Shown piece after piece: positions 1-39,754 of a stretch of DNA of 39,754 bases. Each line of letters opens with the position of its first letter. The stretch's first letter is position 1. Made by a program: the position numbers and the translations under genes. Under the pieces are notes generated by a model that was given only the letters and a program-made list of their open reading frames with translations, was not told where the DNA came from and searched no databases. This DNA comes from Acholeplasmataceae bacterium (GTDB lineage: Bacteria > Bacillota_I > Bacilli_A > Acholeplasmatales > Acholeplasmataceae): positions 1 through 39,754 of the forward strand of contig JAGYLU010000014.1 of the NCBI GenBank assembly GCA_018400755.1. Reading direction: 5' to 3'.

Positions 1-33
1 AAAACAAAAGACCATTGAACTTCAATGATCTTT
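1..33 (-). terminator. Rho-independent terminator after tRNA-Thr
   Basis: On the minus strand a hairpin with arms of about 12 bp (positions 7-33, including one G-T pair) is followed by a T-rich tail at 1-6. It lies 25 bases past the tRNA 3' end and would end the dagK-like/tRNA transcript. Confidence 0.75.
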
Positions 34-58
34 CTTCAAAAACTAATTATTCAAAAAG

Positions 59-134
59 TGGTGCCGAAAACAGGACTCGAACCTGCGACCTGCTGATTAC
101 GAGACAGCTGCTCTACCACCTGAGCTATTTCGGC
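59..134 (-). tRNA. tRNA-Thr (anticodon CGT)
   Basis: Read on the minus strand, this 76-nt sequence folds as a full cloverleaf. The acceptor stem GCCGAAA/TTTCGGC is perfect, the D stem is GCTC/GAGC, and the anticodon loop CTCGTAA has T33, anticodon CGT and A37. The T loop is TTCGAGT, the discriminator base is A, and CCA is encoded. The anticodon stem has one T-T mismatch next to the loop. The anticodon reads ACG threonine codons. The 5' end lies only 5 nt after the stop codon of the lipid kinase gene, so the tRNA is probably processed from a shared transcript, although a promoter inside the end of the kinase gene cannot be excluded. Confidence 0.96.
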
Positions 135-139
135 ACGTC

Positions 140-1039
140 TCAAAAATGCTTCTTCTTGATCTTCGGATTGACAAAAAACGGTATTTGTTGTTCCAAAACC
201 TCGATGACGATACTGCCTTGATCGGCCATCTCACCATCGGCATTCCAAACCACATCATCGCTTGTCTCAATCTCAAAACGACCCGACACAAGATGAATAT
301 CTTCTCGTAATTTCTTGCCGCGTCTCAAAAAGAAGCTCAAAACCCTGAATCTCCTGAAGGTCTTCTTTGATTGGAACACGCGCAGTTCGAATTTCCCATC
401 ATTGAGTTTCGAATGGGCAAAGTTCCAAAGTGTCATCCCGCCAACCCTGTTGGATGCCAGACCGAGAACCATCAAAACCTCATCTTCAAGCACACCACCA
501 TCATAGGTGATCTTGACCGGATACCGATACTCCTCAAAGAAATCCTTCATGCCTTCAAAGACATAGGCCAGATACCCATATTTGCGAAGGCGCCTTCTCG
601 AGATGTCATAGCTGACCCTGGTCAGGAGTCCGCTTGCTGCGGTATAAACAAAATAATGGTCATTCATCCGGTTGATATCCATCATCACCGGGGGCTCGGA
701 CAAGAAGAGATCGGTTGCTTTTTTGATTGACCTGGGAATTCCGAGAATCGCCGCGATATCGTTGGCGGTGCCACTTGGATAGATGCCCAGGGCTGGCCGG
801 TGCTTGGACTTCATCAGCCCGTTCACGACTTCATTGATCGTGCCGTCGCCACCACCTACCAAAAAAACATCATAATCATTCGCTTTGAGATATGCCTGTT
901 TTTCCAAGTCTTTCTCTGCTGTCGACGCATAGACATCAAGCGAAAGGTGTTCTTCTTCAAAGCGGCGAACAATCGATGCCACATGGGTTTTGAACAGCCC
1001 TTTGCCGCTGACTGGATTGTATAGCAACAAATACCTCAT
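140..1039 (-). CDS. YegS/BmrU-type diacylglycerol (lipid) kinase family protein
   Basis: This 299-residue protein belongs to the DAGK catalytic-domain family, which phosphorylates diacylglycerol or related lipids at the membrane using ATP. The N-terminal NPVSGKG (residues 8-14) and VGGGDGTINEVVNGL with its GGDGT loop (about 61-75) are the nucleotide-binding signatures, and the length is normal. The ATG at 1039 is preferred over an upstream in-frame start because GAGAGG sits 9 bases before it. A -10-like TACAAT (1059-1064) lies just upstream, with no convincing -35. The next gene on this strand is tRNA-Thr, 5 nt away. The exact lipid substrate cannot be told from sequence: soluble family members include DgkB-like kinases and others of unknown substrate. 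Confidence 0.92.
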   Translation of the reverse strand: MRYLLLYNPVSGKGLFKTHVASIVRRFEEEHLSLDVYASTAEKDLEKQAYLKANDYDVFLVGGGDGTINEVVNGLMKSKHRPALGIYPSGTANDIAAILGIPRSIKKATDLFLSEPPVMMDINRMNDHYFVYTAASGLLTRVSYDISRRRLRKYGYLAYVFEGMKDFFEEYRYPVKITYDGGVLEDEVLMVLGLASNRVGGMTLWNFAHSKLNDGKFELRVFQSKKTFRRFRVLSFFLRRGKKLREDIHLVSGRFEIETSDDVVWNADGEMADQGSIVIEVLEQQIPFFVNPKIKKKHF

Positions 1040-1074
1040 AGTGAATACCCTCTCAAATATTGTAACACAATTTT

Positions 1075-1126
1075 GGCAAAAATAAAGACGCACACTGACG
1101 ATTTTCATCGGTCAGTCTGGTGCGTC
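1075..1126 (-). terminator. Rho-independent terminator of the GGDEF/HD-GYP gene
   Basis: The minus strand carries a long stem (GACGCAC ... GTGCGTC at 1087-1126) with inner pairing ACTGAC/GTCAGT and a GAAA loop, followed by TTTATTTTTG. It starts 10 bases after the stop codon of the cyclic-di-GMP gene and lies just upstream of the lipid kinase gene. Confidence 0.85.
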
Positions 1127-1135
1127 TGATTCTTG

Positions 1136-3151
1136 TCAGCCCTGAAGATCGGTTGCTTTGGTCATTTCCTCGATAAAGATATCTGCGACTTTCGGGTCAA
1201 ATTGGGTGCCTCTGTTTTTCTTGATCTCTTCAATCGCTTCCTCATGTGTCAAAGGTTTCCGGTAAGGTCTTTTGGAGGTCATGGCATCATATGCGTCAGC
1301 GATTGCGATGATCCGGGCCCTGATCGGGATATCCTCGGCCTTGAGTCCTCTTGGGTATCCTTTGCCGTCGTAACGTTCATGATGGGAAAGGATGTCACTT
1401 GCGATCTCAACGTAATCAGGGGTTGAGGAGAGAATCCGGTAGCCGATTTCCGGATGCTTGCGGATTTCAATCCACTCATCACTGTCCAGTGGACCTTCCT
1501 TGTTCAAAATGGCATCACTGATGCCAATCTTGCCGATGTCATGTAGATGACTGATTGACTCAAGACACATGAGCTCATGGCTTGTCATCTCGAGACGATC
1601 TCCAATCATCCGACATAACTTGGATACCCTGGCACTATGTCTTTCCTCACGCGGATTCTTGGCTTGGAGGGTATTCAAAATAATCTTGATGGCGATGTTC
1701 CGATGAGATGAGATGGCAAAGAGCTTATAAGAATACATTTTGTCTTCGGCGTCTTTGACAGCGGCTTGGAATGTGTTCTTGCATGCCCAAACTGAGACGC
1801 CATAAGCAATCGACACCGGAATCCCCTTATGGGTCTTCCCAGAAAATCCAGATGATACCTCTTCCATGATCTGATCAGCTTCACTGCGTGTTGTCTTGGG
1901 CATCAGAATAGAAAACTCATCGCCTCCAATCCGGTAAACAGCATACTGATTGCTGATCAATTCTTTGATGGTCTTCGCCGTCAACTTAAGCAAATCGTCT
2001 CCTGCCTCATGACCAAAGGCATCATTGGTGATCTTGAGTCCATTGATGTCAAGAAAAGCGATGGCGACTGGGCATACCCTTTCTTGCTCTAAACCATCAA
2101 CGTCTTTTGAATAAGCCCATCTGTTTTTAAGCCCCGTCAAGGCGTCATGCATACTCGCATGCGTCAACGCCTGCTCATGGCTGATCCGGTCCGTGACATC
2201 CCTCGAGAAGACCGTCACGCCAATGACACCTTCATCGTTTTCAATGGGCGCGTAAAACTCCTCTAGGTACTTGTCCGGTTCGGACTCAACTTCGAAGACC
2301 CGTCTTGTTGATTGACCTTTCAAGGCATCATCAATCAATTGTCCGATCCGTTCCCGCATCGGTGGAATGTTGATCGCATCAAGATAAGACATGCCTTCCT
2401 GAACCCTGATTCCGTAATACTTTCGCATGGCCTTACGGTGGAAATCGTTATAGGTCAGATACTTTCCTTCAGTGTCCACGGCAAACATCTCGGTTGTCTT
2501 GGCTGAGTCGAGCATGGCTTGAAGAAGCGTTTGTTGGTCTTTTAGCCTCAAATGGGATAGATACTCATCTTTGGTCTCTTCGATTCTGACGCCAATCAAC
2601 ATGGAGATGATCGGATAGATGGTGAGATATGGAAACCATAACTCACCAATCAACTTGAAGGCATGTTCTTTGGGAAGTGTCAAAAAACCAATCAGGGTCA
2701 CGACATGGACGATCAGACCAAGAACAAAATACTCATATGTTTTCTTCATCGGCGGAAACACCATCCTGATGTGTTTCCAGTACAAACCGATCAGTGCGGC
2801 CGATGTGATCGATAAAACGCCCGTCAGTGTTCCGCTACCACCTACGAAGATCCGGTAAATGATGCCCATTGTCCCGGCAATTAACGTGGTCTGAAAACCG
2901 AAAAAGACACCGGTCATGCTGATCAAAACAGTCCTGGTGTCAAAAAAAATACCGGATTCCGCGACAAACGGCGTCATCATGATCATGACCATGAAGATAC
3001 CAATCACAAACCCAGCAAATATGTTTTGAGATAGCTTTCTTTCCTTGTTGATGAACCGTGTCTTTGAATAGATGAAAAACAAGACAAACAGGAACATCGC
3101 ATTCAAAAAGAGGTCAACCGTGTTTCCAGAGATCAGATTATAGACATTCAT
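1136..3151 (-). CDS. Membrane-bound PAS-GGDEF-HD-GYP cyclic-di-GMP protein
   Basis: This is a 671-residue protein. Residues about 12-190 form five or six hydrophobic segments like the 5TM LytS/YhcK sensor module. Residues about 205-325 look like a PAS domain. A GGDEF domain (about 330-460) has an intact GGDEF at 409-413. A C-terminal HD-GYP domain (about 485-660) has HD at 537-538, HH at 590-591 and GYP at 598-600. Both a diguanylate cyclase and a cyclic-di-GMP phosphodiesterase signature are therefore present, so it could make and break the messenger in response to a membrane or ligand signal. I see no RxxD inhibitory site just before GGDEF. It is transcribed alone between its own promoter and terminator. 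The net activity cannot be predicted. Confidence 0.95.
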   Translation of the reverse strand: MNVYNLISGNTVDLFLNAMFLFVLFFIYSKTRFINKERKLSQNIFAGFVIGIFMVMIMMTPFVAESGIFFDTRTVLISMTGVFFGFQTTLIAGTMGIIYRIFVGGSGTLTGVLSITSAALIGLYWKHIRMVFPPMKKTYEYFVLGLIVHVVTLIGFLTLPKEHAFKLIGELWFPYLTIYPIISMLIGVRIEETKDEYLSHLRLKDQQTLLQAMLDSAKTTEMFAVDTEGKYLTYNDFHRKAMRKYYGIRVQEGMSYLDAINIPPMRERIGQLIDDALKGQSTRRVFEVESEPDKYLEEFYAPIENDEGVIGVTVFSRDVTDRISHEQALTHASMHDALTGLKNRWAYSKDVDGLEQERVCPVAIAFLDINGLKITNDAFGHEAGDDLLKLTAKTIKELISNQYAVYRIGGDEFSILMPKTTRSEADQIMEEVSSGFSGKTHKGIPVSIAYGVSVWACKNTFQAAVKDAEDKMYSYKLFAISSHRNIAIKIILNTLQAKNPREERHSARVSKLCRMIGDRLEMTSHELMCLESISHLHDIGKIGISDAILNKEGPLDSDEWIEIRKHPEIGYRILSSTPDYVEIASDILSHHERYDGKGYPRGLKAEDIPIRARIIAIADAYDAMTSKRPYRKPLTHEEAIEEIKKNRGTQFDPKVADIFIEEMTKATDLQG

Positions 3152-3184
3152 AGATTCACCTGATTTCTTACAATTACGTTAACA

Positions 3185-3213
3185 AGTATACACGAAAAAG
3201 ATGCGAATGATAA
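3185..3213 (-). promoter_or_regulatory. Probable sigma-A promoter for the GGDEF/HD-GYP gene
   Basis: On the minus strand there is TTATCA, a 17-base spacer and TATACT (-35 at 3208-3213, -10 at 3185-3190). It lies about 35 bases upstream of the ATG, in the gap between the lpdA terminator and the gene. Confidence 0.55.
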
Positions 3214-3282
3214 GCGCAATGAGAAAAAGAATGTCAAATCACATTTGAAATTGGTCAACGACGTGACAAGTCAAAATCCAAG

Positions 3283-3307
3283 AAAAAACCCGTCAATTGA
3301 CGGGTTT
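3283..3307 (-). terminator. Terminator of the pyruvate dehydrogenase operon
   Basis: On the minus strand AAACCCGTC-AATT-GACGGGTTT is followed by T residues, forming a short strong hairpin 10 bases after the lpdA stop codon. Confidence 0.85.
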
Positions 3308-3317
3308 GGAAGATGCC

Positions 3318-4688
3318 TTACATATGGATGGGTTTGTCAACCGCCCCATGAGCGGCCTCCATGATGATCTCGGAGATTGTTGGATGCGCATGAATGGTCG
3401 AAGATACCTCATAAGCTGTCCCTTCAAGTTTCATCGCCACTCCGATCTCACTGATCAGATCGGAGGCATTCGAGCTCATGATATGCGCTCCGATGATTTC
3501 CTTATAGGTGTTTTCGACAATCAGTTTGGCAAAGCCATCTTTTTCATTTTCGGCCATTGCCCGGCCATTGCCGGCCAAAGCAAATGTCGAGACCGAATAG
3601 TCTAGGCCTTGTTCTTTGGCTTGCGCTTCTGTCAATCCGATCGATGCGATCTCAGGTGCCCCGTATACCGCGTTTGGAATCATCGAGTAATCCATCTTGA
3701 CATCGTGTCCGGCGATCTTTTCGGCCACCACGATGCCTTCAGCGGAAGCCACATGCGCAAGCATGTATTTGCCATTGACATCGCCGATGGCATAGACACC
3801 TTCGACAGACGTCTTCAGGTGTTCATCGGTTTTGACCGCGCCGCGGTCCAACTGCAGATCAAGGGCTTCAAACCCTTTGAGATTGGCCCGCATCCCGACT
3901 GAAAGCAAGACCGTATCAGCGATGATTGTCTCAGTCTTGCCGTCTAGGACATAGGTGACTGACCCTTCTTTGACCTCGGTCACTTCCGCGTTCGCGATGA
4001 CGTTGATGCCGTTTCGCTTCATGATTTTGGCATAGGCGTTTCTGATATCCTGATCCATCATCGGAAGGATGCCATCCAGGCGTTCGATCACGGTGACGTT
4101 TGTTCCCAGGGTTCCAAAGATCGAGGAGAACTCACAACCAATCACGCCGCCACCGATGACAACAAGATTTTTAGGTGCCTGCTCGATTTGCAGAAGCTCC
4201 CTAGAGGTCTTGACAAAGCCCTTTTCGTAGAACTCTTTCAAACCTTTGATGGGCGGAAACACCGGTGATGCCCCAGAAGCCACCACAAGGTTCTTACCAT
4301 GGTAGGTCTCATCGCCAATAACGACTTCTGTCGCGCTTTTGACAACAGCTTCGCCTTTGACAACGGTCACCTTGTTCTTCTTCAACAACCCTGCCACCCC
4401 GGTGGTCAAGCGTTTGACCACGGAGTCTTTTCGTTTGAGCATGGCCGTCCAGTCAAATCCGACCTCACCAGAGATCGTGACGCCATAAGTCGAGGCATGT
4501 TTCATGGTGTCGTATACTTTGACGTTCTTCAAGAGTGTCTTGGTCGGAATACACCCGTGATTCAAGCATATGCCACCAAGTTCTTCTTTTTCAATCAACA
4601 GAACGGAAAGACCAAGTTGCGCGCCTTTGATAGCAGCGACATATCCACCTGGGCCGCTTCCGATCACAATCATATCATATGTGTTCAA
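3318..4688 (-). CDS. lpdA: Dihydrolipoyl dehydrogenase (E3 of pyruvate dehydrogenase complex)
   Basis: E3 is the FAD enzyme that reoxidises dihydrolipoamide on E2 and reduces NAD+. The N-terminal IGSGPGGY motif binds FAD, and the redox disulfide GGICLNHGCIPTK (CxxxxC) is intact. A second Rossmann motif (VVIGGGVIGCEFSSI) binds NAD. The C-terminal dimer interface ends with the active-site HAHPTISE. There is no N-terminal lipoyl domain, unlike some Gram-positive E3s. I chose the TTG at 4688 (456 residues): GAGGTG lies 6 bases before it, whereas the upstream in-frame GTG lies inside that ribosome binding site. The binding site overlaps the pdhC stop codon, which suggests translational coupling. 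It is the last gene of the pdhABC-lpdA operon. Confidence 0.95.
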   Translation of the reverse strand: MNTYDMIVIGSGPGGYVAAIKGAQLGLSVLLIEKEELGGICLNHGCIPTKTLLKNVKVYDTMKHASTYGVTISGEVGFDWTAMLKRKDSVVKRLTTGVAGLLKKNKVTVVKGEAVVKSATEVVIGDETYHGKNLVVASGASPVFPPIKGLKEFYEKGFVKTSRELLQIEQAPKNLVVIGGGVIGCEFSSIFGTLGTNVTVIERLDGILPMMDQDIRNAYAKIMKRNGINVIANAEVTEVKEGSVTYVLDGKTETIIADTVLLSVGMRANLKGFEALDLQLDRGAVKTDEHLKTSVEGVYAIGDVNGKYMLAHVASAEGIVVAEKIAGHDVKMDYSMIPNAVYGAPEIASIGLTEAQAKEQGLDYSVSTFALAGNGRAMAENEKDGFAKLIVENTYKEIIGAHIMSSNASDLISEIGVAMKLEGTAYEVSSTIHAHPTISEIIMEAAHGAVDKPIHM

Positions 4689-4698
4689 AACGATCACC

Positions 4699-5586
4699 TC
4701 AACTCAATAATAACATCATCGGGTCATTAAGGAAAGCCTTGACTGTTTTTAGGAAGCGTCCGGCATCCGCACCATCGATGACCCGGTGGTCAACCGCGAT
4801 GGATAGGGGAAGCACATGGGCAATCTTGATCTCATCATCCACAACCACCGCTTTTTTCTGGATCTTGCCGATGCCAACAATACCCACTTCGGGATAGTTG
4901 ATGATCGGTGCGCCATACGCGATGTCAGCGACGCCGAAATTGGTGATCGTGAAGGTCGAGCCCTTCAACTCATCGAGTTGAACGGTCCTCTCCCTGGTTC
5001 TTAGTGCCAGATCCTCCAAATCTCTTGCGAGATCATAGATGCCTTTCTTGTCAGCGTCTTTGATGACCGGGACAATCAGACCATCCTTGGTATCAACAGC
5101 CATACCGATGTGATAGAACTTCTTCAAAACCATCTGCTCATGTTCAAGGTCAAAACTGGCATTGAACCAAGGATGTTTTTTGAGAGCAAGCACAACCGCC
5201 TTGATGACAAACGGCATATAGGTCAGTTTGACACCGGAAAGCGCGGCTTTCTCTTTGAGATCACTCCTGAGGGCGACAAGGTCATCAACGATCACGTCAT
5301 CAAAGAGGACCGTATGGGGAATCACCGCTTTCGAGATGGTCATGCTCTTGACGATCGCTTTGCGCAACTTGGAAATGGGCACCATCTCGACTTCAGCCCC
5401 TGGTGCGACTTTGAACTGCGGGATTTCAACCGTTCTTGAAACGCTTTGTGGTGCTGTTCCCTTGTCTTTTTTGGCGAAGGATTCGATATCTGATTTCATG
5501 ACTCGACCTTGTTCGCCACTGCCTTTGATCAGATTGATGTCAACCCCTAAGTCCTTGGCGAGTTTCCTGGCCACAGGGGTGGCCAA
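4699..5586 (-). CDS. pdhC: Pyruvate dehydrogenase E2 (dihydrolipoamide acetyltransferase), open 3' part
   Basis: This 295-residue open part begins at the peripheral subunit-binding domain (ATPVARKLAKDLGVDINLIK, which docks E1 and E3). A short linker and the catalytic acyltransferase domain with active-site DHRVIDG near the end follow. The catalytic core is complete. The first residue here is an internal Met: the real gene should start at 5981, with an N-terminal lipoyl domain that is readable but frameshifted in 5587-5981. A bacterium with only this fragment would have no swinging lipoyl arm, so I treat the locus 4699-5981 as one gene damaged by indels, probably in the assembly. The E2 could in principle serve a branched-chain or acetoin complex, but the gene order fits pyruvate dehydrogenase. 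Confidence 0.9.
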   Translation of the reverse strand: MATPVARKLAKDLGVDINLIKGSGEQGRVMKSDIESFAKKDKGTAPQSVSRTVEIPQFKVAPGAEVEMVPISKLRKAIVKSMTISKAVIPHTVLFDDVIVDDLVALRSDLKEKAALSGVKLTYMPFVIKAVVLALKKHPWFNASFDLEHEQMVLKKFYHIGMAVDTKDGLIVPVIKDADKKGIYDLARDLEDLALRTRERTVQLDELKGSTFTITNFGVADIAYGAPIINYPEVGIVGIGKIQKKAVVVDDEIKIAHVLPLSIAVDHRVIDGADAGRFLKTVKAFLNDPMMLLLS

Positions 5587-5981
5587 GGCTTTGCTGTTTT
5601 CTTCGGTCGGGGCATCTTCTTTCTCGTCACTTGATTGGATGACATCCGATGAGACCTCGATCTCACCGATGACGCCCTGGTCTTTGCCTTCCGATGCCTT
5701 CTCACTCTTTCAGGTGCTTCTGTCTTGGTCTCTCAGCACATCCGAAGCCAAAAGCGTCATCGATGATGACGATGGCTCTCCGATATGGATGGTTTCGCCC
5801 TCAGCGGCCTGATGGTCTTGATCACACCATCGACCGGTGCTGTAGTTCGGCATTGACCTTGTCGGTCTCAGACAACGACCAATGTGTCACCTTCTAAATC
5901 TTGTCACTAACCTTGAAGTGCCATTTATACAACGCCCTCATGGACACCTTCACCAATATCCGCAAATTTGAAATCGCACAT
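5587..5981 (-). pseudogene. pdhC: Frameshifted 5' part of pdhC: lipoyl domain and linker
   Basis: A strong binding site (AAGGAGGG) precedes ATG 5981, and reading begins MCDFKFADIGEGVHEGVV, the classic E2 lipoyl-domain start. It then hits TAA. The similarity continues in other frames: KWHFKV, then GDTLVVV, then ETDKV with the lipoyl-accepting Lys, then PVDGVIKTI and GETIHIGE. At least five single-base indels are needed. Codon choice and key residues are conserved between the breaks, which fits sequence error better than decay. The pdhB stop codon overlaps the binding site, as expected for a working operon. Confidence 0.8.
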
Positions 5982-5992
5982 GATAACCCTCC

Positions 5993-6512
5993 TTAGAACC
6001 GTGCCAGCTTTTCACGATGTCCTGGCGATTCGCTCAGGTGTCGTGAAATGGTAATGTTCCCTGGGAAGGGGTAATTGCAATATCAAATCCGGTTGGGTTC
6101 TGCCGGCGGCGCTCAAGATAGAGGAATGTTTCCTCATTGATGGAACTGATCAGTTCCGGGCCCCGGGGCCATAGGTCTTGGCGGCTTCATGAACGACCAG
6201 GAAAACGACCCGTCTTCTTGACGGACTGGATGACGGTTGCCCTATCAATCGGGCTTTCGATGGTCCTAAGATCAATCAACTCGACATCAATGTTCTCACT
6301 GATCAGCCAGATTGCTCTTTCAACTTCTCTGACAATCGCGCCCCAGGCGACCACGGTGATGTCCTTGCCTGGTTTCACTACCTGGTTTCGCCTTATCAAA
6401 CTGGGTACATGTCCAGGCACTTCCTGTTTGCCGGAACGATATATCCGCTTGGGTTCCATGAAGCATGACCGGATCAGGATCCTCGATCGCTGAGATCAGG
6501 AAGTCCTTGGCA
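5993..6512 (-). pseudogene. pdhB: Frameshifted 3' part of pdhB (E1 beta C-terminal half)
   Basis: Pieces of the E1-beta C-terminal half appear in order but in different frames. They include HIPG/VVIPSTP-like sequence near 6520, MEPKRIYRSGKQEVPG (ORF 6187-6459), KPGKDITVVAWGAIVREVE, DVELIDLRTI, then VHEAAKTYGPG, SSINEETFLYLE and a final ERIAR...LARF ending in TAA at 5993-5995. Reconnecting these gives a normal E1-beta length of about 325 residues for 5993-6968. The similarity is too well kept for an old pseudogene, and several single-base indels are needed. Confidence 0.8.
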
Positions 6513-6968
6513 TCATAAGGGGTTGAGGGAATGACAACCTGAGGCCGGGAATATGGCCAAATAACGTCTCAAGCGACTCTGAGTGGTGTTCAAGTTAATG
6601 ATGCCGCCTCCGACCGGAGAACGGACAACAATCGGAAGCCCGCAGCTTTCCTCTGACCGATTACGGTAACGCGCCATATGGGTGACCATTTCCGTATAAC
6701 CGGGAAAGGTGAACCCATCAAACTGGATTTCCGCCACCGGGATCAGACCGCCAATGGCCATCCCAATCGCGCTTCCAGTGATCGCTGCCTCGGCGATTGG
6801 TGTGTCAAAGACACGCCCTTCTCCGTAAGCCTTCTGAAGACCGCTGGTCACCCTGAAGACACCACCTTCATAACCGGTATCCTCGCCATAGACAACGACG
6901 CGACTGTCATCTTTCATTTTTTGGAGTAAAGCCTGATTGATGGCCTCAACCATGTTAAGAACTGCCAT
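6513..6968 (-). CDS. pdhB: Pyruvate dehydrogenase E1 beta subunit, open N-terminal part
   Basis: The N-terminal 120 or so residues match the transketolase-like pyrimidine-binding domain of E1 beta: VVVYGEDTGYEGGVFRVTSG, then FDTPIAEAAITGSAIGMA and VAEIQFDGFTFPGY. E1 beta contributes its catalytic glutamate and half of the thiamin diphosphate site to the alpha2-beta2 decarboxylase. After about residue 125 the frame is lost (the tail IINLNTTQSRLRRYLAIF is a shifted reading of an LEHHSES-like sequence). The ATG at 6968 is one base after the pdhA stop and is preceded by GGAGG, so the start is secure. The full locus is 5993-6968. Confidence 0.88.
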   Translation of the reverse strand: MAVLNMVEAINQALLQKMKDDSRVVVYGEDTGYEGGVFRVTSGLQKAYGEGRVFDTPIAEAAITGSAIGMAIGGLIPVAEIQFDGFTFPGYTEMVTHMARYRNRSEESCGLPIVVRSPVGGGIINLNTTQSRLRRYLAIFPASGCHSLNPL

Positions 6969-6969
6969 G

Positions 6970-8055
6970 TCACTTGCCTCCTTCGTTTAGGAATGACTTG
7001 ATATCCTCGTATTGTTCCCGGAGAGCAGGGGTCATATCCTGATAGGTGAAGCGGAAGATGTCTTCGAGCTTGGAAGGCCCGCTGGTCTCAACCTTCTTGA
7101 ATGTCTCGGTCACAACTTTCTGATTGTCCTGATCGAGAGCCTCGTCTTCCTCAGCACTCCAATACCCTTTGTCAATCAGATACTTCTTGAAGCGGATCAT
7201 CGGATCTTTGAGTTCCCAAGCCTTGACTTCTTCATCTTCGCGGTAGATGGTCGGGTCATCCGAGGTCGTATGGGGTCCAAGACGATAGGTGACCGCCTCA
7301 ATCAGGACCGGACCTTTGCCGCTTCTGGCATGTTCAACCGCTTCTTTCATCGCGACATGCATCGCCAGGACATCATTGCCATCGACTTGGATGCCAGGAA
7401 TGCCAAATGCGGTTGCCTTCTGGGCAAGGGTCTTGGCTTTGGTGGCCTTGTGTCTGGGTGTCGAGATGGCATAATGGTTGTTTTGGATCAAAACGACCAA
7501 GGGGGCATCATAAACAGCCGCGAAGTTCAATCCTTCATAGAACTCACCATGGGAGGTACCACCATCACCAATGACAGCGACGGTGACTTCTCCCTTCCCA
7601 AGCAGTTTCGAGGCATAGGCAAGACCGGCCCCGTGATTGATCTGAGAGCCGATAATGATATTGACCGGCAACACCCGGACACCTTCATCGAAATGGCTGC
7701 CCCATTCGTTTCCATACCAATATAGATAGATTTGTTCGAGCGTGACACCCCGGTAGAGCATCGCATTCATTTCCCTGAATGCCGGAACGAGCCAATCGAC
7801 ATCCGACAGCGCTGACATCGCACCGACCTGAGCAGCTTCCTGGCCCCGATTAGGAGCATAGGTGAGCATCCGTCCTTGTCTTTGATATTGCATCGCCTTG
7901 ATATCGGCATGTCGTCCCAAAGACATGGTCTTATACATGGTCAAAAGGATCTCCTTGTCGATCGAAGGCTCCAATTTGGTGTTTGTGATGTTTCCCTTGG
8001 CATCAAGAATTTCCAACTTTTTGCCTTTGAGCGGGTCATATGATTTAAAGAGCAT
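6970..8055 (-). CDS. pdhA: Pyruvate dehydrogenase E1 alpha subunit
   Basis: E1 alpha and E1 beta together decarboxylate pyruvate with thiamin diphosphate and pass the acetyl group to lipoyl-E2. The protein has the thiamin diphosphate and Mg2+ motif beginning GDGGTSHGEFYEG and ending NN (IQNNHYAIS). It also has the conserved GRMLTYAPNRGQEAAQVG region and the phosphorylation-loop-like YRLGPHTTSDDPTIYR. The length of 361 residues is normal for the Gram-positive type. I start at ATG 8055 because AAAGGAGG lies 8 bases before it; an upstream in-frame ATG at 8088 would place that site inside the gene. It is the first gene of the operon, with a good promoter 30 bases upstream. A branched-chain or acetoin dehydrogenase is less likely. 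Confidence 0.94.
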   Translation of the reverse strand: MLFKSYDPLKGKKLEILDAKGNITNTKLEPSIDKEILLTMYKTMSLGRHADIKAMQYQRQGRMLTYAPNRGQEAAQVGAMSALSDVDWLVPAFREMNAMLYRGVTLEQIYLYWYGNEWGSHFDEGVRVLPVNIIIGSQINHGAGLAYASKLLGKGEVTVAVIGDGGTSHGEFYEGLNFAAVYDAPLVVLIQNNHYAISTPRHKATKAKTLAQKATAFGIPGIQVDGNDVLAMHVAMKEAVEHARSGKGPVLIEAVTYRLGPHTTSDDPTIYREDEEVKAWELKDPMIRFKKYLIDKGYWSAEEDEALDQDNQKVVTETFKKVETSGPSKLEDIFRFTYQDMTPALREQYEDIKSFLNEGGK

Positions 8056-8086
8056 GGACATGTCCTCCTTTGTTCTTTGCACATCC

Positions 8087-8115
8087 ATTATACGTTTGGA
8101 ATACTTTTAATTCAA
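8087..8115 (-). promoter_or_regulatory. Promoter of the pdhABC-lpdA operon
   Basis: On the minus strand TTGAAT (8110-8115), a 17-base spacer and TATAAT (8087-8092) lie about 32 bases before the pdhA start. The -10 matches consensus exactly. Confidence 0.8.
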
Positions 8116-8149
8116 AAGGTTTGCTTAACAAACAAACGACCTTTGAAAC

Positions 8150-8180
8150 GAAAAAAAAGAACAAAAGTTGGCTTTTGTCC
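8150..8180 (-). terminator. Terminator of the speA-speB operon
   Basis: On the minus strand GGACAAAAG-CCAA-CTTTTGTTC is a 9-bp stem followed by a run of eight T. It lies 9 bases after the speB stop and separates speB from the pdh promoter. Confidence 0.9.
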
Positions 8181-8188
8181 TTTCTCAT

Positions 8189-8614
8189 TCACACCTTGTT
8201 TTTCAAGCGGTTTTTCTGCAAAATCAGCACCATTTCACGAAGGCTTTTGGCCGCCACCGCGGTTGATGCCCCAGAGGGATCAAGCATCGGTGCCAGTTCG
8301 ACAATGTCAGCGCCGACGATATGCCCAAGGTCCTCGAAGGCGTCGAACGCCAAAAGCAGGTCCTTGTACGTCATTCCGCCCGGTTCAGGCGTTCCCGTGC
8401 CAGGAAAATAGGCCGGATCAAGCACATCAAGGTCAATGGTGATATAGACAGGGACGTTTTTCAGTCGCTTGGTCAGCTCTTTCAGACCTTCAAAATCAAA
8501 CTTTCGCATCGAAACATGGCCTTCATTGGCCCAATCAAATTCCGGCTTTTCCCCACTTCTGATTCCAAACTGGAAAATCTTGCCGTCTCCGACCATCGTA
8601 TGGACATGTCTCAT
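8189..8614 (-). CDS. speB: Agmatinase (ureohydrolase family), open C-terminal part
   Basis: This open part of 141 residues is the C-terminal half of an arginase/agmatinase-type metalloenzyme. It carries the manganese-binding TIDLDVLDPAYFPGTGTPEPGG (DxDxxDP) and the conserved ADIVELAPMLDPSGASTAVAA near the end. Agmatinase hydrolyses agmatine to putrescine and urea. The N-terminal half (first metal ligands) is present upstream but frameshifted (8615-9066). The partner gene speA just upstream makes agmatine the likely substrate. Other ureohydrolases (arginase, formiminoglutamase) are possible but fit the context less well. Confidence 0.88.
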   Translation of the reverse strand: MRHVHTMVGDGKIFQFGIRSGEKPEFDWANEGHVSMRKFDFEGLKELTKRLKNVPVYITIDLDVLDPAYFPGTGTPEPGGMTYKDLLLAFDAFEDLGHIVGADIVELAPMLDPSGASTAVAAKSLREMVLILQKNRLKNKV

Positions 8615-9066
8615 GAAGGTCGCGTGCGAGAGTTTCCGACCAAAAAATTCGCGTCTGAGATCGGGTATGGTATCAGCGTGATGATGTGAAGATTCACATA
8701 TTTTCCGTATGCGGCCTGATTGCCGATATCACAAGATGTTCGCCTCCGACCATCATCGGGATCTTGTTACCTCATGGATGGTCTTGGCTGTCTGATAGAT
8801 GATGTCCAAAGTGGCATCGACGTCACCAATCGGCAGATCAAGCATCACCAATGTCACTGGTCTTGAAATCGTTAGGCCGTAGCCTCGCAAGGGGAATACC
8901 ATTCCACCCCAAATGAGTCAACCCTGATGGCATTCCCGGCAAACCGGGTGCCCGGACGAAACGATGTATGTCGCATCCATCGGGACGCTGAGATGCACAC
9001 GTCCGAATCCTCATAGGAATCCTTGCAGCTTTGAAACGATAGATCCACTCTTTTAGTCAACCTCAT
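8615..9066 (-). pseudogene. speB: Frameshifted N-terminal half of speB
   Basis: The ATG at 9066 is preceded by GGGAGGATACC and begins MRLTKRVDLSFQSCKDSYEDSDV. The expected family pieces follow across changing frames: TSFRPGTRFAGNAIR, EWYSP, LDLPIGDV, MMVGGEH (a metal-ligand His), HTDLR-like sequence, and KLSHATFMRHVH joining the open part. Several indels are needed. The start overlaps the end of speA by 14 bases. Together 8189-9066 gives a normal length of about 290 residues. Confidence 0.78.
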
Positions 9067-9863
9067 CGGTATCCTCCCATTTGAACCAGTTGTCCTTGTC
9101 GACAATCCTGATCATGCCTTGCCCAGTGTCCGAGAGGATCACCTGACCCTTTTCTTGTATGGACAAATCATCGATGATGTCATTGCTGGATGACCTCACT
9201 CAGGAATGACACCGGGATACCCTGGCGGTGGATAGATCATCACTGATCCAGCGGCGATCTCACCAGCGGCGTCATCCAATGGAATCGTCTTCTTCGGGGC
9301 GTGATAAGCCTCACGCGGACGCGTGAAGTATTCAGGATAAGTGAAAGCGAACTTTGGGTGCGTAAGGTGGCAAATGTACGACGTATGCTGTACCAGCTGG
9401 AGATCGCCTCGCGGCGTCAACCAAGACATCAAGGTCTTTCTTTGATGTCCCTAGGAAAGGACACAAAGAATGATATGGGTCCCGGCCAGTTCGGTTTGGA
9501 TATGATACGTGTCAAATAGTGTCTTGTAGACCCCAAAGCCGCTGATGCCCAGACCCGAGACCTTGACGATGATCTGTCCGTCATAAGCGTTCGCGCCCAA
9601 TGCTCGAAATGCGTCGTCATGGTGCTTCAAGACCAGCGATCTGATTTCGATTCCTTGTCCTGGTATGCTCGGCCATCCGATCAGATCAGAGAGTCTCTTG
9701 ACCCTTCCTCGACAATGGTCTTTGCGGGCAACATCAAGTTTGTTGACAACAACAATCCCGGGAGGGTGATGTGCTTTGATCATATTACGGTTGAACGGAG
9801 GCCACATAATCAATTCCGATGCCTTGGGCACCGACGAGCTTTGTGTCAGTGACCCATCAAGTC
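9053..9863 (-). pseudogene. speA: Frameshifted C-terminal half of speA
   Basis: The arginine decarboxylase reading continues in several frames after 9863. A HK-T-DGSLTQSS-like region holds the PLP-binding lysine, then come KLDVARKD, a LIGW segment, VSGLGISGFGVYKTLFDTYHIQTELA (open between 9451 and 9879), then YHAPKKTIPLDDAAGEIAAGSVMIYPP and PGVIPE (open in 9196-9432). The tail QVILSDTGQGMIRIVDKD ends in TAA at 9053-9055. The whole locus 9053-10544 would encode about 497 residues, close to Bacillus SpeA. Confidence 0.78.
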
Positions 9864-10544
9864 TTATGCAGGAGAACACGATGCCATATCCGCCCCTGCT
9901 GCCATCGCACCGATAGGCAGACGATCAGAGAAGGGGAAATGTGAGCCATGGGCTTCATCGACCATCACAATCATGTCATTGGCATGCGCAATCTCGGTGA
10001 TGGCTTTCAGATCGGAGACAACACCGAAATAGGTCGGATTGATCACGAGGACGGCTTTGGCATCGGGGTGTTGTTCAATCGCGGCCTTCACGTCCTCAAG
10101 ACGCACATGGTTCGCGATTCCAAGATCAATATCGATCACCGGATTGACAAAAATAGGCACAGCCCCTGACAAAATCAGGGCATTGATGGCTGATTTATGG
10201 ACATTCCTTGGCAGGATGATTTTTTCCTTGGCCCGACAGACTGACATGATCATCGACAAAATGCCCATGGTTGTCCCACCGGTCAGGAAATAAGCCTGAT
10301 CCGCATGAAAGGCATCCGCCATCAGCTCAGAAGCCTCTTTGATGACCCCGGTCGGACTATTCAGATTATCGAGACCGCGCGGAGCGTTGGCATCGAGTCT
10401 GAAGACCTCTTTTCCGACAAAACGGACGAGATCATTATCGAGTTGTCCGCGCTTGTGTCCGGGCACATCATGTGAAATGTATGGACCTTCGGCATAAGCC
10501 TTCAGTTTAGAAAAGTAAGGCGTTTTTGAGTGATCCTTGTTCAA
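9864..10544 (-). CDS. speA: Arginine decarboxylase (fold I, Orn/Lys/Arg decarboxylase family), open N-terminal part
   Basis: The 226-residue open part is the N-terminal half of a PLP-dependent Orn/Lys/Arg decarboxylase of the short Bacillus type. It contains SHDVPGHKRG, FLTGGTTMGILSMIMSVCRA, PRNVHKSAINALILSG, VLVINPTYFGV and VDEAHGSHFPFSDRLPIGAM. The last is the PLP-binding Asp and His region just before the catalytic lysine. The start is a TTG at 10544 with GGTGGG about 9 bases upstream. SpeA makes agmatine from arginine, and the overlapping speB then makes putrescine. Lysine or ornithine decarboxylase activity cannot be excluded from sequence, but pairing with agmatinase argues for arginine. 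Confidence 0.87.
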   Translation of the reverse strand: MNKDHSKTPYFSKLKAYAEGPYISHDVPGHKRGQLDNDLVRFVGKEVFRLDANAPRGLDNLNSPTGVIKEASELMADAFHADQAYFLTGGTTMGILSMIMSVCRAKEKIILPRNVHKSAINALILSGAVPIFVNPVIDIDLGIANHVRLEDVKAAIEQHPDAKAVLVINPTYFGVVSDLKAITEIAHANDMIVMVDEAHGSHFPFSDRLPIGAMAAGADMASCSPA

Positions 10545-10573
10545 TGGTATATCCCACCTTTCGAAACATATTC

Positions 10574-10601
10574 ATTTTAACATCATTCATGACTTTTGCA
10601 A
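10574..10601 (-). promoter_or_regulatory. Probable promoter of speA-speB
   Basis: On the minus strand TTGCAA (10596-10601), a 16-base spacer and TAAAAT (10574-10579) end 29 bases before the TTG start of speA. It is back to back with the mscS promoter. Confidence 0.55.
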
Positions 10602-10634
10602 TCAAATTGATAGAAAGATGACGTTGTGACCCTG

Positions 10635-10664
10635 TTGGACGAAAACATGTCTTCATGGTATACT
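10635..10664 (+). promoter_or_regulatory. Promoter of the mscS-family gene
   Basis: TTGGAC (10635-10640), an 18-base spacer and TATACT (10659-10664) lie 27 bases before the ATG at 10692. Both hexamers are close to consensus. Confidence 0.7.
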
Positions 10665-10691
10665 TGGGTTGAATGAAAGGATGTGCTTCTG

Positions 10692-11675
10692 ATGCTTGAG
10701 CAAATCATTGGATCTCCCATCACCAAAGGCGTTCTGACGGCGTTGATCGCAATTGTTCTGATTGCCTTGTTTTTCTTCATGAACAAAACCATTGATAAAC
10801 GTCAAGACACCTTAAAAAAGCGTGGCATCCTGATGCTTTATCTGCTCTATGTGCTGTTGATCGTTGCTGCTGTGATCATTGTCGCATTGATCTGGGGTGT
10901 CGCAATGATGACCTTGGTCAATGAAATCTTGTTCTTCTTGCGGCATGTGATTGGTGACAATCTCGGGGCTTTGACCGGATCATTCATCGCAGTTTTGGTC
11001 GCGCTATTCGTCATGCGGGCATCGGTTTATACGCTCAGGAGAATCGGTGAGAAGGACTCTCCTTCTAAACAACGGCGTCTGACCATTGCCAAACTGCTAC
11101 AATCCATCGTCAAATACACGGTCACCATCATCACTGTCATCGTTGTCCTCTCGATGTGGGGTGCGGACGTCGCCCCCGCCCTTGCCGGACTCGGAATCCT
11201 AGGACTCGTGATCGGACTTGGTGCCCAAAAATTGATCGCTGACATCATCAACGGATTCTTCATCATCTTCGAACAACACTTCAATGTCGGTGAACGCGTT
11301 GAGATCCAAGGCTTCAAAGGTGATGTCATCGACATCGGCCTTAAGACCACCAAAGTCATGAGTTGGAAAGGCGAAGTCAAAATCTTCAATAATGGTGACA
11401 TCTCGAGTGTCACGAACTTCTCACGCAGGTTCTCAATGGCTGTCGCTCCGTTTTCCATCAGTTATGAATCCAATATGCAGGCGACCATCGATCTGCTGTC
11501 AAGTGCCCTCAAAGACACCAAAGACAAGTTTCCGGTTGTCTTGGAGGATCCGGTCGTCTTAGGTGTCACAAAACCTAAACGACAGTATGTCGACATGTCG
11601 GTCATATGCAAACCGGAGACAGAACAGCATTACGCCGTTGAACGATACCAAACAACGGATCAAAGAAATTCTTGA
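10692..11675 (+). CDS. MscS-family mechanosensitive channel
   Basis: The protein is a small-conductance mechanosensitive channel. Hydrophobic segments cover about residues 15-33, 46-70, 86-108 and 138-160. The pore helix region ADVAPALAGLGILGLVIGLGAQKLIADIINGFFI carries the Gly/Ala pattern of TM3. The beta domain that follows includes FNVGERVEIQGFKGDVIDIGLKTT. It would open under membrane tension and release solutes on osmotic downshock. I use ATG 10692, 11 bases after AAAGG; the GTG at 10683 is too close to it. The last 11 residues are a frameshift artefact: one extra C near 11651 hides the true tail (KQRIKEILDEHNIEIPFPQ, ending SNKE) that runs to a TGA at 11728-11730. The corrected protein is 345 residues. 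Confidence 0.92.
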   Translation: MLEQIIGSPITKGVLTALIAIVLIALFFFMNKTIDKRQDTLKKRGILMLYLLYVLLIVAAVIIVALIWGVAMMTLVNEILFFLRHVIGDNLGALTGSFIAVLVALFVMRASVYTLRRIGEKDSPSKQRRLTIAKLLQSIVKYTVTIITVIVVLSMWGADVAPALAGLGILGLVIGLGAQKLIADIINGFFIIFEQHFNVGERVEIQGFKGDVIDIGLKTTKVMSWKGEVKIFNNGDISSVTNFSRRFSMAVAPFSISYESNMQATIDLLSSALKDTKDKFPVVLEDPVVLGVTKPKRQYVDMSVICKPETEQHYAVERYQTTDQRNS

Positions 11676-11779
11676 TGAACACAACATCGAGATTCCTTTT
11701 CCCCAGATTGTTGTCTCAAACAAGGAGTGACCCTCACCGCGGGGCTTCCTTTTCAATGGCCTTCTTAAGTTAGGTAAAT

Positions 11780-11808
11780 GATTTTTGTGTGAGCATTCAC
11801 ACAAAATC
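11780..11808. repeat. Inverted repeat with TTGTGTGA/TCACACAA arms
   Basis: A nearly perfect palindrome, GATTTTTGTGTGA-gcat-TCACACAAAATC, lies between mscS and the next operon. No T-run follows on either strand, so it is a poor terminator and could be an operator. Its octamer recurs as a direct repeat before crtI and the heliorhodopsin gene. Confidence 0.6.
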
Positions 11809-11850
11809 ATCCCCACCGCATCTCTTCAGCTCTCATTTCCAGCAGCAGGA

Positions 11851-11856
11851 TATAAT
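11851..11856 (+). promoter_or_regulatory. -10-like TATAAT before the DUF2177/DhaL-DegV operon
   Basis: A consensus TATAAT lies 15 bases before the GGAGG of the first gene. No good -35 is seen at 16-18 bases, and the palindrome at 11780-11808 is about 45 bases upstream, so activation by a bound protein is possible. Confidence 0.5.
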
Positions 11857-11885
11857 ATAAATATCCCAATGGAGGTTTTTATTTA

Positions 11886-12304
11886 GTGACACTTTTTCTG
11901 AAGCTTTATCCTATCGCATTTGTTGTTTTCCGCCATTGACATGATCTGGCTTGGTCTGATCGCAAAAATCTTTATCAACGAGAAATCGGACATCTTCTCA
12001 AAAAGATGTCAATTGGACTGCCGCCATCATCTTCTATCTTGTCTTCATCGGAGGTCTTGTTCTCTTTGTCTTGATGCCTGCTGTGCAAAAGAACATCGAT
12101 CAGGGCTTTGGTCCGGGACTTCTCCATGCCTTGATCTTTGGAGCGCTCTTGGGGTTTTTGACTTACGCGACATATGATCTGACCAATTTGGCCACCCTCA
12201 AAGACTGGCCACTTCGAATCACTTTGATTGATCTTTCCTGGGGAACCTTCCTTGGTCTCTCCACGTCCACATTGACTTATCTTCTATACACACTGATCTA
12301 TTAG
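11886..12304 (+). pseudogene. DUF2177 family membrane protein, frameshifted as sequenced
   Basis: This is a small membrane protein of about 138 residues with four predicted hydrophobic segments and unknown function. The signature TYATYDLTNLATLKDWPL is the family hallmark. The GTG start at 11886 follows GGAGG (11871-11875). Reading is in three frames: the N-terminus LFLKLYPIAFVV, then AIDMIWLGLIAKIF, then NWTAAIIFYLVFIGGLVL to the end. Removing one T from the TTTT run near 11928 and adding one A to the AAAAA run near 12000 restores a single frame. Both breaks are therefore in homopolymers, pointing to sequencing error. The TAG overlaps the ribosome binding site of the DhaL-DegV gene. Confidence 0.82.
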
Positions 12305-12315
12305 GAGGAATCACG

Positions 12316-14085
12316 ATGAGCAGCCATGTCATGACCAATGAACTGATCTACAACGCCTTTATCTTAGGCGCCAAAAACGTCATCCATGAGAAGAACAACC
12401 TGAATGCGATCAACGTCTTTCCGGTCGCCGATGGTGACACCGGCACCAACCTGGCGTCGATGATGTCATCCATCATCGATAACGCCCGTTTGAAAGACAC
12501 TCCGAAAGAAACGCTTCAATCGATCGCGGATGCCGCCATCATTGGCGCTCGCGGCAATTCCGGACTGATCTTCGCTGAATACATCAACGGCTTCGCTGAA
12601 AACGACGATGACATCCAGACGGTTGAAGGGTTCATCAGTAGCGCAAAAAGGGCTTTCGAGAGCGCTGCCAAAGCGGTCGCAAAACCCGTTGAAGGCACCA
12701 TCCTGACGCTGATGCGCGCTTTTTCAAATGCGCTTGAGAGTCTGCATAGACTCTCCCAGTCATTTCTGGACATGATGATCAATGCCTATGAATCACTCAA
12801 AGGCGAACTTCAACGCACCCCTGATCTCCTTCCTGTCCTCAAAGAAAACAAGGTCGTTGACGCTGGCGCCAAAGGATTTCTCCATTTTGTCGAAGGGTTC
12901 ATCAAAGCCCTGAAAGGTGAGAAAGCTGACATTGAAGAAGAAGAGGAAACCGTGCCTGTCACCATTCACGTTGACCATTTGGAAGAAGGACAGACCAGAT
13001 ACTGTACCGAAGCGTTGATCAAAGGCGACCCAATCGACATGCGCGGTGTCCGGACTCTTCTTGAGTCGATGGGCGACTCAATCGTCATCGCCGGCAACCA
13101 AAGAACCATGCGCATCCATATCCATACTGACCGTCCCGCCGATGTTTTCAGATCCCTTGATGATTATGGCCGGATTGTCGAACAGAAAGTCGATGACATG
13201 AAGATCCAGTTCGAGATCGCGAACCACAAGAAACATTCGGTCGCCCTCGTGACCGACTCGATCGCCGACCTCCCCAAAGAACTCATCGATCAAAATCAAA
13301 TCGTCATGTTTCCTTTGAACATCCACATGAAAGATTCCATTTACAAAGACAAAATCACCATCGAAAGCAATCACTTCTATGAGATGATGGATACCCTTGA
13401 TGTCTATCCGACATCAAGCCAACCCAACACCAAAGACGTTGAAAACCTCTACTCATACCTTTCGACCCACTACAAAGACATCTTGGTCCTCTCGGTCTCA
13501 TCCAAAATGAGTGGCACCCATCAGGTCTTCAAATCAGTCAGTGAGAAGTTCAAAAACACCAACATCCAAGTCATCGACACACAGCAGAACTCCGGTGCTG
13601 AAGGCCTCTTGGTCATGAAAGCGGCCGAACTGATCAACAAGGGTTATCAGATCAATGAGGTTGTTGATGCGATCAACACGCTCAAGAAGAGAGCGAAAAT
13701 CCTGGTCTCCGTCAAAACCCTCAAGTACATGGTCCGCTCAGGCCGAGTCAAGAAAGTCACTGGCCTGATTGGGAAAATCCTGAACCTGAAACCTGTCATC
13801 TCAATCGATGATGAAGGGAACGGCATCATCTTTGACAAGTCTTTCTCACTGAAGAAAAGCGATACATTGATCCAGAAACACATCGAGAAAGTGATGGACG
13901 ATTCCGGCATCGACACTTATGCCATTGTCCATGCCAATGCCCCTGAACGGGCGGCGGCTTACGCCAAGACCTATGAGGCCATCACCGGACTCAAACCCGC
14001 CTACATCATGGATATCTCAACGATTGTGGCGATGAGTGCCGGCGTTGGAACCGTCGCGGTTGCGTATATCAGAAAGGGTGAATGA
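12316..14085 (+). CDS. DhaL-DegV fusion (FakA-like kinase fused to FakB-like fatty-acid-binding protein)
   Basis: This is a 589-residue fusion. Residues 1 to about 200 are a DhaL/DAK2 ATP-binding domain with [13 protein letters not shown] (33-45) and the IGARGNSG loop, as in FakA. A middle segment (about 205-305) resembles the FakA linker and following domain. From about 308 to the end is a full DegV/EDD domain ([33 protein letters not shown]), the fold of FakB, which holds a fatty acid. In Gram-positives FakA phosphorylates fatty acids bound to a separate FakB, giving acyl phosphate for phospholipid synthesis. Here both parts are one chain. It lies between two membrane-protein genes with 1-11 base gaps. 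A different acyl or lipid substrate is possible. AGGAGG (12303-12308) precedes the ATG. Confidence 0.92.
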
Positions 14086-14086
14086 C

Positions 14087-14869
14087 ATGTTTTTAACCAA
14101 TGCGATTGTCCTTCTCATCTTCTTCACACTCTTCTTTGTCATTGCCCAAGTCAAAAAGAACAATGGTCTCGCTGACATGGCTTGGGGCCTTGGCTTTGTC
14201 ATCACCGCCATCTCAAGCGCGATCTACCAATTGATCCAAGGCAATCAGATTCTATTGGGCTCTTGGATCATCTTAGTGCTGGTCCTGATCTGGGGTCTCA
14301 GACTCTTCTTCTATATCGGCATCAGAAACTGGAACAAACCTGAAGACTTCCGTTATGTCAACATGCGGAAAAAATGGAAGACGAATGTCGCCCTCAAGGC
14401 CTACGTCTATGTGTTCTTGCTTCAAGGACTCTTGAATTATCTGATCGGACTCCCGATCCAGTTCTCATTCGCCCACTCAGGTACCACAACCTCAGTTGTC
14501 ATCCTCGCGATTGGCACCATCCTTTGGATCATCGGTTTCTACTTTGAAGCCAAAGGTGACGCTGAGCTCAAAGTCTTCAAGAAAAACCCTGCAAACAAAG
14601 GCAAGATCCTCGATACCGGGTTATGGTCAGTCTCCCGTCACCCCAACTACTTTGGCGAAAGCGTCATGTGGTGGGCGATCTTCATCGTGAGTCTTTCGGC
14701 CTTTGACCCGATCCTTCTGATTGGCATTGTTGGGCCATCCTTGATCACTTATCTTTTGTTATTCGTTTCCGGTGTTCCCTTGCTTGAAAAGAAGTACAAG
14801 GATAATCCCTTGTATCAGGCATACGCCGCGAAAACAAGTATTTTCTTTCCGCTCCCACCCAAAAAGTAA
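14087..14869 (+). CDS. DUF1295 / steroid-5-alpha-reductase-like membrane protein
   Basis: This is a 260-residue integral membrane protein with about seven hydrophobic segments. The C-terminal [18 protein letters not shown] is the hallmark of the DUF1295 and isoprenylcysteine-methyltransferase/5-alpha-reductase superfamily, which uses NADPH or SAM on lipid substrates. The N-terminal ADMAWGLGF is also typical of DUF1295. The ATG at 14087 is one base after the fusion-gene stop and preceded by GAAAGGG, so it is translated with it. The substrate is not known; linkage to the DhaL-DegV gene suggests fatty acid or membrane lipid modification, which is inference. Confidence 0.88.
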
Positions 14870-14900
14870 GAGCGAATCAACCCAATATCAACATCCTCAT

Positions 14901-14950
14901 CTCCTTGTCTGTGCATGGACGATTGTCCGTCACACAAGGAGATTTTTTTA
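14901..14950 (+). terminator. Terminator of the DUF2177/DhaL-DegV/DUF1295 operon
   Basis: CTCCTTGT...ACAAGGAG arms with an inner GGAC-gatt-GTCC stem are followed by seven T. It lies about 30 bases after the DUF1295 stop. Confidence 0.88.
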
Positions 14951-15025
14951 TTTGGCAAGTGGCACATAGAAGGTCATGATCAACCAGCCGATGGTTAGAC
15001 CATGGGGAGTTCCAGGTTCGTCATG

Positions 15026-16279
15026 TCAATCTTTTAACATACCGATCGGTATGACCATCACGCCATCCGCTCTCTGATAAGCGTGATCTGTCGCGGAGAC
15101 AATGGCTAGAAATGATGGTTTACCCATTTTCTCATGATCGATTTTTTGGGAAAAGCGAATCAGTTTGCCTGCTGCTTCATCAAAGAGATGCGATCCCATC
15201 TTGACTTCGATAGCGCCCCAATTGCCATCATGTCGTTGTATGATGGCATCAATTTCCAGTCCATACCGATCTTTATACCTAAAGACTTCTCCGTCTATAC
15301 TCTCGGCGTAGACTCTCAAATCCCTAATGACCAATGATTCAAAGAAAAGTCCAAATGTCTCAAAGTCCTTGAGTAGTTTCTGACTTGTCATTTTGAGGAC
15401 ACCTGCCCCTATGGATGGATCAACAAAGAACCTTGCTGGTGTGCTTCTGATGACCGTTTTACTTCGTAGATTTGGATTCCAAGACTTCAAGTCATCAACA
15501 ATATATAGTTTGTTCAAGACATCCAGATAGTCTGCCAATGTGTTCTCAGATGTTGATGTGTCAATTGACACCAAATCTTCAATGATTCTCTTATTGGATG
15601 TTTCAGATGCGGTATATCTGGCTAATGACTCCAAGATTTTCCTCATTCTGTTCTCATTGTACCTCTTCGACGTTATCTTGTTGATATCTTCTTTGATCAA
15701 TGCATCCAGATACGATTGCATGCGTCGCATGGACTGTTGTTCAGTATCATGAACACTCTCTGGCCAACCACCTTTTATGATCCATGTTGCATAATCGCTG
15801 ACGGTTACATTGCATTTTTGGTAAGGAACCCTTTCTCCCTCGAACAATCCGGATAAAGAAATATCACCAGATGAAATGCCGGATTCAAACAAACTCATTG
15901 TTCTAAGCGTCAAACGACCGATTCGTCCTGCGCCTGAGTGTGCTGTTTCATCAAAATTCGCTGCGGAAGACCCTGTCAAAATAAACAGCCCTCTTCCATT
16001 CAGATGATCAACTTCATGTCTGATCACATCCCAGACTTCAGGGATCAATTGCCATTCATCGATTAATTTCGGATAAGGTGTGGACAAAAATTCGTTCCTG
16101 TTCAATTGCAACATCGTTTTGAAATCGCTCAAATTCAAAGGGTTAAGATAAATACCCGATTTTGAAAATTGTTCAGCCAATGTTGTTTTTCCACAGAATT
16201 TTGGTCCGACCAATGCCACAGCTTTGAAAGTGTCAAGGTAGTCATGAAGTGTTTTCTCTAGTATTCTTTTCTTATACAT
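15026..16279 (-). CDS. AAA-family ATPase with C-terminal DUF4143 domain
   Basis: This is a 417-residue protein of the large, poorly understood ATP-binding/DUF4143 family. The Walker A is GPKFCGKTT (25-33). A Walker B-like KLIDEWQ follows near residue 82, then ILTGSSA (sensor-like). The C-terminal DUF4143 region contains YKDRYGLEIDAIIQ...AIEVK, which resembles a PD-(D/E)XK nuclease core. The start at ATG 16279 is supported by AAGGAG 9 bases upstream. It sits alone between two terminators, and its codons look more AT-rich than those of its neighbours, so it is probably an accessory, horizontally moving gene. No partner toxin or transposase is seen. The cellular role is unknown. Confidence 0.9.
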   Translation of the reverse strand: MYKKRILEKTLHDYLDTFKAVALVGPKFCGKTTLAEQFSKSGIYLNPLNLSDFKTMLQLNRNEFLSTPYPKLIDEWQLIPEVWDVIRHEVDHLNGRGLFILTGSSAANFDETAHSGAGRIGRLTLRTMSLFESGISSGDISLSGLFEGERVPYQKCNVTVSDYATWIIKGGWPESVHDTEQQSMRRMQSYLDALIKEDINKITSKRYNENRMRKILESLARYTASETSNKRIIEDLVSIDTSTSENTLADYLDVLNKLYIVDDLKSWNPNLRSKTVIRSTPARFFVDPSIGAGVLKMTSQKLLKDFETFGLFFESLVIRDLRVYAESIDGEVFRYKDRYGLEIDAIIQRHDGNWGAIEVKMGSHLFDEAAGKLIRFSQKIDHEKMGKPSFLAIVSATDHAYQRADGVMVIPIGMLKD

Positions 16280-16336
16280 AGCACCATCTCCTTGATTCCA
16301 TTGTAACACGATTTCGTGAAACAGTATCTATTATTA

Positions 16337-16405
16337 TTGATGTTTTTGTCTATATTTTTTTGATGCTTTTGTCTATATATTATTGATGTTTATATCCGTC
16401 TATTC
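16337..16405. repeat. Three tandem repeats with a 23-bp period
   Basis: Units begin at 16337, 16360 and 16383 with TTGATG(T/C)TTTTGTCTATAT; the third is diverged. The tract is AT-rich and starts about 58 bases upstream of the DUF4143 ATPase start codon. A palindrome CACGATTTCGTG (16307-16318) lies between it and the gene, next to a -10-like TACAAT on the minus strand. They could be protein-binding sites controlling the ATPase gene. Confidence 0.7.
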
Positions 16406-16627
16406 TTGAATTATTTATCCAAAGGATACCCACCCCTTATCTTGTCATAAGACCTGGTTTCATCAAAAAAACATATGGAAAACACCAGACCTTCAGATGT
16501 CGGAACCAATCATTATCATAAGACACCTGTCTGCACATATGCCACCTCTACAAAACGATTTGTGTCATCCGTTGACAGTCTGTCGCTCTTCTGGTGAAAC
16601 CGTGATGACACATCAATGCTGTTCACT
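16406..16627. other. Intergenic stretch without a recognisable gene
   Basis: With the repeat tract this makes about 300 bases without a convincing gene between the ATPase promoter region and the feo terminator. Two short similar strings (TCATAAGACCTG near 16445 and TCATAAGACACCTG near 16516) are the only pattern seen. Open frames here are short, lack binding sites and resemble nothing I know. Confidence 0.5.
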
Positions 16628-16683
16628 GTTAAAAAACAAAGAAGGTCAGGGTCTCAATTCAAACATGAGATCCTGACCTTCTT
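16628..16683 (-). terminator. Terminator of the feo operon
   Basis: On the minus strand GAAGGTCAGG...CCTGACCTTC arms (16641-16681), with further pairing TCTCA/TGAGA, are followed by TTTGTTTTTT. It lies about 33 bases after the small Cys-rich gene. Confidence 0.9.
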
Positions 16684-16715
16684 ATGGTTGATGACAACCA
16701 TCAAACCGATAAAAA

Positions 16716-16892
16716 TCACTTCTTATTGGCTTCTTTGGGCCCTTTATCATCAGGAAGCACACATCCGGCATCGCACTGTTTGGCGAATGCGCACCCCGCA
16801 CAGGGGTTTTTCCGTTTCTTGAAGCGTGAACGTAGAACAAACCCAAGAAACACACCCACAACCACTAGAATCACACCATCGATGAATGTCAT
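16716..16892 (-). CDS. FeoB-associated Cys-rich membrane protein (58 aa)
   Basis: This 58-residue protein has one N-terminal membrane helix (about residues 4-20), then a basic stretch RSRFKKRKN and a cysteine cluster NPCAGCAFAKQCDAGC with Cys at 31, 34, 40 and 44. This is the layout of the small FeoB-associated Cys-rich proteins found after feoB in many Bacillota. The ATG overlaps the feoB stop (ATGA), so it is translationally coupled. It may bind iron or regulate FeoB, but its role is not established. The tail is charged and lysine-rich. Confidence 0.9.
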   Translation of the reverse strand: MTFIDGVILVVVGVFLGFVLRSRFKKRKNPCAGCAFAKQCDAGCVLPDDKGPKEANKK

Positions 16893-18871
16893 AAGATGAC
16901 CTCAATCAGTCTGCCGGCTTGGAAAATGATCACCGCGACCACCCACGCCAAACCGGTCTGGAATAAGACCGCCCCAAGCATTTGCCTGGTCGATCCAAGC
17001 TCGCTTCTCATCGCGGCAATTGATCCGAAACATGGTGCGGAAAAGAGATTGAATGCCATGAACGCATACGCTGATGCCGGTGTGAAAAACGCAAACATGC
17101 TTGACTCAAAGATCAACAATCCCGTCGAGACTTCCTCTGAGAATCCGGAGATGATCGCCATCGAAGAGACCACTTGTTCCTTGGCAATCAGTCCTTGAAT
17201 CGCAGAGACCGCGACTCCCCAGTTCATCTCTCCGGTCATCGGATAGAAGATCCAGGCAAAGAGGTTCCCGAGTCCGGCCAGCATCGACTGATCGGCTGGG
17301 ACACCATAGGCAAACCGCCATGAGAAACTGATCAAAAACCACAAAACCACAGACGCGAGCACAATGATTGATCCGGCATTCTTGATGAAGGCAATCGTCT
17401 TACCTCCCACATCATAGGTCACATAGCGAAGATTAGGTACTTTATAGGAAGGGAGTTCCGATATATAGGAAGATGGCTTGCTTCTGAAGTAAAATCGGTT
17501 CATCAGAAGTGCCGAGAAAACGATGATCACAATCGCCAGAAAGTATAAGGATGCGCTTGCGAGCCCGGCATGACCGGTGAAAAAGTATCCGGCAAACAAG
17601 GTGATGATCGGCAACTTCGCACTACAGGGGATAAAGGGTGTGAGCATGATGGTCATCTTCTTCTCACCTTCATCCTTGATGGTCCTGGCCGACATGATCG
17701 CCGGGACCGAACAACCAGAACCAATGATAAAGGGAATCAGAGATTTCCCGGACAATCCGATTTTCCGAAACAACCGGTCCAGAAAGAAACTGATTCTTGC
17801 CATGTATCCGGATGTCTCAAGCAAGGCAATCAGCGTGAAGAGAATCATCAGCTGCGGAACAAACGAGAGAATCGCCCCAACGCCGGCAATGATCCCATCC
17901 ACCACCAGACTGACCGACCAGGCGGATGCTCCAAGACCAAGAAGGGTTGTTGTGGTCCACTCACCAAAATGGTCGATCATGGTACCGACAACCTCAACCG
18001 ACCATGAGCCAACAGCTCCGGCGGCGAGATAATAAATAGCGAACATGATGACGACAAAAATCGGAATAGCGGCGTATTTGTTCAAGAAGATCCGATCAAG
18101 CCGGTCGGTGGCGGACGGGGCCGTCCTTGTCACCTTGATGGCTTCATCCCTGATCATCTCGATGTGCCGATACCGTTCATCCGCAATCACCTGTTCCATG
18201 TCGCGGTTATATGACGACTGCACCCTTTCGATGATGGCGTGGTGTTCAGGAGTGGCATACGCGCTGGCAACGGGATCTTTCTCAAGCAACTTGACGGCAA
18301 AAAAACGTTGATGGATGAGGACCATCGATGCCTCGATTTCAGACAGACCTTTTTCAATCACATGGTCATAGATATGATCGTAGTTGTTCTTCCGGATGTG
18401 TCCGTTCTTGATGATCTGGATCAATTCAAACACACCGGTCTTCTTCAACGCCGAAACCGAGACAATGGTGGTGTCAAAACGCTCTTCGAGCGTCTTCAGA
18501 TCGATCGATATGCCATTGGTGACAGCAAGATCAGCCATGTTCAAAGCCATCAGGACCGGAATATCAAGTTCAAGGATCTGGGTGGTCAGATAGAAACTTC
18601 GCTCCATCGACGTTGAGTCAATGACATTGACAACCAGATCGATCTGTTCTTCGAGCAAATAGTCCCTGGCAATCTTTTCTTCCATCGTATAAGGTGACAA
18701 GGCATAAATCCCCGGCAAGTCAACGACTTCGATGTCCGAACCCCTTAGAAATCCACTCTTCTTCTCAATCGTCACCCCAGGCCAATTTCCGATCTTCTGG
18801 TTGGTGCCTGTCAACAAATTGAAAAGCGTGGTCTTCCCGGAGTTCTGGTTTCCAACAAGGGCGACTCTCAT
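16889..18871 (-). CDS. feoB: Ferrous iron transporter FeoB
   Basis: This is a 660-residue Fe2+ transporter of the inner membrane. The N-terminal G domain has G1 GNQNSGKTT (7-15), G3 VDLPG, G4 NMAD and a G5-like SALKKTG. A GDI-type helical domain follows to about residue 260. The C-terminal membrane part has the two Gate motifs, including IPFIIGSGCSVPAIM and PFIPCSAKLPI with the conserved cysteines. The length is normal. It overlaps feoA by 4 bases (ATGA) and the small Cys-rich gene by 4 bases, so the three are one operon. It probably supplies iron under reducing conditions. Confidence 0.97.
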   Translation of the reverse strand: MRVALVGNQNSGKTTLFNLLTGTNQKIGNWPGVTIEKKSGFLRGSDIEVVDLPGIYALSPYTMEEKIARDYLLEEQIDLVVNVIDSTSMERSFYLTTQILELDIPVLMALNMADLAVTNGISIDLKTLEERFDTTIVSVSALKKTGVFELIQIIKNGHIRKNNYDHIYDHVIEKGLSEIEASMVLIHQRFFAVKLLEKDPVASAYATPEHHAIIERVQSSYNRDMEQVIADERYRHIEMIRDEAIKVTRTAPSATDRLDRIFLNKYAAIPIFVVIMFAIYYLAAGAVGSWSVEVVGTMIDHFGEWTTTTLLGLGASAWSVSLVVDGIIAGVGAILSFVPQLMILFTLIALLETSGYMARISFFLDRLFRKIGLSGKSLIPFIIGSGCSVPAIMSARTIKDEGEKKMTIMLTPFIPCSAKLPIITLFAGYFFTGHAGLASASLYFLAIVIIVFSALLMNRFYFRSKPSSYISELPSYKVPNLRYVTYDVGGKTIAFIKNAGSIIVLASVVLWFLISFSWRFAYGVPADQSMLAGLGNLFAWIFYPMTGEMNWGVAVSAIQGLIAKEQVVSSMAIISGFSEEVSTGLLIFESSMFAFFTPASAYAFMAFNLFSAPCFGSIAAMRSELGSTRQMLGAVLFQTGLAWVVAVIIFQAGRLIEVIL

Positions 18872-19137
18872 GAGATCACCTCAACCATGATCTTCCTCAT
18901 ATCATCGCGTCTGAGACAAAGCTCATAACCTCTGAGATGAATGTCAACAGGGTCACCCAAAGGGGCGATCTTCTTGATGGTGACGAGGACACCTTCGGTC
19001 ATGCCCATATCAAAGAAACGCCTCCTCATCTCGGGATCAGAAGCGTCTATGGCAGTCACTTTGCCTTTTTGTCTGAGGGAAAGGTCCGATAAGGGGACGA
19101 TCTCTCCCGGAAGTGCCTGATAACGTCGTTTTCTCAT
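18868..19137 (-). CDS. feoA: Ferrous iron transport protein FeoA
   Basis: This is an 89-residue SH3-like cytosolic protein that works with FeoB. It shows the family pattern of a ligand-binding beta barrel: RRFFDMGMTEGVLVTIKKIAPLGDPVDIHLRGYELCLRRDD. Length and position immediately before feoB are typical. AAAGGAATC precedes the ATG. I see no clear Fur or DtxR box in the short leader. Confidence 0.95.
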   Translation of the reverse strand: MRKRRYQALPGEIVPLSDLSLRQKGKVTAIDASDPEMRRRFFDMGMTEGVLVTIKKIAPLGDPVDIHLRGYELCLRRDDMRKIMVEVIS

Positions 19138-19175
19138 GGTTTGATTCCTTTTGTTGTGGTGTCATGGTCACCCCC

Positions 19176-19204
19176 ATCATATGACGAAGACGCCCCAAAG
19201 TCAA
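19176..19204 (-). promoter_or_regulatory. Promoter of the feoA-feoB operon
   Basis: On the minus strand TTGACT (19199-19204), exactly 17 bases and TATGAT (19176-19181) lie about 40 bases upstream of feoA. Both hexamers match consensus at five of six positions. Confidence 0.78.
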
Positions 19205-19219
19205 ACGATATCATCACAT

Positions 19220-19253
19220 AGAAAAACGCTTGTCTATTGACTATAAACAAGCG
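19220..19253 (-). terminator. Terminator of the crt-phr operon
   Basis: On the minus strand CGCTTGTTTATAG-TCAA-TAGACAAGCG-type pairing is followed by TTTTTC. It starts 22 bases after the photolyase stop and just precedes the feo promoter. Confidence 0.82.
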
Positions 19254-19275
19254 CTTTGTTCATCATAAAGACATA

Positions 19276-20667
19276 TCAGCCATGCATCGCTTTGAGACCC
19301 TCAATACGTCTGACATAGGCATCGATATCGAATTTGCGTTCAAGCCCTTTGTCATTCATATATCTGAGTTTCCCAAAGATCTGCCGTTCCGTCCACGGAC
19401 GGTCATGACGTCCGAAACACCATGCGACACCCGTATATGAATTGGGATCCCGCCCATCGATGAAATAGGTGTTGTTGAGCCATATGATCCGCTCAAAGGC
19501 TTCCTTGTAAGTCAGACTCCATTCAATCACTTTCTTCGCCCAATACATCCGCATGTAGTTATGCATGTATCCGGTGAGTCGCATCTCATCCATCGCCGCA
19601 TTCCAATAAGGATCATGCGTCTTGGCCTGTTCAAGGCTCTCCCTCTCATAAAGATAAGGTCTGAAATCTTCCAAATGATCGTCCATTGTCTCATAAGCCC
19701 ATGGGTGTGTCATCGATTCAAAGGTATCATAACCTTCATGGTACCACACAAAATTGAATGCGAGTTCACGGCGGACAAGGAGTTGTTCGATATAACCATC
19801 AAAGGAGAGTCCCTCATCAATCAACCCTTCTGATTGGGCTTTGAACATCCGCTCAAGAATCTCGAGAGCAGAGATCTGTCCAAAATGAAGGTACATTGAC
19901 ATCTTTGAGGTCAGTTCCAAAGCGGGATCGTTGGACCGTTCGTAGTCGTTGGCCTTATGATTGATGAAGTCTTCCAAGAGCCGCCTGGCTTCAAGATATC
20001 CACCACGATAGATCGGGCTTTCTTTGATGGCCCGGTCAATCGTGATCTTTTGAAGGAGTCCCTCTGTATCCTTGGGATCATGACTAGATCCAATCGGAAA
20101 GTTACCACCATGATATTTGGGCAGTCTCTTGAAATCCCTGAACGATTGATACAGTTTCCTAATCTTCGGTCTTAAGGTATACGCGCCATATTCGGTCTTG
20201 TCAGAGGCGACTCTGACTGGGACGATCAGATCCGTATCGACGGCATGAACGGCCAATCCGGGCGTCTCATCAAGACGGGTGATGATCGTCCTTCGCCACT
20301 GTCTTTGGGTCTTCAGATAGCCCTCGTCCATCACCAGAAGCCTGGCCTCTTTGGCCAGGTCAGCGATGATCTCTTCTGGCACACCGATTCTAACGGCAAA
20401 AGGGATTCCCAGACGCTCAAGCTCAATCGCAGTTTCCCTGATCCCTTCTAGCATGAAGCGGTAATGTCTCAGATTCGCATCCGGATACCCGTCGGTCAAA
20501 ACAAAAACCACGACCAAAGGACATCCCATGGCATGTGATGATTCGATCGCACAAGCCAGGGCGTGGTTGTATTGGACGCGTTGGGACTGCTGCATCCAGT
20601 ATAGGACATAACGACCAGAATGGTTCTCTGTCCCTTCTTTCATAACCGTGATCCGTTTGTCGTTCAT
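19276..20667 (-). CDS. phr: Class II CPD photolyase
   Basis: This is a 463-residue flavoprotein that uses blue light to split cyclobutane pyrimidine dimers. Class II signatures are present: YVLYWMQQSQRVQYNHAL at the start of the antenna domain, the FAD-domain SMYLHFGQIS, the strongly conserved LVRRELAFNFVWY, then LTGYMHNYMRMYWAKKVIEW and GRDPNSYTGVAWCFGRHDRPW. The length is typical of the class. The ATG at 20667 overlaps the DUF92 stop (ATGA), so it is the last gene of the carotenoid operon. A lone photolyase gene is common, but this linkage to carotenoid genes and a divergent heliorhodopsin is notable. Confidence 0.96.
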   Translation of the reverse strand: MNDKRITVMKEGTENHSGRYVLYWMQQSQRVQYNHALACAIESSHAMGCPLVVVFVLTDGYPDANLRHYRFMLEGIRETAIELERLGIPFAVRIGVPEEIIADLAKEARLLVMDEGYLKTQRQWRRTIITRLDETPGLAVHAVDTDLIVPVRVASDKTEYGAYTLRPKIRKLYQSFRDFKRLPKYHGGNFPIGSSHDPKDTEGLLQKITIDRAIKESPIYRGGYLEARRLLEDFINHKANDYERSNDPALELTSKMSMYLHFGQISALEILERMFKAQSEGLIDEGLSFDGYIEQLLVRRELAFNFVWYHEGYDTFESMTHPWAYETMDDHLEDFRPYLYERESLEQAKTHDPYWNAAMDEMRLTGYMHNYMRMYWAKKVIEWSLTYKEAFERIIWLNNTYFIDGRDPNSYTGVAWCFGRHDRPWTERQIFGKLRYMNDKGLERKFDIDAYVRRIEGLKAMHG

Positions 20668-21461
20668 ACGGCAAACATCAATACCGTGATGACGGATGCT
20701 GAAAGCGAACTCAGGAAATTGACGGCATCATTGGTGATCAAGGCAAAGCCGGATGCCAAGATGACTTTCTCATCCGGTAACCATTTGACCTCGGTGATCC
20801 GACCGGAGAGAACACCTTTGTATTTGGCTTGGATGATCGCGCCGAGATAACTGTCAATGAAACAGCCTAGAAATCCCCCCACCGCGATGATGGTGGCAAA
20901 ATAAATGGTATTTTGAAGTGTCAATGTCGCTGTCAGGCCATAGATCAGCAGGAAGACGAGTGAGATGAGAAGCGCACCAAAAAAAGATGCCATGGTCCCG
21001 AGTTTGGAAATCGCGCCGGAGATGCCGCGCTCTACCTCCTTGAAGTTGATGATCGAATACGTCTTTCCTTTGGACAGTGAGCCAATCTCCGATGCCCAAG
21101 TATCGGAATTGCTGGTCGCGATCGATACCACGGCCGCGACCAGATAGATCTCTTTTTGAACGAAAAAATAGATGAGCGAGAAGAACGTCGCGACCAACGC
21201 ATTCGAAATGACCTGGACGTAGTTCCTTCCGTTTTTCTCCTTGTCTCTGGGGTCAATCCTGTCATGGATCTTGGTGATCACAGACGATGAGATGAAAAAC
21301 GCGATCAGGGGTCCCCAGACAAGCATCCCGGCTGAGACATAAATGACACTTCCAAAAAACACGGCCGCAATCAGCCCACTCAAGGAAAGTGACTTCTTCA
21401 TATATGCAAGCCCGGCAACGACCAAGCTGATGACAAGACCAATGATCAGATCAAATCCCAT
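20664..21461 (-). CDS. DUF92 family protein (homologue of phytyl-phosphate kinase VTE6)
   Basis: This is a 265-residue membrane protein with about six or seven hydrophobic segments. The family core is present: VVSIATSNSDTWASEIGSLS, then KEVERGISGAISKLGTMASFFGA and the C-terminal TNDAVNFLSSL. The plant and cyanobacterial member VTE6 phosphorylates phytyl phosphate to the diphosphate. By family and neighbours I infer that this enzyme makes a prenyl diphosphate, perhaps geranylgeranyl or farnesyl diphosphate, for CrtB. A good site (GAAGGGGGA) precedes the ATG. The gene starts 15 bases after the kinase stop and overlaps phr by 4. The substrate is unproven. Confidence 0.88.
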   Translation of the reverse strand: MGFDLIIGLVISLVVAGLAYMKKSLSLSGLIAAVFFGSVIYVSAGMLVWGPLIAFFISSSVITKIHDRIDPRDKEKNGRNYVQVISNALVATFFSLIYFFVQKEIYLVAAVVSIATSNSDTWASEIGSLSKGKTYSIINFKEVERGISGAISKLGTMASFFGALLISLVFLLIYGLTATLTLQNTIYFATIIAVGGFLGCFIDSYLGAIIQAKYKGVLSGRITEVKWLPDEKVILASGFALITNDAVNFLSSLSASVITVLMFAV

Positions 21462-21476
21462 GGTGTCCCCCTTCGA

Positions 21477-22133
21477 TCAAACGAGCAAGACGATCAGCAT
21501 CGTCGCCAGAAAGGCCGCACCTGGGACCGTCAGGTTGTCCAAACCCTTTGGGGTCACAAGTTCAACCACAGTGGAAACCACCGCCACCGCAAGTGCGATC
21601 AGAAGCCAGCCGACGGGATTCAAGATCAACAAGATGATGGCGGTGACGGCAAACGATGCCAGAAACATCGCCGCTGTCCCTTCAACCGATTTTCCGTTGA
21701 TCAATCGGTGTTTTCCATACTTGGTCCCGATGACAGCTGCCAAGCCATCACCATAGCCCATGACCAGAATACCGATCAGGCCCGCATACAATGGAATCGA
21801 TTCAAACCCGAAAGACAGTGAGACCAAAACCAAAAGTGAGACCGGAAACCAGACGGTACCAAGATTGCCGTTACCACTTCGTTCCATGGCTTTGATCAGG
21901 TTCATCCTGTAAGACAAGTAATTCAGGGCAATGAAGGTGACTGGTGGAATGATCGCCGCCCAGACATTGTCAGCGAAGTAGATCATCGCGATGATGTACC
22001 AGTTCGAAACCCCGATGTGGATGAACTTCCTCGCCCCTTCATCACCAAAGACATGTTTGTTTTGAAGCAACGTTGACATACCAATCACAAGAAAGATAAA
22101 ACCGTAAGAGAGTACAAATCCCAACCAGATCAT
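21477..22133 (-). CDS. CTP-dependent prenol kinase family (phytol/dolichol kinase, VTE5/SEC59-like)
   Basis: This is a 218-residue membrane protein of the phosphatidate-cytidylyltransferase-like fold. The signatures are DEGARKFIHIGVSNWYI near the N-terminus and GYGDGLAAVIGTKYGKH...NGKSVEGTAAMF, the CTP-binding pattern of VTE5, SEC59 and DGK1 kinases. Such enzymes phosphorylate phytol, dolichol or diacylglycerol. Next to the DUF92 gene, a two-step prenol to prenyl-diphosphate salvage is the simplest reading. It overlaps crtB by 4 bases (ATGA) and has AAAAGGAG 9 bases before the ATG. A diacylglycerol kinase role cannot be ruled out. Confidence 0.87.
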   Translation of the reverse strand: MIWLGFVLSYGFIFLVIGMSTLLQNKHVFGDEGARKFIHIGVSNWYIIAMIYFADNVWAAIIPPVTFIALNYLSYRMNLIKAMERSGNGNLGTVWFPVSLLVLVSLSFGFESIPLYAGLIGILVMGYGDGLAAVIGTKYGKHRLINGKSVEGTAAMFLASFAVTAIILLILNPVGWLLIALAVAVVSTVVELVTPKGLDNLTVPGAAFLATMLIVLLV

Positions 22134-23083
22134 ATAGAAGTTCTCCTTTTCTGCGTTTGTCTGAATTGTTCGATGAGGGCCTTCTTCTGGGCGTCACTCA
22201 CGTAGTTTTTCTTGGTAAACACATCATAATCCGATGCCCTGATGGCATCAAGGATGCCTCTGTACAAGATGATGGAAAGCCCAAGAGGGATTCTGGCATC
22301 AAATGGAAAGAGATGCAAGTTTTCAAGCGATTTGTCATAATAGCGTTCAGCATGACCCGCCAGTTCTTCAAATAGATTGATGAAGCCCTGGGTGATCCTT
22401 CCTTCGGCCAAATCGGCTTTGGTGACCTGATGGCGAGCCATCAGATCTTGGGGCAGATAGATGCGGTTGTTTCTTTGATCCTCACCGACATCTCTTAGGA
22501 TGTTGGTGAGCTGCATGGCATATCCAAGCTCATCAGCAAAGGTCATCAGGACATCCTTGGACCTTGGAGCGAGAATGGGCACCAACATCCGGCCAACGGT
22601 TGAGGCCACATGATAACAATACTTGAGTAAGTCATCCAATGTCTGATAGCCCTGATGCTTGAAATCCATCCGCTGGCCTTCGATCATCTCAAAGTATGGC
22701 TTGAAGAGGTAATCCTTGCCATAGAGGCGTCTGACATCCGAAAGCGCTCTGAAGATCACATCATCGATCTTCTCACCTTGGACAAAACGGGCAAGCGCGT
22801 CTTCTAGAGCATCCAGGCCATCTGAATCTTGGTTCTCATCGATCAGGTCATCCGCCTTCCGGCAGAAGGCATAAACCGCATAGACCGCGTTTCTCTTCCT
22901 TCTGTTTCTGATTGCGGAAAAGGCTTTGTAAAAGGTTTTTGAGTTCTTCTTGATGATCATCTCGCAGTGTTTGTAATCATCTTGTAGTCTAAGTGCCAGA
23001 AACAACCGATATCCAAGAAAGGTCGCGAGAGACACAATCAGAGCCACAATCGTGACTGGATGAAAAATGAGATCTGTCATCAT
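22130..23083 (-). CDS. crtB: Phytoene/squalene synthase family protein (CrtB or CrtM-like)
   Basis: This 317-residue enzyme condenses two prenyl diphosphates head to head to make phytoene (C40) or dehydrosqualene (C30). The first Asp-rich motif is YAFCRKADDLID and the second is MQLTNILRDVGED, both intact, with NRIYLPQD after it. An added N-terminal hydrophobic helix (about residues 8-30, VTIVALIVSLATFLGYRLFL) would anchor it to the membrane; typical CrtB proteins lack this. It overlaps crtI and the kinase gene by 4 bases on each side. Whether the chain length is C30 or C40 cannot be told by eye, and this decides whether retinal could be reached. Confidence 0.93.
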   Translation of the reverse strand: MMTDLIFHPVTIVALIVSLATFLGYRLFLALRLQDDYKHCEMIIKKNSKTFYKAFSAIRNRRKRNAVYAVYAFCRKADDLIDENQDSDGLDALEDALARFVQGEKIDDVIFRALSDVRRLYGKDYLFKPYFEMIEGQRMDFKHQGYQTLDDLLKYCYHVASTVGRMLVPILAPRSKDVLMTFADELGYAMQLTNILRDVGEDQRNNRIYLPQDLMARHQVTKADLAEGRITQGFINLFEELAGHAERYYDKSLENLHLFPFDARIPLGLSIILYRGILDAIRASDYDVFTKKNYVSDAQKKALIEQFRQTQKRRTSI

Positions 23084-24570
23084 GGCCGGATATCCCTCAA
23101 AATCTCATTCACAGCAATCCTCGCACTGATCAAAACAATTGGCACCCCGGCACCGGGGTGGTTGCTGCTACCGGCAAAGTAGAGGCCTTTGACCTTTTTG
23201 GATGTCGCCTGGGGGCGGAAATAGAGACTTTGCGAAAGCGTTGGCTGAAGTCCGAAGGTCGCGCCGAACTGAAGATTGAACATCGACTCGAATGTCTTGG
23301 GTGTATAGATGTGCTCAACCTCGATATGTTTTTCAATCTCTTCAAAACCATCGATTTTTTCGATCATCCGGATGATTTTGTCACGGGTTGTCCTGATCTC
23401 TTCTTGGGACCACGAAGCGGACCCTTTTTGCATAGAGGGTACCGGAACCAGGACATAGAAGCCATCTTTGCCTTCTGGTGCGACCGAAGGATCGATCTGT
23501 GAAGGCGAATACATGTAGAAACTCGGATCATCAGGAACATTGAACGCAAACAAGTCATCAATGTTCTTGCGGAAGTCTTTGGCAAACCGCAAGCTATGGA
23601 CTGTCGTCGGAATCTTCTTGTCAAGCCCCAGATATAAGATGAATGTTGAGGAGGAATAAGTCATCTTTTGGGTGGTTTTTTTAAGTGTGTAAGGTTTTTT
23701 GTGTTTGTCTTCCTTGATCAGATGGTTCATAGCCCACGGGAAATCGGCATTCGAGAGGACGACATCAGCCTTGATGAATCCCTTCTTGGTCATAATACCT
23801 GTGACCCGGTTGCTTTCAATCACGATCTCTTCCACTTGGCTTTCAAGGATGATCTTGCCACCAAGTTCCTCAAACCTTTTGGCCATGGCAACTGCCATCT
23901 GATACATGCCACCTTTGATATACCATACCCCATAGAGCAGTTCAATCATGGGAATGATGGTATAGATCGATGGTCCGGAAAAAGGTGAGACGCCAACATA
24001 CAAGGTTTGGAATGTCAATGCTTTTCTAAGGTTGTCATCCTTGACAAACCTTGAAATGGACTGATACGCACTGTTGAGTGTTCGCAGTCTAAGCGCTTGA
24101 TAAAGCGACTTCGGGTTAAAGAAGTCGCTGGCTTTGCGAAATGGCTTTTCGATGAAATGTTCTTTTGCGATCAGATATCGTTTATAGACATCAGCAAGAT
24201 ACGCCAAATACCCATGCGCATCACGATCACTGATCGATTCGAGTCCCTTGATCAGTTTGGTGAGATTGGTTGAGATTTCAAAGGCATGATGTCCATCAAA
24301 GTGGATGGTATTCATCGGTTCAAGTAGGTCCATGCTGAAATAATCGCGGGGATTCGCGCCTGAGGCAAGAAACACGTCATCGTATTCTTGTGGCATCATG
24401 ACAATGGTCGGGCCAACATCAAAAACAAATCCCTTGTCTTCGATCTGATACATCCGACCACCAATTTTGGGGTTTTTCTCATGGATCTCGACATCGAATC
24501 CCAATGCCTGCAGTCTGATCCCTGCGGCCAGTCCGGCGGTTCCGGCACCGATGACAATGACTTTCGCCAT
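23080..24570 (-). CDS. crtI: Carotenoid desaturase (phytoene or dehydrosqualene desaturase, CrtI/CrtN family)
   Basis: This 496-residue FAD oxidoreductase introduces double bases into the colourless precursor made by CrtB. The N-terminal VIVIGAGTAGLAAGIRLQALG is the dinucleotide-binding fold, followed by EKNPKIGGRMYQIEDKGFVFDVGPTIVMMP. The C-terminal GLYFAGSSNHPGAGVPIVLISARIA is the hallmark of the CrtI family. I start at ATG 24570 because AAGGAAG lies 8 bases before it; the upstream GTG at 24579 is within that region. It is the first gene of the crtI-crtB-kinase-DUF92-phr operon and diverges from the heliorhodopsin gene across 238 bases. Confidence 0.94.
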   Translation of the reverse strand: MAKVIVIGAGTAGLAAGIRLQALGFDVEIHEKNPKIGGRMYQIEDKGFVFDVGPTIVMMPQEYDDVFLASGANPRDYFSMDLLEPMNTIHFDGHHAFEISTNLTKLIKGLESISDRDAHGYLAYLADVYKRYLIAKEHFIEKPFRKASDFFNPKSLYQALRLRTLNSAYQSISRFVKDDNLRKALTFQTLYVGVSPFSGPSIYTIIPMIELLYGVWYIKGGMYQMAVAMAKRFEELGGKIILESQVEEIVIESNRVTGIMTKKGFIKADVVLSNADFPWAMNHLIKEDKHKKPYTLKKTTQKMTYSSSTFILYLGLDKKIPTTVHSLRFAKDFRKNIDDLFAFNVPDDPSFYMYSPSQIDPSVAPEGKDGFYVLVPVPSMQKGSASWSQEEIRTTRDKIIRMIEKIDGFEEIEKHIEVEHIYTPKTFESMFNLQFGATFGLQPTLSQSLYFRPQATSKKVKGLYFAGSSNHPGAGVPIVLISARIAVNEILRDIRP

Positions 24571-24808
24571 AGAAGTCACTTCCTTATCACATCTATTCTA
24601 TCATAAACCCCTATTTGAGAGGCATATTTCTGACTTCCAGGGTTCTCCTCAGCCATATTCTCACACAAGATACGACATGCTTCACACAATCAAGTTCATT
24701 CTTAATTTGTTCGTAAGCGATAATGCACATACATAGCCAAACCGCTCCCATTTGGTGGTATAATGTGGGCGTATCACGTGCAATCCTATAACATTGGAGG
24801 GTTTTAAA
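24571..24808. promoter_or_regulatory. Divergent regulatory region between crtI and heliorhodopsin
   Basis: This 238-base gap holds the control signals for two divergent units. TCACACAA occurs twice, at 24661-24668 and 24682-24689, exactly 21 bases apart (two DNA turns). On the plus strand an extended -10 (TGGTATAAT) serves the heliorhodopsin gene. For crtI only weak -10-like strings (TATGAT, TAGAAT near 24590-24606 on the minus strand) are seen. A shared light or stress regulator is possible but not shown. Confidence 0.6.
24756..24764 (+). promoter_or_regulatory. Extended -10 promoter of the heliorhodopsin gene
   Basis: TGG followed by TATAAT (24759-24764) lies 44 bases before the ATG. The -35 position (24736-24741) is poor, which fits an extended -10 promoter or one that needs an activator. 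Confidence 0.7.
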
Positions 24809-25615
24809 ATGACCAAAGAAATCACCCCGCAAAGTCTCAGAAGATTCAACATCATCATGGGAGGCGTCCATCTCTTCCAAGGGCTCCTCATGATTGTCCT
24901 AGGTTTGACCGTCAGTCAGTTTGGCGACTTCAAGATGAGAATATTCCAAAACTATCTCACCTATGTCGAAGTCGGTGACTCCGGCTATCTTGATTTCGCA
25001 AGAGCTGAAGTCTTCACACTTCCCTTCTTCGCCCTTGTCGCCTCGTTCCTCTTGATTTCCGCTGGTGCCCATGCCTTGATCTCTTTCCCGAAAAAGCTCA
25101 ATGCCATGTATACCAAAGACCTTGAAAAAGGCATCAACAAGCTCCGTTGGTTCGAGTATGCGCTCAGTTCCTCAGTCATGATCGTCCTGATCGCTTATCT
25201 CTTTGGTATCTGGGACATCGCATCCCTCGTTCTGATCTTCTTCGTCAATGCCTCAATGAACCTGTTCGGTCTTGTCATGGAACAGCTCAATTCCGGCAAG
25301 ATCAAAGACAAGGTTGACTGGGGTCCGTTCATTTGGGGAACCGTTGCTGGTCTCGCACCGTGGATCGCCATCATTCTTTATATGACAGGCGCGACCGCTG
25401 AAGCGACCGCACAGACACCATGGTTCGTCTGGGCCATCGTCGGTACATACTTTGTTGCCTTCAATACCTTCCCAATCAACATGATTCTTCAGTATATCGG
25501 CAAAGGCAAATGGCAAAACTACCTTTACGGAGAACGCGGATACATCGTTCTCTCACTCGTTGCCAAAACCATCCTTGCCTGGCTTGTCCTGGTTGGCGCA
25601 CTCCAACCGTCCTGA
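24809..25615 (+). CDS. Heliorhodopsin
   Basis: This 268-residue seven-helix retinal protein is of the heliorhodopsin family, distinct from type-1 pumps and sited with its N-terminus inside the cell. Family marks are RRFNIIMGGVHLFQG, NKLRWFEYALSSSVMI, FFVNASMNLFG, VDWGPFIWGTVAGLAPW, NMILQYIGKGKW and YIVLSLVAKTILAW. The retinal Schiff-base lysine is Lys253, and the counterion by alignment is Glu116. His21 and His88 match the two conserved internal histidines. GGAGG lies 8 bases before ATG 24809. Heliorhodopsins do not pump ions in most tests; signalling, enzyme regulation and a link to photolyase have been proposed. It is divergent from crtI and has its own terminator. Confidence 0.97.
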   Translation: MTKEITPQSLRRFNIIMGGVHLFQGLLMIVLGLTVSQFGDFKMRIFQNYLTYVEVGDSGYLDFARAEVFTLPFFALVASFLLISAGAHALISFPKKLNAMYTKDLEKGINKLRWFEYALSSSVMIVLIAYLFGIWDIASLVLIFFVNASMNLFGLVMEQLNSGKIKDKVDWGPFIWGTVAGLAPWIAIILYMTGATAEATAQTPWFVWAIVGTYFVAFNTFPINMILQYIGKGKWQNYLYGERGYIVLSLVAKTILAWLVLVGALQPS

Positions 25616-25629
25616 TCTCTTTGACATGC

Positions 25630-25660
25630 AAAGGGCCGGTGCTTCCGGCCCTTTTCGTTT
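25630..25660 (+). terminator. Terminator after heliorhodopsin
   Basis: AAAGGGCCGG-tgctt-CCGGCCCTTTT followed by CGTTT forms a GC-rich hairpin 14 bases past the stop. The next gene starts 27 bases later with no obvious promoter, so some read-through is likely. Confidence 0.85.
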
Positions 25661-25686
25661 CATGACACTTCAATGAAGGGAACGTC

Positions 25687-26661
25687 ATGCGTATGAAAAA
25701 AATCATCCATCCCGAACTCTATCAAGGTGATCGGAAGAAAGACAATTACTTCGAAGGCTGGTATTACAAGCTCGTCAGTGAGGATCAGAAGACCTCCGTT
25801 GCGTTTATTCCTGGCATCTCAAAGAACAAGGATGATCCCCATGCCTTTATCCAGGTGTTCCTCTCTACGACCGAAAACGGAACACCACATCTTTTGACCG
25901 ACTATGTCCGGTATCCGATCGATGACTTCCGGTATAGCCACGAAACCTTCATGGTTGGAATCAATCAGAACACCTTCACCATCGGTTCACTTGAGATTGA
26001 CCTAAAAACCCGTCATGGCCATATCAAGGGTCGTTTCAAACTGGATGGGACCACCCCAATCAAAACCTCGCTTCTCTCTCCAAACGTGATGGGAATCTTC
26101 GGCTATCTTTCGTTCATGGAGTGCTATCATGGCATCATCAGCATGTCCCATCATCTTAATGGAACCCTTTACGTCAAAGATCAGGCCATCCCTTTCGATG
26201 ACGGCAAAGGCTATATTGAAAAAGACTGGGGACGTTCGTTTCCCAAAGCCTATGTCTGGATTCAAAGCAACCATTTTACGAACCCCAAAACCTCGTTTCT
26301 CTTCTCATACGCGGATATCCCCTTCATCGGATTCACCTTCAAGGGGTTGATTGTCAATCTTTTGATCGATGACAAGGAATACCGTTTCGCGACTTATAAC
26401 GGGGCCAAAGTCAAAAAAGAGGTTGTCACCAAGGACCGTGTCAGCTATACCATCAAACGGGGTAGACATACCTTGGAAGTTGAGGCCGAGGCGACCAACA
26501 GTGTCGATTTGGCGTCGCCAAGAAACGGCCGGATGATCGAAACGATCAAAGAGGGCTTAAGTGGCGTTGTGACAATCAAGTTATACAAAGGATCATCATT
26601 GATATATGAAGACCAGGGCACGTCCGCTGGCATCGAGATCATGACATCACCCAATCGCTGA
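25687..26661 (+). CDS. Tocopherol cyclase family protein (VTE1/CrtC-like beta barrel)
   Basis: This is a 324-residue protein of the tocopherol-cyclase-like family. FEGWYYKLV near residue 20, IPGISKN...HAFIQVF after it, and GYIEKDWGRSFPKAYVWIQ at about 177-195 are the family pattern of a lipocalin-like barrel. Plant and cyanobacterial VTE1 closes the chromanol ring of tocopherol; distant relatives hydrate carotenoid ends (CrtC). No signal peptide is seen. AAGGGAAC precedes ATG 25687. The carotenoid and prenol kinase neighbours suggest a prenyl-lipid substrate, which is inference; many bacterial members have no known activity. Confidence 0.85.
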   Translation: MRMKKIIHPELYQGDRKKDNYFEGWYYKLVSEDQKTSVAFIPGISKNKDDPHAFIQVFLSTTENGTPHLLTDYVRYPIDDFRYSHETFMVGINQNTFTIGSLEIDLKTRHGHIKGRFKLDGTTPIKTSLLSPNVMGIFGYLSFMECYHGIISMSHHLNGTLYVKDQAIPFDDGKGYIEKDWGRSFPKAYVWIQSNHFTNPKTSFLFSYADIPFIGFTFKGLIVNLLIDDKEYRFATYNGAKVKKEVVTKDRVSYTIKRGRHTLEVEAEATNSVDLASPRNGRMIETIKEGLSGVVTIKLYKGSSLIYEDQGTSAGIEIMTSPNR

Positions 26662-26683
26662 TCTCTTTCATAAAAACCATCAG

Positions 26684-26735
26684 AAAACCCCACGGGAAGG
26701 ACATGTTTCAGATGTCTTCCCGGTGGGGGTTTTTT
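26684..26735. terminator. Bidirectional terminator between convergent genes
   Basis: AAAACCCC(A)CGGGAAG...CTTCCCGGTGGGGTTTTTT arms form a long stem with T runs on both strands. It ends the tocopherol-cyclase-like gene (plus) and the GH2 gene (minus). Confidence 0.9.
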
Positions 26736-26751
26736 GATGATCACTGTGATG

Positions 26752-29073
26752 TCAAAGCGTTTGGATGGCCACACTCAAAGTGGCGTGATGCGCGGATGTG
26801 ATGGTCACGTTTCCTTGGCCCGGTTCGTCTGCCCTGACCCAAAAGGATTGGACCCCACCTTGCATGGCGATGCTCTGATCCCCAATCAGCCTTAGGTTCC
26901 CATCCACATTGATGGTGATGACATCATTGGCATAGAACGCCCGTTCGCCAAGGGCATTCTTCATTTCGACAGTGACTCTAGAGACATCATAGGTGTCGGT
27001 GATTGTCATGACCGGTCTGGTTGTCTTCAACTCAAGCGCATATTGGTCATCAAAGCCTTTTTGGACCTTGATGACGCGTTTGCCGTCTTTCAGCCCAACA
27101 AACGTGAACGTTCTGTTTTCGGCACCCCATCCCCCGACATAGCGGGTATAAAGGCCAACGGCCTCCGGATAGGACATCTTGTACTTGACCATCATGAGAC
27201 CCAAGACAAGCTTTGAGAAGACAGACATCTTCAAATTGTTTCTCATCGTCTCAAGGAGAATGTTCTTGATCTTCCTGGCATCTTTTTTGGAGAAACGTTC
27301 ATGAGTCTCGATCTGGTTGCCCACCAGGTCATCAATCACGATTGGGGCGTACGGCAAGTCCTTATACCTGTCTTTCTTCCTGGTATGAATGCCAATCATC
27401 TCATCCCCAATCATCAGTTCAACAGCATCAAGGTTGGTTGCGACAACAACCTCTTTGATGACGCCCGATGCGCGGTCACCCAGATGCATCATCGATAACA
27501 CATCAAGATATGGTGATTCGCCTTGTGAGGCGTATGCCGAGGCAGCATACTTCATGTTTCTGCCGATATCCATGACGCCATGATGACAGATATGGTTGTT
27601 TGAACCGAATGCCTTATGGGTATGATAATCATTCATGCACCATCCGATGACACCCATCACCCCATCTTGCTTATAAGCGTCATTCATGACCTTGAAATGT
27701 CTCATGGCATGGCTGATCCGCCGTTCCTCATTGTCAAAAGACTTGGTCGGAAACATATGGCCGTTGTGTTCGGTGATCAGATAGGGATGCTTCGTTGACG
27801 TCACGTCTTTCTTCTTTCTGATGCCCTCATTGTCACCGGTATGGACAAAATCGTTGAAGGTATAGATGTCTTCGAAGACATGGCTCTTCTGGATGTATCT
27901 GACGCCACCTGTCGGTCTTGTCGTATCGATTGATTTGGCCAGATCGCGGGTGGCCTCATAAAAGGCATCATCATCTGGTGACTCATTGATCCTCGTGCCA
28001 ATGATCACGATCGATGGGTGATTGTAGTGTTCAATCATCATGTCACGAAGGTCATTCATGGCATGGGCTTTCCAGGCGTCATCGCCGATGTGTTGCCACC
28101 CCGGGAGCTCAGTGAAAACCAGAAGGCCAAGCTCATCACACCGATTCAGAAAGTGTTTTGAGGGAGGGTAATGAGAACTTCTGACCACTGTCACACCAAG
28201 CGTGTGCTTCAAGAGCTCAGCGTCTTCCTCCTGGGCTGACTTAGGCATCGCATATCCGACATAGGGATAAGACTGATGCCGGTTCAGACCTCTTAGGAAC
28301 ACCTTCTGGCCATTCAGATAGAAGCCGTTTTGATCAACTTTGACAGATCTTGCCCCAAAGCGGGTCGACATGACCGCTTCGCCATCAATATGAAGGGTTG
28401 CCGTATAAAGTTTGGGCCGCTCAATCGTCCATAAAAGAAGCGGATGGTCGCTTTCAAACCGTATGCTCAAAGCGTCACTTTCCTGATGCAAGGACATCTG
28501 TGTCCCCTCTTGATCAGTGATGAGAAGATCAACCTTGCGGGTCCGTGTTTCGCCATCAATCTCGATCCTTGCATTCAGTCTCTTTTGGTCCGCATCAACC
28601 AGAAATCTCGTGATCCGATCCATCGACATCTCAAGGATCATGACCTCGCGGTAAACACCACCATAGGTCAAATAGTCAATCTGTCCGCCAAAAGGTGGGT
28701 GATCACCAGTCTCCAGACTATCGACCTTGAGGGTCAGGATATTGTCTTTCTCCAAGACATCCGTGACTTCGAATTCAAAGGCGACATAACCTCCAATATG
28801 AGTTCCGATCCATTGGCCGTTCAAATAGACAGTCGCCCGTGCCATGACGCCTTCAAAACGGATGACATAACGGTGATTTTTAGCCTTGTCATAGGAAAAA
28901 ACCTTTTGATAAGTCACCACCCGTTGGGTGATTGTCTCATCAAAATACCCATTTTTGACCTCCATCACACTATGGGGCACACTGATGGTCTCACCCGTGA
29001 TGGGTTGATTGACACCCCGTTCATCAAAGCCTTCTGCAAACGTCCATCCGACGTTCATTGATTGACTGTTCAT
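26752..29073 (-). CDS. Glycoside hydrolase family 2 protein (beta-galactosidase/glucuronidase type)
   Basis: This is a 773-residue cytosolic enzyme (no signal peptide). A jelly-roll sugar-binding domain (about 1-150) includes ATVYLNGQWIGTHIGGYVAFEF, an Ig-like domain follows to about 250, and a TIM barrel (about 255-530) starts at NGFYLNGQKVFLRGLNRHQ. The acid/base Glu364 lies in GTRINES and the likely nucleophile Glu435 in YLITEHNGH. Additional beta domains end the protein. GH2 enzymes remove beta-linked galactose, glucuronic acid or mannose; the substrate is not readable here. The gene starts 4 bases after arcC with a site (GGGTG) in the arcC stop region, so it is the last gene of an arginine operon, which is odd for a glycosidase. 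Confidence 0.92.
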   Translation of the reverse strand: MNSQSMNVGWTFAEGFDERGVNQPITGETISVPHSVMEVKNGYFDETITQRVVTYQKVFSYDKAKNHRYVIRFEGVMARATVYLNGQWIGTHIGGYVAFEFEVTDVLEKDNILTLKVDSLETGDHPPFGGQIDYLTYGGVYREVMILEMSMDRITRFLVDADQKRLNARIEIDGETRTRKVDLLITDQEGTQMSLHQESDALSIRFESDHPLLLWTIERPKLYTATLHIDGEAVMSTRFGARSVKVDQNGFYLNGQKVFLRGLNRHQSYPYVGYAMPKSAQEEDAELLKHTLGVTVVRSSHYPPSKHFLNRCDELGLLVFTELPGWQHIGDDAWKAHAMNDLRDMMIEHYNHPSIVIIGTRINESPDDDAFYEATRDLAKSIDTTRPTGGVRYIQKSHVFEDIYTFNDFVHTGDNEGIRKKKDVTSTKHPYLITEHNGHMFPTKSFDNEERRISHAMRHFKVMNDAYKQDGVMGVIGWCMNDYHTHKAFGSNNHICHHGVMDIGRNMKYAASAYASQGESPYLDVLSMMHLGDRASGVIKEVVVATNLDAVELMIGDEMIGIHTRKKDRYKDLPYAPIVIDDLVGNQIETHERFSKKDARKIKNILLETMRNNLKMSVFSKLVLGLMMVKYKMSYPEAVGLYTRYVGGWGAENRTFTFVGLKDGKRVIKVQKGFDDQYALELKTTRPVMTITDTYDVSRVTVEMKNALGERAFYANDVITINVDGNLRLIGDQSIAMQGGVQSFWVRADEPGQGNVTITSAHHATLSVAIQTL

Positions 29074-29077
29074 AGAA

Positions 29078-29998
29078 TCACCCGGAAACGATCAAGGTCC
29101 CGCTTTGTTGCTTGAACGCATCCTCGGCATGTGCCAATGATGCGATCACGGCTGGATGACCTGTCGCTTTCACAAACGCCATTGCCGCTTCGACCTTGGG
29201 TAACATCGATCCTTTCTTGAAATGATTCTCGGCCATCAAATCTTCTAACTGACTGACGGTGATGCGTTTCAGATCGGTCTCTTGATCGGTATTGTAATGG
29301 ATCTTGACGTAATCGACCGCGGTCAGGATCACAAGCGCATCAGCACCAATGATCTCTGCCATCTTGGCACTTGCATGGTCCTTGTCGATGACGGCGTCAA
29401 TTCCGTGTAAGGCATGATTTTCAAAAACCACCGGTATCCCACCGCCACCGGCGGCGATGACCACATGACCTTGGTCAAGCAACGTCAGGATGCTATCCTT
29501 TTCAACGATATCGATCGGTTTCGGACTGGCGATGACACGGCGGTATCCTCTACCAGCATCCTCAGTCATCACATATCCCATGGTTTTTGTAAGTATCTCG
29601 GCTTCATCTTTTGTATAAAATGACCCGATGGGTTTCGTCGGATGATCAAAGGCCGGATCATGCCTGTCAACAATCACCTGCGAGACCAGGGTCACGACCG
29701 GACGTTTCAAAGACGATTGTGCCATATGATTGTCGATCGCATTCTGGATATGGAATCCGATGTATCCCTGACTCATCGCACCACATTCCGGAAACGGCAT
29801 CAGTGGCGTTGACTGAGATTCTGTAAACGCCAGATTGATCATCCCGACCTGAGGGCCGTTACCGTGGACGATCACGATGTCATGACCTTCTTTGATCAAT
29901 GGGAAAAGCGCTTTGGCAACGCCTTTGAGGAGTGCTTTCTGACCATCAGCGTCTTTACCTAGGGCATTGCCTCCAAGCGAGATCACATATCTAGACAT
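29078..29998 (-). CDS. arcC: Carbamate kinase
   Basis: This 306-residue enzyme transfers phosphate from carbamoyl phosphate to ADP, the ATP-yielding step of the arginine deiminase pathway. The amino-acid-kinase fold begins [10 protein letters not shown] (5-14), with [18 protein letters not shown] and the ILTAVDYV loop. The ATG at 29998 has GGAGG 6 bases before it and overlaps the arcB stop by 8 bases. An upstream reading to 30073 is ignored because it lies inside arcB. Confidence 0.96.
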
Positions 29999-31010
29999 GG
30001 CTGCCTCCAAGCGTTGCGAGCATGACCGCCTTGATCGTATGCATCCGGTTCTCAGCTTCTTCAAAGACGACACTCTGCGGACCTTCGATCACGGCATCCG
30101 TCACTTCAAGTTCGCCGTTTCTGACACTTGGATACTTCTTTCCAAACGCAGATGCGATGTCTACGCCCATGTCGGTATCCTCTCCGTGAAACGCTGGCAG
30201 ACAGTGCATAAAAATGGCTTTTTCTTTGGCGAGCATCATCAGTTTGGGCGTCACCTGATAAGGAACAAGTGCTTTGATCCGCTCTTCCCAAACCTCTTTG
30301 GGTTCGCCCATGGATACCCAGACATCGGTATAGATGACATCCGCGTCTTTGGCGGCTTCAAAGGCGTTTTCGCTTAACTCAATGCGTGCACCTGATGCTT
30401 CCCCAATGGCCTCACACGTCTTGATCAGCACCTCATCTGGCCAAAGCGATTTTGGCGCAGCCGCGACAAAGTGCATGCCCATCTTGGCCGCACCAATCAT
30501 GAGCGAGTTCCCCATGTTGTTTCTGGCATCCCCAAAATAAGCGAGTTTGATGCCTTGAAGGGTGCCAAACGACTCTTTGATGGTCATGAAATCGGCCAGA
30601 ATCTGGGTCGGGTGGTACTTGTCTGTCAATCCATTCCATACCGGGACACCGGCGTGTTCAGCCAAAATCTCAACATCGGACTGCCGGTAACCCCTGAACT
30701 CAATCCCGTCATACATCCGGCCAAGGACCCGGGCTGTGTCTTTCACAGACTCTTTCTTACCCATCTGCGAGCCTGATGGACCCACATAGGTCGCACCCAT
30801 ACCCAGATCAAAAGCACCAACCTCAAAAGCGGACCGTGTCCTGGTTGAATCCTTTTGGAAGAGAAGCACGACATTCTTGTCGGATAGGACCTTATGGGTC
30901 TTACCATCCTTTTTCTCTTTTTTGAGTTTGATCGAAAGATCGATCAAGCCCATGATTTCTTCTTTGGAATAATCAAGCAACGTGATGAAATGTCTTCCTT
31001 TTAAGTTCAT
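29991..31010 (-). CDS. arcB: Ornithine carbamoyltransferase (catabolic)
   Basis: This 339-residue enzyme splits citrulline into ornithine and carbamoyl phosphate in the arginine deiminase pathway. The carbamoyl-phosphate loop [11 protein letters not shown] is at about 53-63. The ornithine-binding [12 protein letters not shown] lies near the C-terminus, and [14 protein letters not shown] is typical. Its position between arcA and arcC argues for the catabolic role over biosynthetic ArgF. AAGGAG precedes ATG 31010, 2 bases after the arcA stop. Confidence 0.95.
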
Positions 31011-31012
31011 GG

Positions 31013-32236
31013 CTATTCTCCTTTTGTGATGGGTTCTCTGATAAGCGGCATGGTCATACATCTGGGCCCGCCCCGACCACGGGACAGTTCACTTGAGGGA
31101 ATCTCAAGGACCGTGATGCCCGCTTCTTTCAATAGTCTGTTGGTGACGTGATTACGGTCATAGACAATCACCTTTCCCGGGGCCAAAGCAAGGGTGTTCG
31201 CCCCATCGTTCCACTGTTCACGGGTGCTGGTGATCAGATCGGTACCACCGCATCTGATCAAGGTGATCGGTGTGTCCAAGTGTTTTTCCAACACCGATTC
31301 AAGGGTGTCAACCACCTTGTTCACGACAATACCTTCCGGTCCTTCGGTTAGTTCAAAGACCGTCAGCACTTTTTCGATGCCAGGATGGATCGTGAAGACG
31401 CCACGATCCACTTGGGTGAAGACGGTATCAAGATGCATGAACGCCCGGCTTTTCGGGATGTTGAATGCCAGGACGGTCTTGAACGATTCATGGGCTGAAA
31501 ACAACTTCTCAGCGAGATGTTCAATCGCCCTGGGGTCGGTCCGTTTTGAGATTCCGACCGCGACCACATCTTTTGAAAGAACAAGGACGTCACCTCCTTC
31601 AAGGCTATACCGGTTGGAGCGTTCATAATACATCCGGTCTTTGGTGGTTTTGAAACGAGGATGATGATTCAAAATAAAATCGGAGAAAATCGTTTCCCGC
31701 GCTCTGGCCTGGGTCGACATCTTGCCGATCAGGACACCTTGACCAAGTGCGACAAAGGGATCTCTTTGGAAAAAGAGATTGGGGAGGGGATCGGTCAAAA
31801 ACGGATATTCATCTTCAAGCATGTCCATGATCGATGGCCGTTTCCCGATCTTGATGTCGTGTGTCCTCACCCCTTCGATCATCCGAATCACCATCTCTTT
31901 AGATGAAAAAGATGCGAAGTGGTCATAGAGCGCGGACTTCAAGGCGTGGCTCTTGATCTTTGATTCCTCAATGAACGCGTTGATGAAATTGCTCTTCCCT
32001 TGCGGGTGGGCATCAAGTGCTTCTTCCATCAGATCGGTCAGATACAAGACCTCAACGCCTTCTGCTCTCATGATGCTCACGAAAGCGTCATGTTCAGCGC
32101 GTGCGACCTTCATATAGGGGATATCATCAAAGAGCAGTTTCTCAAGAAGATCTGGTGTCAGGTTCTCGATTTCTCTTCCCGGACGATGGACCAAAACGGT
32201 TTTCAGACGTCCGATTTCAGATGTGATCTTTGTCAT
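31013..32236 (-). CDS. arcA: Arginine deiminase
   Basis: This 407-residue enzyme hydrolyses arginine to citrulline and ammonia. The family motifs are [18 protein letters not shown] at the start, [23 protein letters not shown] and the catalytic nucleophile Cys393 in [13 protein letters not shown]. The ATG overlaps the alr stop by 4 bases (ATGA). No arginine-ornithine antiporter gene (arcD) is seen in the window, so uptake must be elsewhere. The downstream operon takes ornithine on to acetyl-CoA, so export may not be needed. Confidence 0.97.
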
Positions 32237-33321
32237 GTCCTCAATCCTTTCTTGGTGATTCTAGGCACTCTTGACGAGATGCCGGTGGTCACTTCATAAT
32301 GGATGGTCCCAAGACGGTTGGCAACCTCATCGGTCGTGATGAGTCCTCCAAAGAGAGTGACCGGATCGCCCTTTTGGATACCGTCACTGACTCTGGCAAA
32401 GCAAGCGTCCATGCAGATGGTCCCAACCAAAGGATACCGATGGCCTTTGATCTCGACATCGCTGTCACGGTTTCTCCTGATGAAGCCATCGGCGTATCCG
32501 ATCGGGATGACCGCGATGGTTTCATCACGGGTCGCCTGATACGTCGCGCCATATCCGAGAACATCCCCTTTGTTCAGATGTCTGATTGATCCGACCACGC
32601 TCACAAGGCTCATGACCGGCCTCAGATCAGGCTTCGGATGGTCCAGGGAAAGACCATATAGTGAGATCCCAAGACGGGCATGGGTCGTGAAGTCAAAGGT
32701 AGACTCAACCTTGAAGATAGCCGAGGAATTCGCGACATGGACCATCCTCGGAACCACCGGACTCAATTCCAGGATTGCTTTGAATCTCTCAATCTGCCCC
32801 TGCATATACGACTCATCAGTATCAGCTGTCGACAAATGGGTATAGAGACCGGACAAATCGACATGTGACGCCTCATGAAGCGATTTCAAAGCTTTCATGA
32901 TCTCATCTGTCTGACTCAGTCCGTAACGTCTCATGCCGGTATCAACTTTCAAATGAATGGAAAGTGGCACACCCGCTTTCAGGACATCTCGTAGACTTTC
33001 CTGATCATAGACGGTCGTCATGATCCGCGCTTTTGAACACGTTGTCAAGTCATTTTTGAAAGCTGGTCCCATCATCAGGATATCGATGTCATCAAAGACT
33101 TTTCTGACTTCTAGGGCTTCTTCTAGGAGTGAGACCGCACAGATTCTTGACCCTTGGTCATAAAGATGTCTCATCACATCAATCACCCCGTGACCATAGG
33201 CGTTGGCCTTGATGACTGGTATGATGGTCTTGCCGGGCGCATGTTTTTGGGCTAGTTTGAAGTTGTATGCGAGGTGATCAAGGTCGATCACCGCAACCGT
33301 CGGTCGATAGATCTCAGACAT
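32233..33321 (-). CDS. alr: Alanine racemase
   Basis: This is a 362-residue PLP fold III racemase. The PLP lysine is in PVIKANAYGHG (Lys38), the catalytic tyrosine region is GYGATYQAT, and the C-terminal beta domain contains VGTICMDACFARV. AGGAGAAAG-like GGAGAAAGTCT precedes ATG 33321, which overlaps orr by 8 bases. In a cell with peptidoglycan this enzyme makes D-Ala, but the operon context suggests another use: the OrtAB thiolase releases D-alanine, and this enzyme could turn it into L-alanine for catabolism. A broader amino-acid racemase is possible. Confidence 0.93.
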   Translation of the reverse strand: MSEIYRPTVAVIDLDHLAYNFKLAQKHAPGKTIIPVIKANAYGHGVIDVMRHLYDQGSRICAVSLLEEALEVRKVFDDIDILMMGPAFKNDLTTCSKARIMTTVYDQESLRDVLKAGVPLSIHLKVDTGMRRYGLSQTDEIMKALKSLHEASHVDLSGLYTHLSTADTDESYMQGQIERFKAILELSPVVPRMVHVANSSAIFKVESTFDFTTHARLGISLYGLSLDHPKPDLRPVMSLVSVVGSIRHLNKGDVLGYGATYQATRDETIAVIPIGYADGFIRRNRDSDVEIKGHRYPLVGTICMDACFARVSDGIQKGDPVTLFGGLITTDEVANRLGTIHYEVTTGISSRVPRITKKGLRT

Positions 33322-34366
33322 AGACTTTCTCCACATCAGAAGCGTGCATCCCTCTTAGGATACCACCATAGGTCAGTTTGAACTCAAGGATGTCTCCAAC
33401 CTGGTAAGCACCCTTCTCAAAGGTGACGATGGTATGGTCACTGCTGCACCCTAGAACGGTGATGCCATCAATAGGAATCAGATCATCACATCCCACATCT
33501 TGTCTTCCAAGGGCCAAGATGCCTCTGGTCATGATGCCTTGGTCTTCAAAATGGACCTTTTCTCCAAACGCATTCACACCCAAAAGACCTTCTGGATATG
33601 AGGGTTTGTCCTTGACTTCAATGAGTTCTGCGCGCATGGTAAAGACATCATCGTGCATCCCTTTGATGGGTTTTCCATAAGCGGTTTCCCGTCCTAGGAC
33701 AAAGGCTTCGCCCAATCTTAGGTTGTTGATGCCAAGAGGCTGTTTGCCAGAGAAAATGAGATCGAGACCTGATGAGTTCCCACCACTGATCACTGGTAAG
33801 GTGGTGCCGGTTTCCTGCTCAATATGATCCTTGATCACGATCAGTTTCATCAGTGTCTCAGGGGTCGGTATGACCCCACCATAACACGTGAGATTACATC
33901 CGATGCCTTCGAGTCTGACATGAGACATCGCCATGATCTTTTTGACATCATCCATGTAATCAGCAGCATAGTAAATCCCTTCCCGCAAGTCACCAAGATC
34001 AAACATCAAGATGATCCCGTGGATCGTTCTTATGTCTTTGGCAGCGTCATCAAGCGCTTTGATTGTCCCGATCTCCGAGTTCAAGGAGATATCTGAAAAC
34101 CTGACGACATCCTTGGCCTCACTGATCATCGGAATCCTGACAAGGACTTTCGGTTTGGTGGTCTTGACGGTCTTCAGGTTTGAAAGCCTCGAATCTGCGA
34201 CATAGGCGACATCGGAATCATTGATGATCTTGAGAAGTGGTGGGGATGCCCGAAAGACTTTGGTCACCACCATCACCGATGTGTGATACTCTGAAAGCCT
34301 TGCTGTCAAGGTCTCGATGTTTGTCTTGTATTTGTTCAAATCGATGGTCATGACTGGGTAACGCAT
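33314..34366 (-). CDS. orr: Ornithine racemase (alanine-racemase-like PLP enzyme)
   Basis: This is a 350-residue fold III PLP enzyme of the Orr type, which interconverts L- and D-ornithine and so feeds the D-ornithine aminomutase. The lysine is in VVTKVF (Lys36), with the family blocks IGCNLTCYGG, ISGGNSSGLDLI, NNLRLGEAFVLGRET and VLGCSSDHTIV. GGAGGG precedes the ATG, whose last base... start overlaps the reactivase stop by one base (TGATG). Its position next to the aminomutase genes supports ornithine as substrate. Confidence 0.93.
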   Translation of the reverse strand: MRYPVMTIDLNKYKTNIETLTARLSEYHTSVMVVTKVFRASPPLLKIINDSDVAYVADSRLSNLKTVKTTKPKVLVRIPMISEAKDVVRFSDISLNSEIGTIKALDDAAKDIRTIHGIILMFDLGDLREGIYYAADYMDDVKKIMAMSHVRLEGIGCNLTCYGGVIPTPETLMKLIVIKDHIEQETGTTLPVISGGNSSGLDLIFSGKQPLGINNLRLGEAFVLGRETAYGKPIKGMHDDVFTMRAELIEVKDKPSYPEGLLGVNAFGEKVHFEDQGIMTRGILALGRQDVGCDDLIPIDGITVLGCSSDHTIVTFEKGAYQVGDILEFKLTYGGILRGMHASDVEKVYV

Positions 34367-35709
34367 CAGGATCCCTCCAAACCAAGTGTCTCTCTCAAAA
34401 GCGTGATGGCGGCCTCACGGTTGACGTGGGAAAGGACCCCAATCGCGGCCATGATGTAGTCTTTGTCCCGTCTGATGACTGCGGTCTCATCGAAAATGAG
34501 TTTGGTTGTCTGCTTTCTCACATACGCATTGATCAACTCTTCGGGATCAGGGTGATAGAGCAACGCGCCTCCGGTCAAAAGAATGTTTTTGACCATTGAG
34601 AGATCTCTCCCCTCAGGAATGACCTTGATGCCGTTGGTGGTGAAGACCCGCCTTAAGTCTCCGGTATGTCGGTCGAGGGCCTCATGGACACACGTTTGGG
34701 TGAGCAACTGAATCAACTTCAGACCCTGTTCACTCTTTGGGATGAAGGGCTCCTTGCGGGCCAGATCCAAAATATCGTCATCAGGCATTTCCAGAACTCT
34801 GGCCAAGACCTCAGGCTTAGATTTCTTCAAAACCTCAAGACGATTGACGTAGACTCCAAGATCGCCTTCAACGGTCCTTTTCGCCCGCGGTTCGCCTTCC
34901 AGATACAAGGCGTATTCAGGCCTGGCATCACAGACCGAATGAACATCGGTTGTCGCCCCTCCGACATCAAGGGTGACGACCCCGCTTTCAATCTCATCAA
35001 ACAACATGGTCGCATCCATGACCGCTCCTGGCGTCGGGATGATGATCTGATCGACCATCTCAAAGACATGGGCCATGCCCTTGGCATGGACAATGTGTGT
35101 CTCGAATGTCTTATAAATCGCTTCCCTAAGCGGCATGATGTTAAAATCATCGACCCTTGGATAGACGTTCTTGACAATCGTGATACCAGGATCATTTAAC
35201 GCCATGATCCGCTCATGATTGGCGATGTTTCCGGCGTAGATCACAGGAATCCCAAAGTCTTTGACTTTCAGAAGGTTCTCAAAAGGGATGTCTTTCTCGC
35301 CGTGGTCGGTCCCACCGGCGATGACGATGATATTCGGTTTGATTGTCTTGATTGTCTCAAGATCACTTCTTTCCAAAGGACCGGCTGTCACCAAATGAAT
35401 GTTCGCACCGGCATTGAGCGCGGCTTGTCTGGCGGCTTTCACCGTCATTTCCCGGACGAGCCCGTGAACCGTCATCCTGAGACCCCCGGCCGCCGATGAT
35501 GAGGCAACCATCCGGTCATAGGCAAGTATCTTTTCACCAAGACTCAGTCGCAAGTCTTCAATCGCTTGACCAAGCCCTTCACGAACATCCGTCTCAACTG
35601 ATGTCCGGGCCACACCACGACCTAAAAAACGCGCTTTAGGACCTAGATCAAACGCGTTCACAATGGTCGTCGTCGATCCGATTTCCGCGACCAGACAATC
35701 AATGGTCAT
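34366..35709 (-). CDS. Aminomutase reactivating factor (MutL/GlmL family, OraX-like)
   Basis: This is a 447-residue ASKHA-fold ATPase of the MutL/GlmL family. The phosphate-binding loops are seen in CLVAEIGSTTT at the start and VVTLDVGGATTDVHSV in the middle; LTGGALL near the C-terminus completes the fold. Such proteins sit next to B12-dependent carbon-skeleton or amino mutases and are thought to exchange damaged cobalamin. I start at ATG 35709 (weak GGAAAA site), overlapping oraE by 11 bases. The long upstream extension to 35790 lies inside oraE and is not used. Confidence 0.9.
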   Translation of the reverse strand: MTIDCLVAEIGSTTTIVNAFDLGPKARFLGRGVARTSVETDVREGLGQAIEDLRLSLGEKILAYDRMVASSSAAGGLRMTVHGLVREMTVKAARQAALNAGANIHLVTAGPLERSDLETIKTIKPNIIVIAGGTDHGEKDIPFENLLKVKDFGIPVIYAGNIANHERIMALNDPGITIVKNVYPRVDDFNIMPLREAIYKTFETHIVHAKGMAHVFEMVDQIIIPTPGAVMDATMLFDEIESGVVTLDVGGATTDVHSVCDARPEYALYLEGEPRAKRTVEGDLGVYVNRLEVLKKSKPEVLARVLEMPDDDILDLARKEPFIPKSEQGLKLIQLLTQTCVHEALDRHTGDLRRVFTTNGIKVIPEGRDLSMVKNILLTGGALLYHPDPEELINAYVRKQTTKLIFDETAVIRRDKDYIMAAIGVLSHVNREAAITLLRETLGLEGS

Positions 35710-37897
35710 GTTGTTTTTCCAAAAGTGACATGATGGTTGATGCGACATCAATGCCCTTTGTCCCCCGTCCAAATCCGGCATCCATGCCATTCGACTCCGC
35801 GATTTCGGGTGTCACCTGGGTGCCTCCGGCAATGATCAGAAGACGGTCACGGACTCCTTTTTCAACGGCATAGTCATGGAGTTTTTGCATGTTGCGGTAA
35901 TGGACCTCATCATGGGAGATGATCAACGAGATCATCACCACCTTGGCACTCGTCTCAATGGCGGCATCAATGAACTTCTCAATCGGCACAGATGTGCCAA
36001 GATAGGTATATGAAAGCCCATATTTCTCAATCCCACCATGCTTGATATCAAGTATTTCCCGCATCCCGACCGAATGCTCATCACTGCCGCCAGTACCGGC
36101 AACCACGTGGACCGGATGGTCCTTGTAGTAGTCAATGATCTCTTCCATCGGTCTTGTTTCCTTGATCTTCGGCAATTCAAGGGTCTTGGTATCAATCTCA
36201 AAGGGCACAGTCCCCTTGATCTGGATTCTCGTGCCTTCGCTTGGATGCATGACTTCCTTGTGGATGACCTCGACTTGGGTCAGGTTCATCTTCCGTCCGG
36301 TCTCGATCGCGGCCGCTTCGGCAACTCTTGGTTCCGCGGCGAAAAAGAGATCAACCGTGACGACGCCGTCACCCAACCACTGAACTTCCGGCTTCAGGAT
36401 TGATGTGCTTCTGTAACGTTCGCTCTCATCGAGACGGGTGGCGACTGAATCCTCAAAATCGAGTTCGTCGACATAGATGATTTTCTCTGGGTCTTCCAAT
36501 GTCGATCCACCGATCAGCTGGGCCGGATCATCCTTGACGGCGGGGTCATATTGGTCGATATTGTTGTATCCATAGTGGGCTGTCACTGGCGCCATGTAGT
36601 CTTTTGAGCGCTTGATGACCGCCTGGTTTCCAATGCCCCCTTCGATCTCTCTTTTGATGCCATCACCAGCCCGTTCAGGATAACGTCCGCTATCAACGAA
36701 CATGCCTTCCTCAACGGCTTTGAAGTAACCGCCTTGGGCAATGATTTCCTCAAGCATCAGAATCGCCCGTTCCTTGATTTCCCTGACCGCCTCAGGAAGG
36801 ATGCCGGTCGTCTTGAAATCAATCATCTCTCTTAGGCCATCCATTCCGGCCATCGCCTGTTTGGCGGTATCAAGGGCTTCGATATTATAGACATGCCAGG
36901 GGACATTGCGTCCCTCATCAGGCGTGATGGTGGACTGGATGTCCGCCGATGTGAGTCTTGAGATCAACAGGTTCAAGACATGGGTCACCGTGGCTTCCCG
37001 GGTGGATGAATCCATGTACTTGGTATTCATCTGGGCCCGCATCTTATAATTCGAGAAGAAATCACGCAACGCGATCGCATATGGCAAATTGAGTCTCAGA
37101 TCCGGTGATGGGGGCGCGGCCGGTGGAACAGTCGACAGACAGATCAGATCAGGTCTCATCCCGACCCGTTCACTCATACGGCTGTTGATGGCATGCTGGA
37201 CGAGCAACTCTGGCATCACTTTCCACGCCTCACGGGCGGTGGCGTTGGCGTTATGGGCCCCGTCAATCTGGGCGATGTTGCCGTGGGCCATGATTTTCTT
37301 GCTTTCCGCGGCATCAACGAAACTTCTGACCATGTTGATGTTCCGATACAAGACATTGTATTGGGGATCCTGATGGGCACCGTTCACCCCTTCCTCATTG
37401 AACATGACAGCAATCTCGGGACCTGCGACCCCAGAGACATAGGAGTGGTAATTGATGGGTCTACCGACTTCATCCTCGATGATGTCTAGGGCTTTGCGTT
37501 GGGCCCTGACCTGTTTTCTGGTGATTGGGACACCACCGATGCCTTGTGGGGTACCTTCCAAAAGCCCATCCATATGCGACTGACCGGCGGTCCGGATGAC
37601 CATGATATGGTCAGCCCCGTGCCACGCTGCCATCCGCATTCTTCTGATATCATCTTCAAACCGCCCTGATGCGATCTCAGTGGTGATGACAGCGTCAGGC
37701 TGAGGATCGATGTTTCCAAGGTTGGAGGCCGAAGGCAAAGGAATGCTTTTATCCAGTGAGGGACTCGCTTCGACATACGTGAAAGGCCCTAGGTTCACGG
37801 CCCCTTTTTGCCTCCAGGTCCAGCCTTTGCGTCTGGGACGGTAGTGCTCAAGACCCTTAAGCAATGCCCTGATGTCTAGTTTGTCATTTGGCATCAT
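35699..37897 (-). CDS. oraE: D-ornithine 4,5-aminomutase, large subunit OraE
   Basis: This is a 732-residue adenosylcobalamin and PLP enzyme that converts D-ornithine to 2,4-diaminopentanoate. The cobalamin-binding DEHSVG (DxHxxG, His608) and the PLP lysine in DIKHGG (Lys619, eleven residues later as in the clostridial enzyme) are intact. The TIM-barrel part carries HGADHIMVIRTAGQSHMDGL. The C-terminal Rossmann domain ends with IIAGGTQVTPEIAE. I chose ATG 37897, which has GAGGTG 7 bases upstream; the in-frame TTG and the next ATG are less well placed. It overlaps oraS by 14 bases. The length is typical. Confidence 0.97.
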   Translation of the reverse strand: MMPNDKLDIRALLKGLEHYRPRRKGWTWRQKGAVNLGPFTYVEASPSLDKSIPLPSASNLGNIDPQPDAVITTEIASGRFEDDIRRMRMAAWHGADHIMVIRTAGQSHMDGLLEGTPQGIGGVPITRKQVRAQRKALDIIEDEVGRPINYHSYVSGVAGPEIAVMFNEEGVNGAHQDPQYNVLYRNINMVRSFVDAAESKKIMAHGNIAQIDGAHNANATAREAWKVMPELLVQHAINSRMSERVGMRPDLICLSTVPPAAPPSPDLRLNLPYAIALRDFFSNYKMRAQMNTKYMDSSTREATVTHVLNLLISRLTSADIQSTITPDEGRNVPWHVYNIEALDTAKQAMAGMDGLREMIDFKTTGILPEAVREIKERAILMLEEIIAQGGYFKAVEEGMFVDSGRYPERAGDGIKREIEGGIGNQAVIKRSKDYMAPVTAHYGYNNIDQYDPAVKDDPAQLIGGSTLEDPEKIIYVDELDFEDSVATRLDESERYRSTSILKPEVQWLGDGVVTVDLFFAAEPRVAEAAAIETGRKMNLTQVEVIHKEVMHPSEGTRIQIKGTVPFEIDTKTLELPKIKETRPMEEIIDYYKDHPVHVVAGTGGSDEHSVGMREILDIKHGGIEKYGLSYTYLGTSVPIEKFIDAAIETSAKVVMISLIISHDEVHYRNMQKLHDYAVEKGVRDRLLIIAGGTQVTPEIAESNGMDAGFGRGTKGIDVASTIMSLLEKQHDH

Positions 37898-38252
37898 GAG
37901 CAAACACCTCTTTCATCTGATCGGTCAGCGCTTGGTCTTGGATGTTTAGACCCGCTTCCCTGATTGCCATGTTGTTGTCTTTGGCCATCCGGTAAACAAT
38001 ATGACCAGCGCCATGTGAAAGCAAGCCGTGGTCAAGGATATGGTCGGTGATCATCTTCGCCTCGGCACTTGAGAATCCCATTCTCATCAACACGCTCCGT
38101 TCAATCGCGGGCGTGGTATAGTCATAGGCCATCGTCATAATTGGGTCAAGCAGACGGTCGGTCAACTCGAAAAAATACGATTTGAGCGCGTCATCATCCA
38201 TCGCCTCAAGGGGCTTGCGTCTGGTTTCAAAATCATCATTACGTGGTTTCAT
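37884..38252 (-). CDS. oraS: D-ornithine 4,5-aminomutase, small subunit OraS
   Basis: This is a 122-residue subunit that partners OraE in the alpha2-beta2 aminomutase. The helical sequence is as expected for the family: DALKSYFFELTDRLLDPIM, IERSVLMRMGFSS, GLLSHGAGHIVYRMA. GGAGG lies 6 bases before ATG 38252, which overlaps the ortB stop by 14 bases. The size and position before oraE match known ornithine operons. Confidence 0.94.
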   Translation of the reverse strand: MKPRNDDFETRRKPLEAMDDDALKSYFFELTDRLLDPIMTMAYDYTTPAIERSVLMRMGFSSAEAKMITDHILDHGLLSHGAGHIVYRMAKDNNMAIREAGLNIQDQALTDQMKEVFAHDAK

Positions 38253-39636
38253 CTGATGCCTCCATCCGTTTGGTGACCTCTTCAACGGTCAATTTGAGTT
38301 CTTCCGCGAGATACTTGAGATCCGCTTCGGTCAATGCCATCGTCTTGTAGCGTTTGAGATAGCTATGTCTTAAATCATCCATATCAAGTTCTTTGATCGC
38401 GATATCCCGGGCACTCTTGGGAAAGACAATCGAGGTGCCTGGCTGTTCTGTCAAGGGATCACCAAACCGTAGGTCAATCCCGTTATCACATGCGAATGAC
38501 ACCTGTGCGCTCACATGTTTCCCAGCCCCTGTGTATTCGCTCTCCTGAACGATGATCAGGGCATCTTCTCTCATCGTCTGGGCCAATTTGAACGCGGCTG
38601 CAAGCGAAGTGTTTCCGGCTGGGCCACGCTCAAGACCTTCGAGTCTGGCCAACGCCTCGGTGATGAAGAAGACCGAACCTTGGTTCACGAGGACATAACG
38701 GTCCATGTACCGAAGCGGTCTGGCCGCACTTCTTGGGACATCGCTGCGGTCAGGGTTGGTTGTGAAGGGGATACCAAAACCGGTATGCCCGGTCGTGAAG
38801 GACTTGCGGTTGAAATCATGGTCTGAGGCCATGTGAAGGCCATAAAGGTCAACACTTGCCGCAACAATCTCGGTATCAATCGCGCCTTCCTTCTTCAGAC
38901 CACGGGCAGTTCCGGTGAGGTTCCCACCACCGGCATTGGTGGCGATCACCATATCCGGATAACGACCGAACCGTCTCATCGACTCATGAGCGATCTCAAG
39001 CCCTAGTGTCTCGATTCCCATGACTCCGTAAGGAGAATAGAGCGAGGCGTTGAAATATCCTGTTTCCTCAAGGACAAGGAGAAACTTATAGAACAGTTCC
39101 GGACCGACCGAGAGTTGGATGACCTCAGCCCCATAAGCCTCACATGCGCGGGCTTTTTCAATGATCTCCGGTTGGCTCACACCTTTTGAGTCGAAGCATT
39201 CCTGGACGATGATGCACTTGAGTCCAGCCCTTGCCGCAAGCGCAGCAACCGCCGCACCGTAGTTTCCAGAGGTTGCAGCAACCACACCTTTGTACCCAAG
39301 CTTCTTGGCTTGATGGATACTCATCGCGGCCCGTCTGGCCTTGAATGAACCACTCAGGTTCGTGGCTTCATCTTTTAGAAAGATGCGTGCCCCCATGCCT
39401 TTCTCGCTTAGGCTTCTGGCATAGGCGGACAACCTTTTCAGCTCAATCATCGGGGTGTTTCCAACACTGTTTGAGAGTTGGATCATCTGGACATCTTTCA
39501 AGGTATAGCCTGAATCCATCATCATCTTCTCATAATCAAAACCGATGCCTTCATCTTCGAACTGATCATAATCAAGTCCTAATGACCGTTTCATGATCTC
39601 GGCCCGTCTGGCCATGACGCTGTCGTAGTTGTTCAT
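38239..39636 (-). CDS. ortB: 2-amino-4-oxopentanoate thiolase, beta subunit OrtB
   Basis: This is a 465-residue PLP fold II protein (threonine-synthase-like). With OrtA it cleaves 2-amino-4-oxopentanoate with CoA to acetyl-CoA and D-alanine. The PLP lysine is in LSGSFKARRA (Lys99), and the phosphate loop is ATNAGGGNLTG. The N-terminal MNNYDSVMARRAEIMKRSLG is characteristic of OrtB. It overlaps ortA by 4 bases (ATGA). Confidence 0.95.
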   Translation of the reverse strand: MNNYDSVMARRAEIMKRSLGLDYDQFEDEGIGFDYEKMMMDSGYTLKDVQMIQLSNSVGNTPMIELKRLSAYARSLSEKGMGARIFLKDEATNLSGSFKARRAAMSIHQAKKLGYKGVVAATSGNYGAAVAALAARAGLKCIIVQECFDSKGVSQPEIIEKARACEAYGAEVIQLSVGPELFYKFLLVLEETGYFNASLYSPYGVMGIETLGLEIAHESMRRFGRYPDMVIATNAGGGNLTGTARGLKKEGAIDTEIVAASVDLYGLHMASDHDFNRKSFTTGHTGFGIPFTTNPDRSDVPRSAARPLRYMDRYVLVNQGSVFFITEALARLEGLERGPAGNTSLAAAFKLAQTMREDALIIVQESEYTGAGKHVSAQVSFACDNGIDLRFGDPLTEQPGTSIVFPKSARDIAIKELDMDDLRHSYLKRYKTMALTEADLKYLAEELKLTVEEVTKRMEASDETT

Positions 39637-39754
39637 GTGATGGTCTCCGTTTCCGAATCAATGATGGCTTTGATGTCCTGAAGGGCATCGACGTGATGGC
39701 CAAAGCTGTGTTGATCATATGGTTCAATATCACTCAACGTCCCACTTTCAATCC
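39633..39754 (-). CDS. ortA: 2-amino-4-oxopentanoate thiolase, alpha subunit OrtA (partial, cut by window edge)
   Basis: Only the last 40 residues are in the window. The reading ends DQHSFGHHVDALQDIKAII...ETETIT with TGA at 39633-39635, overlapping the ortB ATG. OrtA is about 100 residues, so roughly 60 residues lie beyond the right edge. The call rests on position and on fit to the usual ortA-ortB-oraS-oraE order, since the short tail is not decisive. The next gene upstream is expected to be ord (2,4-diaminopentanoate dehydrogenase). Confidence 0.8.
   Translation of the reverse strand, partial: IESGTLSDIEPYDQHSFGHHVDALQDIKAIIDSETETIT

Follow-up and report, generated by a model that had tools for sequence, protein, structure and literature searches.

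A class II-like photolyase gene closing a carotenoid operon opposite a heliorhodopsin gene in Acholeplasmataceae

Acholeplasmataceae are wall-less bacteria, and the finding of a photolyase gene (phr) behind their carotenoid genes and opposite a heliorhodopsin gene (HeR) raised the question whether this neighbourhood reflects a tie between both light-related proteins or merely chance. The window, i.e. the whole stretch of DNA analysed (39,754 nt, to which all coordinates refer), is contig C46 of a genome coded G000 (2.23 Mb, 95% complete). Its minus strand carries, in the order of reading, crtI, crtB, a gene for a 218-aa polyprenol-kinase-like protein, DUF92 and phr, and HeR forms a divergent unit on the plus strand together with a lipocalin-type tocopherol-cyclase-like (Toc-like) gene (Table 1).

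Table 1. Positions of the features discussed, with the evidence for each assignment.
Feature	Position	Strand	Evidence
DegV/Dak2 (fatty-acid-kinase-like) protein	12316..14085	+	PF02645, PF02734; adjoins phr or HeR in several relatives
DUF1295 (steroid-reductase/ICMT-like) membrane protein	14036..14869	+	PF06966 E 7e-75; recurrent phr neighbour
Intrinsic terminator region 3' of phr	19214..19275	-	15-pair stem and U tail, -17.7 kcal/mol, z -3.25
phr, class II-type CPD photolyase, last operon gene	19276..20667	-	463 aa; PF00875 E 7.8e-25; TIGR00591; 2xry
DUF92 membrane protein (VTE6/polyprenyl-phosphate-kinase-like)	20664..21461	-	PF01940 E 1.8e-63
218-aa membrane protein, dolichol/phytol-kinase-like (COG0170-type motifs)	21477..22133	-	motifs, weak fold matches
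crtB-like phytoene/squalene synthase	22130..23083	-	PF00494 E 3.4e-67
crtI-like phytoene desaturase	23080..24570	-	TIGR02734 450.9 bits, over cut-off 238.1
crtI-HeR divergent intergenic region	24571..24811		about 240 bp; TATAAT upstream of HeR
Heliorhodopsin HeR	24812..25615	+	PF18761 E 5e-87; NCBIfam HeR 280.7 bits, over cut-off 100
Tocopherol-cyclase-like protein (AttH/CrtC-type double lipocalin), downstream of HeR	25687..26661	+	PF14249 E 4e-19

Among the NCBIfam models, TIGR00591 (class II phr2) matched the photolyase best by far (468.5 bits, E 3e-140), and as the curated cut-off of 550 was not reached, the protein is termed class II-like here. Its best PDB relatives were class II enzymes as well, Methanosarcina mazei 2xry aligning over residues 1-456 (E 6.7e-90), and the original prediction of a class II photolyase thus holds in this form. 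In M. mazei numbering, with the residue roles that we presume, R378, M379, W381, W388, N403, D409, W421, R429 and R441 are conserved, and the tryptophan dyad W360/W381 and most FAD/substrate residues are retained. Gln is found at E301 and Arg at W305; E301, which we take to correspond to the catalytic Glu of class I enzymes, is not a formal class II criterion. Throughout the Acholeplasmatales-type photolyases (window; L076-L109, L148, L161) Gln occupied E301 in every aligned sequence, including all 24 homologues from the families f1 and f5, and Glu was present in those from f13, f16 and f27. Position W360 was Phe in nearly all homologues across the order and Trp in the window protein and in G028. 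As the tryptophan dyad was present in all class II enzymes sampled in a residue-mapping paper (PMC7560933), this branch of photolyases is slightly unusual. In G018 (L087) phr is split, or the assembly is in error.

Along the operon from crtI to phr, two 4-base overlaps are followed by a 15-base gap and a third 4-base overlap. The latter is an ATGA at 20667-20664, common to the DUF92 stop and the phr start as originally noted; because the phr ATG lies within this stop, and no Shine-Dalgarno sequence was found upstream of it upon inspection of the start context, a translational coupling of phr to DUF92 is suggested. The predicted terminator was missed by a pattern scan due to its loop limit, and RNA folding revealed the hairpin behind phr. 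Since FeoA (18868-19137) and then FeoB come next, the operon ends with phr. From the tight packing and the terminator we infer that phr is likely co-transcribed with the crt genes. The original wording, that it must be made with crtI and crtB, goes further than this; moreover, crt is not a constant partner, since in seven relatives phr and HeR face each other directly, head to head and with no crt gene between, and nine of the searched HeR carriers lack crtB. In a pattern scan, promoter-like sites were at chance level (12 found, 9.5 expected). The crtI-HeR intergenic region likely holds promoters in both directions, with ATG 24570 a more likely crtI start than GTG 24579, and ATG 24812 (Shine-Dalgarno GGAGGG) preferred over TTG 24794 for HeR. 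It is the promoter of the crt operon, not phr at a distance of 4.1 kb, that faces HeR, and both transcripts may be co-regulated through this shared region. When 17 divergent intergenic regions (13 without near duplicates) were screened by palindromes and k-mers for a common operator, only TATAAT-like promoter words and shuffle-level matches resulted.

The genes for phytoene synthase and phytoene desaturase are co-directional and overlapping, as expected for a carotenoid operon; a stop, or an assembly error, was observed within the crtB match of G036 (L111). The 218-aa protein gave no Pfam match and shows invariant GYGDG, GKS.EG-like and TPKGLDN-like motifs, and its model (pLDDT 86) led to weak fold matches with CDP-DAG synthetase (prob 0.94, E 0.065) and archaeal CarS (5guf). 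From motifs, weak fold matches and the example of VTE5/VTE6, with DUF92 presumably VTE6-like, both proteins look like a pair of polyprenol kinase and polyprenyl-phosphate kinase. Such a pair could recycle isoprenols such as phytol and geranylgeraniol to GGPP as a supply for carotenoid synthesis. Both genes accompany crtI-crtB in seven relatives (G005, G028, G036, G043, G048, G058, G406). The AlphaFold model of the Toc-like protein (pLDDT 92) was matched by Foldseek to AttH (2ich), kievitone hydratase and pericyclases (E 1e-8 to 1e-10), and a sequence search of the PDB found no relatives of either this or the 218-aa protein. In many relatives the Toc-like gene follows HeR or faces crtI.

In HeR itself, the Schiff-base Lys and the counter-ion Glu are conserved in the alignment to 48C12, and the N-terminus is short, with no zinc-finger extension seen. 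Its named relatives come from two MAGs, one listed as 'Bacilli bacterium' (84% identity) and the other as 'Acholeplasmataceae bacterium', and we therefore take the family coded f1 to be Acholeplasmataceae. A contig scan with one HeR as query returned two loci only. In-frame stops in HeR, or assembly errors, occur in G028 (L092) and G034 (L075), and a second, very divergent HeR is located away from phr in G032 and G023 (L077, L078).

Among 61 relatives, which are not statistically independent, phr was detected in 19/19 HeR-positive and in 5/42 HeR-negative genomes, and HeR and phr lie within 5 kb of each other in 13 of these 19 carriers. A phylum sample of 392 genomes gave photolyase in 25/30 HeR carriers compared to 22/362 others (odds ratio 77) and, at genus level, in 14/19 HeR genera compared to 8/135 others (p 1e-10); of the five carriers lacking phr, three (G118, G259, G330) show HeR as fragments only. 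When photolyase was counted within 10 kb of HeR, as had been proposed as a check, 10 of the 25 genomes of this sample with both genes were found, with about 1% expected for each. The pairing is therefore not chance, as originally suspected, and an absence of co-occurrence, which together with a separate phr promoter would have spoken against the original reading, was not observed.

The arrangements behind these counts differ. The seven relatives with phr directly head to head with HeR are G002 (g1), G004/G017 (g3), G016/G027 (g15) and G024/G033 (g10); crtI-crtB-phr takes this position in g9 (G010/G032/G023), and the full crtI-crtB-kinase-DUF92-phr operon in G000, G036 and G028 (with a broken HeR in the last). 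Outside the family, in f27, DegV-DUF1295-phr (G327, G395) or DegV-phr (G328) is head to head with HeR. In the families f1 and f27, the operon facing HeR has four different compositions, each closing with phr. The only tandem case, HeR followed by phr, was found in f13 (G112). The operon DegV-DUF1295-phr is also present in G018, and the recurrence of DegV/Dak2 and DUF1295 beside phr (L087, L143-L145) hints at a lipid modification tied to light damage. Linkage is not universal: HeR and phr are apart in G019, G035, G043, G050 and most f10 genomes, some unlinked calls being uncertain due to a HeR at the contig end (G154, G188). In order-level relatives without HeR linkage it is the Toc-like gene that the crt operon faces head to head (G043, G048, G058); in G035 the Toc gene is faced by phr instead, with HeR located elsewhere.

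Such a pattern might be explained by ecology and joint light regulation only, if genomes from sunlit habitats maintain the genes for HeR, photolyase and carotenoids as a single photoprotection cluster with no functional contact between HeR and photolyase. The co-clustering of Toc-like, DUF1295, DegV, crt and phr genes would fit, as would the many HeR carriers with unlinked phr and the observation that PF14249 also tracks HeR in the phylum sample (23/30 carriers, 27/362 others). As the Toc-like gene does so also where crtB is missing from the genome, it may act on something other than a carotenoid. However, adjacency of HeR and phr recurs with different HeR clades, and direct binding has been published for the pair of Trichococcus (PMC9769723), which puts the ecological explanation, in our estimate, on the less likely side.

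If the order had instead arisen once in an ancestor of the Acholeplasmataceae and had been inherited since, the HeRs at this position should form one clade. In the HeR tree, the window HeR groups with one f10 and one MAG sequence, neither of them next to phr (96/97), and the g9 HeR falls into a distant clade with G035, G043 and G257. A single clade of all linked f1 HeRs was rejected by AU tests with p 0.0004, and without g9 with p 1e-5, these p-values being indicative because of long branches and of groups named after the tree was seen. The HeR tree requires at least 8 switches between the linked and the unlinked state, while the window phr groups with that of its congener G002 (97/95). A vertical origin would account for the FeoB-phr-HeR synteny in g1, g3, g10 and g15, for MscS near phr in four genera and for a phr tree mostly following taxonomy. 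It is nevertheless unlikely, as g9 has another HeR type and crt genes with no FeoB beside, other arrangements occur in f13 and f27, and the HeRs that occupy this slot do not form a single clade (AU p<0.001). By these AU tests a single inherited event was rejected for the HeR partner, and HeR transfer out of f1 could give part of the pattern. The trees argue that the pairing was re-formed, that HeR was replaced in place or that it was passed on from this slot, rather than a frozen accident of one ancestor.

As HeR in the window directly faces the crt genes in head-to-head orientation, the operon might exist to feed it, with carotene cut to retinal and phr as a passenger. PF18916 (CrtYcd-type cyclase) and PF03055 (RPE65-type oxygenase) gave no match in 21 genomes in which the controls were detected; PF05834 (CrtY) had no match in the window's genome, which is 95% complete, and short or weak ones elsewhere; Blh (PF15461) was not found, a weak negative as its control was silent. 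Since these searches turned up no convincing lycopene cyclase or carotenoid-cleavage enzyme, the operon is probably not a source of retinal for HeR, which probably uses retinal from outside. Together with the HeR carriers lacking crtB, this makes a retinal-supplying operon very improbable, and crt is dispensable to the pairing of HeR and phr.

We give about an even chance to a light-damage island, consisting of a carotenoid operon that ends in phr and a divergent HeR/lipocalin transcript, with HeR as sensor or helper of photodamage repair. The operon would lead to a membrane carotenoid protecting the membrane, with the CPD photolyase as its last product, and the divergent transcript to heliorhodopsin and a lipocalin-type isoprenoid-modifying enzyme. 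By analogy to the biochemistry of the Trichococcus pair, HeR would most likely act as light sensor or helper for repair, possibly in physical contact with the photolyase. A wider version is offered only tentatively, and we consider it rather doubtful: in Acholeplasmataceae and neighbouring lineages one divergent light hub might have been repeatedly rebuilt or re-stocked with different HeRs facing a phr-ending operon, in cells not making retinal, with HeR serving photolyase as helper or sensor by means of scavenged retinal throughout a whole wall-less lineage, and the carotenoid operon as an optional add-on.

The function of HeR is still debated, and the evidence tying it directly to photolyase comes mostly from a single biochemical study. 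Useful comparative support is therefore given by an independent lineage whose HeR carriers nearly always possess photolyase and whose pairing recurs with different HeRs; it also separates this link from carotenoid and retinal synthesis, and its linked and unlinked pairs are a natural set for asking whether physical interaction tracks gene linkage. In the part of the literature covered, no description of this gene set in Acholeplasma-type bacteria was found, nor any mention of rhodopsin, photolyase or phytoene in Acholeplasma/Tenericutes genome papers. The locus is real, its pairing is above chance, and most of it is anticipated by published work, which includes photolyase in crt clusters and the tie of HeR and photolyase; what is new is the lineage, the place of phr at the end of a carotenoid operon opposite HeR, and a pairing that recurs with different HeRs.

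The assumption that photolyase genes usually stand by themselves or belong to stress operons does not agree with published systems. In Thermus, LdrP co-activates crt and phrB within the LitR/LdrP light regulon (PMC5401885); there, light induces crt and photolyase jointly, with a regulator of the B12 type, and a comparable joint induction is putative for the window. Actinobacterial crtR clusters carry lpc (lipocalin) and phr (PMC5401885) and thus combine carotenoid, lipocalin-type and photolyase genes as in the window, but they show no HeR and have the MarR regulator CrtR adjacent, whereas no regulator gene lies beside the window operon. HeRs flanked by carotenoid and photolyase genes are known, e.g. 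Znf-HeRs (PMC8612252), and photolyase figures among the ten partners that recur in HeR operons (PMC11109279). The adjoining phytoene synthase/desaturase and photolyase genes are common to these and the window, which differs from Znf-HeRs in its HeR without N-terminal zinc-finger extension, in its lineage and in phr being inside the crt operon. Closest to the pairing itself, and correctly named in the original observation as a tie in another Gram-positive, is Trichococcus flocculiformis, whose HeR binds class II photolyase (Kd 21.7 uM) through a contact that needs R162/K227 of TfHeR, with about 3-fold more repair and activity in green light (PMC9769723). TfHeR and TfPHR share one operon, whereas the window has divergent transcripts, with phr ending a carotenoid operon and a binding of HeR and Phr that is putative; both are Gram-positive systems in which HeR neighbours a class II CPD photolyase, likely on a common theme of light and repair.
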